From positions 1 to 55,040 of the forward strand of contig JARKQH010000064.1 in assembly GCA_029974925.1 (NCBI GenBank): DNA of 55,040 nt. The letters run 5' to 3'. This DNA is from Verrucomicrobiota bacterium. GTDB taxonomy: Bacteria > Verrucomicrobiota > Verrucomicrobiia > Limisphaerales > UBA8199. The stretch's first letter is position 1; each line of letters begins with the position of its first letter. The notes beneath the pieces were generated by a model. It was not told the DNA's origin. It worked only from the letters and a program-made list of their open reading frames with translations, and searched no databases. Positions 1 to 55,040 of the stretch are shown here, in pieces. The position numbers were made by a program, and so were the translations under genes.

Positions 1-536
1 GAAATGTCGTGAGGCGCCAGGTCCCACGCCACATTGATATCCTTCTGGAACAAGCCCAGATTCAACCGCCGGGCGGCAATATACTGAACCTCCCCAATGT
101 CGCCATTGTCAATGATCTCCTTCATCCGGCGCACCGCCGGCGAGAACAGGAAGGTGTGGCCGACCATCAGGATCAGCCCCAGGCGTTCGGCCAGATTGAC
201 CAGCTCCTCCGCCTCGGCTTCGGTCCGCGCCATGGGCTTTTCAATGAACACATGTTTGCCCACGCTGAGCGCCGCCTTGGCCATCTCATAATGGAACCGG
301 ACGGGGGTGGCGACGACAATCGCGTCCAGCTCCGAGTCGTTGAGCAGGTCCTCGAAGCACCGGGTCGTGGACACCTCGGGATACAAACGGCGCATGTGGG
401 CGAGCCGCGGTTCACTGGTGTCGCAAACGATTTTCAGATGGCAATCCGGCGCCTGACGCAGGTTCCGAATCAGGTTGGGCCCCCAATAGCCGCACCCCAC
501 CACGCCTGCCCGAATGATTTGTTCCGTTGTTTTCAT
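1..536 (-). CDS. Gfo/Idh/MocA family NAD(P)-dependent oxidoreductase (3' part beyond window)
   Basis: The reverse strand opens with an ATG at 536 and stays open to the window edge, giving about 178 N-terminal residues. A Rossmann dinucleotide-binding loop (GVVGCGYWG, residues 11-19) is followed by the family's EKP motif (IEKPM, about 98-102), whose lysine contacts substrate and cofactor. The sequence resembles the WlbA-like branch that oxidises UDP-sugars during surface polysaccharide synthesis. The upstream initiating sugar transferase ends only 4 bp before this start on the same strand, so the two are probably co-transcribed in a polysaccharide locus continuing to the left. The substrate cannot be fixed because the C-terminal domain is missing. 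Confidence 0.88.
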   Translation of the reverse strand, partial: MKTTEQIIRAGVVGCGYWGPNLIRNLRQAPDCHLKIVCDTSEPRLAHMRRLYPEVSTTRCFEDLLNDSELDAIVVATPVRFHYEMAKAALSVGKHVFIEKPMARTEAEAEELVNLAERLGLILMVGHTFLFSPAVRRMKEIIDNGDIGEVQYIAARRLNLGLFQKDINVAWDLAPHDI

Positions 537-540
537 AGCC

Positions 541-1272
541 TTATGATTGAACTGATTTAATGATTCCCGCAGGCGCGCACACCGGCTCGCTGTGGGCTGC
601 AGCGCGCTGATCCTGGCATTGCCGCCAGAGCGCCGGCAGGGTTCTCAGAATGATGGAAAGATCGAGCCAAAGGCTCTGCCGCCGCGCATATTCAATATCC
701 AGGTTGACCATCTGCTCGAAGGTCGTCCGGTTCTTGCCGCTCACCTGCCACAGACCGGTCAGCCCCGGCACCGCGTCCAGGCGGTGCTTTTGCCACGGCT
801 CGTAAAGATCATACTCGTAGGGAATGCAGGGCCGCGGCCCCACCAGGCTCATGTCGCCCCGCAGGACATTGATAATCTGCGGCAGTTCATCCAGGCCCGT
901 CGCCCGCAAAAACGCCCCCAACGGGATCAACCTCGGATCCTGCTGCGCATCCAGCTTCGTCATCGGAACCTCCCCGGATTGAATCAGCGCCCGGGTGTGG
1001 CTCCGGTGCGAGTCGGTCTCCGCGTCCTTTTTCATCGTGCGGAATTTATACAGCACGAACTGCCGGCCGCGCTGGCCCACCCGGAGTTGCCGGAAAAAGA
1101 CCGGCCCATCCGACCCCAGCCGAACGACCAGCGCCACCGCAACGCCCAGCAGCAAAATGGCGGGCGCCATAACCAGGATGATCCCCAAGTCCAAGGCCCG
1201 TTTCCACAACGGCAGCCGCGGCGGGTTATCCCCGGCTGCCTCGTGTATTCCTTCTGTTACCACAGGTTTCAT
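541..1272 (-). CDS. Bacterial sugar transferase (polyprenyl-phosphate glycosyl-1-phosphate transferase)
   Basis: This 243-aa protein has one N-terminal membrane segment (about 29-51) followed by a monotopic phosphoglycosyltransferase domain. Family motifs are clear: KFRTM (76-80), the catalytic acidic pair in LDELPQ (127-132), GDMSLVGPRP (139-148) and PGLTGLWQVSGKN (169-181). Such enzymes move a sugar-1-phosphate from a nucleotide sugar to undecaprenyl phosphate at the inner membrane, starting capsule or exopolysaccharide repeat units. The short form, without the extra N-terminal helices of WbaP/WcaJ, is common in exosortase/PEP-CTERM-linked polysaccharide loci. That fits the two PEP-CTERM proteins elsewhere in the window. 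It lies 4 bp upstream of the oxidoreductase and is preceded by repeat and hairpin elements that may regulate it. Confidence 0.93.
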   Translation of the reverse strand: MKPVVTEGIHEAAGDNPPRLPLWKRALDLGIILVMAPAILLLGVAVALVVRLGSDGPVFFRQLRVGQRGRQFVLYKFRTMKKDAETDSHRSHTRALIQSGEVPMTKLDAQQDPRLIPLGAFLRATGLDELPQIINVLRGDMSLVGPRPCIPYEYDLYEPWQKHRLDAVPGLTGLWQVSGKNRTTFEQMVNLDIEYARRQSLWLDLSIILRTLPALWRQCQDQRAAAHSEPVCAPAGIIKSVQS

Positions 1273-1332
1273 TTTAATCCGTGTTTACAATGACTTATCA
1301 TCACCTGTTACAGAAAAGTCGCAATTCCACTG

Positions 1333-1364
1333 ATTACGGAGAGGGGGGTCGGGGTTATTACGGA
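1333..1364 (-). promoter_or_regulatory. Two direct repeats 24 bp apart upstream of the sugar transferase gene
   Basis: The octamer TCCGTAAT (minus strand) occurs exactly twice, at 1357-1364 and 1333-1340, with start-to-start spacing of 24 bp and a C-rich sequence between. The pair lies about 60-90 bp upstream of the sugar transferase start at 1272, a usual place for activator sites. A small palindrome, CTGTAACAG, lies between it and the gene. Function as an operator is inferred. Confidence 0.4.
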
Positions 1365-1380
1365 AAGGTCCTCAGCTAGA

Positions 1381-1442
1381 AGCGCATGGCGGCCAGCCGC
1401 TCATCCCCCAGCCTGACGTAATTCAGGCTGTCCTAATGCGCT
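1381..1442. other. Foldable element with nested inverted repeats
   Basis: The outer arms AGCGCAT (1381-1387) and ATGCGCT (1436-1442) are perfectly complementary. They enclose a perfect 8-bp hairpin, CAGCCTGA (1409-1416) / TCAGGCTG (1423-1430) with a 6-base loop, and a GC-rich self-complementary stretch near 1389-1401. As RNA this could form a small branched structure. It lies upstream of the direct repeats and of the sugar transferase gene. It could be a small RNA, a dispersed repeat or a regulatory element; the window holds only one copy. Confidence 0.35.
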
Positions 1443-1523
1443 AGAGCGGTAAAAATGAAGGCCGAGACCCTTCCGCTCAGCCGAAGCTGCGTCGCAGGTT
1501 CAGCCGGGCGGATGGCAGGAAGA

Positions 1524-1769
1524 TCAGGCTTCGCCGCAAGGAGCCAGAGCGGAAGACGAAGCGGGATGCCGGGAGGGGATATCGCATTTAGAGTTTCTTA
1601 TGCAATCGGCCGACGGAAGCCCCGCAGCCCGCTCCCCGGCACGCCCCCTTTCGGATGCCGCGGTCCCCTGCCGCATCGCCGGCTTCGGCAGCGGCCGGCC
1701 AGCCGCGCGCGTCACCGCGACACACAGCACGAACGACAACGTGATCCAGCAGAGGCACAGAATCGCCAT
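1524..1769 (-). CDS. Possible small membrane protein (81 aa), unknown function
   Basis: I do not recognise this frame. From the ATG at 1769 it gives 81 residues: an N-terminal hydrophobic helix (about 2-22, starting MAILCLCWITL) and a basic, low-complexity tail with several cysteines. Support comes mainly from the upstream sequence: TTGCGC, 17 bp, TTACAA, then only 5 bases to the ATG, the same short-leader layout seen at other genes here. The tail is rich in Arg, Ala and Ser, as in random high-GC frames, so it may not be a gene. Confidence 0.3.
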   Translation of the reverse strand: MAILCLCWITLSFVLCVAVTRAAGRPLPKPAMRQGTAASERGRAGERAAGLPSADCIRNSKCDIPSRHPASSSALAPCGEA

Positions 1770-1774
1770 GGCAT

Positions 1775-1803
1775 TTGTAAGAGCACAAAGCGTGCCCGCG
1801 CAA
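1775..1803 (-). promoter_or_regulatory. Promoter-like -35/-10 before the small ORF
   Basis: On the minus strand TTGCGC (1803-1798) and TTACAA (1780-1775) are separated by 17 bp. Five bases lie between the -10 and the ATG at 1769, so any transcript would start at or just inside the start codon. Confidence 0.3.
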
Positions 1804-1938
1804 TTTCGAGGATTCGCAGACCCCACATCATTTTTTGTCGCGACCCTGGCAATTTCCGCCCTCCTTACGCATCACTTTTTCTCCTGACAGCCATGCTCCG
1901 AACGGTTGCGCGGCGCAGGCTTCAAGACCGGCATGGGT

Positions 1939-4900
1939 TTAGAGGGGGGACTCCCCCGCGAGGTAAACCGCCGCGCGCAAGGGGATCCGCAGGTTTGGCG
2001 AAGCTGCCAGCTCGTCATCCCCCAGCTCGGTCATGACGCGGTGCAGGAGGTAGATTTGCATCAGGTCATGCAGGTCCTGTTCGGCCGTGGGGATCAGGCC
2101 CGATCCCTCCAGCCGGTGAACGTAGGCCTTGAGGTAAGCCACCCCCACCCAAACGTTCCAATAGCGAATCCACGGTTCACAGAGGGCGAACTTGTCCTCG
2201 GGAATGCAACCTTGTTCGACATGGCGACGCCAGCCCGCATGCGCCGCATAATGAAACGCCCGCACCAACGCGGCCGCATCGCGCAGAGGCGAGCGCTTGA
2301 TCCGGCGTTCGCTCAGCGGCAGGCGGGCCTCACCCTCGAGGTCGAAAAAGATGAAGTCTTTGCCCGTCCACAGCACCTGGCTGAGGTGACAGTCGCCGTG
2401 GATGCGGATGCGGCGGGCGTCAATGCGGCCCTGCAGCACGGAACGGAAGCGTTCGAGGAACGCGCGTTCCAAGTCGGCCACCTGACGCGCCAGAGACTGG
2501 AGTTCCGGCGCGAGGGCGCCCAAGCGCGAACGGAGGCGGCGAAGGCTGCGGGTCGTGACGTTGCGCATGGACTGGAACAGCCCCCGTTGATAGTGGGAGG
2601 TGAAGGGCTCGGGAACGGCATCGGGTTCCTGGCCGGCGGCGAGCGCCAGGTGCAGCTCCGCCGTGCGTTGTCCCAGAAGCCGTGCGCTTTCAAGGTAGGT
2701 GCCAATGCGGTCGGCAGCCTCCGAAGGAATGTCCTGTTGCAGCAGGCGGATGGCCTCCAGGGGCGCGGGAGGAGCCGGCACGCCCTGCGCCACCCAGGAA
2801 CTGACCCGGTCATAGTAACGGCCCAGCGCATCCAGCGTGTAGTCCCACGCATCTTTTGCATAGGGCACAAAATCGTGCGCGACGGCCAGAGTCGTGCCCG
2901 CGCCGGCCGCGTCCCGATAATCCAGCGCCCCGGCCAGCCGCGAGGCATGGGGGAAGGCCCGGGCAGCCAGCCAGCGCCCCAATTCGACTTCCGGATGAAT
3001 GCCTGTTTCGAGGCGGCGGTACAGCTTCAGGATGATTCGGTCACCGAATTGCAATAACGAGTTGTGGCGTTCCAGGCGCACCACTTCGGGAGGCAACGCC
3101 ACGGCTTGCGACAGCAACACTCGAGACTCGCCGATTCGGCTGCCCTCCACCTCCCCCCCGGCGCTCTTGAGCCGCGTCCGCTGCCAGACCAGTTGCAGCA
3201 GCGCCCGGCCAAACGCGGGCAGAATCACGGCGTCAACGAGCACTCCCGCCTCTTCCCCGGCGCCATTTTGCAGCTCGGCCACCACCCGTCCGGGCCGCTC
3301 CGCGCGCAACCGGCTGGCCTCCGGGCCGCTGACGCCGGCCAGTGGAACATGGTAAAGCTCGGTTTCGCCGCCCACAAATTCCACCGCGACGAAGTTAAGG
3401 CGGGCCTCGCCGCCGCTGTCGAGCGGCAATCCGATGCTTTCCTTGAGCGAGACCCGGAGAATCCGCCGTTTGGTGTCGAACCAAGGCTGCTGCAGCAAGT
3501 GGCCGGCCAGCAACGTTTCGAGCCGCAGCCGCAGCCCGCCGGAAAAGACTTCCTGCCAGTTGTCCCTGACCACCAGGCGCCGCTCCCGGCCCCCGACTAC
3601 GACCGGGGATTGCGCACCCGGACCGCCCAGCGAAAACCAATAGAAGGCGTGAGGGCCCAGAGTGAGAAAGTAGGGGCGGTCGGTGATTTCCGGGAATTCG
3701 TTGCCCCCAAAGAGTTCCATCGGAACTTTGCGTTTGAACGCCGAAAGATCCAGATGAACGGGCTGAACGAAGCGGGAGAGGTTGGCAACCACGAGGAGGG
3801 TCTCCTCGCCGAACCGGAGGACATAACTGAGAATCTTGCGGTTGTCTGGCTGCAGAAACTCGCACTTGCCCTCGCCCAGGGCGCGCCAGCGTTTGCGCAG
3901 GGCCAGCATCCGCCGCATCCACCACAACAGCGAGTGAGGGTTGGCCAACTGCGTCTCGACGTTAACCGCCTCATAGTGGTAGGCGGGGTCCAAAATGATG
4001 GGCAGGTAAAGGCTCTGCGGATTGGCCCGGGAAAAGCCCGCGTTCTTGTCCGAACTCCACTGCATCGGGGTGCGGACGCCGTTCCGATCGCCAAGATAAA
4101 TATTCTCGCCCAGCCCGATTTCGTCGCCGTAATAGACCACGGGGGTGCCGGGCAGCGAGAAGAGCAGCGCGTTCAACAGTTCGATGCGCTTCCGGTCGTT
4201 GCCCAACAACGGCGCCAGCCGGCGGCGAATGCCGAGGTTCAGCCGCGCCTGGTGCGTTTGCGCGTACATCCGATACATGTAGTCCCGTTCCTCATCCGTC
4301 ACCATTTCCAGCGTCAGCTCGTCGTGGTTGCGCAGAAACAACGCCCATTGCCCGGTTTCGGGCAGGGAGGGGGTCTGCTCGAGAATGTCCACCACGGGAT
4401 GGCGGTCCTCCATGCGCAGCGCCATGAACAGCCGCGGCATCAAGGGAAAGTGGAAGGCCATGTGGCACTCATCGCCCCGCCCCTGGCCGAAATAGGCCAC
4501 GGCATCCTCGGGCCACTGGTTGGCTTCGGCCAGCAGCATGCGGTCCCGGTACTTTGCGTCCACGTGCGCCCGCAGGGTTTTTAGAAACTGGTGGGTTTCC
4601 GGCAGGTTTTCACAATTGGTGCCCTCGCGCTCGTAAAGGTAGGGCACCGCATCCAGACGCAGCCCGTCCACGCCCAAATCAAGCCAGAAATCCAGCACCT
4701 TGAACATGGCTTCGTGCACTTCCGGATTCTCGTAGTTGAGGTCGGGCTGATGGGAAAAGAACCGGTGCCAATAGTAGGCGTTGGCGGTGTGATCCCAGCT
4801 CCAGTTCGAGATTTCGACATCTTTGAAAATAATCCGGGCATCCCGGTAGCGCTGCGGCGTATCGCTCCAGACATAGAAGTTGCGCCAGCGAGAGCCGGGG

Positions 4901-5286
4901 CGGGCCTGCCGGGCTCGCTGGAACCAGGGATGTTGATCCGAGGTGTGGTTGAGGACCAGCTCGGTGATCACCCGGAGCCCGAGCCGGTGGGCTTCCCTGA
5001 GAAACCGCTTGAAGTCCGCCAACGTGCCGTACAGGGGATGCACATCGCAGTAATCGGCGATATCGTAGCCGTCATCGCGCAAGGGCGACGGGTAAAATGG
5101 GAGCAGCCAGACGGCTGTCACGCCCAGGTCTTTCAAATACTCCAATTTGCAGGTCAGCCCCCGGAAATCACCAACACCGTTGCCGTCGCTGTCGTAAAAC
5201 GCGCGCACGTGCAGTTGGTAAATCACGCCGCTCTTGTACCACAAGGAGTCGGAATCCAAGGCCGGAGGGGATGGGGGAGGTTTCAT
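1939..5286 (-). CDS. treS: Trehalose synthase (maltose alpha-D-glucosyltransferase) fused to maltokinase
   Basis: This is a 1115-aa fusion. The N-terminal GH13 domain (about 15-550) is TreS, which interconverts maltose and trehalose. Its catalytic residues are visible: nucleophile Asp in DGLRLDAVPY (about D212), acid/base Glu in LLAEANQW (about E254) and the Asp of RNHDEL (about D322). The C-terminal half (about 590-1110) is a Pep2/Mak-type maltokinase with HGDCHLSQVLW and a DLEGE metal-binding segment near residues 950-990. It would make maltose-1-phosphate, the donor for GlgE alpha-glucan synthesis; no glgE lies in the window. I chose the ATG at 5286 because homology begins shortly after it; an in-frame start at 5322 adds 12 residues. 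It follows the otsA-otsB fusion on the same strand after a 103-bp gap. Confidence 0.93.
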   Translation of the reverse strand: MKPPPSPPALDSDSLWYKSGVIYQLHVRAFYDSDGNGVGDFRGLTCKLEYLKDLGVTAVWLLPFYPSPLRDDGYDIADYCDVHPLYGTLADFKRFLREAHRLGLRVITELVLNHTSDQHPWFQRARQARPGSRWRNFYVWSDTPQRYRDARIIFKDVEISNWSWDHTANAYYWHRFFSHQPDLNYENPEVHEAMFKVLDFWLDLGVDGLRLDAVPYLYEREGTNCENLPETHQFLKTLRAHVDAKYRDRMLLAEANQWPEDAVAYFGQGRGDECHMAFHFPLMPRLFMALRMEDRHPVVDILEQTPSLPETGQWALFLRNHDELTLEMVTDEERDYMYRMYAQTHQARLNLGIRRRLAPLLGNDRKRIELLNALLFSLPGTPVVYYGDEIGLGENIYLGDRNGVRTPMQWSSDKNAGFSRANPQSLYLPIILDPAYHYEAVNVETQLANPHSLLWWMRRMLALRKRWRALGEGKCEFLQPDNRKILSYVLRFGEETLLVVANLSRFVQPVHLDLSAFKRKVPMELFGGNEFPEITDRPYFLTLGPHAFYWFSLGGPGAQSPVVVGGRERRLVVRDNWQEVFSGGLRLRLETLLAGHLLQQPWFDTKRRILRVSLKESIGLPLDSGGEARLNFVAVEFVGGETELYHVPLAGVSGPEASRLRAERPGRVVAELQNGAGEEAGVLVDAVILPAFGRALLQLVWQRTRLKSAGGEVEGSRIGESRVLLSQAVALPPEVVRLERHNSLLQFGDRIILKLYRRLETGIHPEVELGRWLAARAFPHASRLAGALDYRDAAGAGTTLAVAHDFVPYAKDAWDYTLDALGRYYDRVSSWVAQGVPAPPAPLEAIRLLQQDIPSEAADRIGTYLESARLLGQRTAELHLALAAGQEPDAVPEPFTSHYQRGLFQSMRNVTTRSLRRLRSRLGALAPELQSLARQVADLERAFLERFRSVLQGRIDARRIRIHGDCHLSQVLWTGKDFIFFDLEGEARLPLSERRIKRSPLRDAAALVRAFHYAAHAGWRRHVEQGCIPEDKFALCEPWIRYWNVWVGVAYLKAYVHRLEGSGLIPTAEQDLHDLMQIYLLHRVMTELGDDELAASPNLRIPLRAAVYLAGESPL

Positions 5287-5389
5287 GGCGAAAGGAGTCA
5301 GCGAGGGCGTTGTCCCGCCCATCGGGGATCAAGCGGCGGCGCAGCAGCCCCCTTCGGAGGGAAGGCGCAAGGGCAACAAACCAGAGCGG

Positions 5390-7678
5390 TCATGCGGGGG
5401 GCGGGAGAGGCCGCGGCGATTGGACGGCATCCGGATTCGGACCGGCAGGGCTTTCACTGGCGCTGGCGGCGCCAGGATGGCGCTCGAGCATCTCGCGCAG
5501 CAGCCGCCGGACGGCCGCGGGGTTGGCCAGATGATATCGCGCGGCCGTTTGCGCCATGCCCACCCGGACCGAGCAGGCGGTCTCCGGCAGCGCCCGGAAC
5601 AAATCCTCATCCGTCCAATCGTCGCCGATGGCGAGCACAAAATCCGCCTGGACGGTGGCCAGCCATTCCGTGGCGGCGGTGCCCTTGCTAACGCCGGTGT
5701 TGCGGACCTCGAGCACTTTGTTTCCCTCGAGCACCTGCACGTCAATGTTGCGGGTGTAATCGGACAGGTCATCCCGCAGTTCGCTGGCCCGGATGGCCGC
5801 CTGTTCCGGGTCGGCGCGGCGGTAGTGCCAGGCCAGCGAAAATTCCTTCTCCTCGAGCAGCGCTCCGGGCAGGCGGTCCACATACAACTGCAGAATCGGA
5901 CGGACTCGGTCTTTCCACTCGGTGGTGATGGTCCGCAACGCCCGCCATTCGCCCCCCTTGGGCCGCAACCAGACGCCGTGCTCGGCCACCAGCGTAATGG
6001 GCAGCGGGCCGAACCAGCCTTCCAAGTCCGCCCGCGGCCGGCCACTGATAATGGCGACATGGTTGGCCGCGTCTCCCGCCAAACCCTCGAGGAGGGCCAG
6101 CAGTTCCGCATCCGGCCGGGCCAGGGGCGGCTTTTCCTCGAAGGGCACCAACGTGCCGTCGTAATCGAGCAACAGCGCCCGTCGCCGCGCCGCGGCGTAG
6201 TGCTGCATCACGCTGCCATGCGCCTTCCCGGTCAGCGACCGGGCCCGGCGGGCGGCCTCGGTCTTCTGCGTGGAGAGCAACCCTTGAATAAACTCCTCTG
6301 CCCACCGGTTAACGTCATAGCGGCGCAGCCGTTCCTGGAGCAGCGTGTTTCGGCGAACCTGCTCCTCCAGGGGCATGGCCAGCGCCTGCTCGAGCGCCCG
6401 GGCAAACTCGTCCTCGTGGAACGGATTGATCACCAGCGCCTCGCCCATTTCCTTGGCCGCGCCGGCCATCTCGCTGAGAATCAGAACGCCGGACCGGTCC
6501 GGACGCGAGGCGACGAATTCCTTGGCGACGAGGTTCATGCCGTCGCGCAGGGGGGTGATCAGCGCCACATCGCACATGCGATACAAAGCCACAATCTCGT
6601 CAAAGCCCAGGTTCCGGTATTGGTACACCAGCGGCGTCCATTGCACATTGCCGTGCGCCCCCACAATCCGGCCCACCGTCTGCTCCAGTTCCTGCTTCAT
6701 CGCCTGGTAGGTTTCCACCCCCGTCCGCGATGGCGCCACCGAGATCACGAAGACCACTTTGCCCCGCCAGTGCGGATTCCGCCGCAGAAACAGATCATAA
6801 CCCCGCAAGCGGTTGATCAGACCCTTGGTGTAATCCAAGCGGTCCACGGAAAAGATCACTTTTTGATCGGCGCGCTGCGCCCGCAATTCGTTGGCCCGCT
6901 CCTCCGTCTCGGGGGCCGCGGCCGCCCGCGCAAAGCGGTCAAAGTCAATCCCCATCGGAAAGGTATCCACCTTGACCACCCGGTCGCGCAAAGTCAGTTG
7001 TCCGAGCTGATGCTCGTAACCCGCGGTTCGCAAGACACAACTCAGGAAATGCCGCGTGTAGTCATGCGTGTGAAACCCGACCAGGCTCGCGCCCAGCAGC
7101 CCTTCAATGATTTCCCCCCGCCACGCCCCGGGCAGCAGCCGGAACACCTCGTAAGACGGAAACGGGATGTGCAGAAAGAAGCCAATGAGCATTTCCGGAA
7201 AATGTTCCCGAATCAGCCGGGGCAGCAGCATCAACTGGTAATCGTGCACCCAGACCACGTCGTCCGGTTGCAGGGTTCGCAAAACGGCTTCCGCAAACCG
7301 ACCGTTCACCTCCCGGTACTCGGCCCAGTAATCCTCCTGATAGCGCGCCAGCGTCGGAAAATAGTGAAACAGCGGCCAGATGGTCTTGTTGCAGAAGCCG
7401 TGATAGAACCGCTCCATGCTTTCCTCGGGAAGAAACACCGGCACGGCCCGAAATCGCTGCTGGCCATATTCCCGAACCCGCTCCTGATGCTCCGGGGCGA
7501 TGTTGCCTCCCGGCCAGCCAAACCACAGGTAATTGTGGTTGTCGTCCCGCTTCCCTTTGGCCTCAAGGTAACTCCAGAGCCCAGTGGTCAGGCCCCCGGA
7601 ACTGGACCGAAAGCGGGGCGTTCCGTCCTTCACCGAAACGGTGAATGGCAGGCGATTGGAAATAATGATCAACCGCAT
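5390..7678 (-). CDS. otsA: Bifunctional trehalose-6-phosphate synthase/phosphatase (OtsA-OtsB fusion)
   Basis: This 762-aa protein begins with the GT20 signature (IIISNRLPF at residues 4-12, then [10 protein letters not shown]) and has a full OtsA domain to about residue 465. That domain joins UDP- or ADP-glucose to glucose-6-phosphate. A HAD-type OtsB phosphatase follows (about 490-760), with nucleophile motif LLLDYDGTL (near 505), IISGRP and the metal-binding GDDWTDED (near 690). One polypeptide therefore probably makes trehalose from sugar nucleotide and glucose-6-phosphate, as in eukaryotic TPS/TPP fusions and some bacteria. It lies between a universal stress protein gene and the TreS-maltokinase gene, all on the minus strand. 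Synthesis and interconversion of trehalose thus sit together in an apparent stress cluster. Confidence 0.94.
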
Positions 7679-7802
7679 ATCAACATCAACTCACCGTGGC
7701 CCGCCCGGGGACCGGCGACCTTTGAAGCGGCTGAGCAACCGCTCAGTCACACCCCCGCGAAAATCGCGTCCCAGTTTCCTGCCCCGCTTCCACGCCCATT
7801 GG

Positions 7803-8513
7803 TCAAGATTTGCCCGATTCCCCTCGAGCCGGCACCACCCAGACCGAACAAGGCGCGTGCCGCACCACCGCCTCCGCCGTGCTCCCCATCACCGCCCGCT
7901 TCAGCCCCGTGAAACCGTGCGTGGTCAACACAATCAAATCCGCGCCGCGTTCGGCGGCGGCCTGCGTGATTTGATCAAACGGCTTGCCCTGTCGCACCAT
8001 CGCTTCCACCTCGATTCCCGGCGGAATCTCCCGCCGCGCCACCGCCTTGAGTTCGTTCAGCGCGCTCCGCGCCACTTGCTCGTCGGAAACCGCCAGGGCC
8101 ACGCTTTCAAGCCCGGCCATGAAATGCATGGGTTCCACCACATGCAACACGTCCAGCCGCGCCCCAAACGCCCGGGCCAGCGGCACCGCGCACTTCAACG
8201 CCACGAGTGACAGCGGCGAAAAGTCAATTGGCACCAGAATCCGCCGGAGCTTCAGCTCCTCGACACCCGCCCCGCCGGAGCGTTCCCGCGCCGAGGCTTC
8301 CCCACCCCCACCCGCACCCCGGGCCTTCGCGCCTCGCGTCAACCCGGGCTCGCCCCGCGCCCCGGCCGCCGCGCCGGCCCCCGCCCCGACCGGCCCCGCC
8401 ACCAAGCCTCCCAAAATCGCGCCGGCCACCGTCTTCCCGATGGCCTCGGTCTGTTTGGGGACGACCGAGCCTTTGCCCGGCGTTCGTACTCGTCGCTTCT
8501 CGTTCTTTGCCAT
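7803..8513 (-). CDS. Universal stress protein (UspA domain) with N-terminal glycine-rich extension
   Basis: The C-terminal 140 or so residues of this 236-aa protein form a UspA fold: RRILVPIDFS at the start and the nucleotide-binding loop THGFTGLKRAVMGSTAE near the end. The first 95 residues are unusual. A basic head is followed by a glycine-zipper-like hydrophobic stretch (AGAILGGLVAGPVGAGAG) and a Gly/Ala/Arg-rich linker. This could associate with membrane or drive oligomerisation, which is inferred. I chose the ATG at 8513 because a purine-rich GGAAGAGG lies just upstream; an upstream in-frame start at 8570 is less likely. It leads the trehalose genes on the same strand, 124 bp before otsA, which suggests a shared stress response. 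The CNNM gene is divergent. Confidence 0.85.
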   Translation of the reverse strand: MAKNEKRRVRTPGKGSVVPKQTEAIGKTVAGAILGGLVAGPVGAGAGAAAGARGEPGLTRGAKARGAGGGGEASARERSGGAGVEELKLRRILVPIDFSPLSLVALKCAVPLARAFGARLDVLHVVEPMHFMAGLESVALAVSDEQVARSALNELKAVARREIPPGIEVEAMVRQGKPFDQITQAAAERGADLIVLTTHGFTGLKRAVMGSTAEAVVRHAPCSVWVVPARGESGKS

Positions 8514-8659
8514 AAACCTCTTCCTTCGCTCAAGTTTACATCGCCCGTCCTCGTCCTCGGCCCCGCCCACGGTTCGTGATTTCCCACCCTTCTCTAACCT
8601 GCCCGATTCCGCCGGTTATGCAACCCCGGCCGGTGTCTTTTTTGCCTGCCCGCTTTTAG

Positions 8660-8688
8660 CAGACACCGCGCAGGCTGCGTGCTACGAT
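8660..8688 (+). promoter_or_regulatory. Promoter of the CNNM gene, leaderless layout
   Basis: CAGACA (8660-8665) and TACGAT (8683-8688) are separated by 17 bp, and the -10 is preceded by TGC (extended -10-like). Only 7 bases separate the -10 from the ATG at 8696, so transcription should begin at or next to the start codon. Confidence 0.55.
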
Positions 8689-8695
8689 TCTCTTC

Positions 8696-10027
8696 ATGAA
8701 TGTTCCGGCTGTCGAGGTCCTAATCATTTTGCTGCTGCTGCTGGCCAATGGTTTGTTCGCCATGACCGAAATCGCGGTCGTCTCGGCGCGCAAAGCCCGG
8801 TTGCGGTATCTGGCCGATGGGGGCAACGCCCGGGCGCGGGCGGCGCTCGAGCTGGCCGAGTCACCCAATCGGTTTCTGTCCACGGTGCAGGTGGGCATCA
8901 CCTTGGTGGGGATTCTGGCCGGGGCGTTTGGCGGCGCCACCTTTGCCAGCCAGATCGCCGAGGCTTTGCGCGAGGTTCCACTGCTGGCGCGTTACAGTGA
9001 CACGCTGGGGCTGGCGGTCGTGGTGGTGACCATCACCTACTTGTCGCTGGTGGTGGGGGAACTGGTGCCCAAGCGCATCGGCCTGGGCAAACCTGAGGCC
9101 ATCGCCATGGCCGTCGCCAAACCCATGCACGCGCTCTCCCGCCTCGCTTCCCCCGCGGTGAAGTTCCTCGGCTTTTCCACCGACCTCCTCCTGAAGCTCC
9201 TGCCTTTCAAACCCGGCAAGGAGGCTTTGGTTTCCGAGGAGGAAGTCCAGGGGCTCATGCAGGAGGGCTTGCGCGCGGGAGCCTTTAACAAAGTTGAAAG
9301 CCAGATCGTCCGGCGCGCGCTCGAGCTGGACCGGCTGCTCACCCGCGACCTGATGACCCCGCGCCCCCGGATCATCTGGCTCAACAAGAATGATGCCCAC
9401 GACGTGATCTGGCACAAAATCGTGGTCAGCGGCCATTCCTACTTCCCGGTCTATGAAAACAACCGCGACAACGTCGTCGGCATTGTGTCGCTCAAGGCCA
9501 TTTACGCCCATCTGGCGGCGGGGATTCCGGTCCGGCTGGCCGACCTGATGACGCCGCCGCTCGTGGTGCCGGACACCCAGATTGCGATTCAGTTGCTCGA
9601 AACCTTCAAGAGCACCGGCAAACACATCGCCCTGGTCGCCGACGAGTTCGGTTCAATCGTCGGCTTGGTCACCCTCCATGACGTCATGGAGGCGGTCATC
9701 GGCGAGTTTCCCTCGCGCGAGGAGCGCGCCAAGCCGCGGATCAAGAAGCGGGACGACGGCTCTTGGCTCGTGGACGCCATCATCGAAATCGAGGAAGTCG
9801 AGGCCGCGCTCCCCGGCCTGCGCCTGCAGCCGGGGCCTGGCCAGTCCTATCAAACGCTGGCCGGTTTTGTGGTCAGCCACCTGGGCCGCCTGCCCGCCGA
9901 GGGCGATACCCTGCAGTGGCAGGGCTATGTGTTCGAGATCCTCGACATGGACCGCCACCGCGTGGACAAGGTCCTGGTCACCCCCCTGGACAAACTGCCG
10001 CCCCGCCAGGTGGACCCTTCCATTTAG
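8696..10027 (+). CDS. CNNM/CorB-type transporter (hemolysin C family; DUF21-CBS-CorC_HlyC)
   Basis: This 443-aa protein has the full family layout. A DUF21/CNNM membrane domain with several helices covers about residues 1-185, including the GELVPKRIG segment. A CBS pair follows (about 215-335), with DLMTPRPRIIWLN and the DEFGSIVGLVTLHDVMEAVIGE signature, then a CorC_HlyC domain (about 355-430). Relatives are implicated in Mg2+/Co2+ homeostasis at the inner membrane; the old name hemolysin comes from TlyC and does not imply toxin function. Its stop overlaps the convergent GH116-like gene by 4 bp. It is divergent from the stress cluster and has a leaderless-type promoter. Confidence 0.92.
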   Translation: MNVPAVEVLIILLLLLANGLFAMTEIAVVSARKARLRYLADGGNARARAALELAESPNRFLSTVQVGITLVGILAGAFGGATFASQIAEALREVPLLARYSDTLGLAVVVVTITYLSLVVGELVPKRIGLGKPEAIAMAVAKPMHALSRLASPAVKFLGFSTDLLLKLLPFKPGKEALVSEEEVQGLMQEGLRAGAFNKVESQIVRRALELDRLLTRDLMTPRPRIIWLNKNDAHDVIWHKIVVSGHSYFPVYENNRDNVVGIVSLKAIYAHLAAGIPVRLADLMTPPLVVPDTQIAIQLLETFKSTGKHIALVADEFGSIVGLVTLHDVMEAVIGEFPSREERAKPRIKKRDDGSWLVDAIIEIEEVEAALPGLRLQPGPGQSYQTLAGFVVSHLGRLPAEGDTLQWQGYVFEILDMDRHRVDKVLVTPLDKLPPRQVDPSI

Positions 10028-13000
10028 GACTGACACTTCAGCCTGAACTGCAGCGTCGCGCCTGCCGGCACTTTTAACCCGTCGCCCAAGGTCATCAACA
10101 CCCGGCGCTCCTCCTGCCGGGCGTCGAGCCGCACCGGCCGGCCATCCAACGTTGCCAAGGCCCTCTCCAGCCGGCTGCCCGCCGGCAGCTCCAGGCTGAA
10201 GGTCTTCACCCGCACTCCGCCCCATTTCACCGCCAACGTGGCCGTCATCGTATCCCCCTCGCGCTTCTGTTCGTAGGCGCCCCAGCCATCCGCTGTGGTA
10301 AAGGCGGCGCGAAAATGCTCCGGCTTGAACCGCGGCGCAAAGCCCACGTGCCCCCCCGGGCCATGGCTGTTGAAGCCGCAGAGGGCGAGGAACACCCCGT
10401 AGCTGGCCATGGCGCGGGCATAATGGTCGCCGCATTCAACCTCGTTCCACGGATTATGCCGGGAGGGATGATGGCGCTCATGAACGCCGCGGCAGATGGC
10501 GAGGGCCTCGGTGAGCATCCCTTCCCACACCATGTGGCCCGCGACCTGGTATTCAATCCCCGTCCAGACTTCGTCACGATACAATACCGAGTCGGGTCCG
10601 AGGTGTTTCGACTTCGGCCACGTGCAGGTGAACAGGCCCGCTTCGCCCGGCCGCGCAAACCATCGTTGCGGCGGATGCGCCGCGTTTTGCGGGCCAATGT
10701 CCGGCGCCCAGTTGTAAACGTACACCGCGCGCAACGCCGACAGCACTTTCTCCCGCGGATACAAATACCCCAGCCCCACCTGGTGCGCCCAACCCTGGCC
10801 AAAAAGCTGATCCGAAAGGCACCCGTCGCCGTACTGATGTTTCGGGTGCTTCTTGAGGTCCACCTCCTGAACAAAGTACTCGCCGTTGAACAAACGCTCG
10901 ACCGTCAGGCGGCTGCCGGCTTCAAAAACCTTCCGGCATTTGGCCGCAAACTCGCTGTCGCCCACCTCCCGAGCCATTTCCTCGGCGGCGCGCAACGCGC
11001 CAAGGTACAGCGAACCGACCATGGTATTGGCGCCGAAAAAGTTGATGTCGTACGTGTTGTGCTGCGACCCTTCGATCAGGCCGTCTCCATTCCCATCCTG
11101 GTCCATGAGGAACTCGACGGTCTTGCGAATCTTTGGCCAGTTGCGCTCCAAGAACCGGCTGTCCAGGCTCATCTGGTGTTCCCGCAGACATTTGAGGGCA
11201 GTGCCGCCCTGGCTGTCCCCCGCCCAGAAGTCGTTGCTCTCACCCCGAAAATTGACGGCGCCGGTGGCGGCCACAAACCCCGGACCGAAGTCCTGCATTT
11301 CCCGCACGGAACGTTCGAGTTCCGGGAAAAGGCGCGCCAGAGCGTGGGCATAATTCCATACGTGCGCGCAGGTGCCGGCGCAGCAACGCACGCCTTCCCA
11401 AGCCCAAAACCGGCCATTGGCACGCCACTGGCACGTGCCGCTGGCCAGAATTGACACCGGCGCAAAAAGCCGGTCCAGCAGCCACCACGGCAGGGTCGAA
11501 TCGTACCATGTATCCCGCCACAACCGCGTCTGACCCGCCAGCCGCTCGAAATGTTGCGCAAGATAAACCGCCACCGCCTCGGCATCGGGGAACCGGGTTC
11601 CGTAATGATTCCCATGCTGCGGCAGATGCGGAAAATACCACACCACCAGGAAGGTCACCTGCTGCTCTTCCCCCGGCCGCAATTGAATGGTTTTGCACAG
11701 ACCCCCCACCAGGGCGCGGCCAAACGGTTTCTCGGCGCGGGTCGAGCCCTCCCCCTGCCCCCCGCCGCTCAGCCACGCCGCCAGGCTGTCATCCGGCAAA
11801 TCCGCCAGCGGAACCACCCCCTCGCTCGGGCCCAGCAGGGCCAGCCCCAGCGTGCCGTAATCGGCCTGGGCCTCCAACGGCCCCTCCAAACCGCGGCGCG
11901 GGACGTCGCTTAATTCAATCTGGTCAATGTTGATGTGGCCCCATCCCCCGGATTCCCGGTCCACAATCTCGAGTCGAAGCTCGCGCCCCAGGAATTCCTT
12001 CACATTCCAGCTTTGCCACGCAAGCTGCTCCCGATCCCGCCCGGTTGCCGTGCGCACCACCTTGCCATCAGCCAAAAGATTGATGCACGTCCGGCCCGCA
12101 TGCGAACCGCCGCCGATCAGGAAGTTCAGGAAGGGCCGCTCCACTTTGAACGGCGGCGAGGTCAGTTTTCCCTGGGGCCGGTCCCCGTCAGTGAACGTAT
12201 TGACCAAACCCCGCCCCCGAAACCCGCTGACCTCCTGCTGCCCCCGCAGAGTCCCGCTCGCGGGTCCCGTGCCAAAAGCCGTGCCCGTGGTTTTCCAATC
12301 GCCGTAGTCATTTCCCTCGAAATCCGCCAGAACGATCGGAGGCCGCGCGGGCTGCTCCGCAGCCTTCACCGCTCGCGCCGACCCGAGTATCAGGGACAGA
12401 TTGTCCCGCCGCACAAAGCGGTTCTCGCGCACGCCGTCGAAATACTGGCCGCTGCGGCAACACACGGCATTCTCGAGCCGGCCCGCAAGCCGGACCTCCG
12501 CAGCGCTCGCCCCTCTGTTTTTCAACTTGAAGTTGAGCACCGTCACCGGCAAGGCCGAATCCGCCGCGTTGAGCGGAATAAACGGGGAAAAAGCCTCCAG
12601 CTCGACGGCTACGGGAAACTCCGGGTCCCGATACTCCACTCGCCCAATGGGGTATTCGCCGCGAAAGCGGACTCCGGGAAAGGCGGCCCGGTCCAGCGTG
12701 CGGGTGGCACTCTGCTGCCCCCAGCGAACCTGCAGAGCAAAACCCTGCTTCACGGCCTGGACGGCCTCGGGCACCGCCTGATAATGCGTCCCAAAACGCG
12801 CCTCCGCGGGCGAATCATTGAAAATGTCCCAATGACTCAGCGTGCCATCCCCCCGAAGGTAATCCTGCCCGGCGCAAATCCGCCCCCCCGGCGTCCGGAT
12901 GTGGTTCAGTTCCTCGCCCGCATACCAGGCCGGCTCCCCCTTCTCGAACAGCGCCGCGACCCAGTCCGCGCTCAACTTCTTGTCGGCCGGCACAAAATGG

Positions 13001-13149
13001 TCGGCGGTATCCTTGGGCTCAAACGGCCCGGCAACCGCCTTGAACGGCCCGGGCACCCCCAGCGCCAGAGCCGCGGCGCCAGTAAGTTTGAGAAAACTGC
13101 GGCGGTCCAGCCCGCCGCACCCGGAGAACGGATCGCAGGAAGCATTCAT
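10024..13149 (-). CDS. Tat-exported GH116 / GBA2-like glycosidase
   Basis: This 1041-aa protein begins with a twin-arginine signal (DRRSFLKLTG, Arg 16-17, then a hydrophobic Ala/Leu stretch), so it is probably exported folded to the periplasm. The middle and C-terminal parts match the GBA2/GH116 fold. Evidence includes EGSQHNTYDINFFG near residue 695, typical of the (alpha/alpha)6 domain, and CLSDQLFGQGWAHQ, where I expect the family's acid/base aspartate. Family members are beta-glucosidases, beta-xylosidases or glucosylceramidases. A beta-sandwich-like insert (about 270-400) interrupts the N-terminal domain. Exact substrate is unknown. The gene ends 4 bp inside the CNNM gene and starts 14 bp after the PTS EIIA stop, so it may share that gene's transcript. 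Confidence 0.85.
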   Translation of the reverse strand: MNASCDPFSGCGGLDRRSFLKLTGAAALALGVPGPFKAVAGPFEPKDTADHFVPADKKLSADWVAALFEKGEPAWYAGEELNHIRTPGGRICAGQDYLRGDGTLSHWDIFNDSPAEARFGTHYQAVPEAVQAVKQGFALQVRWGQQSATRTLDRAAFPGVRFRGEYPIGRVEYRDPEFPVAVELEAFSPFIPLNAADSALPVTVLNFKLKNRGASAAEVRLAGRLENAVCCRSGQYFDGVRENRFVRRDNLSLILGSARAVKAAEQPARPPIVLADFEGNDYGDWKTTGTAFGTGPASGTLRGQQEVSGFRGRGLVNTFTDGDRPQGKLTSPPFKVERPFLNFLIGGGSHAGRTCINLLADGKVVRTATGRDREQLAWQSWNVKEFLGRELRLEIVDRESGGWGHINIDQIELSDVPRRGLEGPLEAQADYGTLGLALLGPSEGVVPLADLPDDSLAAWLSGGGQGEGSTRAEKPFGRALVGGLCKTIQLRPGEEQQVTFLVVWYFPHLPQHGNHYGTRFPDAEAVAVYLAQHFERLAGQTRLWRDTWYDSTLPWWLLDRLFAPVSILASGTCQWRANGRFWAWEGVRCCAGTCAHVWNYAHALARLFPELERSVREMQDFGPGFVAATGAVNFRGESNDFWAGDSQGGTALKCLREHQMSLDSRFLERNWPKIRKTVEFLMDQDGNGDGLIEGSQHNTYDINFFGANTMVGSLYLGALRAAEEMAREVGDSEFAAKCRKVFEAGSRLTVERLFNGEYFVQEVDLKKHPKHQYGDGCLSDQLFGQGWAHQVGLGYLYPREKVLSALRAVYVYNWAPDIGPQNAAHPPQRWFARPGEAGLFTCTWPKSKHLGPDSVLYRDEVWTGIEYQVAGHMVWEGMLTEALAICRGVHERHHPSRHNPWNEVECGDHYARAMASYGVFLALCGFNSHGPGGHVGFAPRFKPEHFRAAFTTADGWGAYEQKREGDTMTATLAVKWGGVRVKTFSLELPAGSRLERALATLDGRPVRLDARQEERRVLMTLGDGLKVPAGATLQFRLKCQS

Positions 13150-13163
13150 GGCGGGGGAAGGCC

Positions 13164-13649
13164 TCAGGCGCGGCGCTCCGCTTCACGAAGCACCTCCAGC
13201 ACGCGTTCGGGCCGGTCCGCAGCAAGCAGATTCTGCCGGAGGCGCGGGTCGCGCAATAGGCGGCTGATCCGGGCCAGAATCGCCAGATGCTGCGTGACGG
13301 TGGGAGCCACCAGCAGAAAGAAAAGCCGGGCCGGCTGGCGGTCTATCGCCCCGTAAGGAATGCCCTCGGCGTGACGACCGAACACAATGATCGGCTTGTC
13401 CACCAGGCCGACCAGCGCGTTGCGCGCGTGCGGCAGCGCGACCCCGTCGCCAATGCCGGTGCTGTGCAGTTGCTCGCGCTCATGCAGGGCGCGCAGGAGC
13501 GTTTCCCGCGCCTCGGGCTGCCCCGCCAGCTCGGGAATCTGCTCAACCAGCTCGCGCAACACCTCCTCCCGCGTCGAGCTTCGCAAATTCAACTTCATGG
13601 ATGCCGGCGACAGCAACTCGCTGATCACCACCGAACTGGCCGTGTTCAT
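13164..13649 (-). CDS. PTS EIIA domain protein (fructose/mannitol or PtsN type)
   Basis: This single EIIA domain has 161 aa with the phospho-accepting histidine in GVALPHAR (His74), preceded by STGIGDG. EIIA proteins take phosphate from HPr. PtsN-type members act in nitrogen and potassium regulation rather than sugar uptake. No PTS membrane component lies nearby, which favours a regulatory role. I chose the ATG at 13649: the next in-frame start upstream adds about 37 residues without family similarity, and a promoter-like TACAAT lies 9 bases upstream. The GH116-like gene follows 14 bp downstream. Confidence 0.85.
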   Translation of the reverse strand: MNTASSVVISELLSPASMKLNLRSSTREEVLRELVEQIPELAGQPEARETLLRALHEREQLHSTGIGDGVALPHARNALVGLVDKPIIVFGRHAEGIPYGAIDRQPARLFFLLVAPTVTQHLAILARISRLLRDPRLRQNLLAADRPERVLEVLREAERRA

Positions 13650-13658
13650 AGGCGCCGT

Positions 13659-13686
13659 ATTGTAGGCCCCCCGCCGCCAGGGTGAA
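13659..13686 (-). promoter_or_regulatory. Promoter of the PTS EIIA gene, near-leaderless
   Basis: On the minus strand TTCACC (13686-13681), 16 bp, then TACAAT (13664-13659), a 5/6 match to the consensus -10. Nine bases separate it from the ATG at 13649, predicting a leader of two or three bases. Confidence 0.5.
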
Positions 13687-13832
13687 GGAAAATATCCGAT
13701 GAAAGCATTTCTCCGGTGCACCACAGAGGCCAGGCACCGAACGCGCAGAGCGAGAACCACGGACCGGGCGGCGGCCGGGACGAACCCAACGTGCCAGCCG
13801 AACCGTGTTGGTGGCTCAATTTGGCCGTTAAA

Positions 13833-14804
13833 TCAACTGAACACGTTCTGCGGATGACGGGGGCGGCGGCCGATCTTGAAGACGATCAGCTCCCGGAGTT
13901 CGACCAGAAACTGTCCGGCGAGCCAAAGCGGCAGCCCCGTGTACTGGCTGGCGGTTTTGACAATTTCGGCCGCGTACGGGTGATTGCCCAACTGGCGGAA
14001 GCGTTTGGCTTTAATGCCCGAGCGGACGGCAAGCAGGCCCTTGAGTTTGGCGCGCCGGATGAAGCCGGAGGGATGTTCGCGCAAGGCTTCCACCTGCTGC
14101 ATGGTCCGCCACTCGTCCACAATCAGCGCCTCGACACTGGGAGCGCGAAAGACAGTCTGGTTGGAGCCGTGCCAGCGGTATTTGGCCAGCGGCAGGTTGA
14201 CCCTGACGAGTTTTTGGCAGTGACGGCCATAAAGGGCCCAAAACACCATGTCGCCGAGAATCGGCATATCGGTCGGGAAGCGCTCCGGCGCCGGCTGGCG
14301 GTTGGTTTTGAGCAGGGTGGCGCAAAAGGCCTGGTTTGAAATCTCGGCTTTCAACGCCAGGAATTCATCCATCTCAAATTGCTTCACGGTGCCGTCGGCC
14401 TTGCCCGAAACGCTCAAACGCCGCCCCTGCTCGTCAATCCGTTCGTCCAGGCACCAGGCCATGCCCCGCCCCGGACAGTCTTCAAGTTCCCGGCTCATCC
14501 GTTCGTAGAATTCCGGCAGAATTTCATCGTCCTGGTGAAGAATGTGGAGGTAATCCGTTTCCGCCGCACGATCCAGACACCGATTAAAATTGGCAAACAG
14601 GCCGGGGTTGACTGAATTGGGAACAAACTCGGCTTTCAGCCCGCGGAATTCCCTGACGATTTCAGCCGTCCGGTCAGTGGAGCCATCGTCCAACACGAGA
14701 ACGCGATCAGGCCGTCGCGTTTGCCGAGCCAGGGACTCGAGAGCCTGCGGGAGGAATGCTTCGCCGTTGTATGCCGGAATCGTCGTTGTGATCGTTTCCT
14801 TCAT
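13833..14804 (-). CDS. Glycosyltransferase family 2
   Basis: This 323-aa GT-A glycosyltransferase starts with the GT2 nucleotide-binding strand (TTTIPAYNGE, residues 7-16), followed by VLDDGSTDRT (about 37-46). The acidic HQDDE motif (90-94) serves as the metal-binding DXD-like site. It would transfer a sugar from a nucleotide sugar to a lipid-linked or surface glycan at the inner face of the membrane; donor and acceptor cannot be told. I chose the ATG at 14804 because homology starts directly after it and a G-rich possible Shine-Dalgarno lies just upstream; an in-frame TTG at 14852 is the alternative. That G-rich sequence is buried in a long hairpin abutting the start codon. The PEP-CTERM gene lies upstream on the same strand. 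Confidence 0.9.
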   Translation of the reverse strand: MKETITTTIPAYNGEAFLPQALESLARQTRRPDRVLVLDDGSTDRTAEIVREFRGLKAEFVPNSVNPGLFANFNRCLDRAAETDYLHILHQDDEILPEFYERMSRELEDCPGRGMAWCLDERIDEQGRRLSVSGKADGTVKQFEMDEFLALKAEISNQAFCATLLKTNRQPAPERFPTDMPILGDMVFWALYGRHCQKLVRVNLPLAKYRWHGSNQTVFRAPSVEALIVDEWRTMQQVEALREHPSGFIRRAKLKGLLAVRSGIKAKRFRQLGNHPYAAEIVKTASQYTGLPLWLAGQFLVELRELIVFKIGRRPRHPQNVFS

Positions 14805-14839
14805 CGTCCCCCCACTCTTCACGAGTGACAAGGGGGACG
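14805..14839 (-). promoter_or_regulatory. RBS-sequestering hairpin abutting the GT2 start codon
   Basis: In the minus-strand RNA, CGTCCCCC (14839-14832) pairs with GGGGGACG (14812-14805), and inside it CACTC (14827-14823) pairs with GAGTG (14817-14813) around a 5-base loop, with a 4-base bulge on one side. The 13-bp stem ends at the base before the ATG and contains the only Shine-Dalgarno-like bases. Its role as a translational switch is inferred; if the upstream TTG is the true start, the hairpin is coding. Confidence 0.45.
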
Positions 14840-14848
14840 TCAAGAGCT

Positions 14849-14862
14849 TCAACGGCCGTTGA
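14849..14862. promoter_or_regulatory. Perfect 14-bp palindrome upstream of the GT2 gene
   Basis: TCAACGGCCGTTGA is a perfect palindrome 45 bp upstream of the GT2 ATG. It could be a dimeric regulator's operator. I see no second copy in the window. Confidence 0.25.
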
Positions 14863-14913
14863 GGTCAATGAACGAGGTCGCGGCTCAAGCCCGTTCCAAT
14901 GCCAAAACGATAC

Positions 14914-14949
14914 GCACCCCCGGAGGTCAGTTAGGACCTCAGGGGGTGC
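14914..14949 (-). terminator. Hairpin after the PEP-CTERM gene, probable terminator
   Basis: GCACCCCCGGAGGTC (14914-14928) and GACCTCAGGGGGTGC (14935-14949) pair over 15 positions with one mismatch around a 6-base loop. On the minus strand the stem is followed about 5 bases later by TTTT. It lies 39 bp past the PEP-CTERM stop and before the GT2 gene, so it probably ends the PEP-CTERM transcript, though the T tract is weak. Confidence 0.5.
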
Positions 14950-14988
14950 ACCGGAGACCAATTGTCGAAACAGGAGAGGCCGCAGCCG

Positions 14989-15882
14989 CTAGTCCTGCCG
15001 GCGCAGACGGCGGCAGCCCGCCCAAAGGGCAATGCCACAAAGAACCAGCGCGGCGGTGCCGGGCTCGGGCACAACCGTGAGCCGAGCATAATCCACTGCC
15101 ACATCCGCCGGATAGACTCCGGTCGGCCAGTCCATCGCCTGGGAAAGTCCGATCCGGAACCCGGAACTGAACGCGCCGGCACCGTGATTTAGGGTATGGC
15201 CAATCAGCTCCACGCCATTATCGTCGAGAATTGAGGCGCGAAGATTTTCGCCGGGGGCTCCCTGCAGGACGAGGCGATACCAGGTGTTGTCCTGATAGTT
15301 GAAAGGCTGCTGCACGTAATCGTTGTCAATGCTGCTCCCCGCGAAAAAACGGCGGTCGGAGCTGTATTGGCCCCCAAACGGAGCGACAAGGTCGTGACGA
15401 GCGCTGTTACTCGCGTCAATGACCCAGATTTCAAGGAAGTCATCAATGCTCGTCGTAGGCGACTGCACCAAAGTGTTAAAGCGCACCTCATACCGGAAAC
15501 CGGGAGCGCTAAAGACCGTGGATGAACTCCAGCCCCGGCGTTGGTGAGCGTTCATCGAGCTGCTCATGCGCAAAACCGACGCGCTATCCAATGTTTCAAA
15601 CGCAGCGTTGGCCGCGCCAAGGTAGGTCGCCGGCCAAAACGTGCCCCCCGTGCTGGCAGTCGGGAGCGCAGCCTGCCATACCGGGTTGAGTGCCGGGCCA
15701 TCGAAGTCGTCGAAGAACAGACTGGTGTCAGCAGTTGCGCACGGGCTTGTCAGCAAAGCTGCCGCCACGGCGGCCACCGCCAAGAGGTGGCCAAAGAATG
15801 AGACGCCGGCTGCGCTTGCCGGATCACTCAGGGGATGATGCTGGTGCTGCGCCCGAATTGATTTAGTGGTATTCCTTTTCAT
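14989..15882 (-). CDS. PEP-CTERM sorting-signal protein with concanavalin/LamG-like ectodomain
   Basis: This 297-aa secreted protein has a long basic N-region and a hydrophobic signal (around residues 28-48, ending near CATA). A beta-rich ectodomain begins FFDDFDGPALNPVW, the usual opening of LamG-like sugar-binding folds. The C-terminal tripartite anchor has VPEPGTAALV (from about residue 271), a hydrophobic helix and an Arg-rich end. PEP-CTERM proteins are processed by exosortase and linked to extracellular polysaccharide production; no exosortase is in this window. Its ligand is unknown. An inverted repeat and direct AAGGTT repeats lie just upstream. Confidence 0.88.
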   Translation of the reverse strand: MKRNTTKSIRAQHQHHPLSDPASAAGVSFFGHLLAVAAVAAALLTSPCATADTSLFFDDFDGPALNPVWQAALPTASTGGTFWPATYLGAANAAFETLDSASVLRMSSSMNAHQRRGWSSSTVFSAPGFRYEVRFNTLVQSPTTSIDDFLEIWVIDASNSARHDLVAPFGGQYSSDRRFFAGSSIDNDYVQQPFNYQDNTWYRLVLQGAPGENLRASILDDNGVELIGHTLNHGAGAFSSGFRIGLSQAMDWPTGVYPADVAVDYARLTVVPEPGTAALVLCGIALWAGCRRLRRQD

Positions 15883-15908
15883 AAGCTTTTTGGGTGTTCT
15901 ACTCGTCC

Positions 15909-15924
15909 AAGGTCACATAACCTT
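15909..15924. promoter_or_regulatory. Inverted repeat upstream of the PEP-CTERM gene
   Basis: AAGGT and ACCTT arms flank a 6-base centre, 27-42 bp upstream of the PEP-CTERM start at 15882. On the minus strand the sequence AAGGTT also recurs in direct orientation with a 10-bp period immediately upstream. One helical turn of spacing suggests a regulator site; this is inferred. Confidence 0.3.
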
Positions 15925-16150
15925 TGTAAACCTTGCTTACCAAAAACACAGTGACATTGCAAGCCTTTTTTTCGTTCTTCTTATCTTCTTGTTCTTTCGC
16001 GGGGTAGGAAGTCCCTTGGCGCAACGACAGCCCCCCGCTGCCCGGAGAACGGCGGCCCCTGGTGGCGGATTTCGAGCAGCCGCCCGGCTACCTGATGGTT
16101 GCGCCCAGTCGCTGGGGCACAGAGGCCTCTGCCGGCAAGCCCTTCAACAT

Positions 16151-16179
16151 TTGCGTCCCGGGGAGGGTGGGGCTATGAT
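16151..16179 (+). promoter_or_regulatory. Promoter of the histidine kinase gene, leaderless layout
   Basis: TTGCGT (16151-16156), 17 bp, TATGAT (16174-16179; 5/6 of consensus). Eight bases separate it from the GTG start at 16188, so the transcript is predicted to start at or within two bases of the GTG. Confidence 0.6.
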
Positions 16180-16187
16180 CGGGGGGC

Positions 16188-17555
16188 GTGGACAGCGGGA
16201 GTTGGAGATGGCTGGGCGGGTTGAGCCGGCGTGTGAATGCGCTGCTGCTCGGGGTGCCGGTTTCGGTCAAGGTGATGGGGATTGCGCTGGGGGTGACCGT
16301 GTTGTTGGGCTCAGGGATGCTCTGGCAGATTCATCGGACCTGGCATGCACACCTGTTGCGCACCCTCGAGGACGAGGGAGCGAAGGCGGCCGGGCGAATT
16401 ATCGGCCACTGCGTTGAGCTGTCGCGAAACGGCACGACCAACGACCTGGCGAAGGAGTTGAGCCACGCGCTGAGGGAATCGCCCGATTGGGTAGATTTGC
16501 GGCTGGAGGACCGGACTGGGGCGGTGTTGGCGGAGGCCGGAGCGGACGGAACCCAAGCGTTGACGATAGGGGTTTCCGAAGTGGTGGTGAACTCGAATGA
16601 TGGGACGTTCCGGCTGCGGGCGGGCCTCAGCCAGGAGCGGGTGAACCACGAGGTGGGCTGGCTGACCCGCCGGCTGGCGCGCATCACGGTTGTGATCGGG
16701 CTCGTGGGACTGCTGGCCGCATGGTGGCTGACGCGGATTTTTGCGCAGCCGATCGAGGAGCTGGTGAATCTCACGCGGGCGGTGAAGGCAGGCCTTTACA
16801 CCACCAAAGCGCCGGTGCGGGCCAATGACGAGGTGGGCGAACTGGCGCGGGCGTTCAACGAAATGACCGCGGCGGTCGCGGAGAAGGAGGCGGGACGCCA
16901 GCATTTGCTGCGGCAGGTGATTCGAGCGGGCGAGGAGGAGCGCAAACGCATCGCGCGGGAGCTGCACGACCACACCGGCCAGGCGTTGACCTCGCAGATT
17001 GCGGCGCTGAGCGCGCTGGAGAGCCAGACGCGGGAGACGGCAGTTCGCGCCCGTCTGGCCGAGGTGCGGCGGCAGGCCGAGCAAACGCTGGCGGAGGTGC
17101 ACGACCTGGCGGTGGCGCTGCGGCCCAGCGTGCTGGATGATGTGGGCCTGAAGGCGGCAATCTGGCGTCACTGCCGCCTGTTCGACCAGCGGTTCGGGGT
17201 GGACACGGTTCTGACCGACCTCGACCTGGGCGATCAACGGCTGCCGCCGGAGGTGGAACTGACCGTTTACCGGGTGGTGCAGGAGGCGCTGACCAATGGC
17301 GTGCGCCACGGGCGCGCCCGCCGCCTGCACGTGCTGCTGCAACGCGTCAAGGCCGGGCTGTTGACCGTGGTTCGGGACGACGGCCAGGGCTTCGACGCCC
17401 GGGACTGGCAGCGGCGCTGCGCCGAGGGCAATCACCTCGGCCTGCTGGGCATCGAGGAGCGCGTGACGCTGGTCGGCGGCTCGTTCTGCGTGGATTCCCA
17501 GCCCGGCAAGGGCACCACCGTGATCGCCGACATCCCCCTGCAGGAGGCCGGATGA
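16188..17555 (+). CDS. Sensor histidine kinase (NarX/DesK-type, HisKA_3) with HAMP
   Basis: This 455-aa membrane kinase has a first transmembrane helix (about 24-45), an extracytoplasmic sensor region (about 46-160) and a second helix (about 165-185). A HAMP domain follows (185-240), then a HisKA_3 dimerisation domain with the phospho-histidine in RIARELHDHTGQAL (near residue 258). The HATPase_c domain has DDGQGFD and GLLGIEERV. It would phosphorylate the NarL-type regulator encoded next, whose ATG overlaps its stop by 4 bp (ATGA), indicating translational coupling. The GTG at 16188 is supported by the promoter immediately upstream. The stimulus is unknown; the sensor region matches nothing I recognise. 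Confidence 0.92.
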   Translation: MDSGSWRWLGGLSRRVNALLLGVPVSVKVMGIALGVTVLLGSGMLWQIHRTWHAHLLRTLEDEGAKAAGRIIGHCVELSRNGTTNDLAKELSHALRESPDWVDLRLEDRTGAVLAEAGADGTQALTIGVSEVVVNSNDGTFRLRAGLSQERVNHEVGWLTRRLARITVVIGLVGLLAAWWLTRIFAQPIEELVNLTRAVKAGLYTTKAPVRANDEVGELARAFNEMTAAVAEKEAGRQHLLRQVIRAGEEERKRIARELHDHTGQALTSQIAALSALESQTRETAVRARLAEVRRQAEQTLAEVHDLAVALRPSVLDDVGLKAAIWRHCRLFDQRFGVDTVLTDLDLGDQRLPPEVELTVYRVVQEALTNGVRHGRARRLHVLLQRVKAGLLTVVRDDGQGFDARDWQRRCAEGNHLGLLGIEERVTLVGGSFCVDSQPGKGTTVIADIPLQEAG

Positions 17556-18178
17556 ACCGCGTGCGCGTTCTGATTGCGGATGACCATGCGCTGGTGCGCT
17601 CGGCGCTCAAGTCGTTGCTCGAGGCGCAGCCCGACCTCGAGGTGGTCGGCGAGGCCGAAAACGGCGCGGCGGCGCTGGAATGCTGCCGCCGCCTGGCCCC
17701 GGACGTGGTGATCATGGACCTGGCCATGCCCGGCCGGGGAGGCATCAACGCCACCGAGGACCTCCGTCGTGAAATACCCGGGACCAAGGTTCTGGTCCTC
17801 ACGATGCACGACGACGACGCCTACCTCCGGCTGGCCCGCCTGGCCGGCGCCGCGGGATTCGTGCTCAAAAAGTCCCTGGCCACCGAGCTCATCCGCGCCA
17901 TTCGCGCCGTGGCCGCCGGCCAGCACTATTTCCCGCCGGCCGATACCGCGCCCCCGCCCCGCTTCCGCGGCGGCCTCCTCGAGCGGATCACGGAGCGGGA
18001 ACGCGAAGTGCTGGCGCTGATTGCGCTGGGCCATACAACCGCGGAAATCAGTGTCAAATTGCGGATCAGTGAAAAGACGGTCGAGAGCCACCGGGCGCAC
18101 ATCATCGAGAAGCTGGGCCTGCGCAGCCGGGCGGAGCTGGTGCGGTTTGCGTTGGAGCACGGGTTGCTGAAGGCCTGA
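17552..18178 (+). CDS. NarL/FixJ-family response regulator
   Basis: This 208-aa regulator has a receiver domain with acidic pocket DD (10-11), phospho-acceptor Asp56 in VVIMDLAMPG and Lys near 105 in VLKKS. A LuxR-type helix-turn-helix follows (about 143-205), with ITEREREVLALIALG and ISEKTVESHRAHI. It should bind DNA when phosphorylated by the kinase encoded directly upstream (4-bp overlap). Targets cannot be deduced. The next gene, a TPR lipoprotein, has its own promoter-like sequence 21 bp after this stop. Confidence 0.95.
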   Translation: MNRVRVLIADDHALVRSALKSLLEAQPDLEVVGEAENGAAALECCRRLAPDVVIMDLAMPGRGGINATEDLRREIPGTKVLVLTMHDDDAYLRLARLAGAAGFVLKKSLATELIRAIRAVAAGQHYFPPADTAPPPRFRGGLLERITEREREVLALIALGHTTAEISVKLRISEKTVESHRAHIIEKLGLRSRAELVRFALEHGLLKA

Positions 18179-18199
18179 CGGGTTTGGGCTGTGCGTTTC

Positions 18200-18228
18200 T
18201 TGACAGCCGGGAGGGCGAGTGTTACCAA
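18200..18228 (+). promoter_or_regulatory. Promoter of the TPR lipoprotein gene, leaderless layout
   Basis: A perfect TTGACA (18200-18205) is followed after 17 bp by TACCAA (18223-18228), a weak -10. Eight bases then lead to the ATG at 18237. The exact -35 box and spacing give this some weight despite the poor -10. Confidence 0.5.
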
Positions 18229-18236
18229 GCCCTTGC

Positions 18237-20123
18237 ATGGCGACCATGACCAAACACGCCGGCATGGGGTTGATCTTCCTGGCCGCGCTGCTGCTCGGGC
18301 TGGCGGGGTGCACCCCGCCCGGACCGCGCGCCTTGTTGAAAGGCCGGGAACTCCTGGAAAAGGGTGACTACGTTCACGCGCTGGCCGAGTTGAAGACGGC
18401 CACGACCCTGCTCCCGACCAACGCGCACGCCTGGAATTACCTCGGCCTGGCCTACCACCACGCGGGACAGCCGGACGAGGCGCAAAAGGCCTACCAGCGG
18501 GCTCTCCGGCTGGACAAGGACCTCGTCGCGGCGCGTTTTAACCTCGGATGCCTCTGGCTGGAGCAGAACCAGCTCGAGTGGGCCAAGGCGGAGCTGGCCG
18601 CTTACACGATGCTCCAGCCGCAGTCGGCGGACGGATTTGTGAAGCTGGGCACGGCGCAATGGCGCCTGCGCGAAGCCGCCGCCGCCGAGAAAAGCTTTCA
18701 GGAGGCCTTGCGGCTCCGGCCCAACGATCCCGAGGCAATCACCGGCGTGGGCCTGGTGCGGCTCCAGCGGGGCCGTGTGGCCGAGGCATCGCAATTGTTT
18801 GCCGAAGCACTCCGGCGGGACCCGGCCTACGCGCCCGCGCGGTTGAACCTGGCGGTCATTGCACACGAGCATTTGAAGGACAAAGCCCTGGCGCTGCAAC
18901 ACTACCGCGCCTATGCCAGCCTGCAGCCGCCCCCCGCCAACCTCGAAGCCATCAAAGCCATCATCAGCCGCCTCGAGCACGAGATGGTTCCTTTGTCCCC
19001 GCCCCCCGCCGCCGGTCCAACCCAGGCGGTCGCCGTTGCCGCGCCGCCCAAGCCGCCAGCCACCGCCGCGCCACCGGCAATGGTGGCCGTTGCCAAGCCT
19101 CCCGCCCCTCCCCCGCCCACGAACACGATAGCGCCAGCAACGCCCAAGTCTCCGCCCCAACCCAGCCCGCGGACCGAACCGCCGCCCAGGGCCGAACCGC
19201 GCCCTGTCGCAGCCAAACCGACCGCGGCGACTTCCACTCCGCCTCCCGTCGTCAAAGCGCCGGTAACCGAAACCGTGCTGCTGGCACCCGAGCCGGTCAT
19301 CAAACCGGGCAGCGATGTCTCCCCGCCCCCAGTCGCCGAACCCGCGCCGACCCGCAAAGCCGGGACGGCCGTCGCCGCCCCGCCGATTGCCACCTCCACC
19401 AACGGCGTTGCCAAACCCGCCCCAAAAAAGAATGTGTTGCAGCGCCTGAACCCCTTGAAGCTCTTGAGTCGGGACCGTAAGCAGCCGGCGCCGCCTTCCT
19501 CCACCCCGGCCACCGAAAGCCTGCCGCCTGCCGTTACAGCCACGCCCGGCCCCAGTGCCGACCGGACCAGCCTCAAGGCCAGCTCGCCGGCACCGGCGCC
19601 CCGCCGGTTCGCCCGCTACGCCTACAAGCATCCACCGCAGCCCTCGCCGGGGGACCGGGCGGAAGCGGAGCGGGCTTTTGCGCAAGGGGTCCAGGCCCAG
19701 CAAGCCAACCGCCTGCCCGAAGCGATTCAGGCCTACCGGCGGGCAATCCAGCTCGATGGAACTTTTTTTGACGCCTGTTACAATTTGGGCCTCGCCGCCA
19801 CCCAGGCGGGCAATCATTCCCTGGCGCTCTACGCCTACGAACAGGCGCTGGCCGCCCGGCCCGAGTCGCTGGACGCGCGGTACAACCTGGCGCTGGTCTT
19901 GCGGCAGACGGGGTATCCCCTCGATGCGGTCGAGGAATTGCAGCGGGTCCTGGCCAAATACCCGAACGAAAGCCGGGCGCATGTGACGCTGGGCAACATC
20001 TATGCCCAGCAACTGGATGACCCCGCCCGGGCGCGGCAGCATTACTTGAAGGCCCTCGAGGCCGACCCCCGAAATCCGCAAGCGGGCGCCATCCGCTACT
20101 GGCTGGCCGATCATCCTCAATGA
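18237..20123 (+). CDS. TPR-repeat lipoprotein with Pro/Ala-rich linker
   Basis: The protein has 628 aa. A signal peptide ends in lipobox LAGC (Cys25), so the mature protein is probably lipid-anchored. TPR repeats fill about 30-230, for example AWNYLGLAYHHAGQPDEAQKA. A Pro/Ala/Thr-rich linker (about 245-460) suggests a flexible spacer across the periplasm. A second TPR block runs from about 480 to 620. TPRs bind proteins, so a scaffold role in the envelope is likely; partners are unknown. I chose the ATG at 18237 because it gives a compact signal peptide and sits 8 bp after a -10-like box; an in-frame upstream start at 18219 is possible. It follows the two-component pair. Confidence 0.87.
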   Translation: MATMTKHAGMGLIFLAALLLGLAGCTPPGPRALLKGRELLEKGDYVHALAELKTATTLLPTNAHAWNYLGLAYHHAGQPDEAQKAYQRALRLDKDLVAARFNLGCLWLEQNQLEWAKAELAAYTMLQPQSADGFVKLGTAQWRLREAAAAEKSFQEALRLRPNDPEAITGVGLVRLQRGRVAEASQLFAEALRRDPAYAPARLNLAVIAHEHLKDKALALQHYRAYASLQPPPANLEAIKAIISRLEHEMVPLSPPPAAGPTQAVAVAAPPKPPATAAPPAMVAVAKPPAPPPPTNTIAPATPKSPPQPSPRTEPPPRAEPRPVAAKPTAATSTPPPVVKAPVTETVLLAPEPVIKPGSDVSPPPVAEPAPTRKAGTAVAAPPIATSTNGVAKPAPKKNVLQRLNPLKLLSRDRKQPAPPSSTPATESLPPAVTATPGPSADRTSLKASSPAPAPRRFARYAYKHPPQPSPGDRAEAERAFAQGVQAQQANRLPEAIQAYRRAIQLDGTFFDACYNLGLAATQAGNHSLALYAYEQALAARPESLDARYNLALVLRQTGYPLDAVEELQRVLAKYPNESRAHVTLGNIYAQQLDDPARARQHYLKALEADPRNPQAGAIRYWLADHPQ

Positions 20124-20175
20124 AGAGGCGGCGGCCGCGGCACGTCGCCCCGCGGCGCGCGCTTCGGTTTCGGGC

Positions 20176-20204
20176 TTCAATTCCCCGCCGGCACACGGTA
20201 TAGC
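20176..20204 (+). promoter_or_regulatory. Possible promoter of the CDF transporter gene
   Basis: TTCAAT (20176-20181), 17 bp, TATAGC (20199-20204), then 10 bases to the ATG at 20215. Both boxes are moderate matches; the layout again predicts a leader of a few bases at most. Confidence 0.35.
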
Positions 20205-20214
20205 TGTCCAAGAA

Positions 20215-21114
20215 ATGACAGGAACACGCCTGAAACGCAGCCTGCGCGCCACCTTCATCGGCCTGACGGTCAACACCCTCCTGGCGGCCGCCAAACTGGT
20301 GGCGGGCATCGTCGGCCATTCGCACGCGCTGGTGGCCGACGCGGTGGAATCCCTGGCCGATGTCTTCAGTTCGCTCATCGTGTGGCGGGGGCTGGTGGTC
20401 GCGGCGGAACCGGCTGACGAAGACCATCCCTATGGCCACGGCAAGGCCGAGCCGATGGCGGCGGCGATGGTCGCGGGCATGCTCCTGGTGGCCGCCGGCT
20501 GGATTCTGATTACCGCCGTGGGCGAAATTCGCGCGCCGCACCAGGCGCCGGAACCCTTCACGCTTTTTGTGCTGGTGGGGGTGATTGTCGTCAAGGAAGG
20601 CTTGTTCCGCTTTGTGCTCAAGGAGGGCGCGAGCGTGGACAGCAGCGCGGTGAAGACCGACGCGTGGCACCACCGCAGCGACGCCATCACCTCCGCGGCG
20701 GCTTTCATCGGCATCAGCATCGCCCTGCTCGGCGGCAGCGGTTATGAGGCGGCCGACGACGTGGCGGCCGCGGTTGCCGCGCTCATCATCGCCTGGAACG
20801 GCTGGCGCCTGCTCCGCCAGGCGCAGCACGAACTGATGGACCGCTCCCCCAGCCAGGAGCTCATCCGCCAGATTCGCCAGCTTGCCGCCGCCGTGCCTCA
20901 GGTCGAGCTGGTGGAAAAGTGTTTTGTCCGCAAGATGGGCTATCACCACTATGTGGACATGCACGTGCACGTGGACCCCGACATGACGGTGGCGCGGTCC
21001 CACCAAATCGCCCACGAGGTCAAGAACGTCATCTGCCAGAAGATCGCCAGCGTTCGGGACGTGCTGGTCCACATCGAACCGGCGAAACCGAAAAGCGACA
21101 GCCATGAAATTTAG
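20215..21114 (+). CDS. Cation diffusion facilitator family transporter
   Basis: This 299-aa protein has the CDF layout: about six membrane helices (residues 10-200) and a cytoplasmic ferredoxin-like C-terminal domain. Metal-site motifs include ALVADAVESLADV (helix 2), DHPYGHGKAE and DAWHHRSDAITS (helix 5). The family exports Zn2+, Fe2+, Mn2+ or Co2+ from cytoplasm using proton antiport; the HxxxD-type site fits Zn2+/Fe2+ exporters, but the metal is inferred. The cytoplasmic domain is His-rich (MGYHHYVDMHVHVD). Its last 11 bp overlap the sulfatase start, so the two are co-transcribed. Confidence 0.93.
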   Translation: MTGTRLKRSLRATFIGLTVNTLLAAAKLVAGIVGHSHALVADAVESLADVFSSLIVWRGLVVAAEPADEDHPYGHGKAEPMAAAMVAGMLLVAAGWILITAVGEIRAPHQAPEPFTLFVLVGVIVVKEGLFRFVLKEGASVDSSAVKTDAWHHRSDAITSAAAFIGISIALLGGSGYEAADDVAAAVAALIIAWNGWRLLRQAQHELMDRSPSQELIRQIRQLAAAVPQVELVEKCFVRKMGYHHYVDMHVHVDPDMTVARSHQIAHEVKNVICQKIASVRDVLVHIEPAKPKSDSHEI

Positions 21115-22564
21115 CTTTCTTCTCCCCGGTTGCTTCGGCTGGGTGGCGGTGGCGCTTCTGCTCCCGGCCGCGGCCGTCCGGGCCGGGCTGGCGCCGGCAC
21201 CCCCCCGGCCCAACATCGTTTTCATTCTCACCGACGACCAGGGATATGGCGACCTGTCCTGCCACGGCAATCCCATCCTGCGAACGCCCAACCTGGACCG
21301 GTTGCATGCCGAAGCGGTGCGGTTCACCGATTTTCACGTTTCGCCCACCTGCGCCCCCACGCGCGCCGCGCTGCTGACCGGACGCCATGAATTCCGCAAC
21401 GGCGTAACCCACACCATTTACGAGCGCGAGCGGCTGTGCCTCGAGGCGGTGACGTTGCCGGAGGTGCTCCGTGTGGCGGGTTATACCACGGGCATCTTCG
21501 GCAAATGGCACTTGGGCGACGAGCCCGAGCGCTGGCCGTCGCGTCGGGGGTTCGACGAGATGTTCATCCACGGCGCGGGGGGAATCGGACAAACCTATCC
21601 CGGTTCGTGCGGGGATGCGCCGGACAACACTTATTTCAACCCGGCCATTCTGCATAACGGCAGGTTCGTGCGCACGGAAGGCTACTGCACGGATGTGTTT
21701 TTTCGCCAGGCCCTGGCCTGGATCGAACAGGTCAAAGGCAGGAAGCCTTTCTATGCGCACATCGCCTTGAACGCCCCTCACGCCCCGCTGCAAGTTCGTC
21801 CCGAGGATGAAGCCCGGTACCAAGGCAAGGTGGCCCCCGACGTGGCCAAATTTTTCGGGATGATCGCCAACATAGACGACAACGTCGGGCTGCTGCTCTC
21901 GCGCCTGGCCGCCTGGGGATTGGAAACCAACACGCTGGTGGTCTTCATGAACGACAATGGCGGCACGGCGGGGGTGAAAGTCTTTAACGCAGGCATGCGG
22001 GGCGCCAAGGGAACCCCCTGGCTGGGAGGCACCCGCGCCGCCTCCTTCTGGCGCTGGCCCGGCGTATTCCAACCCGCCGATTGCGCCGCGTTGACCGCCC
22101 ACATTGATTTCTTCCCAACCCTTGCCGAACTGGCGGGGGCGAAGCTGCAGGAGCGCGTCCGGGCCCAGGTCGAAGGCCGCAGCCTGGTGCCGCTGCTCCG
22201 CAACCCCTCCGCCCCCTGGCCCGACCGAACGCTCTTCACCCACGTCGGCCGCTGGGCGCCAGGGTCGCCCCCGCAAAAGTACGGCCCCTGTGCGGTGCGC
22301 AGCGGGCGCTGGCATCTGGTGCATGAGGCCAAAGCGGCGGCCGGCGCATGGCAGCTCTTCGACCTCAAGGCGGACCCCGGCGAACGGACGGACGTCGCCG
22401 GCGACCACCCGGAAGTCGTGGCGCGGCTCGAGGCGGAGTTCGACCGCTGGTGGGACAGTGTTCAGCCCCAACTGGTGAACGAAAAAGCCGTTGGCCCGGA
22501 GGTCAACCCCTTCAAGAAGCTGTATTGGGAACAGTTCGGCAAGCCGCCGGGGCTCGAGCGCTGA
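21104..22564 (+). CDS. Secreted sulfatase (arylsulfatase A-like, S1 family)
   Basis: This 486-aa protein has an N-terminal signal peptide (hydrophobic 10-27, then AVRAG). The alkaline phosphatase-like fold starts with RPNIVFILTDDQGYGD, whose aspartates bind Ca2+. The activation motif CAPTRAALLTG (Cys83) is the site where cysteine becomes formylglycine. Other family segments are GKWHLG and FMNDNGG. It would hydrolyse sulfate esters, most often on sulfated polysaccharides, as is typical of Verrucomicrobiota and Planctomycetota. The substrate is unknown. It overlaps the CDF gene by 11 bp and meets convergent argG with no gap. No sulfatase-maturating enzyme is in the window. Confidence 0.92.
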   Translation: MKFSFLLPGCFGWVAVALLLPAAAVRAGLAPAPPRPNIVFILTDDQGYGDLSCHGNPILRTPNLDRLHAEAVRFTDFHVSPTCAPTRAALLTGRHEFRNGVTHTIYERERLCLEAVTLPEVLRVAGYTTGIFGKWHLGDEPERWPSRRGFDEMFIHGAGGIGQTYPGSCGDAPDNTYFNPAILHNGRFVRTEGYCTDVFFRQALAWIEQVKGRKPFYAHIALNAPHAPLQVRPEDEARYQGKVAPDVAKFFGMIANIDDNVGLLLSRLAAWGLETNTLVVFMNDNGGTAGVKVFNAGMRGAKGTPWLGGTRAASFWRWPGVFQPADCAALTAHIDFFPTLAELAGAKLQERVRAQVEGRSLVPLLRNPSAPWPDRTLFTHVGRWAPGSPPQKYGPCAVRSGRWHLVHEAKAAAGAWQLFDLKADPGERTDVAGDHPEVVARLEAEFDRWWDSVQPQLVNEKAVGPEVNPFKKLYWEQFGKPPGLER

Positions 22565-23794
<1,230 letters not shown>

Positions 23795-23896
23795 AAAATG
23801 TTCAAATCGTTGCGGCGCATGAAACGCCAAAACCGGCCGGTTGAAAAGCAGAAAACCTGTCTGCGCGGCCGGGTTTCGTGTTATCTTTCCCCGCGT

Positions 23897-25060
23897 ATGA
23901 GTCAATCGCTGGTCTATCTCGACAACAACGCCACCACCCGCGTCGCGCCGGAGGTGCTCGATGCGATGCTGCCTTTTCTCCGCGAACACTGGGGCAATCC
24001 CTCGAGCGCCTACTCCTTCGGCCAGCGGCTCGCGCGCCCCCTGGATGAAGCCCGGCAGCGCGTCGCCGCCTTGGTGAACGCCGAGCCGGGGGAAATCCTG
24101 TTCACCAGTGGCGGAAGCGAGAGCATCAACACAGCCCTCCACAGCGCGGTCATCACGCGACCCGACAAGCGGCATGTCGTCACCACCGCCGTCGAACATT
24201 CCGCCACGCTCAAGTACTGCCAGTTTTTGCAAAAGCGCGGCTTCGACATCACGTTTCTGCCGGTGAGTCCCGCCGGGGAGCTGAACCTCGAGGCGCTCCA
24301 GGAAGCCATCCGGCCCGACACCGCCCTGGTTTCGGTCATGTGGGCGAACAATGAAACCGGCATCCTCTTTCCCATCCGCCAAATCGCCGCGATTTGCCGG
24401 GCCAAGGGCGTTTTATTCCACACCGACGCCGTGCAAGCCGCGGGCAAGCTGCCCCTGGACGTCCAGGAGGCCGGTGTGGATTTTCTCTCCATCGCCGCGC
24501 ACAAGTTTCACGGTCCGAAAGGGGTCGGGGCTCTCTACATCAAACGCCGCACCCGCTTTCAGCCTTATGTCCTGGGTGGCGGCCAGGAACGGGGCCGCCG
24601 GGGCGGCACCGAAAACGTCGCGGGAATTGTCGGCTTTGGGCGCGCGGCGGAGCTGGCGCTCGAAAATTTGCGGGAAATGGAGGGACGGATTCGGAAGCTG
24701 CGCGATGACCTGGAGGGCGGTCTCCTGCGCGCCATTTCCGGCAGCTCGCTCAACGGGGCGTGCGAGCCCCGCCTGCCCAACACCTCCAACCTCGCTTTTG
24801 AGGGCGTCGAGGCGGAAGGCGTCTTGATGCTGCTGGACCAGGCCGGAATCTGCGCCTCGAGCGGTTCGGCCTGCACGACGGGCTCGCTGGAGCCTTCTCA
24901 CGTGCTGGTCGCGATGGGCTGCAGTCCGGCCCGCGCGCGCGGCAGCCTCCGGTTCAGCCTGGGGCGCTACAACTCCGCTGACGACATCCGGCGGGTTCTC
25001 GACTCGATGCCGGCCATCATTTCCCGTTTGCGCGCTCATGCGGTTCCCACCGAGGCCTGA
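23897..25060 (+). CDS. Cysteine desulfurase (NifS/IscS family)
   Basis: This 387-aa PLP enzyme removes sulfur from cysteine for Fe-S clusters or tRNA thiolation. Motifs: YLDNNATT (7-14), the PLP lysine in [12 protein letters not shown] (Lys203), the Arg/Thr phosphate-binding segment RGGTEN, and the catalytic cysteine in [10 protein letters not shown] (Cys326). The short active-site loop makes it class I. No iscU or iscA gene lies next to it, so its exact pathway is open. I chose the ATG at 23897 because homology starts there; upstream in-frame sequence is non-homologous. A -10-like TTATCT ends 10 bases before the start. Confidence 0.94.
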
Positions 25061-25121
25061 AGGCCGCCCGCTGCGGTGGGTCGAAGCTTGAGTTTTGGCT
25101 GCCGCCAGCCATGCTGCCGCC

Positions 25122-26036
25122 ATGAGAGACACAAGGTTTGCAACCCGATTGGGCAGCCTTTGCCTGGCTGCGGCTTTGGCGCTCTGGGGAACCGGCTGCG
25201 CCACCCCCGCCGCCTCTGGCAAGTCCTCGCGCACCGCCCCGCTGCGCGGAACGTTTGGCACCTATGACGCCGCGCCGCGCCAGGCGGACGGACGGGTGGA
25301 TGTCGAGCGCCTGATTCGGGAACTCGAGGTTCTGCGAGCCAATACCTACAACTGGCTGATCTGGCACGCCTCCACGGATTGGGAGGACCTCCACCGGTTC
25401 CTGCCGCTCGCCCGCCAAAAGCAAATCCGCGTCTGGGTCACCTTGGTGCCGCCCTCGGAGTCGCCGCCCCGGACCAGGAACTATTCCGAGCCCTTCCGGC
25501 TGGATTACGCAAAATGGGCGGCTGAGATCGCCCAGTTGAGCCTGCGCGAGCCCAACCTGGTGGCTTGGAGCCTGGACGATTTTTCGCACAACACGCGCAC
25601 GTTCACCCCCGCCTACCTCCGGGCGGTGCTGGAGGCCGCCCGCCAGATCAATCCCAAGCTGGCCTTCGTCCCCTGCTGTTACTACCGGCATGTCACGCCG
25701 TCCTTCGCGGAGACGTATCGCCCGTGGCTGGACGGCGTGTTGTTCCCCTACCGGAACGAGTCCGGCGAAATGAACCTCCAGAACAGCAGCGCGGTCGAGA
25801 GCGAAGTCTCACGCCTCAAGGAACTGTTCGGCCCGACGGTGCCGGTTTTTGTTGATGTCTATGCCACCAAACACTCGCGTCTGAATGATTCGACGCCGCA
25901 GTACGTGCGGGAGGTGATGTCCGCGGCCCGGCGCTGCGCCGACGGCGTGCTGGTCTATTGCCACCAGAACGAGGCCGCGAGCCCGGAAAAACACGGCGTG
26001 ATTAAAGCGCTGTTCCACGAATGGTCCCGGCCATGA
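25122..26036 (+). CDS. Lipoprotein, putative TIM-barrel glycosidase-like, unknown function
   Basis: This 304-aa protein has a lipoprotein signal ending in WGTGC (Cys26). The mature part resembles a (beta/alpha)8 barrel. Alternating segments such as TYNWLIWHAST, IRVWVTLVPPSE, VAWSLDDF, KLAFVPCCYYRH, DGVLFPYRNE and GVLVYCHQNE each look like a beta strand carrying polar residues at its end, as in DUF4434-like hydrolases. Which acids are catalytic is unclear. The ATG at 25122 gives a typical lipoprotein signal. It lies 61 bp after the desulfurase and converges on the UbiA gene. An exported glycan-active enzyme would fit the organism, but that is a guess from fold-like patterns only. Confidence 0.7.
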   Translation: MRDTRFATRLGSLCLAAALALWGTGCATPAASGKSSRTAPLRGTFGTYDAAPRQADGRVDVERLIRELEVLRANTYNWLIWHASTDWEDLHRFLPLARQKQIRVWVTLVPPSESPPRTRNYSEPFRLDYAKWAAEIAQLSLREPNLVAWSLDDFSHNTRTFTPAYLRAVLEAARQINPKLAFVPCCYYRHVTPSFAETYRPWLDGVLFPYRNESGEMNLQNSSAVESEVSRLKELFGPTVPVFVDVYATKHSRLNDSTPQYVREVMSAARRCADGVLVYCHQNEAASPEKHGVIKALFHEWSRP

Positions 26037-26047
26037 TATGCAGTCCT

Positions 26048-26935
26048 TCAGGCCCGTGATGCAGGGGAGGGCCCGGCCGCCGGTCCCAACCGCGGCGCGG
26101 CCGCCTGCAGCGCCAGGGTGGCCAACAGCAGCGCGATCAGCACAAAGTGCAGCTCCCGCGGCGCGTGAGCCACGGCCAGCCAGTCGGCCACGATGATCCC
26201 GGCCAGCAGGCCCGGCGCACTTCGAGCCGGTTCCTGCGGGCGGGTCCAAATTCCCTGGCGCAGGCTGCGAACCACCCACAAGACCAGCACCAGGGACAGA
26301 ATCAGCGCCGCCTCGCGATAGCCCCCGCTATTGAGAATCAGCGCCAGGGCGACCGGAACTCCCAGCAACGCCGCCGCCCAGGGCAAGGCCGGGTTGGACT
26401 TGGGCTGGAGACGGGGCAGCCAGGCGGCCCCTGCCGCGTAGCAGCCCGCGGCCAGGCCACTCCAGATGGCCCAGCCGGTGAGTCCCCGAACTGCCACCGA
26501 GGCGCCCAGCAAATAGAGCAGCAACCGGCAGAAGCCCCACACCAGCGGCGTCAACGCGAACCAGCGGTGCAAGGCGTTGAACAGAATGACGGTGGCAACC
26601 AGAACCAGGCCCGCCACCGCGGTCGCCGGCCGCTGCCACACGCAGAGCAGCGCCCCCGCCACCAGAAACCCAATGCCCCACGTCCACACGGCCTTTCGAC
26701 TGACCACACCGGACGGAATCGGGCGATCCGGCTGGTGCTCCTGGTCGAATTCCGCATCGAAGGCGTCATTGAGGAAACAGCCCCCCAGGAAAATCAGCGT
26801 GACGCCCGCCAGCAAAACCGGAACCACGTCCGAATGGCCGCCCCCGCCCAGCCACCACCCGGCCAGGCAGTTTGACCAGACCCCCGGCAACAAGGAGGGC
26901 CGGCTGAGGGTCGCGATGGCCCGCAACACGGACAT
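26048..26935 (-). CDS. UbiA-family prenyltransferase
   Basis: This 295-aa protein is almost entirely hydrophobic, with eight or nine predicted helices. The first aspartate-rich motif, NDAFDAEFDQEHQPDRPIPSG (from about residue 56), has the NDxxDxxxD pattern that binds prenyl diphosphate through Mg2+. UbiA enzymes attach prenyl chains to quinone head groups, heme or sugars. The diverged second motif does not tell which, and no quinone or heme genes lie nearby. Its LPGVWSN start resembles bacterial relatives of unknown substrate that accompany sugar metabolism. I chose the ATG at 26935, directly before the first helix. Confidence 0.85.
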   Translation of the reverse strand: MSVLRAIATLSRPSLLPGVWSNCLAGWWLGGGGHSDVVPVLLAGVTLIFLGGCFLNDAFDAEFDQEHQPDRPIPSGVVSRKAVWTWGIGFLVAGALLCVWQRPATAVAGLVLVATVILFNALHRWFALTPLVWGFCRLLLYLLGASVAVRGLTGWAIWSGLAAGCYAAGAAWLPRLQPKSNPALPWAAALLGVPVALALILNSGGYREAALILSLVLVLWVVRSLRQGIWTRPQEPARSAPGLLAGIIVADWLAVAHAPRELHFVLIALLLATLALQAAAPRLGPAAGPSPASRA

Positions 26936-27120
26936 AAGGCCAGTTACAAATCTTCCGCCAAATTGTAAATGCAATTTTCCTTCCCTTGGGCTTTCCTTGT
27001 CTCAGGCATGCTCACTCCTTGTAACAGGAAGAACCCGGTCGCGCCGCTTCGCCCCCCGCCGGGGAAGCGGCCGCAGACCCAGCCGCCGCCAGGCCGGGCT
27101 CGACCCCGGCGGATTCGCGC

Positions 27121-27148
27121 TTGCCGGCCTGGCTGGCCGAACTATGAT
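27121..27148 (+). promoter_or_regulatory. Promoter of the NfeD-flotillin operon
   Basis: TTGCCG (27121-27126), 16 bp, TATGAT (27143-27148). A predicted start near 27155 leaves a leader of about 20 bases that carries a Shine-Dalgarno-like GAGTGAGG 5 bases before the ATG at 27175. This is a conventional leadered promoter. Confidence 0.5.
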
Positions 27149-27174
27149 GGGCCCAACACTATGAGTGAGGCGTT

Positions 27175-27729
27175 ATGATTATTTACGTCGCCTGCCTGGC
27201 TTTGGGCCTGCTGTTCACCATCATCAGCGCGATCACCAGCCATTTCTTTGGCGGAGACGACGGGGGCGATCTCGGCACGGGCGGCCATGCCGAGGCGGGC
27301 TATGACCACAGCGGTCTGCCGGGTGTTTCGTTTTTCAGCCCCACGGTGTTGTCCTGTTTCGTCACCGCCTTTGGCGCGTGCGGACTCATCCTGAGCAAGA
27401 TCGAAGCCACCAGCAGCGTGTGGATCAGCGCCCCCGTCTCGGCCGTGGCCGGCGCCGCCATGGCCTTCGTGGCGTTTCTGCTGTTCAACTTCATGTTCAA
27501 GCACACCCAGAGCTCGAGCGAATCCCGCGTCGCCACCCTGGTGGGCCAAAGCGCGTCGGTCATCACTCCCATTCCGCCCGACGGCGTCGGCGAAATCGCC
27601 TATGTTCAAGGCGGGGCGCGCTACACGGCGCCGGCCCGGGCCGAGCACGGCAAGGCCGTCGCCGGGGGCAAGCCGGTCCGCATCACCCGCATCGTCGGCA
27701 CCCAATTTTACGTTGAACCTTTGGACTGA
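27175..27729 (+). CDS. NfeD-like membrane protein (flotillin partner, YuaF/YqiJ type)
   Basis: The protein has 184 aa. It has three hydrophobic segments (about 1-22, 55-75, 82-105) and a small soluble C-terminal domain (about 118-184) of OB-fold type: RVATLVGQSASVITPIPPDGVGEIAYV, then VRITRIVGTQFYVEPL. NfeD proteins with this domain are usually encoded next to flotillins and act with them in membrane microdomains. Here flotillin starts 31 bp downstream, which supports the call. An acidic Gly/His-rich loop follows helix 1. A Shine-Dalgarno-like GTGAGG precedes the ATG. Confidence 0.85.
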   Translation: MIIYVACLALGLLFTIISAITSHFFGGDDGGDLGTGGHAEAGYDHSGLPGVSFFSPTVLSCFVTAFGACGLILSKIEATSSVWISAPVSAVAGAAMAFVAFLLFNFMFKHTQSSSESRVATLVGQSASVITPIPPDGVGEIAYVQGGARYTAPARAEHGKAVAGGKPVRITRIVGTQFYVEPLD

Positions 27730-27760
27730 AACCACCCTCACCTCAAACCCTCATTTGAAT

Positions 27761-29317
27761 ATGAACATCTGCCTTCCCCTTCTGCTGGCCGAATTCTCCA
27801 CCACCACGTGGGTCATCGGCGGCATCGCCGCCGTCCTGTTTGTCTTCTTCATGTTTGTCGGCATTTGGGCCAGCCGCTACACCAAGGTCGGCCCGAACCA
27901 GGTGCTGGTCATCTCCGGCCGCAAACACCGGGTTGTGGACCCCGATGGCACCGTGCGGGAGGTCGGCTTTCGCGTCGTCAAAGGCGGCGGCGTCTTTGTT
28001 TGGCCGGTTTACGAGAAGGTGGACATCCTCTCGCTGGAGCTGCTGACCATTGATGTGCAAACGCCCGAGGTTTACACGAGCAAAGGCGTGCCGGTGCTCG
28101 TGGACGGCGTGGCCCAGATCAAAGTCAAAGGCGACGACATTTCCATCGCCACCGCGGCGGAGCAGTTCCTCAGCAAGGGCACCGAGGAAATCAAGAACAT
28201 CGCCACGCAAACCCTCGAAGGCCATCTCCGCGCCATCCTCGGCACCATGACCGTCGAGGACATCTATCAAAATCGCGACGCCTTCGCCTCGAAGGTGCAG
28301 GAAGTGGCCGCCGGCGACATGGCCAACATGGGCTTGGGCATCGTCAGCTTCACCATCCGCGACATCCGCGACAAGCAAGGCTACCTCGACGCCCTGGGCA
28401 AACCCCGGATCGCCCAGGTCAAGCGCGACGCGCAAATCGCCCAGGCCGAAGCGGACCGGGATGCCATGATCAAATCGGCCCAGGCGCAACAGGCGGGCCA
28501 GGAGGCCAAGTTCATCGCCGACACCAAAATCGCCGAGGCGCAGCGGGATTATCAGACCAACGTGGCCCAATACCAGGCCGCCGTGAACCAGAAAAAGGCC
28601 GAAGCCGATCTGGCCTACGACTTGCAGAAATACAAGACCGGCCAGCTCGTCAAGGCCGAGGAAGTGCAGGTCAGCATCGTTGAAAAGCAGAAGCAGATCG
28701 AGCTGCAACAACAGGAAATCCTGCGCCGGCAGAAGGAGCTCGAGGCCAATGTCCAGAAACCCGCCGATGCCGAGCGGTACAAGGTCGAAACCCTGGCCAA
28801 CGCCCGGAAGTTCCAGTTGGAAACCGAAGCGGCGGGCGCCGCCGCCGCCACCAAAGCCACCGGGTTTGCCAACGCGGAGGTCGCCAAAGCCACCGGCATC
28901 GCCGAAGCCGAGGCCAACAAGGCCCGCGGTCTGGCCGAGGCGGCCATCATCGAAGCCCAGGGCAAAGCCACCGCCGAAGCCATGCGCATGAAGGCCGAAT
29001 CCTTCAAGCAATATAACGAAGCCGCCGTGGTCGAAATGATCATTCGGGTCCTGCCCGAAGTCGCCGGCCGGATCAGCGAACCCCTCGCCAAGACCGAAAA
29101 GATGGTCATTATCAATTCCGGCCCGGGGGTGGGCGGCGGGGCAAGCAAGCTGACGGGCGATGTCACCCAGATCGTCGCCCAGTTGCCGCCCGTCATCGAA
29201 AGCCTGACGGGCATCAAGTTCGAGAAACTGCTCGAGCAGGTGCCAGGCCTGAAAAAAGCGGCGGAAGCCTCCGACGCCGGGGAAAAACCCGCGGCGCCGC
29301 CGAGCAGCCGCGGATGA
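27761..29317 (+). CDS. Flotillin-like SPFH protein (YuaG/YqiK type)
   Basis: This 518-aa protein has an N-terminal membrane segment (about 12-38) and an SPFH/band 7 domain (about 40-230: VGPNQVLVISGRK, TIDVQTPEVYTSKGVPVLVDGVAQIKV). A long Glu/Ala coiled coil follows (about 235-430) with repeated EAEANKARGLAEAA-like units, ending in a Gly/Pro-containing tail. Flotillins assemble into large membrane scaffolds linked to lipid domains, membrane fluidity and secretion. The NfeD-like partner lies just upstream and a PLDc_N small protein 30 bp downstream; all three probably form one operon. I chose the ATG at 27761 since the preceding in-frame region overlaps the NfeD gene and lacks homology. Confidence 0.93.
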   Translation: MNICLPLLLAEFSTTTWVIGGIAAVLFVFFMFVGIWASRYTKVGPNQVLVISGRKHRVVDPDGTVREVGFRVVKGGGVFVWPVYEKVDILSLELLTIDVQTPEVYTSKGVPVLVDGVAQIKVKGDDISIATAAEQFLSKGTEEIKNIATQTLEGHLRAILGTMTVEDIYQNRDAFASKVQEVAAGDMANMGLGIVSFTIRDIRDKQGYLDALGKPRIAQVKRDAQIAQAEADRDAMIKSAQAQQAGQEAKFIADTKIAEAQRDYQTNVAQYQAAVNQKKAEADLAYDLQKYKTGQLVKAEEVQVSIVEKQKQIELQQQEILRRQKELEANVQKPADAERYKVETLANARKFQLETEAAGAAAATKATGFANAEVAKATGIAEAEANKARGLAEAAIIEAQGKATAEAMRMKAESFKQYNEAAVVEMIIRVLPEVAGRISEPLAKTEKMVIINSGPGVGGGASKLTGDVTQIVAQLPPVIESLTGIKFEKLLEQVPGLKKAAEASDAGEKPAAPPSSRG

Positions 29318-29347
29318 GGGCCGCAGCCTGCTCAAGAAACTGCGCCT

Positions 29348-29593
29348 ATGCAAAATACCGCCGAAGTCGGCGCCAGCCTCGTGGGCATTCTGGTGCTGCT
29401 GTTCATCGCCCTGATCAGCCTCGCGTTGTTCGTGCTGTGGATTTGGATGCTCATCCACGCCATTACCAACCAGGGCTTGAGGGATACCGAGAAGGTGTTG
29501 TGGGTCATTTTGATCATCCTCCTGCCCTTCCTCGGCCCGATCCTGTATTTCTTCATCGGCCGGCCCAAGAAACTCGCCAGCGCATCCGGCTGA
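29348..29593 (+). CDS. Small membrane protein with PLDc_N domain
   Basis: This 81-aa protein is made of two hydrophobic helices (about 11-41 and 47-69). It matches the phospholipase D/nuclease N-terminal (PLDc_N) pattern: WIWMLIHAITN, then KVLWVILIILLPFLGPILYFFIGRPKK. In other bacteria this domain precedes cardiolipin synthases or stands alone in small proteins of unknown role. It follows flotillin by 30 bp on the same strand, so it may be an accessory of the flotillin membrane module. A strong GC hairpin straddles its stop codon. Confidence 0.85.
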   Translation: MQNTAEVGASLVGILVLLFIALISLALFVLWIWMLIHAITNQGLRDTEKVLWVILIILLPFLGPILYFFIGRPKKLASASG

Positions 29594-29607
29594 AGCCGCC
29601 GGATGCG
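29581..29607 (+). terminator. GC-rich hairpin straddling the stop codon, possible operon end
   Basis: CGCATCCGGC (29581-29590) and GCCGGATGCG (29598-29607) form a perfect 10-bp stem with a 7-base loop that contains the TGA stop of the PLDc_N gene. No T tract follows, so it is not a classical intrinsic terminator. It could stall transcription or protect the 3' end. A second GC-rich inverted repeat follows at about 29608-29638. Confidence 0.35.
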
Positions 29608-29696
29608 GCCGGCCGGGCTGACGAGTCCCGGCGGCCGGCTGATGGCAGGCGGGGAAACGCGAACTCGGCCGGTCCGGCCGGATGACAATCTGAATC

Positions 29697-30539
29697 ATGC
29701 GTTTGCTGGAAGCCATACTCGATGCCAACCACCGCGCGGTGGAAGGCGACCCGACCGCCGGGATTCGCCCGGCGGAGCACGCCGCGGAGCTGCCGGTGGT
29801 GACCCTGACCTGTATTGACCCGCGGCTGAACCGGCTGATGCCCGAGGTGCTGGGAATACCGGAGGAGGAGTTCATCTGGCTTCGCAACGCGGGAAACATC
29901 ATCACCGGGCCGCTGAGCAGCACGATGCGTTCGCTGGCACTGGCTTGCGCGCTGAAACAAGGACGCCAAATCCTCATTATCGGCCACACCGATTGCCGCG
30001 TGGCCAAAACCACCGTCCTGCAGTTGATCGAGCACTTCAGCGGCCTGGGCATCCCGCGGAATCTGCTGCCGGACAATCTCAACGAATTCTTCGGCATCTT
30101 CAGCAGCGAGCGCCAAAATGTCATCCGCGCCGCGGACATCGTCCGGAACAGCCCTTTGATCAGTCCCCGCATTCCCGTGCATGGGTTGCTGGTGGACACC
30201 GAAACCGGACGCCTGGAGTGGCTGGTCAATGGCTACGACACCCTTCAGTCGCCCGGCTTCCTGGCGCGTTGGAACGACGTGGTGCGCTCGGCCGGACAAA
30301 CGGTGGATGCCTTGAAGTCGCTGGCGGATTTCAAAATCGGCGAAATGAAGTTTCCCGAAACACGGATCGGCGAAAAGGTGGCCCAGGCCGGGGCGTGGCT
30401 GGAGGAGAAGATCGGGCAACTCCAAGTCAGCCCTCCCCCGCCGCCCCCTGCCGAGCCCGCCCCGCCGCCGCCGCCGCCGAAACTGCCCCTGCCGCCGCCC
30501 CTGAAACCCAAGCTCACGGTGCGCCGCCCGCCGAGATGA
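29697..30539 (+). CDS. Beta-class carbonic anhydrase-like protein with proline-rich tail
   Basis: The first 200 or so residues of this 280-aa protein follow the beta-carbonic anhydrase pattern: zinc ligands Cys39 in CIDPR (with Asp41 and Arg43), His97 and Cys100 in GHTDC. The family interconverts CO2 and bicarbonate. The protein is longer than usual. After a helical region (about 195-242), it ends in a proline-rich tail (about 244-280) that looks unstructured and may bind partners or the cell wall. There is no signal peptide. The -10-like GACAAT ends 7 bases before the ATG, suggesting a leaderless message separate from the flotillin operon. Confidence 0.85.
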   Translation: MRLLEAILDANHRAVEGDPTAGIRPAEHAAELPVVTLTCIDPRLNRLMPEVLGIPEEEFIWLRNAGNIITGPLSSTMRSLALACALKQGRQILIIGHTDCRVAKTTVLQLIEHFSGLGIPRNLLPDNLNEFFGIFSSERQNVIRAADIVRNSPLISPRIPVHGLLVDTETGRLEWLVNGYDTLQSPGFLARWNDVVRSAGQTVDALKSLADFKIGEMKFPETRIGEKVAQAGAWLEEKIGQLQVSPPPPPPAEPAPPPPPPKLPLPPPLKPKLTVRRPPR

Positions 30540-30570
30540 AGATTCGAACCGGAAGGAACCGGATGCTGCA

Positions 30571-31230
30571 ATGACTGCAAATCAAACCAAACCGCGCCGG
30601 GGTTGCCTGGTTTATGTCCTGATTGTGGTTTCGATCCTCGGCCTGGTGCTGATTGCGGGGGCCTTGGTTGGCATGCGCTATGCCAACCGCATGCTGCGGG
30701 AATTCACCGCTGACACCCCCGAAGCGCTGCCCGCAGTCCAAATCACGCCGGCTGAAGCGCAGCAACTCCAGCAGCGCGTCGCCCGCTTTCGCGATGCCCT
30801 CCGCCGCGGCGCCCCCACGCCGGAGCTGGCGCTCACCGCCGACGAAATGAACGGGCTGATTGCGACCGATCCCCAATTCAGCGCCCTGCGGGGCAAGGTC
30901 TTTTTTCAGATGGAGGGCGACCGCTTGCAGGGACGAATCAGCGCGCCGCTGGACCAGTTGAATCTTCCCATCTTCCGGGGCCGCTATCTCAACGCCAAAG
31001 TGACGTTTGACGTTTCGCTGAACAATGGCGTCCTGCGCGTCAGCCCCCAGGACGTTCAAGTCAAAGGGCAGCCGCTGCCCCGGGTTTACCTTGATACGTT
31101 GCGCAAACAAAACCTGGCGGAGAGCTTCACGGCCGACTCCAGCGCAAGCGAATGGCTCGGAAAGCTCGAGGCGGTCCGTTTCCAGGAGGGCCGCCTCGTC
31201 ATCGTCCCCCAAAACCGCCCGGCCAACTGA
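30571..31230 (+). CDS. Hypothetical membrane-anchored protein
   Basis: I do not recognise this 219-aa protein. It has a basic N-terminus, one hydrophobic helix (about 12-35) and an outward-facing or periplasmic domain. The later part (about 105-200) looks like a beta-sandwich-type lipid-binding or LEA-like domain: GKVFFQMEGDRLQGRISAPLDQL, then YLNAKVTFDVSLNNGVLRVSPQDV. It lies 31 bp after the carbonic anhydrase gene on the same strand, with AAGGA about 13 bases before its ATG, so co-transcription is likely. The single helix and strand-rich domain suggest an envelope protein; nothing points to an enzyme. Confidence 0.7.
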   Translation: MTANQTKPRRGCLVYVLIVVSILGLVLIAGALVGMRYANRMLREFTADTPEALPAVQITPAEAQQLQQRVARFRDALRRGAPTPELALTADEMNGLIATDPQFSALRGKVFFQMEGDRLQGRISAPLDQLNLPIFRGRYLNAKVTFDVSLNNGVLRVSPQDVQVKGQPLPRVYLDTLRKQNLAESFTADSSASEWLGKLEAVRFQEGRLVIVPQNRPAN

Positions 31231-31350
31231 ACCGCCGGGAGCGCCCGTCGCTCAAAACACCCTGAGGGCCTGGCCGCGACGTCCTTGCTCCCAGCGACAA
31301 TCGCCTGACTGCCGGACATCTGCTTGCCTTGAAACAAGGAAGCGTTAAAC

Positions 31351-32235
31351 ATGACCGCGCATAACATGAAGACAACGTTTCGGCGCAATTCTCCAACCCT
31401 TGGTTTTTCCGAGGCAGTCCCTGCTGCAAGGCGCCGCCGCCCGACCGCTGGGCTCGCACCGCAAGTCCTGGCACTCTCAGTCTGTTGCCTGCTTTTGTTT
31501 TCCGCCAACGCGGCCAACTCGCCCTCCGCGGCAACCCAAGCGGCTCCCGACGCGAAGTCGCTCGCCATTCCCGACACGGACGAGGGCCTGCCCGGCGCGG
31601 GGCCGATTCGGCGATACGAGTGGTTCCGTAAATTGTGGCTCGAGAAACGAACGGCCTGGCGTCAACGCCTGGCGCAGGATCAGGGCGCGCTGGTGTTCCT
31701 GGGCGACTCGATCACCCAAGGGTGGGGCGACGACCTCGGCGGCAGTTTTCCCGGGGTGAAAGTGGCCAATCGCGGCATCAGCGGCGATACAACCCGGGGA
31801 ATCCTGATCCGGCTGGAGGACGATGTGCTCGCGCTTCGCCCCGCGGGGGTGGTGTTGCTGATCGGCACCAACGATCTCGAGGAAGGCGCCGAACCGGAAA
31901 CCATCGCCGCAAACCTCAAGCTGATTCTGGCCGGGCTGCAGCGGCATAATCCCAACCTGCCGGTGGTGCTTTGCAAGGTGTTTCCCAGCTCGACCACGAA
32001 GAAACGGCCGGCCGACAAGATCAAACGCATCAACCAGCTCTACGCTGAAGCGGTTCGGGGCAACCCGCAGGTCACCCTGGTGGATACCTGGACACTGTTT
32101 GCGAACGAAAACGGAGACGCGCGGCCAGAGGAGTTCCCCGATTTGCTGCATCCGAATCAGGCGGGATACGCCAAGTGGGCGGCGGCGCTGCGGCCCGCCC
32201 TGACCAAACTGGGTTTCTTGAAAGAACAGCCTTAA
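31351..32235 (+). CDS. SGNH/GDSL-family hydrolase, secreted
   Basis: This 294-aa protein has a long N-region and a hydrophobic signal around 37-55 (ending ANAAN). The catalytic domain resembles platelet-activating-factor acetylhydrolase beta-like esterases: block I FLGDSITQGWG (Ser120), block II NRGISGDTT with Gly, block III LLIGTNDL with Asn, and block V DLLHPNQAGY with Asp/His about residues 267-270. Such enzymes remove acetyl or other acyl groups from carbohydrates or lipids. A Shine-Dalgarno-like AAGGAAG lies 8 bases before the ATG at 31351; a second in-frame ATG at 31366 is possible. coaE follows 13 bp later. Confidence 0.9.
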   Translation: MTAHNMKTTFRRNSPTLGFSEAVPAARRRRPTAGLAPQVLALSVCCLLLFSANAANSPSAATQAAPDAKSLAIPDTDEGLPGAGPIRRYEWFRKLWLEKRTAWRQRLAQDQGALVFLGDSITQGWGDDLGGSFPGVKVANRGISGDTTRGILIRLEDDVLALRPAGVVLLIGTNDLEEGAEPETIAANLKLILAGLQRHNPNLPVVLCKVFPSSTTKKRPADKIKRINQLYAEAVRGNPQVTLVDTWTLFANENGDARPEEFPDLLHPNQAGYAKWAAALRPALTKLGFLKEQP

Positions 32236-32248
32236 CCGCATCGGCCGC

Positions 32249-32962
32249 ATGAGGAAAGTGGGAATCACGGGAGGCGTGGGCATGGGCAAGAGCACCTGCG
32301 GCGCGCTGCTCGCACGGCAGGGCATTCCCGTCGTGGACACCGACGAGCTGGCGCGCGAGGTGGTGGCCCCCGGCACACCGGCTCTGGAGGCCATCCGCGC
32401 CGCTTTTGGCCCCGAATTCCTCACCCCTGAAGGTGCATTGGACCGGGGCAGAATGGCCCGGTGGGTGTTTGCGGATGCGGAGGCGCGGCGACAGCTCGAG
32501 GCCATCCTCCATCCTCCCATCCGGGAACGCTGGCGCGCGCAATTCGCGGCCTGGCGTCAAGCCGGCCGGCCCCTGGCAGTGGTGGTCATTCCGCTCTTGT
32601 TCGAGACCGGCGCCGAAGCGGAGCTGGATGACACCCTCTGCGTCGCCTGCTCGGCCGACACGCAACGCCACCGGCTCCTCGCCCGCGGCTGGTCCCCGGC
32701 GCAAATCCAACAGCGCATCGAAGCCCAGTGGCCCATCGAAAAAAAAATCGCCGCCGCCGATTTCCTGGTCTGGACCGAAGGCGGCCTGGAGTTGCTGGCG
32801 CCGCAACTGGACCGGATTCTCGCCAGCATTCAGCGGCGCGAACCCGCCCGCGACTGGTCGCAAGACAGGCCCCTCCTTTCCCCCGCTTGTCCCAAAGCCG
32901 TCACGGAACCACGCCAACAATCACAAGAGGAACGGCCGGAACGCCGCGGCCATTCCGAATGA
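32249..32962 (+). CDS. coaE: Dephospho-CoA kinase
   Basis: This 237-aa enzyme performs the last step of coenzyme A synthesis, phosphorylating dephospho-CoA. The P-loop GGVGMGKST (residues 8-16) and the segments VVDTDELAREVV and PLLFE are clear. The conserved core ends near residue 200; the rest is a charged tail (with EPRQQSQEERPERR) that overlaps the 3' end of the convergent restriction endonuclease gene by 62 bp. Other CoaE proteins are usually near 200 residues, so the tail may come from loss of the original stop when the restriction-modification genes arrived. That is inferred. Confidence 0.95.
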   Translation: MRKVGITGGVGMGKSTCGALLARQGIPVVDTDELAREVVAPGTPALEAIRAAFGPEFLTPEGALDRGRMARWVFADAEARRQLEAILHPPIRERWRAQFAAWRQAGRPLAVVVIPLLFETGAEAELDDTLCVACSADTQRHRLLARGWSPAQIQQRIEAQWPIEKKIAAADFLVWTEGGLELLAPQLDRILASIQRREPARDWSQDRPLLSPACPKAVTEPRQQSQEERPERRGHSE

Positions 32963-33512
32963 CATTGTAAAGCTCGCCCTCGTAATACGCCGGGCCGGAG
33001 GACATTTCCTCCTGCAGCGACTTCATCGGCAAAATCTCCACACCCACGTCAATCCTGTCCCCGACGAAAAACGCGAGGTGCTTGACGAACAAATCGTAGG
33101 CCACAAACGCGTATTTCCCAAACTGCACTTCGAGCGCCACGCGATCCTTTACGAAGTCGGTCTGGTTGTAGCTGAAAATGGGCGCGGCCCCCGCAGCCTC
33201 GATCTCCCGCCTTTGCTCCTCGGGAGGCTTGCCCATGGTCTGTCGAACCAGCCTTTCATCCGCCGTGACCCAGTAACTCACCCGGCTTTCTTTCCATGAA
33301 CGGCGTTCCAACAGATCGGCAAACCGCCTGTTCAAGTCTCTCGGGCTGTATAGCACTTTGCCCGGCATCGTCTTCTCCTTGCTGATCTTGGTCTTGCAGG
33401 CCGATGCCTCCACGGCACGGATGACCTGCTGAACCTCGTTCCAGAGCCGTTTGCGATGCACCAGCAGGAACTCCAGACCGTTCAGATGAGAGTACAGCCT
33501 GGCGATCCTCAT
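32901..33512 (-). CDS. Type II restriction endonuclease, BstYI/BglII family
   Basis: The protein has 203 aa, the same length I recall for BstYI, and it resembles that enzyme almost throughout. Shared segments include YSHLNG, YNQTDFVKDRVA, EVQFGKY and GELYNVIR. The BglII/BstYI active-site pattern is present: Asp119, Glu128 and Gln130, with the same D+9=E, D+11=Q spacing as BglII Asp84, Glu93, Gln95. It would cut double-stranded DNA at a GATC-centred hexamer; RGATCY is likely by analogy, not proven. Its ATG overlaps the methyltransferase stop (ATGA), so expression is coupled. Base composition looks less GC-rich than its neighbours, suggesting transfer. Confidence 0.93.
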   Translation of the reverse strand: MRIARLYSHLNGLEFLLVHRKRLWNEVQQVIRAVEASACKTKISKEKTMPGKVLYSPRDLNRRFADLLERRSWKESRVSYWVTADERLVRQTMGKPPEEQRREIEAAGAAPIFSYNQTDFVKDRVALEVQFGKYAFVAYDLFVKHLAFFVGDRIDVGVEILPMKSLQEEMSSGPAYYEGELYNVIRNGRGVPAVPLVIVGVVP

Positions 33513-34486
33513 TTTTTCGCCCCGTAGTGTGTCTGCTTTTCCCCCAGAGCCAGCACGCCGTTCAACTCCCCTTGCTTGAGCCAAGGCGCGGTGGTGAGCG
33601 CGCGTCCCGCATCCCGCGGATTGAAAACCGGGCGGTTCATGGGCCGAACTGGCAGCGTGCCTTGCAGGGCCTGGTGGATGCGGCTGCGCGCGATTTCCAC
33701 GTACCGCGAGTGAGTTTCCGCACCCGCTCCCCGGCGGTCGTGGCGGAGCGCCGCAATAATCGAAGTGCCTGTGCCCAGAAACGGATCCAGTACCCAGTCA
33801 TCCTCGCGAGTCAATGTCAACACCAGCCGCTCGATCAATTCTACCGGAAACTGACAGGGGTGCTCGGTCTTCTCAACATGGTTGCTTTTCACGTTGGGGA
33901 TGATCCAGACATCACCAGGATTCTTCCCCAAGGGATTACAGGAATACTGCCCGGCCCGGGGTCCTTTGAAGTGCTTTTTGCCGGGGTACTTTTGCGGCAC
34001 GCGCACAGGGTCGAGATCAAAAAAATAATCCTCCGACTTGGTGAACCACAAAATGCTTTCGTAACGTCCTGAAAATCGGCGGGTGCAATGCAACCCGTGC
34101 TCGAAGTGCCATACGATCCGGTTCCGGCACCGCAGTTTCAGGTCCTGGAAAATGGGAAAAAGCAGCGCATCCAGCGGGACAATCGCGCCATTATCCACGT
34201 AGTTGCCCACCTCCCAGCATACACTACCTGTAGCCTTGGTGACCCGGACGCACTCCCGAATCACTTCGCGTTGTTGTTCAACATAATGCTCCAAATGAAT
34301 TCGTTTTTCGTACTCCTTCCCCAAGTTGTAAGGGGGGGATGTCACCACGAGCTGGAAGGTCTCATCCGGGATGCCCCGCAGAAACTCAAGGCAGTCGCCC
34401 GGAAACACCACGATCCGCTCCCGCCGGTCAAAAGCGGCCGCAATCTCAGGCAAACGATCGAACATAAGGCTCAAATGCAATTCCAT
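33509..34486 (-). CDS. DNA methyltransferase of the BstYI-like system (beta class, N4-C or N6-A)
   Basis: This 325-aa protein has the beta-class order, with catalytic motif IV TSPPYN (49-54) before the SAM-binding motif I LDPFLGTGTS (about 233-242). SPPY favours N4-cytosine methylation, as in BglII-type systems, but N6-adenine cannot be excluded. It would protect host DNA from the endonuclease encoded immediately downstream with a 4-bp overlap. Methyltransferase-first order lets protection precede cutting. I chose the ATG at 34486; an in-frame ATG at 34465 and a longer frame to 34513 also exist. No controller (C) protein gene is visible. Confidence 0.92.
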   Translation of the reverse strand: MELHLSLMFDRLPEIAAAFDRRERIVVFPGDCLEFLRGIPDETFQLVVTSPPYNLGKEYEKRIHLEHYVEQQREVIRECVRVTKATGSVCWEVGNYVDNGAIVPLDALLFPIFQDLKLRCRNRIVWHFEHGLHCTRRFSGRYESILWFTKSEDYFFDLDPVRVPQKYPGKKHFKGPRAGQYSCNPLGKNPGDVWIIPNVKSNHVEKTEHPCQFPVELIERLVLTLTREDDWVLDPFLGTGTSIIAALRHDRRGAGAETHSRYVEIARSRIHQALQGTLPVRPMNRPVFNPRDAGRALTTAPWLKQGELNGVLALGEKQTHYGAKK

Positions 34487-34596
34487 TAAAGAATCAACGC
34501 CGGCGGCCGGCAAGCCCGAACGGATCGTCTTCGAGCCATCGCAGAGGCAAAGCGCCCCGCTTCAAACGAGCTCGCAGCCTGCGGCATCCAGCCGCC

Positions 34597-37500
34597 TCAC
34601 TCCTTGCGCAGCCGGTAAAACCGCGTGGGCGGGTTGGTCTCGCCATCCACAAATTCAAACACCGCTCCCGTCGCCGTCAGGCTCGACAGATTGGTCCATG
34701 ACCCCAGCGAAGACGACGCCTCAAGCACAAAACTCCCCGGCCCCCCGCTGAACCCCAACTCAATCTGCCCGCCCGGCAGCAGCCGAATCGAATCAATCCG
34801 CGGCCGCAAGACTCCTGCCACCGTCAGCAACGCGTCCGCGCTGACCGCCACACCGGCCACATTGGAGACCACGACCGAATAGGCGCCGCCGTGGATTTCC
34901 CGCACGTCGGCAATCACGAAAGCGCTGCTTGTGGCGCCCTCGAGGTCGGCTCCATTAAACCGCCATTGGTAGCTCAGGGGTTCGGTACCCCCAGCCTCAA
35001 CGGTGAAGGTGACAGTGTCCCCCGCGTTCACGGTCTGACTCTGAGGCTGGGTCACAATGCCAGGCGGGACGTTGACCGTCAACACGGCCGGGTCGCTTAC
35101 TTCCACTCCCGCCGCGTTGCTCACGATGACGGAGTAGATGCCCGAGTCCGCCGGCTGCACATTGTCAAGGGAGAAGCTGCTGCCGGTGGCGCCCACAATA
35201 TCGCCGCCGCCCCGCTGCCACTGGTAACTCAGCGGCTCCGTACCGGTGGCGGACACGGCAAAAACCACCGTGGCGCCGGGGTTGACCGTCTGATCGGCCG
35301 GATGCGCGATGATCACCGGCGGCAGGCGCACGGCGAGGATGGCATTGGAACTGAGCACAGCCCCCGCCACGTTGGTCACCACCACCGCATACTCGCCCGC
35401 GTCCGAGGCTTGCAGATTATTCAAGGTTAGACTGCTTGCGGTTGCGCCCGCCAGCGGGGCGCCCTTGAATCGCCATTGGTATCCCAACGGCGCGCTGCCG
35501 GCCGCCGTCACGCTGAACGTGACGGCCGCCCCCTGGTTATGGGTCTGGCTGAGGGGCTGGCTCGTTATCGTGACCGGCTGGTTCACGGTCAACATCGCAT
35601 TCGAGCTGATAACCGAACCAAACGAACTGGAGACCACCACGGAATAAAGACCTGCATGACTCGGTTGCGCCGCCGTCCGCGTATAAATGCTGGCGGTGGC
35701 CCCCGCGATGTTTGCGCCGTTGAACCGCCACTGGTAGGAAAGCGAGCCCGAGCCGGTGGCGTTCACGGCGAAAGCGGCCGGCTGGCCCGCCAGCACCGTC
35801 CGGTTCGCCGGTTGCATCAGCACGACCGGCGGCTGGGAGGGCGTTGCCGTCGAAACGAACTTGACCGCGTCACTGTACATCCGCCCGCTGGTCGAGTTCA
35901 GTGTGCCCCCGCCATAGGCGAAGGTAATGGTCGGCACGGTTACTCCCGCATTCAACGTCATCGTCCCCAACAATTCCCACGTGTTTCCATTCGGCTCCTG
36001 GAAGACGGACGTGGACGCCGGCAGCCCGCTGCAGCCGGTTTGACTGATGTTCACAACGATATCATCCGATATGCTGCTTGCGCTGCCGTGGGTCACATAA
36101 ACCGTGTAGGTCCCTCCCGGAACCGAGAGCGTGGGCCGGATGGTAAAACTGGGCGTTCCCGAAAAACCATAACGCGACCCGCTTCCCGAAAGTCCCGCCG
36201 CCCCGCTCTTAAGTGTCGAATTGGCAAAACTCACGTCCGCATAAGGCGGATTGGGTGTAAGGCTGCCGTCCGGCTGCCGGCTTTCCACAATCCGCTCGTT
36301 CGTGAACGAAGCGGTAACGGATTTGTTCCCGTTCATCGTGATGACCAATGGATTGGCGGCGCCGCCGGCGTCCCCCGACCAGCCGCTGAAGAACTGGCTC
36401 GTCGTTGGCGTCAACGTCACGCTTGAGCCCGGTGGATAGGTGGGCAGGTCGGGACTTTTGCTGACCGCTCCGGCCCCGGAGACGGTCAGATTCAGCGCGT
36501 AATGAACGGTCAGCGTCGCTGGCGGGCTGGTATCGCTGCCCGCGTTGTTGGTAACGCTCACCGTATAGCTCCCCGCATTCGCCGTCTGAACATTGTCAAG
36601 GATGAGCGATGGCAGAGTCGCGCCCGCCAGGTTTGCCCCGTTGAACTTCCATTGGTAGCTCAACGGACCCGTCCCTTGCGCCGCGGCAGTCAGCGTCACG
36701 CTCGCTCCCGCGGTCACGGTCTGGCTTTGCGGATACGTGGTGAGGAGCGGGGGAGAATCGGAAGTCACGACACTGAGCACCGCGTTGGAACTGGTCACCG
36801 AGCCCGCCGAGTTGGCGACGCGCACCGTGTAAACGCCGGCGTCCGCCGGGGTCACATTGGTGCGCGTGTAAATCCTGCCGCTGGCGCCGGCAATATCCGC
36901 CCCGTTGAAGCGCCATTGGTAACCCGGCGGCGGATTGCCGGTCGCCGTCACCGAAAACACCGCGTCGCCCCCCACCACAATGCTTTGGCTTTGCGGCTGA
37001 TGCACAATCGCCGGCGCGGCGGATTGCTCGAGCTCGAAGTCCTGCGTCGTCACCGCTCCGACCGTCACGGTCACATTGGACGAACGGGTCAGGTAACCCG
37101 GGAATCCCGCCGTCAGCGTGTAAGTGCCCGGCAGCAAATCCACTGTCCCAAAAAATCCGGTCGCGTCCGTGCGCAGCGTCCGGCTGACCGGCCCGCTGAG
37201 GATCACGGTGGCGTAGTCAAGGCCCGCCAGCGTGGCGGCATCGCGCACGTACCCCTTCAGGTGCCCGCGCGTCGGCGCGGTCTTCCACGTCATCTCGGGC
37301 GGGCTGACGGCGGTGCCAAACACCGGCGGCGTGATGGGATCGTAAGGGCTGGGCTGGGTCAAGGCCGCCAGGAAGGTCGCCCGCGGCACGCCTTCGTCGT
37401 TGGTGAGCTTGTAGGCATACCCGCTGACTCCATCGGCGCGGTAACCGGCTGGCGTCAGCTCCCGGCTCGACCGGATCTGCAAAATTGAATCGTCTATGCT

Positions 37501-38523
37501 GTTCAAATACAGCGCCGGTCCCAGCGCCACCTGGCGGTTGTACCGGTGGTTCTTGGCAAACACGCTCCAGTTGTTCCACGCCGAGGCCCAAGTGTCCTGG
37601 TCGAAATACATCATCGGGATGTTCAGGTCCAAAATCCCCTCCTCCATCCACGCCCGCCAATCCTGCAGCTTGTCCGTGTAGGCCGCCGCCGAGCTGTACC
37701 ACGCGCTGTCGGTCGTGACGCCCGGTGCAAAACAGATCGTGTCCGCCGAGATTCTGACCTGCGGCTTGAGCGCGAGGGCGGACAGATAAATCTTCCGCAC
37801 CAGCGCCGTCACTTGGTCCCGCCGAAACTGCAGCCAGACCGAGTCGGTCGTCGAGGGAAGCCCGCTGCGGTTGTACAGCGTGTTGAATCGCTGCACCGCC
37901 ACCGGGTTGTACCCCCAGGCTTTGCCCGAATACCGAATGTAATCCAAGTTGAAGCCGTCCACGTCGTAGCGCGAAATGATGTCCATGGCCACGTTGTAAG
38001 TATGCGCCTGAACGCCGGGATGGCCGGGGTCGAAAACGTAGTTTGCCCCGTCGTAAGTCTCCCCCGCATTGTTCTGCGTCAGCCAATCCGGATGCAGGCT
38101 CATGGGGTGGTTCGGCGGCGGGGACGCCGTCTGGCTGATGGGATAGGTCACGATCCAGGCGTGAATCTCGATCCGCGCCTTGCCCCCCGACGTGTCGTGG
38201 CCCTTGGTGATGAGGTCCTGCAGCGGATCGAAGCTCGCCGGCGACACATCCGTCGCTTTGGGTTCATACGGGCTGCCGTTGTAATACGCGTCCCCCCGCT
38301 TCCGCACCTCGACAATCACCGCATTGAAATTCCCCGCCCGCGCATCCGTTATCAGTTGCGTCACTTGGCTGGCGTCCTTGAACCCCGCCCCGAAGGCATC
38401 CACCCAAAGCGCCCGGAATTCGGGTGTTTGAGCCCAAGCTCCCAAGCCCGAAAGCAACACAGGAACGCAAAACAGAAGGCGGAACCGCAGGGGCCGAGCC
38501 AAGGCAGGAAACAACTTAAACAT
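34597..38523 (-). CDS. Giant secreted GHL10-type hydrolase with six Ig-like domains
   Basis: The protein has 1308 aa. A signal peptide (1-31, ending GAWAQ) precedes a GHL10/DUF187 TIM-barrel (about 33-390; FRALWVDAFG, DGFNLDYIRYSG, NIPMMYFDQD). A carboxypeptidase regulatory-like domain follows (about 420-498). Then come two Ig-like domains (503-586, 589-673), an InlB-type B repeat (677-741), a golvesin-C-like beta domain (744-892), four more Ig-like domains (897-1235) and a C-terminal module ending RFYRLR, common in Verrucomicrobiota secreted proteins. GHL10 members are predicted glycosidases acting on polysaccharides, and the Ig and B-repeat parts likely mediate adhesion or surface placement. 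It faces the same way as the RM operon and has its own promoter. Confidence 0.9.
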   Translation of the reverse strand: MFKLFPALARPLRFRLLFCVPVLLSGLGAWAQTPEFRALWVDAFGAGFKDASQVTQLITDARAGNFNAVIVEVRKRGDAYYNGSPYEPKATDVSPASFDPLQDLITKGHDTSGGKARIEIHAWIVTYPISQTASPPPNHPMSLHPDWLTQNNAGETYDGANYVFDPGHPGVQAHTYNVAMDIISRYDVDGFNLDYIRYSGKAWGYNPVAVQRFNTLYNRSGLPSTTDSVWLQFRRDQVTALVRKIYLSALALKPQVRISADTICFAPGVTTDSAWYSSAAAYTDKLQDWRAWMEEGILDLNIPMMYFDQDTWASAWNNWSVFAKNHRYNRQVALGPALYLNSIDDSILQIRSSRELTPAGYRADGVSGYAYKLTNDEGVPRATFLAALTQPSPYDPITPPVFGTAVSPPEMTWKTAPTRGHLKGYVRDAATLAGLDYATVILSGPVSRTLRTDATGFFGTVDLLPGTYTLTAGFPGYLTRSSNVTVTVGAVTTQDFELEQSAAPAIVHQPQSQSIVVGGDAVFSVTATGNPPPGYQWRFNGADIAGASGRIYTRTNVTPADAGVYTVRVANSAGSVTSSNAVLSVVTSDSPPLLTTYPQSQTVTAGASVTLTAAAQGTGPLSYQWKFNGANLAGATLPSLILDNVQTANAGSYTVSVTNNAGSDTSPPATLTVHYALNLTVSGAGAVSKSPDLPTYPPGSSVTLTPTTSQFFSGWSGDAGGAANPLVITMNGNKSVTASFTNERIVESRQPDGSLTPNPPYADVSFANSTLKSGAAGLSGSGSRYGFSGTPSFTIRPTLSVPGGTYTVYVTHGSASSISDDIVVNISQTGCSGLPASTSVFQEPNGNTWELLGTMTLNAGVTVPTITFAYGGGTLNSTSGRMYSDAVKFVSTATPSQPPVVLMQPANRTVLAGQPAAFAVNATGSGSLSYQWRFNGANIAGATASIYTRTAAQPSHAGLYSVVVSSSFGSVISSNAMLTVNQPVTITSQPLSQTHNQGAAVTFSVTAAGSAPLGYQWRFKGAPLAGATASSLTLNNLQASDAGEYAVVVTNVAGAVLSSNAILAVRLPPVIIAHPADQTVNPGATVVFAVSATGTEPLSYQWQRGGGDIVGATGSSFSLDNVQPADSGIYSVIVSNAAGVEVSDPAVLTVNVPPGIVTQPQSQTVNAGDTVTFTVEAGGTEPLSYQWRFNGADLEGATSSAFVIADVREIHGGAYSVVVSNVAGVAVSADALLTVAGVLRPRIDSIRLLPGGQIELGFSGGPGSFVLEASSSLGSWTNLSSLTATGAVFEFVDGETNPPTRFYRLRKE
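34819..35835 (-). repeat. Four tandem Ig-like domain repeats (Ig3-Ig6)
   Basis: Within the giant protein four units of about 84 residues repeat head to tail (residues 897-1235). Each begins with Gln-Pro near TV and carries a YQW core followed by FNGA or a variant, then AGxYSVVVSN before the next unit. The copies have diverged, so the array arose some time ago rather than by very recent expansion. Confidence 0.8.
36505..37017 (-). repeat. Two tandem Ig-like domain repeats (Ig1-Ig2)
   Basis: Residues 503-673 of the giant protein form two further copies of the same Ig-like unit (YQWRFNGAD and YQWKFNGAN). They are separated from Ig3-Ig6 by the B repeat and the golvesin-like domain. Confidence 0.75.
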
Positions 38524-38533
38524 TCTACATTAG

Positions 38534-38562
38534 GATATGCCTTTTCCGTCCCTTGGGGTCAA
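38534..38562 (-). promoter_or_regulatory. Promoter of the GHL10/Ig gene
   Basis: On the minus strand TTGACC (38562-38557), 17 bp, CATATC (38539-38534), then 10 bases to the ATG at 38523. The -35 is a 5/6 match and the -10 is weak. It predicts a leader of about three bases. Confidence 0.45.
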
Positions 38563-38645
38563 GCGACAATCTGACCGCCATCCCACGCCAACCCGACCCC
38601 ATGCCGGCCCGCCGCACCGGCTCCTCCGACGGACCGCCCGGCCGT

Positions 38646-39566
38646 TCAGGGGCGGGGATGATACTTCCGATGCACCTCGCGCAAGCGGTTGGAGGCCACA
38701 TGCGTATAAATCTCAGTCGTGCTGATGTTGGCATGCCCCAACAGCTCCTGGATGATCCGGAGGTCCGCTCCATGCTCGAGCAGGTGCGTGGCAAAACTGT
38801 GGCGCAGCATGTGCGGCGTCAGGTTCCGCCCAATCTGGGCCCGCTGCGCCCGCCGTTTGATCCGCAGCCACAGGGTCACGGCGGCAAAGGGCGTGCCGCG
38901 CCGGGTCAAAAACACGGTCCCCGGCGAGCGCGGCCGAACCAACTTGGGCCTTCCGGCGTCCAAATACCTTTGCAGAGCGGCCACCGCCGGACGCCCCACC
39001 GGCACGACCCGTTCCTTGTTTCCTTTGCCGATGACGGTGATGAAACCCGCCTCCAGATGCAGTTGCTCGAGCCGCAACTGCCGCAACTCCGCCAGGCGCA
39101 ACCCCGACGCATACGCCAGTTCCAGCACCGCCTGATCACACAGGCTCGAGGGGGTCTCGGGCGCCTCGGGCCTCAGCAAACGCTCGACCTCCTCGCCCGT
39201 CAACGCCTTGGGCAGCCGCTTCCACCGCCGCGGCAGCGACAGGCTTTCCGCCAGATTCCCCGGCAGATGCTTTTCGGCCTCGGCAAAGCGGTAAAAGGCT
39301 CGGAGCGCCGCAATCTCGAGGTAGAGACTCTCGCTGCTCAAGCGGCGCGCCGAGTCCTCGGGCACCCGGGCCAGCCGCCGCTGGCGTTCGTGCTGGAGGA
39401 AAGCCATGAGGTGTCGGAGCTCGACCTGCCCCCAGTCGGTCAATCCCTCCTTCCGCGCCCAGGCCAGAAACTTGCGCAGGAGCGCTTCGTAAGTTCGCTG
39501 GGTATGTTCCGCCTGCCCCCGCTCATGGCGCAGGTGCTGGAGAAACTCCTCGACCAGCGCTTCCAT
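38646..39566 (-). CDS. Tyrosine recombinase (XerC/XerD family)
   Basis: This 306-aa recombinase has an N-terminal SAM-like DNA-binding domain (about 1-90) and a catalytic domain with all expected residues: Arg157 (GLRLAELR), Lys181 (GKGNKER), His252 and Arg255 (HMLRHSFATH), His278 (LLGHANISTT) and nucleophile Tyr287 (IYTHV). It looks like the housekeeping XerD-type enzyme that resolves chromosome dimers at dif with a partner. XerC versus XerD cannot be settled without comparing both genes. There are no phage or integron genes around it; purC lies 25 bp upstream on the same strand, so it is probably co-transcribed with purC. Confidence 0.93.
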   Translation of the reverse strand: MEALVEEFLQHLRHERGQAEHTQRTYEALLRKFLAWARKEGLTDWGQVELRHLMAFLQHERQRRLARVPEDSARRLSSESLYLEIAALRAFYRFAEAEKHLPGNLAESLSLPRRWKRLPKALTGEEVERLLRPEAPETPSSLCDQAVLELAYASGLRLAELRQLRLEQLHLEAGFITVIGKGNKERVVPVGRPAVAALQRYLDAGRPKLVRPRSPGTVFLTRRGTPFAAVTLWLRIKRRAQRAQIGRNLTPHMLRHSFATHLLEHGADLRIIQELLGHANISTTEIYTHVASNRLREVHRKYHPRP

Positions 39567-39591
39567 TCCCTAGCCGCTTCCAGAAGTCCGC

Positions 39592-40479
39592 CTAGAGCTT
39601 CCTGCCGGTGAGCCGTTCATACGCCTCGAGATACTTTGCCTGCGTCCGCGCCACCACTTCCGGCGGCAGGGCCGGCGCCGGCGGGGTCTTGTTCCAGTCG
39701 AGCGTCTCGAGGTAATCCCGCACGAATTGCTTGTCGAAACTGGGCTGCCCCTTCCCTGGCGCATACTGGTCGGCTGGCCAGAACCGCGAGGAATCCGGGG
39801 TCAGGACCTCGTCAATCAGAATCAACCTCCCGTCCAACAGCCCAAACTCGAACTTCGTGTCCGCAATGATAATCCCCCGCTGCCGCGCGTAGTCCCGCGC
39901 AAAACGGTAAATCTTCAACGAGGCGGCCCGCGCCTCCTCCGCCAGGTCCGCCCCCACGATCCGCGCCGCCTCCGCGAACGAAATGTTTTCGTCATGGCCG
40001 GTCTCCGCCTTGGTTGCGGGCGTGAAGATGGGCTCCGGCAACTCCGAGGATTCCTGCAAACCCGGGGGCAGCTTGATTCCGCACACCGTCTGATTCTGCC
40101 GGTATTCCTTCCAGCCCGACCCCGCCAGGTAGCCTCGCACCACACACTCGATGGCCAGCGGTTTGGCCTTCTTCACAATCATGCTCCGCCCCGTCAATTG
40201 CGCCCTGGCAAACTCCAGGTTGGGCGGCAGAGGGTCGCCGGTCCGCGAAATCAGGTGGTTCGGCTGGAAACTCTCCGTCTGCCCAAACCAAAAATACGAA
40301 ATCTGCGTCAGCACCTCTCCCTTCCGCGGAATCCCGTTCGGCATGATGCAATCAAACGCCGAAATCCGGTCCGTCGCCACCAGCAACAGACGGTCCCCCA
40401 GATCGAATATCTCCCGCACCTTCCCGCTCTTGACCTTCTTGACACCGGGCAAATCCAGTTGGAGCACAGTTGAGTTCAT
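39592..40479 (-). CDS. purC: Phosphoribosylaminoimidazole-succinocarboxamide synthase (SAICAR synthase)
   Basis: This 295-aa enzyme makes SAICAR from CAIR and aspartate with ATP in purine synthesis. Motifs: [11 protein letters not shown] (residues 20-30), [29 protein letters not shown] and [24 protein letters not shown]. The length of nearly 300 places it with the longer PurC/Ade1 type rather than the 240-residue type of E. coli. I chose the ATG at 40479; 7 bases upstream a -10-like CATATT ends, again implying a leaderless message. Upstream in-frame sequence to 40515 lies inside the promoter and is unlikely to be translated. The Xer recombinase gene follows 25 bp downstream. Confidence 0.95.
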
Positions 40480-40486
40480 CGCCCCC

Positions 40487-40515
40487 AATATGCGAAAACC
40501 CTCCCCCCGGGGCAA
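40487..40515 (-). promoter_or_regulatory. Promoter of purC, leaderless layout
   Basis: On the minus strand TTGCCC (40515-40510), 17 bp, CATATT (40492-40487), then 7 bases to the ATG at 40479. Both boxes are 4/6 matches, and the spacing puts the start site at or next to the ATG. Confidence 0.5.
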
Positions 40516-40662
40516 ACCGGAAAGTCAGAACTGTGAATGGGCAAACCTGTGCCGCAGCCCCGCCCTCCGCAACGGTGGTTTGCCCTTCCCGCGCTTCACA
40601 GGGTCTCGCAGAGTTTGGAGCCGGCGCCAACCCCAAGCCGGCGCCGGCGCGACTGCCGGCGT

Positions 40663-43140
40663 TTATTCCCGGATGACGGCGCCGAGCCGTTGTTTAAACT
40701 GCTCGACGAGGCGCTGATGCGACGCGTTGGCCTCGGCATCGGTCAGGCTTCGCTCGCCGCTGCGATAGGTAAAAGCGTAGGCCATGCTCTTTTGGCCGGC
40801 AGGGACGTTTCCCCCGCGAAACACGTCGAACAGCTCCACGGACTCCAGATGCGCCGGTTTGGCCTGCTTGACCACCTGCAGAATCGCTTCGTGCGTTGTG
40901 GTTTCAGGCACCACCATGGCCACGTCGCGGCGAATGGCCGGATACGCCGGCAGCGGCTTGAACGACCGCGTCGTGATGCGGCGCACCAGCACCTGGTCCA
41001 GGTCCAGCTCCGCCAGCAAAACCGCGTCCCGCAGATCATATTTTCGCGCCAGCATCGGCTGCAGTTGCCCCAGCTCTCCGATTTGAAGCCTGCCCAACTG
41101 AATCACCGCCGATTCCAAAAACAAAGCGGTCGGTTCCGCGCGCCGCACATAACTCAGGCCGCGCAGCCCGAACTGCTCGCAGAATTCCTCGACCAGGCCT
41201 TTGAGGTCGAAAATGTCAAACTTCGCCTCCCGGTCCTCGCCCGACCAGAATAACGGTTGGCGGCGGCCGGTCAGGGCAATGGCCGCCCGGCGCATCTCGC
41301 GAATTTCCGGGGCCGCGCCCGGGCCGGAGGCGGGCTGGGTCTGGAACACCCGCCCGAGTTCAAACAAGGCCACATCATAGGTCTTGTAACTGATATTATG
41401 CTGAAGCGCATCCAGCAGGCCCGGCAACAGGCTCGGGCGGAGGGTATCCATGTCGCTGCTCAGGGGCTTGCCCAAACTCACGGCGGAACCGGCCGCGACC
41501 AACGCCGCCGCCGATGCCGAAATCAGGGTCTGCCCTTGCGCCTCGAACAGGCCCAACCCCGTCAGAATTCGCCTCGCCTCGGCCAGCTCGTCATGCACTG
41601 CATCGTAGGCATTCGCGCCAATCGCACCCCGCGGCGGCGTCGCCGGAATCCGGTCCACGCCGTATAGCCGGGCCACCTCTTCGATCAGGTCCACTTCCCG
41701 CTTGAGGTCCACCCGGAAGGTTGGGATGGCAAAGGTGACCGGTTCGGACGGCCCGGCCGGAGCGCCCACGGGCCGGGGTTTCCGGCCCACGATCTTGAGT
41801 TCGAGGCGGCTGAGATAATTCTCGATCGCCTCCGGTGGCAGCTCGACTCCCAACAGTTCGCTCACCTTCGCGTGGCGTAGCGTCACCTGCCGCGGCCGGA
41901 TGGGGGCCGCGCACGCATCCACGGCCCCGGCCGCCAGCGAGCCGCCGGCAGTCTGGAGGATCAACTGGGCGGCCCGCCGGCTGGCCCAGTCGCAAATGCC
42001 GATGTCGCTGCCGCGTTCAAACCGGTAGGACGATTCGGTCCGCAGGTCGAGCCGCTTGGAGGTTGCCCGGATGTTCTGCGGCTTGAAACAAGCGCTTTCG
42101 ATCAGCACATCGGTGGTGTCGGGCTGGATTTCGCTGTTTTGGCCGCCCATGATGCCCGCCAGCGCAACCGCCTTGGTTTCATCGGCAATCAGCAGCATGC
42201 CCTCCGCCAGGATGCGCTCCTGGCCGTCCAGCGTCATGAACCTCTCCCCCGCCCCAGCGCGGCGCACCACAATCGTGGGACAAGCCGCGCCCGGAGATTT
42301 GGACAGCAGGCGATAGTCAAAGGCGTGAAGAGGCTGGCCCACTTCAAACATCACATAGTTGGTCACATCCACCACGTTGTTGATGCTGCGCACCCCAAGC
42401 TTCTCGAGGGCGCCGGCCAGCCAGGCGGGGCTGGGGCCAATCTTCACCCCCCGGATCACCCGCGCATTGTAACGCGGACACAGCTCGCCATCCTCAACCC
42501 GCACCCGCACCCACGTCTCGGCCCCGGGCTCCGTCTCGCTCAATTTAACCTCCGGCCACTTGAGCTCGTTGCCGGTCAGGGCGGCGATCTCCCGCGCAAT
42601 CCCGATCACGCTGTTGAGGTCCGGCCGGTTGGGTGTGATTTCCAAATCATAAACCACGTCACTCTGCGCCCCGCCCAAGTACTCCGCAAACGGCTGCCCA
42701 ACCCTCGCGTCCGGGCGGAGAATCATCAATCCCTGCGCGTCCTCGGCCAGCCCGAGCTCCTTTGGCGAGCACATCATCCCGTGAGATTCCACCCCCCGAA
42801 TCTTGCCGACCTTGATCGTGAACGGGGCTTCACCCGGCTTCGCCGGCAGCGTCTTGCCCGGCAGAATCAGCGGAACCTTGTCGCCCGGTTTGAAATTGTC
42901 CGCCCCGCAAACAATCTGCCGCTCGCCGGTGCCGTCATGGACGCGGCAAACCGACAGTTTGTCGGCATTGGGATGCTTCTCGCGCGTGATGACCTCGGCC
43001 ACCACAATCCCGTCGAATTCCCCCCCGACCTTTTCGACCCCCTCGACCTCCAGTCCCAACATGGTCAGCCGCTCGGCCAGGTCCGCCGGCGACCAGTCGA
43101 AATCCACATATTCCTTAAGCCAGTTGAACGTGACTTTCAT
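40663..43140 (-). CDS. pheT: Phenylalanine-tRNA ligase beta subunit
   Basis: This 825-aa subunit has the full bacterial layout. An EMAP-type tRNA-binding domain lies at about 40-155, the B3/B4 editing region at about 210-400 (with NVVDVTNYVMFE), and B5 at about 410-490. A catalytic-like core domain follows, then a ferredoxin-fold anticodon-binding domain at the C-terminus (AYPAIRRDVAMVV to the end). It pairs with PheS as an alpha2beta2 enzyme that charges tRNA-Phe. pheS ends 33 bp upstream. The sequence CAAAAGATTCA (plus strand, 43148-43158) before this start is repeated before pheS. Confidence 0.97.
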   Translation of the reverse strand: MKVTFNWLKEYVDFDWSPADLAERLTMLGLEVEGVEKVGGEFDGIVVAEVITREKHPNADKLSVCRVHDGTGERQIVCGADNFKPGDKVPLILPGKTLPAKPGEAPFTIKVGKIRGVESHGMMCSPKELGLAEDAQGLMILRPDARVGQPFAEYLGGAQSDVVYDLEITPNRPDLNSVIGIAREIAALTGNELKWPEVKLSETEPGAETWVRVRVEDGELCPRYNARVIRGVKIGPSPAWLAGALEKLGVRSINNVVDVTNYVMFEVGQPLHAFDYRLLSKSPGAACPTIVVRRAGAGERFMTLDGQERILAEGMLLIADETKAVALAGIMGGQNSEIQPDTTDVLIESACFKPQNIRATSKRLDLRTESSYRFERGSDIGICDWASRRAAQLILQTAGGSLAAGAVDACAAPIRPRQVTLRHAKVSELLGVELPPEAIENYLSRLELKIVGRKPRPVGAPAGPSEPVTFAIPTFRVDLKREVDLIEEVARLYGVDRIPATPPRGAIGANAYDAVHDELAEARRILTGLGLFEAQGQTLISASAAALVAAGSAVSLGKPLSSDMDTLRPSLLPGLLDALQHNISYKTYDVALFELGRVFQTQPASGPGAAPEIREMRRAAIALTGRRQPLFWSGEDREAKFDIFDLKGLVEEFCEQFGLRGLSYVRRAEPTALFLESAVIQLGRLQIGELGQLQPMLARKYDLRDAVLLAELDLDQVLVRRITTRSFKPLPAYPAIRRDVAMVVPETTTHEAILQVVKQAKPAHLESVELFDVFRGGNVPAGQKSMAYAFTYRSGERSLTDAEANASHQRLVEQFKQRLGAVIRE

Positions 43141-43147
43141 GGCAATG

Positions 43148-43158
43148 CAAAAGATTCA
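43148..43158 (-). repeat. TGAATCTTTTG motif before pheT (copy 2)
   Basis: The 11-mer TGAATCTTTTG (minus strand) lies 7 bases before the pheT ATG. The same 11-mer precedes pheS at 44195-44205. Its position close to both starts suggests a shared translational element or common origin. Confidence 0.4.
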
Positions 43159-43173
43159 GTGAGGCGGTCCGGG

Positions 43174-44190
43174 TCAGAACTGGCTGAGAAACCGCAGATC
43201 ATTTTGGTAAAAGAGCCGGATGTCATTGATCCCGTACCGGATCATCGCAATCCGCTCGATTCCAAATCCAAACGCCCACCCCGTCCAGACCTCCGGATCG
43301 TACCCCACGTTCTCAAACACCTGCGGATGAACCATCCCGCAGCCGGCAATCTCCAGCCATTCCTTGCCCATCTTGCGGGTCAGCGCGCTGCTGAAATCAA
43401 TCTCGAAACTCGGCTCGGTGTAGCTGAAATAATGGGGACGAAACCGAATCCGCGTATCCGGGCCCATCAGTTCCTTGAAGACAAACTCGACGGTCCCCTT
43501 CAGGTCCCCAACCGTCACCTGCCGGTCCACATACAGGCCTTCCACCTGCTGAAAGGTCGGATTGTGCGTGGCATCCGCGTTGTCGCGACGGTAAACCCGC
43601 CCCGGAACAATGATGCGCACCGGGGGCGGCTGTTTCCGCATGACACGAATCTGGACGGAGGACGTGTGCGTGCGCAGCAGCGCCGGCGCGGCGCCGGCGG
43701 GCGCCGCCAGGTAAAACGTATCCTGCGTGTCCCGCGCCGGATGGTCCGCCGGGGTGTTCAGCGCGTCAAAACAGTGGTAATCGTCCTCCACTTCCGGCCC
43801 GTCGGCGACCACGAAGCCGATCTTCCGAAAACTCCGAACGATCGCCTCCGTGACCTGCGTCAGGGGATGCAGCCGGCCCAACACACGCCGCCGCCCCGGC
43901 AGCGTGAAATCCGTCGGTTCCTTCGGCAGCGCCGCCTTCAACTCCAGTTCCTCCCGGCGCCGGGCCAGTGCGGCCTCCAATTCCGCCTTGGCGGAGTTGA
44001 TCACCTTGCCCGCCGCGGGTTTCTCCTCCTTGGGCAACGAGCCCAACTGCTTCATCAGGGCGGTGAACTTCCCGTTCGACCCAAGATAACTCACGCGCGC
44101 CTGTTCCAAGGCGGTCAAATCCGACGCGGCACCGAACTCCGCGAGCGCCGCCTGTTTGAGCGGTTCAATTTGGTCAAGGATTGCTGCCAT
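43174..44190 (-). CDS. pheS: Phenylalanine-tRNA ligase alpha subunit
   Basis: This 338-aa catalytic subunit of PheRS has an N-terminal helical coiled coil (about 1-95) and a class II synthetase core. Motif 2 is around RTHTSSVQIRVM, then VYRRDNADATHNPTFQQVEGL; motif 3 is GFGIERIAMIRYGI near residue 317. Length and order match bacterial PheS. It lies between rplT and pheT on the minus strand, the classic rpmI-rplT-pheS-pheT order. An intrinsic terminator sits 79 bp upstream of the ATG, so expression is probably controlled separately from the ribosomal genes. Confidence 0.97.
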   Translation of the reverse strand: MAAILDQIEPLKQAALAEFGAASDLTALEQARVSYLGSNGKFTALMKQLGSLPKEEKPAAGKVINSAKAELEAALARRREELELKAALPKEPTDFTLPGRRRVLGRLHPLTQVTEAIVRSFRKIGFVVADGPEVEDDYHCFDALNTPADHPARDTQDTFYLAAPAGAAPALLRTHTSSVQIRVMRKQPPPVRIIVPGRVYRRDNADATHNPTFQQVEGLYVDRQVTVGDLKGTVEFVFKELMGPDTRIRFRPHYFSYTEPSFEIDFSSALTRKMGKEWLEIAGCGMVHPQVFENVGYDPEVWTGWAFGFGIERIAMIRYGINDIRLFYQNDLRFLSQF

Positions 44191-44194
44191 ATAA

Positions 44195-44205
44195 CAAAAG
44201 ATTCA
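44195..44205 (-). repeat. TGAATCTTTTG motif before pheS (copy 1)
   Basis: TGAATCTTTTG (minus strand) lies 4 bases before the pheS ATG and repeats the motif before pheT. Its TGAATCTTT part is also complementary to AAAGATTCA at the foot of the terminator upstream (plus strand 44298-44306), so the two could pair across the leader. Confidence 0.4.
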
Positions 44206-44268
44206 TCGCACTGCCGAACCACACTGGCGACCCGGTTTCTCCCCCGCGCCTCCAGACCCCCTGCCAAT

Positions 44269-44298
44269 AAAAAACGGGCGGACCGCGAGGTCGCCCGT
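44269..44298 (-). terminator. Intrinsic terminator between rplT and pheS
   Basis: On the minus strand ACGGGCGACC (44298-44289) pairs with GGTCCGCCCGT (44284-44274), with one bulged base and a 4-base loop. It is followed directly by a run of six T (44274-44269), counting the last stem base. This is a textbook rho-independent terminator located 42 bp after the rplT stop. It either ends the rpmI-rplT unit or acts as an attenuator for pheST. Confidence 0.8.
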
Positions 44299-44339
44299 GA
44301 ATCTTTGGGCCCGTAGGCTGGCGGAAACGCTACCCGAAA

Positions 44340-44711
44340 TCAGGCTTTGGCCGCTTTCGCCTTCAGGGCGCCCTGGGCGACTTTCACCAATTCCCCGAAC
44401 GCGGTCGCGTCCGTGGCGGCCAGGTCGGCGATGATTTTGCGGTCCAGGGCGACCTTGGCGGCTTTGAGCCCTTCCATCAGCCGGCTGTAGGTCATGCCGG
44501 CGGCGCGGGCCGCCGCGTTGATCCGAACCTGCCACAAAGCCCGGAAATTCCGTTTCTTGGTCCGGCGATCCCGGTAGGCGTACTGCCGGCCGTGATCCAC
44601 GGCATCGGAAGCATAACGATAGAGCTTGGACCGCCGCATGCGAAAGCCTTTGGCGGCTCGAATCATGCGGGTGCGGCGTTTGCGAGAAGCAGGAGCGTTG
44701 GTTACGCGCAT
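44340..44711 (-). CDS. rplT: 50S ribosomal protein L20
   Basis: This 123-aa protein shows the L20 pattern: basic N-terminus (MRVTNAPASRKRRTRMIRAAKGF), then YAYRDRRTKKRNFRALWQVRINAAAR, then SRLMEGLKAAKVALDRKIIADLA. L20 binds 23S rRNA early in large-subunit assembly and in many bacteria also represses its own operon. It follows rpmI by 46 bp on the same strand. No classical L20-binding leader is obvious before rpmI. Confidence 0.98.
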   Translation of the reverse strand: MRVTNAPASRKRRTRMIRAAKGFRMRRSKLYRYASDAVDHGRQYAYRDRRTKKRNFRALWQVRINAAARAAGMTYSRLMEGLKAAKVALDRKIIADLAATDATAFGELVKVAQGALKAKAAKA

Positions 44712-44757
44712 AGCAGAAAATCAATTGCGGGATTGAAACGGTGTCTCGACGCGGCGC

Positions 44758-44967
44758 TCAATGGCTGAAGGGCAGACTCTGCTTGATCCGATACTCATCG
44801 GTGGCATCCACCGCGGTGGTGCCGCGCAGGGCCCGGCGGCGTTTCGGCCGCTTGGTCTGACACAGGTGCCGCCGCCCCGCGCTGGAGCGCAGCACTTTGC
44901 CGTTGGCCGTGATTTTGAATCGTTTCGCCACGGACTTCTTGGTCTTGATGCCTTTTGGACGTCGCAT
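44758..44967 (-). CDS. rpmI: 50S ribosomal protein L35
   Basis: This 69-aa basic protein shows L35 motifs: KGIKTKKSVAKRFKITANGKVLRS, then GRRHLCQTKRPKRRR. It is first in an rpmI-rplT-pheS-pheT arrangement. infC, which usually precedes rpmI, is absent here: the next gene upstream is an unrelated PEP-CTERM gene with a terminator between. The operon has a clear promoter and a leader of about 28 bases. Confidence 0.97.
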   Translation of the reverse strand: MRRPKGIKTKKSVAKRFKITANGKVLRSSAGRRHLCQTKRPKRRRALRGTTAVDATDEYRIKQSLPFSH

Positions 44968-45001
44968 AATAAATTCAAACGTTCTTCAAAAAAGAGCGCG
45001 C

Positions 45002-45030
45002 AATATAGGCACCCCGCCTGACTGAATCAA
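45002..45030 (-). promoter_or_regulatory. Promoter of the rpmI-rplT operon
   Basis: On the minus strand TTGATT (45030-45025), 17 bp, TATATT (45007-45002; 5/6 of consensus). The -10 ends 34 bases before the rpmI ATG at 44967, giving a leader of about 28 bases. Confidence 0.65.
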
Positions 45031-45076
45031 GTGGTATTTTTTGGCCGAAACCCAAGTTCCGTGGCACACCCAATAG

Positions 45077-45107
45077 AAAAGCCGCTGCAGGATGCGCAGC
45101 GGCTTTT
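45077..45107 (-). terminator. Intrinsic terminator downstream of the second PEP-CTERM gene
   Basis: AAAAGCCGCTGC (45077-45088) and GCAGCGGCTTTT (45096-45107) form a perfect 12-bp inverted repeat around a 7-base loop. The A and T ends give a U tract in either direction. It ends the PEP-CTERM transcript (stop at 45132) and separates it from the rpmI operon. Confidence 0.8.
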
Positions 45108-45131
45108 CCCAAACCGGTCTGGATCGGGTTC

Positions 45132-45923
45132 TTACTTGCGCCGATTGACGCCCGCCAACGCCAGCAAGCCCAGGCTCAGCAGCGCCATGGCCGATGGCTC
45201 GGGAATCACCTGCACCAGCACGTCGTCATAATAGCCAACGCCGTTTGCGGAGCTTAGCCCCGAGCCAACTGTTACACGGTCAAAGGTGATGGCTCCAGCC
45301 GATGCCGCGTAAGGGATGCCGCCCATGCCCAGGACACCGTCCACGTAAAAATCAACCTTCGTGTCCCCGAATACCGCCTTGAGTTCATGCCATCCCGTGC
45401 TGCGCGTCGGCACCCCCTCGGCATTCAGCAGGAACCAATTCGGACCCGGTGAGAACGCCACGCGGCAGGCATAATAGGTGTTCAGGTCAGCGGCCGTCGC
45501 CGACGCTCCGGTAAACAAATTCTTCGTCAAAGTGGTGTCATTATACGCGCCGATGGCGACTAACTGCGCCAGTGCCGGCGAATTGTCGCGAATCGTCGCA
45601 AACTGGCGAAGATTGGCTGCCTGGGTCGAATCATAGAAGCGGAATGACCACACCAGGGGCTGCGCATCCGAGCCCGAAACCGGCGTAATGTCGCGACCGC
45701 TTGCCCTCCCCGTCAGATCCTGCTTGATGGATTGCAGCGGGCTAAATGCCTGTTCGGTGGACAAGATCCCGCCACCGCCCGAGATGCCAACCGCCCATGC
45801 CGCGTTGAAAGCCGCCTGATCGGCGTAGCTGTCGAAGTTGTCGTAGAAAATGGTGGTTTGACCGAACACAACAGGTGCGCTCGAGCTCAGTAATAGGACT
45901 GTCGCCAGGAGGGAAGCTCTCAT
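45132..45923 (-). CDS. PEP-CTERM sorting-signal protein, LamG-like
   Basis: This 263-aa secreted protein has a short signal peptide (hydrophobic 4-19, ending VVFGQ). The beta-rich ectodomain opens with IFYDNFDSYADQAAF, a common start for concanavalin-like domains in PEP-CTERM proteins. The C-terminus has IPEPSAMALLSLGLLALAGVNRRK: PEP motif, hydrophobic helix, basic end. Exosortase would cleave at the motif and release the protein to the exopolysaccharide matrix. Its overall plan resembles the PEP-CTERM protein at 14989-15882, but the sequences differ. It is a single-gene unit with its own promoter and terminator. Confidence 0.9.
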   Translation of the reverse strand: MRASLLATVLLLSSSAPVVFGQTTIFYDNFDSYADQAAFNAAWAVGISGGGGILSTEQAFSPLQSIKQDLTGRASGRDITPVSGSDAQPLVWSFRFYDSTQAANLRQFATIRDNSPALAQLVAIGAYNDTTLTKNLFTGASATAADLNTYYACRVAFSPGPNWFLLNAEGVPTRSTGWHELKAVFGDTKVDFYVDGVLGMGGIPYAASAGAITFDRVTVGSGLSSANGVGYYDDVLVQVIPEPSAMALLSLGLLALAGVNRRK

Positions 45924-45961
45924 AGTGTTAACTTAAATGGTTTGTACCGCTGATTGGCCTC

Positions 45962-45990
45962 ATTCTGACTAAAAGGGCGGCAAATGTCAA
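45962..45990 (-). promoter_or_regulatory. Promoter of the second PEP-CTERM gene
   Basis: On the minus strand a perfect TTGACA (45990-45985), 17 bp, CAGAAT (45967-45962; 4/6). The -10 ends 38 bases before the ATG at 45923, giving a leader of about 30 bases. Confidence 0.55.
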
Positions 45991-46059
45991 CTGTTTTCTT
46001 CTCTGCCTTTTCTTATGCACCGCGGCTTGGTTTACGGCGGGCGATGGCTGGCCGCGCCG

Positions 46060-46908
46060 TCAAGTCCCGTGCTCCAGCTCATCCGCAAAGGGCTGAGCCA
46101 AAGCGTCTTGAAGCCGGGCCGTGACCTCCGACCGGGATAGAATCGCATGGTCCAGTGCCACGATCTCCACAACGCCGCGGGAGGTTGAGGTCGCAAAAAC
46201 GCCGTCGGCCTGCAGGAGGTCCAACGGCTGCAGGGGCTCTTCCACGACCTCCAGCTCCATTCGGGGGCACAACTCGAGAACCGCACCGCGGGTAATACCC
46301 GGCAGGACACCAGCGGAAAGCGGAGGGGTGAGGACCCGGACACCCTTGATGCAGAACAGATTGCCACTGGAGAGGCTTGCGGCATGGCCCCGGTCATTGA
46401 GAAGGAGCGCTTCATCCGCACCCGCCGCGTCGGCCTCGGCGCGGGCCAGCACGTGTCGCAGCTTGTTGCCGGACTTGATCTGGGCCAAAGGATCGCCGAC
46501 AGGCAGGCGCAACGAGGCAGTCACCACTCTCCAAAGCGGGCGCGGTTCAACGGCAGGAGCGGGGTGCAGGCTCATCACCACCGTTGCCGGCCCCGCTCCG
46601 GCCGGGGAATACCCGCGCGGCCCGACCCCGCGCGAAAGGGTGATCCGGAGGATGGCGTCGTCCCGCCCGTTCGCCGCGAGCAGTTCAGCGGCATACGCAG
46701 CGAGCTGCGCGGGTGAATACGGCACCGGCAACCCCAGCACAGCCGCTCCGTGCTGGAACCGGTCGAGATGCCGGCGCCAGCGCAAGCACCGGCCTTGCCG
46801 CACCCGCACCGTTTCAAAAACCGAATCGCCATAGAGGAAGCCCCGGTCGAATACCGAAACCCGCGCTTCCGCCTCGGCGACAAACTTTCCGTTCAGAAAG
46901 ACAATCAC
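46060..46908 (-). CDS. Class IV aminotransferase (PabC / branched-chain or D-amino acid type)
   Basis: This 282-aa fold type IV PLP enzyme has FDRGFLYGDSVFETVRV (residues 20-36), the PLP lysine in LAQIKSGNKL (Lys145), EADAAGADEALLLND and SSGNLFCIKG, then AGVLPGITRGAVLEL. Family members include 4-amino-4-deoxychorismate lyase (PabC), branched-chain and D-alanine aminotransferases. The short N-terminus and IKSGNKL suit a PabC-like or BCAT-like function, but specificity cannot be fixed. I chose the GTG at 46908 because homology begins there and the length becomes typical; an in-frame ATG at 47067 would add 53 non-homologous residues. It is divergent from the YihY gene. Confidence 0.87.
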   Translation of the reverse strand: MIVFLNGKFVAEAEARVSVFDRGFLYGDSVFETVRVRQGRCLRWRRHLDRFQHGAAVLGLPVPYSPAQLAAYAAELLAANGRDDAILRITLSRGVGPRGYSPAGAGPATVVMSLHPAPAVEPRPLWRVVTASLRLPVGDPLAQIKSGNKLRHVLARAEADAAGADEALLLNDRGHAASLSSGNLFCIKGVRVLTPPLSAGVLPGITRGAVLELCPRMELEVVEEPLQPLDLLQADGVFATSTSRGVVEIVALDHAILSRSEVTARLQDALAQPFADELEHGT

Positions 46909-47065
46909 AGGTCCAGGCGAGTATGGTCCCGCTGACCTCGGGATTCGAGCAAAGAAATCGCACCCCCGCGTGTTCCATCCCGCCCCCCTTGGCCCTCTGC
47001 AAGCCCCCGTCTCCACCGTTAGGGCTTTGATTTGAATTCCTCCTTTGTTAGCGTTGCCCCGAGTC

Positions 47066-48664
47066 ATGTGGAAACTCTTTGCCAGGCTCCGAAAACTCTG
47101 GGACGAGTTTGAGGTCTTGCTGGATGACCGGCTGTGGAGCCGTCAAGTCCGGCTTTCGCGGGTCCAGCGCTTTGTGCATTTCTGGGTTTTGGTGGGGCGC
47201 AGTTTTTCGCGGGCGCGCTGCCCCCTGCGCGCGGCAGGCTTGTCCTACACCACCTTGCTGGCGCTCATTCCGATGCTGGCGGTGGCGGTTGGCGTGACCA
47301 GTTCGTTCCTGAAACAGGAAGGGGAGGATAAAATTGACCTGCTGATTTTGAAACTCGTTGCCAGCGTCACACCGCCGGATGTGGTGAGCAACACCACCGC
47401 GGCGGCCGGCCTGAGGGGCGGCGTGGGGCCGGCCGGGGAAAACATACCGGAGCAACCGCCGCTGATTTCGGCCCCCGAGGCCGTCTCCACCAATGAAGCA
47501 GTGTCGGGGCCGCCGGCGAGGGCCGCCAGCCCGCTGGTGGTGCCCGCGTTCGCCCAGGCGGAGGACGCGATCAAGACCCGGAGGCAGATTGCCCGCAGCA
47601 TCAACGACTTCATTCAAAACACGCGCAGCGGAACCTTGGGCGTTACGGGCAGCATCATCCTGATTTTCGTGGCCATCGCAATGCTGGTCCGCATCGAGGA
47701 GACGTTCAATGACATCTGGGGGATTCCCCACGGGCGGACGTGGTTCATGCGAATCGTGCTGTATTGGGGGGTCATCAGCCTGGCGCCCCTGCTCTTGATT
47801 GTTGCGCTTGGGCTGGCGACGGGCCCGCATCTGAGCGCCACCAAGGAGTTTCTTTCGACGATGCCGTGGATCGGCAGCCTCGTTTTCCAAGTGCTGCCCT
47901 TGGTGATGCTCTGTCTGAGCTTCGGTTTGTTTTACATGCTCATGCCCAACACCAAGGTCCGGTGGGATGCCGCCCTGGTCGGCGGGGTCGTGGGGGGCGG
48001 GCTGTTCCATCTGAACAACATGGTGAGCGTGCTTTATGTGTCGCGAGTGGTCACCTACAGCAAGATTTACGGCAGCCTGGGCTTGGTGCCGGTGTTCATG
48101 GTGGGGTTGTATTTGGCCTGGACCATTCTGCTGCTGGGAGCGCAAGTCGCCTATGCCTGGCAGAATCGCGCCACCTATTTCGAGGAAAAACAGGTCGAAA
48201 ACATCAACCAGCGCGGCCGGGAATTCATTGCGCTGCGGCTCATGACGCTGGTCGGGCAGCGCTTTCTCCGGGGCCAGCCTCCGCCCGGCGCCACCGGCAT
48301 CGCCGAACAACTCGGGGTGCCCACGCGGCTGGTGCGCCAGATCATGCAGACGCTTTGCAGCGCCCGCCTGGCCGCCGAAACCACCGGACCCGAGCCGGCT
48401 TATCTCCCGGCCCGGCCGCTGGAGACCATCACCTGCCATGACATCCTCATGGCCATCAGGGCCTCCCACGGAAACGAGCTCGCCACGCGGGAGGAGCCGG
48501 CCCGCAGCGAGGTTTACGGCGAATTCGAACGCATCCAGGAGGCCGAGCGCCAGGCCGCCAGCTCGGTGTCCATCCTGGACCTCGTGCATCGCGCGCTGGC
48601 CCGCGAGCTGCCCGGCGCGGGCTCACCCAATGCGCTGCCCCAGCCCCAATCCTCTTCAATCTAA
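47066..48664 (+). CDS. YihY/BrkB family membrane protein with C-terminal winged-helix-like domain
   Basis: This 532-aa protein has six or so helices of the YihY/BrkB family (older name ribonuclease BN), for example AAGLSYTTLLALIPMLAV and LVPVFMVGLYLAWTILLLGAQVAYAW. An insert of roughly 80 residues (about 112-190), rich in Pro, Ala and Ser, separates helix 2 from helix 3. After the membrane part (to about 375) comes a soluble domain resembling an Rrf2-type winged helix (IAEQLGVPTRLVRQIMQTL). The family's biochemical role is unsettled, with transport suggested. The ATG at 47066 gives a basic cytoplasmic N-terminus. The alanine dehydrogenase gene follows 35 bp later. Confidence 0.88.
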   Translation: MWKLFARLRKLWDEFEVLLDDRLWSRQVRLSRVQRFVHFWVLVGRSFSRARCPLRAAGLSYTTLLALIPMLAVAVGVTSSFLKQEGEDKIDLLILKLVASVTPPDVVSNTTAAAGLRGGVGPAGENIPEQPPLISAPEAVSTNEAVSGPPARAASPLVVPAFAQAEDAIKTRRQIARSINDFIQNTRSGTLGVTGSIILIFVAIAMLVRIEETFNDIWGIPHGRTWFMRIVLYWGVISLAPLLLIVALGLATGPHLSATKEFLSTMPWIGSLVFQVLPLVMLCLSFGLFYMLMPNTKVRWDAALVGGVVGGGLFHLNNMVSVLYVSRVVTYSKIYGSLGLVPVFMVGLYLAWTILLLGAQVAYAWQNRATYFEEKQVENINQRGREFIALRLMTLVGQRFLRGQPPPGATGIAEQLGVPTRLVRQIMQTLCSARLAAETTGPEPAYLPARPLETITCHDILMAIRASHGNELATREEPARSEVYGEFERIQEAERQAASSVSILDLVHRALARELPGAGSPNALPQPQSSSI

Positions 48665-48699
48665 CCCTCCATCAACAGCCTCTTAACTCGCACCCTGCC

Positions 48700-49800
48700 A
48701 TGATCATCGGAGTCCCCAAAGAAATAAAACACCAGGAACATCGGGTCGCCCTGCTCCCTTCGGCCGCCTACCAGCTTATCAAACGCGGCCACCAGGTCGT
48801 CGTTGAAACCAACGCCGGCGCGGGCAGCGGTTACCCCGACTCGGATTACGCCCAGGCCGGCGCCCGCCTCGTCACGGACCATGCCGCCGCCTTTAATGAG
48901 GCCGACCTGGTGGTGAAGGTCAAGGAACCCCAACCTTCCGAATACCGGCTGTTGCGGCCCGGCCAGATTCTCTTCACCTACCTGCACCTGGCGGCGGACC
49001 GCCAACTGACCGAGGCCCTGATGAAGTCCGGCGTAACCGCGCTGGCGTACGAAACCATCGAAGTCAACCGGCGGCTGCCGCTCCTGGAGCCGATGAGCGA
49101 GATTGCGGGCCGAATGTCCATTCTCGTCGGCGGCTATTTCCTGGCGAAGCACTGCGGCGGCAGCGGCGTGTTGCTCGGCGGCGTGCCCGGCGTGCTGCCG
49201 GGCAAAGTGGTGGTGCTGGGGGGCGGCACTTCCGGCATCAACGCCGCCCGCATGGCTCAGGGGCTCGGCGCCGATGTCACCATCCTCGAGGTGGACCTCG
49301 AAAGAATGCGTTTCCTGGATATCACCTTGCACACCGCCCACACCCTCTACTCGACCGAGGCGCACCTGCTCGAATTGCTCCCGTCGGTGGACCTCTTGAT
49401 CGGCGCCGTGCTGGTCCCCGGCGCCCGCGCCCCACGCCTGATTCGCCGCGACATGCTGCAAAGAATGCGCCCCGGCAGCGTCCTGGTGGACATCGCCATT
49501 GACCAGGGCGGTTGCGCCGAAACCTCCCGCCCCACGACCCACGACAATCCCGTCTTTGTCGAGGAAGGGGTGACCCACTACTGCGTGGCCAACATGCCGG
49601 GCGCCTACGCCCGCACCGCCACCCAAGCCCTGACCAACATCACGTACCGATATATCGAACTGCTGGCCGATGCCGGTCTGGCCGAAGCCTGCCAGCGCCA
49701 GCCCGCCCTGGTCAGCGGCATCAACGTGATGAATGGCCAGCTCACCCATCCCGCCGTCGCCAATGCCCATGGCCTGCCCTTTTCTCCGCCGGCTCTCTGA
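48700..49800 (+). CDS. ald: Alanine dehydrogenase
   Basis: This 366-aa enzyme reversibly deaminates L-alanine to pyruvate with NAD+. Family residues match canonical numbering: Arg15 (HRVALLP), Lys75 (KVKEPQ) and His96 (TYLHLAAD). The NAD-binding loop [17 protein letters not shown] follows near residue 170, and the catalytic aspartate lies in [22 protein letters not shown] near residue 270. It can supply pyruvate and ammonia from alanine, or store nitrogen as alanine. It sits between the YihY gene and the M16 peptidase pair; no functional link is obvious. Confidence 0.97.
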
Positions 49801-49936
49801 GCCAAACCGGCCGGGGACGGACTGGACAAAACACCGTTCCTGCCCGAAAAGTGTGGGAGCCGGCAAGCCGGGCTTGAACGCCAGCCGCCTGAAATTGTCT
49901 CAGCCCGCGTGAACCGGTGGAATAGAACGTAACATA

Positions 49937-51508
49937 ATGAAAACAAGAATTGGAGTCTCGCTGCCGACTCTGTTCCTCATGGCCGCCCTCCTGCCGGCCG
50001 CCGCCCAAAAGGTCCCGGTGGTCGAAAAACAGCTCGCCAACGGCATGCGTCTGCTGATGGTGGAACGGCACGATGATCCGTCGGTCGCCGGCGGCTGGGT
50101 GGCTCATGTCGGCAGCTCGAACGAAAAACCGGGCCTTACCGGCATTGCCCATCTCTTCGAGCACATGATGTTCAAGGGAACCCCCACCCTCGGCACCAAG
50201 GATTACCGCCAGGACCTCGAAATCATCGCCGAGCAGGAACGCGTCCGCGACGAAATGCGCCGCGAGGAAAAACTCATGCGCGAACGCTATCGCCGGGGCG
50301 AAATTGACGACTTGCTCAAGCCCGAAAACAAAACCGAGCGCTATCGCCAGCTCGAACAGCAATTCAACCAGCTCATCGCCCGCCAACGGGAAATCCTCAT
50401 CAAGAACGAGTTCGATCGCGTCTATACCGCCGCCGGCGCCTCCGGCATGAACGCCTTCACTTCCGAGGACCTCACCGCCTACTTCATCAACGTGCCCGCC
50501 AACAAACTCGAACTCTGGATGTGGATGGAGTCCGAGCGGCTCCTCCACCCCGTCTTCCGCGAATTCTATGCCGAGCGGGACGTCGTTTACGAGGAACGCC
50601 GGCTCCGCACCGAATCCACCCCCTTGGGCAGGTTCGCCGAACAATTCAACGCCCTGTTTTGGAAGTCCTCCCCTTACAGTTGGCCGGTCATCGGCTGGCC
50701 CTCGGACCTCCCCACCATCACCAAGGCCCAGGCCGACGAATTCTACGCCACCTATTACTCACCCCAGAATATCACCCTCATTCTCGTGGGAGACTTCAAC
50801 CCCGACCAGGCCCTCGCCCTGGCCCGCAAATACTTCGAGCGCATCCCCCGCGGACCCCATGACCCCCCCGAGGTGGTGACAACCGAAATCGAACAGGTGG
50901 CCGAACAACGCATGTACGCGGAAGCGGAAACCAATCCCCAAGTGGATATCCTCTGGCACACCGTTCCCTTCAAACACAAGGACTCCTACGCCCTGGAAAT
51001 CCTGGCCCAGATTCTGTCCACCCGCACCGGCCGGCTGTACAAAGGCCTGGTGTTGGGCTCGGAAGTGGCCACGGAAGTGTATGCGGCCCAGAACTCGCAA
51101 AAGTGGGCCGGGGCTTTCAACGCCGGGGGCGAGGCCAAGGACGGACACACGCCCCAGGAAGTCGAGCAAGGGATTTATCAGGTGCTCGAGGACCTCAAAC
51201 GCGACCTCGTCCCGCCCGACGAGCTGCAAAAGGTGAAGAACAACTTCGCCGCCGCGGAATATCGCCGCCTGTCGTCCAACTTCCCGATTCTCATTCAACT
51301 GCTGCTGAACGATGGGACGGGCGATTGGCGTGAAATCAACGAGGCCGGACCAAGGATTCAGGCCGTGACGGCCGAGGAAGTGCGGCGCGTGGCCAACCGT
51401 TACTTCACCAAGGAAAACCGCACGGTGGCCATTTACACCCGAAAAGCGAAAGCGCCGCAAACGGCGCAGTCCCCGGTTCCAGCCAATCCCAGCGAGGCCA
51501 GTCAATGA
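49937..51508 (+). CDS. M16 family zinc peptidase, catalytic subunit
   Basis: This 523-aa exported protein has a signal peptide (hydrophobic 8-22, ending AAAQK). The zinc motif HxxEH is intact ([11 protein letters not shown], His72, Glu75, His76), and a further metal-binding glutamate is expected in the downstream [10 protein letters not shown] segment. A charged coiled-coil-like insert (about 90-155) follows the motif, as in several bacterial periplasmic M16B pairs. Two inverse zincin domains are present. Such enzymes act as heterodimers and degrade or process periplasmic peptides. The partner lacking zinc ligands starts 4 bp inside this stop (ATGA). A -10-like TAGAAC ends 8 bases before the ATG, but no -35 is clear. 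Confidence 0.93.
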
Positions 51509-53076
51509 AAACGCTCTCCCGTCTTCTTAACGCTCGAATCGCGGCCCGCGTCCTGCTGGGATGCCTGCTGCTTGGCCACCCTGCCCTGCGTCCCGCCTTG
51601 GCCGGTGAAACGGCGGCCAGCGCCGCGGCGGCCATTCCCGACCGCCCCGAAAAGCTGTCCTTCCCGCCCCTGTCCTATGAACCGCCCGACCCCGTCCAGT
51701 TCCGGGTGGCCCTGGCCAGCGGGCCGATTGCTTATGTCGTGCCGGACAATGAGCTGCCGCTGGTCAATATCGTGGTCTATGTCCGGGTTGGAAAATACCT
51801 CGAGCCGGCGGGCAAAGAGGGCCTCGCCAGCCTCTGCGGCTACCTCCTCGCCCGAGGCGGCACCCAATCCAAAACCGCCGAAGAGCTCGAAGAACGCCTG
51901 GCCTTCCTGGCCGCTCAGCTCAACTCGGGCGTCGGCGATACGCAGGGCAGTGTCAGTCTGAATCTGCTTTCCAAAGACCTCGAGGAGGGGCTGGCGATCC
52001 TCCGCGAGGTTCTGACCCAGCCCCGCTTCCAGGAAAACAAGCTCGCCCTGCGCAAACAGCAAATGCTCCAGTCCATGCAACAGCGCAACGATGACTCGGG
52101 TGACATCGAAGCGCGCGAGGCGGATTTCCTCCGCTTCGGCGAAGAGTTCTGGGCCAACCGCCACTCCACCGCCGCTTCCGTGAATTCGATCACGCAGGAG
52201 GACCTGCGCCAGTTCCATCGGCAATGGTTTCACCCGGCGAGCTTCGTGCTGGCAGTCAGCGGCGATTTCGAGCGCGGCGAGATGATTCGAAAGCTCGAGC
52301 AGCTCTTCGCCAACTGGCCCTTCGCCGGAACCCCGCCGCCTCCCATCCCCGCCAACCCGCGCCTGGCTGAGCCCGCGGTCTATCTTGTCAACAAAGAGGT
52401 CAACCAGGGCCGCGTGTCCCTTCTCCTGCCGGGCATCAAACGCGATGACCCCGATTATTTCCCCGTCATGGTCATGAATGACATCCTCGGCGGCGGCGGG
52501 TTCACCTCGCGCATCATGAACCGCGTGCGATCCGACGAGGGTCTGGCCTATTCCGCTTTCTCCAGCTTCCCGGGCGGGATCTATTATCCCCTCACCTTCA
52601 CCGCCGGTTTCCAAACCAAGTCCCGCACCGTGGCTTACGCGCTCTCCATTGTTCGCGACGAAATCAAGCGGATCACGACCGAACCCGTCACCGAAAGCGA
52701 ACTCGAGACCTCAATTCGCGGGTTTGTTGACCGCTTTCCCCGCACCTTCGCCACCAAGACCCAGATTGCCAACACCTTTGCGCAGGACGAATTCACCGGC
52801 CGGTTCGCGCGCGAACCCGGCTTCTGGAAGCACTACCGCGCGCGGGTCGAAAAGGTGTCGCGCGAGGAGGTCCTGCGGGTGGCGCGGAAATACCTTGACC
52901 TTGACCGCCTGGTCATCCTGGTGGTCGGCGACAAAAAGGAGATTCTGCTCGGCCATCCGGACCACCCGGTCAGGCTCGCCGACTTCGGCGGGGGACGATT
53001 GGTTGACGTGCCGCTGCGCGACCCGCTGACGATGAAACCCTTGCCGGTGGCCACGAGCTCCTCGACCGGACGCTAG
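51505..53076 (+). CDS. M16 family peptidase-like, non-catalytic subunit
   Basis: This 523-aa exported partner has a signal peptide (about 10-33, ending ALAGE). The M16 fold is clear ([25 protein letters not shown]), but the zinc motif is lost: the HxxEH position reads SLCGY (about 109-113). Substrate-binding residues remain in the C-terminal half, as in the Arg/Tyr pair within [12 protein letters not shown]. Inactive subunits of this type bind substrate while the neighbour cuts, like mitochondrial processing peptidase alpha and beta. Translation is coupled to the active subunit by a 4-bp overlap. Confidence 0.92.
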
Positions 53077-53097
53077 ACCAAGCCCCTGTCCGAGCCC

Positions 53098-53152
53098 GGC
53101 GCTCTCGGGGAACCCCTCCCTGGCTGACGCGCCGAGCGGAACCCCGAGCGCC
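53098..53152 (+). other. Imperfect inverted repeat, possible transcript end of the M16 operon
   Basis: GGCGCTCTCGGGG (53098-53110) pairs with CCCCGAGCGCC (53142-53152) with a 2-base bulge and a 31-base loop. No T tract follows. It could be a factor-dependent terminator or a 3'-end stabiliser. Confidence 0.3.
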
Positions 53153-53377
53153 AACCAGGTCGTCACGCCGTCCGCGTCTCCCCCATCGCCGGCAGGGACG
53201 TGTCCCACCGCCTCCCCATCAGGTCGGGCGCGCACTCCGTTGCGCTGCGCCGGAGTCCAGCGGGGGCGGCTTATGCCTCTTTCCTGCTGAATGCAATCCC
53301 CCTCCCCTTCCCCCCCTCCAACTCCGCTTTCCATCCACGCTTTCTCGAGAAGCGCACCTCGCAGGGCGGTTTAATCA

Positions 53378-53406
53378 TTGGCAAATGAATGGAACGCCGC
53401 TCTAAT
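53378..53406 (+). promoter_or_regulatory. Promoter of the BNR-like gene, leaderless
   Basis: TTGGCA (53378-53383; 5/6), 17 bp, TCTAAT (53401-53406; 5/6), then 6 bases to the ATG at 53413. This is the best-matched promoter in the window and places the transcription start exactly at the start codon. Confidence 0.65.
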
Positions 53407-53412
53407 GCCGCC

Positions 53413-54813
53413 ATGACCACAACCTCGATCGGCCGCATGGTGATGTTCGCAGTTCTGGCAGCGGGCGGGGCGAAACTTGCGGCGGCCACGCCGGCATCCC
53501 TGCCCGTGGTGGAGGCGGAGGAGACCGTCTATTCGTTTGCCGACGCCAATAATGGCGCGGGGCCGATGTGGTGCCGGGGCTCGACCTGCCTGGTGCGGAT
53601 GGACGACGGCCTGTTCGCGAGCGGGCTGGAAACGCTGGCCGACGTCAAGCCGCTGAACAACTGCCGCTGGCTGCTGTTCAAGCGCAGCCAGGCGGGCTGG
53701 CAACAAATCGCTGCCGACACCCAAGGCCGCACCCGCGAGCCCTGTCCTTTGGCCGCCTTCGCCGATGGCCGCCTGTTGCTCTCGGTCAATCCCACCTTGC
53801 GGCCGGAGGCTTACAGCGGTCCGGCCCGGCCGGAGATTCTGCAATTTCGCGCCGCCAATCCGACCGCCGCGCCCGAGGTGCTGCGCCCCGTCTGGCAGGG
53901 GGCGCCCGAGTTCACGGAACATTCCTACCGCAGCTTCGTGGCCGACGGCCCGAACCGCGAATTGATCCTGTTCCAAAACATCGGCTATACCCACGCCGAA
54001 TGGGCCTTCCTGGACCGCGCGGGCAAATGGTCCGCGCAAGGCCGGCTCAAATGGCCGTGGGGCGCCGAGTATGACAAACCCCAACCCATCCGCGTGTGCT
54101 ACCCGGCCGTGGGCCTCAAAGACCGCGCCGTGCATTTCTGCGGCGTCAGCGACATCGTCGAACCCTACGAGAAATGGCGCGCCTTCAAGAAACAACTCAC
54201 CGGTCGCGAATGGGATTACGATTTCCGGCGGCTCTTTTATACCTGGTCGCGCGACATCACCACCGGCCAATTCAGCGACTGGGTCGAGATTGCCTCCCGC
54301 GACCAAACCTGCGGCTGGATCATGCCCTGCGACCTGTGGGTGGCGCCGGATGGCGCGGCCCATCTGCTTTGGACCGAGCGGGCGATTGACGAACGGCTGC
54401 GCGAACGGTTCTTCCCCAATGCCGAGCAATCCCATTCGCTCAATTATGCCATCGTGCGCGAGGGCAAGGTCGTCGCGCGGAAGGTCCTGGCTCAGTCCGG
54501 CAAAGGCGGCAGCGGAGAGATTCCCGGCGCCGCGCGCTTTCAGGTCACTCCGGCCAACCGGTTGTGGGTCGTCTATTACGTTGGCGGCAGGAGCCCGGAC
54601 GGCCATTCACTCAGTGAAAACCGCGTAATGGAAATTCGCGCCGAACGCATCAGCCCGCCGGCCGTGGTTCCGCTCAAATACCCCATGACCGATTTTTTCA
54701 CCGCCACCGTGCGCGCCGGTTCGCCGCCATCCCGCCACCTGGAGATGCTGGGCCACCGCGCCGGCACACCCCGAACGATAGCCTACGCACGGGTTTTGCT
54801 GCCGGAAGACTGA
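53413..54813 (+). CDS. Secreted BNR/sialidase-like beta-propeller protein, unknown function
   Basis: This 466-aa protein has an N-terminal signal peptide (hydrophobic 8-25, ending LAAAT). The mature part shows repeated strands with Asp-box or BNR-like features (WAFLDRAGKW, LFYTWSRDITTGQFSDW, DLWVAPDGAAHLLWTERA), suggesting a beta-propeller related to sialidase or DUF4185-type proteins. Catalytic residues for a sialidase are not obvious. Such proteins in Verrucomicrobiota often accompany glycan use, but here no neighbour proves this. I chose the ATG at 53413 because it gives a clean signal peptide directly after a strong promoter; an in-frame upstream start at 53389 would overlap that promoter. 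Confidence 0.75.
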   Translation: MTTTSIGRMVMFAVLAAGGAKLAAATPASLPVVEAEETVYSFADANNGAGPMWCRGSTCLVRMDDGLFASGLETLADVKPLNNCRWLLFKRSQAGWQQIAADTQGRTREPCPLAAFADGRLLLSVNPTLRPEAYSGPARPEILQFRAANPTAAPEVLRPVWQGAPEFTEHSYRSFVADGPNRELILFQNIGYTHAEWAFLDRAGKWSAQGRLKWPWGAEYDKPQPIRVCYPAVGLKDRAVHFCGVSDIVEPYEKWRAFKKQLTGREWDYDFRRLFYTWSRDITTGQFSDWVEIASRDQTCGWIMPCDLWVAPDGAAHLLWTERAIDERLRERFFPNAEQSHSLNYAIVREGKVVARKVLAQSGKGGSGEIPGAARFQVTPANRLWVVYYVGGRSPDGHSLSENRVMEIRAERISPPAVVPLKYPMTDFFTATVRAGSPPSRHLEMLGHRAGTPRTIAYARVLLPED

Positions 54814-55040
54814 GCCAAATCCTGGCGGTTCCTGCGGGGTTGGTCGCCGGACGGAAGGCGGCAGCCTGCAGACTCATCGTCCTTGCCGCCTGCGCCGTGA
54901 ACGCAACAAGCCTGTGAAGAATTGCCACACAATTTTTGTGGCGGCGATGGCAAATTTCGACCACCTCCTTGACCCCTTCATCTCCCGCTCGACGGCCGAA
55001 AACAGGTGCCAGCCGGCCGCATCGCAAAAGCCTGTTGCGC
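54814..55040. other. End of window, no gene seen
   Basis: About 230 bases after the BNR-like gene show no convincing coding region on either strand. A 6-bp inverted repeat GCCACA/TGTGGC with a 7-base spacer lies at 54924-54942 and could be an operator for a gene beyond the edge. Confidence 0.4.

Follow-up and report, generated by a model that had tools for sequence, protein, structure and literature searches.

A putative two-box operator conserved before exopolysaccharide genes in uncultured Verrucomicrobia, with a candidate NarL/FixJ reader

The window, the whole stretch of DNA analysed here (55,040 nucleotides), comes from the genome of a Verrucomicrobiota bacterium, G000, and opens with two genes on the minus strand. 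The first gene of the operon, at 541–1272, encodes an initiating sugar transferase (Bac_transf, PF02397) and is the putative target of the elements described below; a further match of the protein, to the C-terminal half of EPS_sugtrans, falls short of the cut-off for that model. The next operon gene (3–536, minus strand) encodes a Gfo/Idh/MocA oxidoreductase and is cut by the contig end; the order Bac_transf followed by Gfo/Idh is found in orthologous loci too. Because the sugar-transferase gene lies on the minus strand, the elements ahead of it are read leftwards from 1442. On the upstream side, positions 1939–7678 contain two long genes of sugar metabolism, which encode an alpha-amylase-type protein with a maltokinase cap (1127 aa) and a trehalose-phosphate synthase/phosphatase fusion (762 aa). 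The upstream region 1440–1938, compared with the window's own genome, gives weak GC-rich matches only, and within it the GC-rich stretch at 1667–1718 weakly resembles several places in that genome (best E 2e-4, two on contig C203), perhaps as a small dispersed repeat.

Two minus-strand copies of TCCGTAAT occupy 1357–1364 and 1333–1340 and, as the original prediction had it, stand exactly 24 bp apart, start to start by direct reading of the strand. The window contains three TCCGTAAT matches against 0.39 expected, the third lying far away at 11599, and the two box copies are identical at 11 of 12 bases. Read on the minus strand, 1364–1297 has the form TCCGTAAT-N16-TCCGTAAT-N4-GGAATTGC-N18-GATGAT, with the boxes abutting a -35/-10-like pair. 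The distal box 1 (TCCGTAATAACCCCGA, 1349–1364, minus strand) reads directly as 16 bp of imperfect dyad symmetry, of the type TCCGTA-N4-TACGGA. The proximal box 2 (TCCGTAATCAGTGGA, 1326–1340, minus strand), delimited by upstream-region comparison, overlaps the -35-like element GGAATTGCGA (1319–1328, minus strand; TTGCGA), whose GGARTTGC core is present in all seven sites of alignment A1. The putative -10 hexamer GATGAT (1297–1302, minus strand) begins exactly 18 nt past TTGC. This hexamer or a one-mismatch form stands at the same distance in seven of eight sites (the seven of A1 plus G004:C331), and G004:C478 is off by one. Both promoter roles are predicted; the -10-like hexamer is weak, and a sigma-70 consensus scan calls no promoter at the locus. 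A degenerate third box-like copy, TCTGTAAC (1307–1314, minus strand), sits within the -35/-10 spacer and is probably due to chance; it is absent at the corresponding place in the other compared sites. The separate small palindrome that had been reported in the block was not identified. An 8-mer direct repeat at 20–27 bp also appears in 54 of 500 shuffles of the 666-bp intergenic region, so the pair is unremarkable as a bare repeat and draws its weight from conservation.

Upstream of the predicted promoter, 1381–1442 contains the nested inverted repeat that had been described, with its arms and hairpins: outer arms AGCGCAT (1381–1387) and ATGCGCT (1436–1442) enclose a hairpin (1409–1416/1423–1430) and a GC-rich hairpin. 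Folding of 1376–1446 yields -29.0 kcal/mol on the plus strand (z -3.4), a value equalled by only one of 200 shuffles, and -28.2 kcal/mol on the minus, or gene, strand (z -1.6). The plus-strand fold is what speaks for the block being a riboswitch or, as had been suggested, a small RNA or a dispersed repeat. Every search for relatives of the element was negative. The block at 1330–1450 finds nothing better in its own genome than E 0.09 over 20 bases, and a covariance model of 1378–1443 recovers itself at 102 bits with no second copy in the 13 genomes of the family (next best E 0.25). Rfam returns no match at gathering score in the window, and its three weak matches below that score in 1200–1960 all lie outside 1333–1442. 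We therefore reject the RNA or dispersed-repeat reading as extremely improbable; the position of the fold, ahead of the predicted promoter, also speaks against it. What is left is an inverted repeat.

The own family comprises 13 genomes, G000 and 12 others. The original prediction of further pairs at 24-bp spacing failed in the window's own genome, where the exact TCCGTAAT pair is its own sole match, but held as a layout in related genomes before sugar-transferase orthologues; judged by the own genome only, the idea would have seemed refuted. At the nucleotide level, the 12 other family genomes contain nothing that matches 1273–1460 at E 0.001. Forty-one homologue matches of the sugar transferase were listed, 30 of them with DNA, and the upstream regions of 19 of these 30 were read. 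Before the closest homologues lies TCCGTAAT, followed 22–24 bp on by TCCGTAAT or a near form, then 4 bp, GGARTTGC, 18 bp and GATGAT, so that other genera share this layout ahead of their orthologous sugar-transferase operon. Exact matches to the pattern TCCGTAATNNNNGGARTTGC number four in the 13 family genomes, and each of them lies upstream of a sugar-transferase orthologue; with two mismatches allowed it falls to chance level in most genomes, as judged by a reversed control.

For counting, a pair was defined, after the sites were known, as two TCCGTA boxes with at most two mismatches in total, 22–24 bp apart, and A at box 1 position 16. Within 600 bp of the gene start such a pair precedes all five homologues of at least 61% identity, none of the four at 55–57%, and one of the 21 at 51% or less; this sole positive carries two mismatches, and one of the 21 had just 16 bp ahead of the gene. 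The reversed-sequence control gave 60 matches in 2,451,252 positions, or 0.015 per 600 bp. One of the four homologues at 55–57% is G010:C70 (L118 4929–5010), where a one-mismatch pair lies ~80 bp ahead of the RfaH-like gene found upstream of the sugar transferase; the pair was noticed later and left uncounted.

In a wider search, CCGTAN{16,20}CCGTAN{5,7}GGARTTGC has nine matches in 320 order genomes against one in the reversed control, six of them in five of the 13 family genomes and three in the other 307. A stricter two-box pattern found six stretches in genome_contigs (84,980 species), four in Limisphaerales / Verrucomicrobia subdivision 3 and two strays. Judged by their length, these four are contigs of G009, G004 and G006 again, so they mainly name the group and show specificity. 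The result that carries most weight as independent comes from family f26, because no f26 sequence entered the model: four genomes of this family (G084, G081, G090 and G089) have the site ahead of a homologue of 63–68% identity, with Gfo/Idh after it. Comparison thus shows, at the level of sequence, that in two families of the order the orthologous Bac_transf / Gfo-Idh operon is preceded by two TCCGTA-type boxes 22–24 bp apart, and that in own-family sites the boxes are followed by GGARTTGC and GATGAT at a fixed distance. The two boxes are very probably a conserved operator of exopolysaccharide genes in a group of uncultured Verrucomicrobia, and its reader is probably a response regulator of a two-component system. 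In G009:C80 (L111 ~18073–18091) a hairpin, CTCCGGT/ACCGGAG, ends ~11 nt ahead of box 1; hairpins ahead of the boxes, that of G000 included, may be terminators of the preceding gene.

A seven-site sequence model built on alignment A1 and run over the family genomes scored its seeds at 57–67 bits and other sites of the same layout from 34.5 bits downward. A site at G004:C331 precedes a second sugar-transferase-like short frame, assigned by eye and without a tblastn match at 1e-10. Weaker sites lie ahead of UDP-sugar dehydrogenases in G006:C49 (by Pfam) and G002:C156 (by eye), of a LytTR-only frame in G006:C20 and of a receiver gene in G009:C70. In G008:C171 the site precedes a large surface protein and a prepilin, both identified by eye. 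The G006:C49 seed site stands ahead of a polysaccharide exporter and an RfaH-like antiterminator, the RfaH match being below the model cut-off. The seed site of G004:C478 (L117 2026–2574) is strong and directly precedes a 156-residue frame of unknown kind whose ATG falls about where transcription should start; a leaderless gene or a spurious frame are both possible.

A second model, R3, built from 14 sites, was run over 313 order genomes with 15 candidates scored per genome. Among the candidates scored, 79 matched at E≤0.05, in 47 of the 313 genomes; 34 of the 79 were inspected besides the 14 seeds and a few others, and chance may account for many of the weaker ones. Sites precede a CapD-like dehydratase in G003, a hexapeptide acyltransferase in G105 and, directly, a receiver-LytTR gene in G267 (C50). 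Signal peptidase I follows sites in G129 (Pfam) and in G126:C77, G125:C9 and G087:C332 (by eye). Several R3 matches stand ahead of large frames that look, by eye, like surface proteins, and the 916-residue frame behind G000:C436 has no Pfam match. Apart from the sugar-transferase sites, then, one site is strong and most are weaker, and the genes behind them belong to polysaccharide export, sugar-nucleotide metabolism, surface proteins and response regulators. The expectation that pairs would lie before polysaccharide genes was borne out by Bac_transf orthologues, the polysaccharide exporter and UDP-sugar dehydrogenases. The dedicated regulator of exopolysaccharide genes that had been proposed gains support, by comparison, from repeats that recur at 22–24 bp: two families have them before orthologous exopolysaccharide operons, and they also stand ahead of other envelope genes.

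The anatomy of the boxes was derived from 33 sites hand-picked for two intact boxes: the 14 seeds, 16 of the 34 inspected R3 matches, one family-model site and two NarL-locus sites. Eighteen inspected R3 matches were left out (G000:C190, G089:C67, which is a copy of C100, G089:C176, G090:C20:64243, G257, G119, G129:C23, G087:C511, G087:C332, G125:C16, G147, G260, G126:C24, G128:C21, G266, G214, G120:C567 and G009:C97), as were four family-model sites (G000:C76, G008:C49, G006:C208 and G011:C24) and the NarL-locus site of G010. In box 1, position 16 is A in 33 sites, position 15 is G in 30 and position 13 is C in 28, and this conservation makes box 1 an imperfect palindrome, TCCGTA-N6-C-N-G-A. 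Its dyad averages 3.7 of six pairs over the 33 sites, against 1.5 after shuffling of the right part (largest of 1000: 2.2), a score biased upward because the sites were hand-picked and 14 of them are model seeds. Box 2, taken over 15 bp, is less palindromic, with 2.8 of six pairs in the same sites. The boxes are spaced by 23 bp in 21 sites, by 22 in seven and by 24 in five.

If GATGAT is the -10 element, transcription would start near 1290, ~7 nt after it, placing the box centres at about -43 and -66. Each box would then be one dimer site, lying where an activator usually contacts RNA polymerase on a weak sigma-70-type promoter. Activation is preferred over repression because of box position only. 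A different account takes the stretch to be mainly a promoter for an ECF-type sigma factor, with GGARTT as -35 and GATGAT as -10, and regards the upstream TCCGTAAT copy as secondary. ECF -35 elements typically begin GGAAC. The fixed spacing of GGARTTGC and GATGAT fits such a promoter, yet f26 sites lose GGARTTGC while keeping both boxes, and f46 sites have TTCAACTTTG after the boxes in its place, which makes the ECF account quite improbable. A sigma-54 promoter was rejected, since by eye the seven A1 sites have no GG-N10-GC ending at the conserved TTGC.

For the two-box operator, a candidate reader is encoded near a site in the window's own genome. Contig C65 of G000 carries, at 6294–6974, a 226-residue NarL/FixJ response regulator (RR) with receiver (PF00072) and GerE (PF00196) domains by Pfam, 73% identical to the RR beside the G008 site. 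Matches to it at E≤1e-60 occur in 67 of 313 order genomes, including all seven family genomes that gave R3 sites. At this cut-off the RR is absent from G001 and G005 (the latter 74% complete), neither of which gave an R3 match; G007 and G010 have the RR and no R3 match. Among 30 RR loci scanned, pairs lie ~40–235 bp downstream of the RR gene in G000, G008, G009 and G010, which represent four genera, the G010 pair having one mismatch. The other 26 loci, five in the family (G002, G004, G006, G007, G012) and 21 outside it, have no pair around the RR gene. The RR was traced from the G008 site and from one G000 site, so these two are not independent; the other G000 pair and those of G009 and G010 were found afterwards. 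The gene after the RR-adjacent pair is a LytR-like receiver in G000, G009 and G010 (by Pfam in G010, by eye in the others).

Outside the family, R3 matches at E≤1e-3 occur in seven of 28 genomes with an RR of at least 270 bits versus four of 272 others, a line set after the list was seen; the seven genomes belong to three families, so kinship inflates significance. The contrast weakens to 7/56 versus 4/244 when the RR is cut at E≤1e-60, and at R3 E≤0.05 it is 11/28 versus 27/272 for the 270-bit line. With 15 candidates scored per genome, 21 of the 28 gave no R3 match at E≤1e-3. Four of the 11 non-family genomes with R3 matches at E≤1e-3 lack the RR at E≤1e-60, and those matches may be chance.

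The C65 locus of G000 (L238 2295–4465) is a dense regulatory one: the RR is followed by two LytR-like receivers (the first by eye, the second by Pfam), each with a two-box pair ahead of it (spacing 24 and 22), and a 1042-residue frame lies behind. An agmatine deiminase-like gene, recognized by eye, stands just before the NarL RR in G008, G009 and G090 (L269, L271, L283) and just before the site and receiver-LytTR gene in G267:C50 (L233).

The same operator could instead be read by a LytR/AlgR-type (LytTR) RR, with the sites before LytTR genes serving autoregulation. Sites directly precede receiver-LytTR genes in G267 and G010, the LytTR-only frame of G006:C20 and the LytR-like receivers of G000 and G009. 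The cited part of PMC4064291 describes LytTR proteins binding 8–13 bp sequences as two direct repeats ~12 bp apart, a register close to that of the boxes; the boxes bound by AgrA, PlnC and AlgR are, like ours, direct repeats in pairs, separated by about two helical turns, and AlgR governs alginate genes. The direct repeats here are 22–24 bp start to start, but box 1 is palindromic. Moreover, G012 (93% complete), which carries a strong site, gave no match to LytTR (PF04397) at E≤0.001, G001, G007 and G010 have LytTR matches without R3 matches, and Pfam recognizes no LytTR domain in two of the receivers that follow sites, in G000 and G009. We consider a LytTR reader rather unlikely. Another dimeric helix-turn-helix protein, activator or repressor, might also use the operator: palindromic tandem boxes are compatible with many families, and the signature scan near the sites covered receiver and LuxR-type domains only. 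Against such a protein stand the pairs adjoining the NarL RR gene in four genera, and we hold it to be unlikely.

A NarL-type reader is consistent with box 1, which has the hexamer-N4-hexamer inverted repeat taken as the mark of a NarL/FixJ operator. In the cited portion of PMC4797271, ComA of Bacillus subtilis is likewise a NarL-class RR and recognizes inverted hexamers (TTGCGG) separated by 4 nt, an arrangement like TCCGTA-N4-TACGGA. The hexamer, organism and regulon differ, and ComA promoters add a direct-repeat element with a 5-nt spacer. That the RR encoded at G000:C65 reads the operator is, in our estimate, an even chance. The same balance holds for the whole explanation, a two-box operator and promoter for the exopolysaccharide operon with the NarL RR as reader. 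Phosphorylation of the NarL RR by some kinase would turn on exopolysaccharide and envelope genes, and the phosphorylated RR would also switch on the neighboring LytR-like receiver.

A further parallel is the PrsK/PrsR sigma-54 system. Ahead of proteobacterial PEP-CTERM genes, a 17-nt motif that ends in TTTACA precedes a -24/-12 sigma-54 motif by 63 nt on average (Haft 2006, PMC1569441). Among the species discussed in the cited part of that paper this cis motif is confined to Proteobacteria; the sorting signal itself was first met in Verrucomicrobium by Haft and colleagues (PMC1569441). Both systems tie a conserved cis-regulatory sequence to exopolysaccharide-associated envelope genes and an RR; the TCCGTA boxes, in contrast, are 22–24 bp apart and abut a sigma-70-like -35, and the candidate regulator is of NarL and not of NtrC type. 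A literature search, with limited coverage of subscription journals, found no description of such an operator; the element is of a known kind and the motif apparently new, in a group that has been little studied. We tentatively propose, at slightly less than even odds, an undescribed Limisphaerales envelope/biofilm regulon in which tandem 16-bp palindromes, at about -43 and -66, are the sites of a NarL-type RR. It would co-control genes for exopolysaccharide initiation and export and for sugar nucleotides, along with those for signal peptidase I, prepilins and large surface proteins and that of a second RR, as a verrucomicrobial counterpart of the PrsR/sigma-54 circuit. The conserved operator and a named candidate regulator offer an entry point to polysaccharide-coat control in uncultured Limisphaerales, and the two-box motif can be used to predict regulon members in metagenome-assembled genomes.

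One further repeat was observed in G007, where the 20-mer TCCGTCATAATGAGAATTGC occurs at position 118–119 of three contigs (C350, C556 and C903) and once more on C359, perhaps as a repeat at contig ends.
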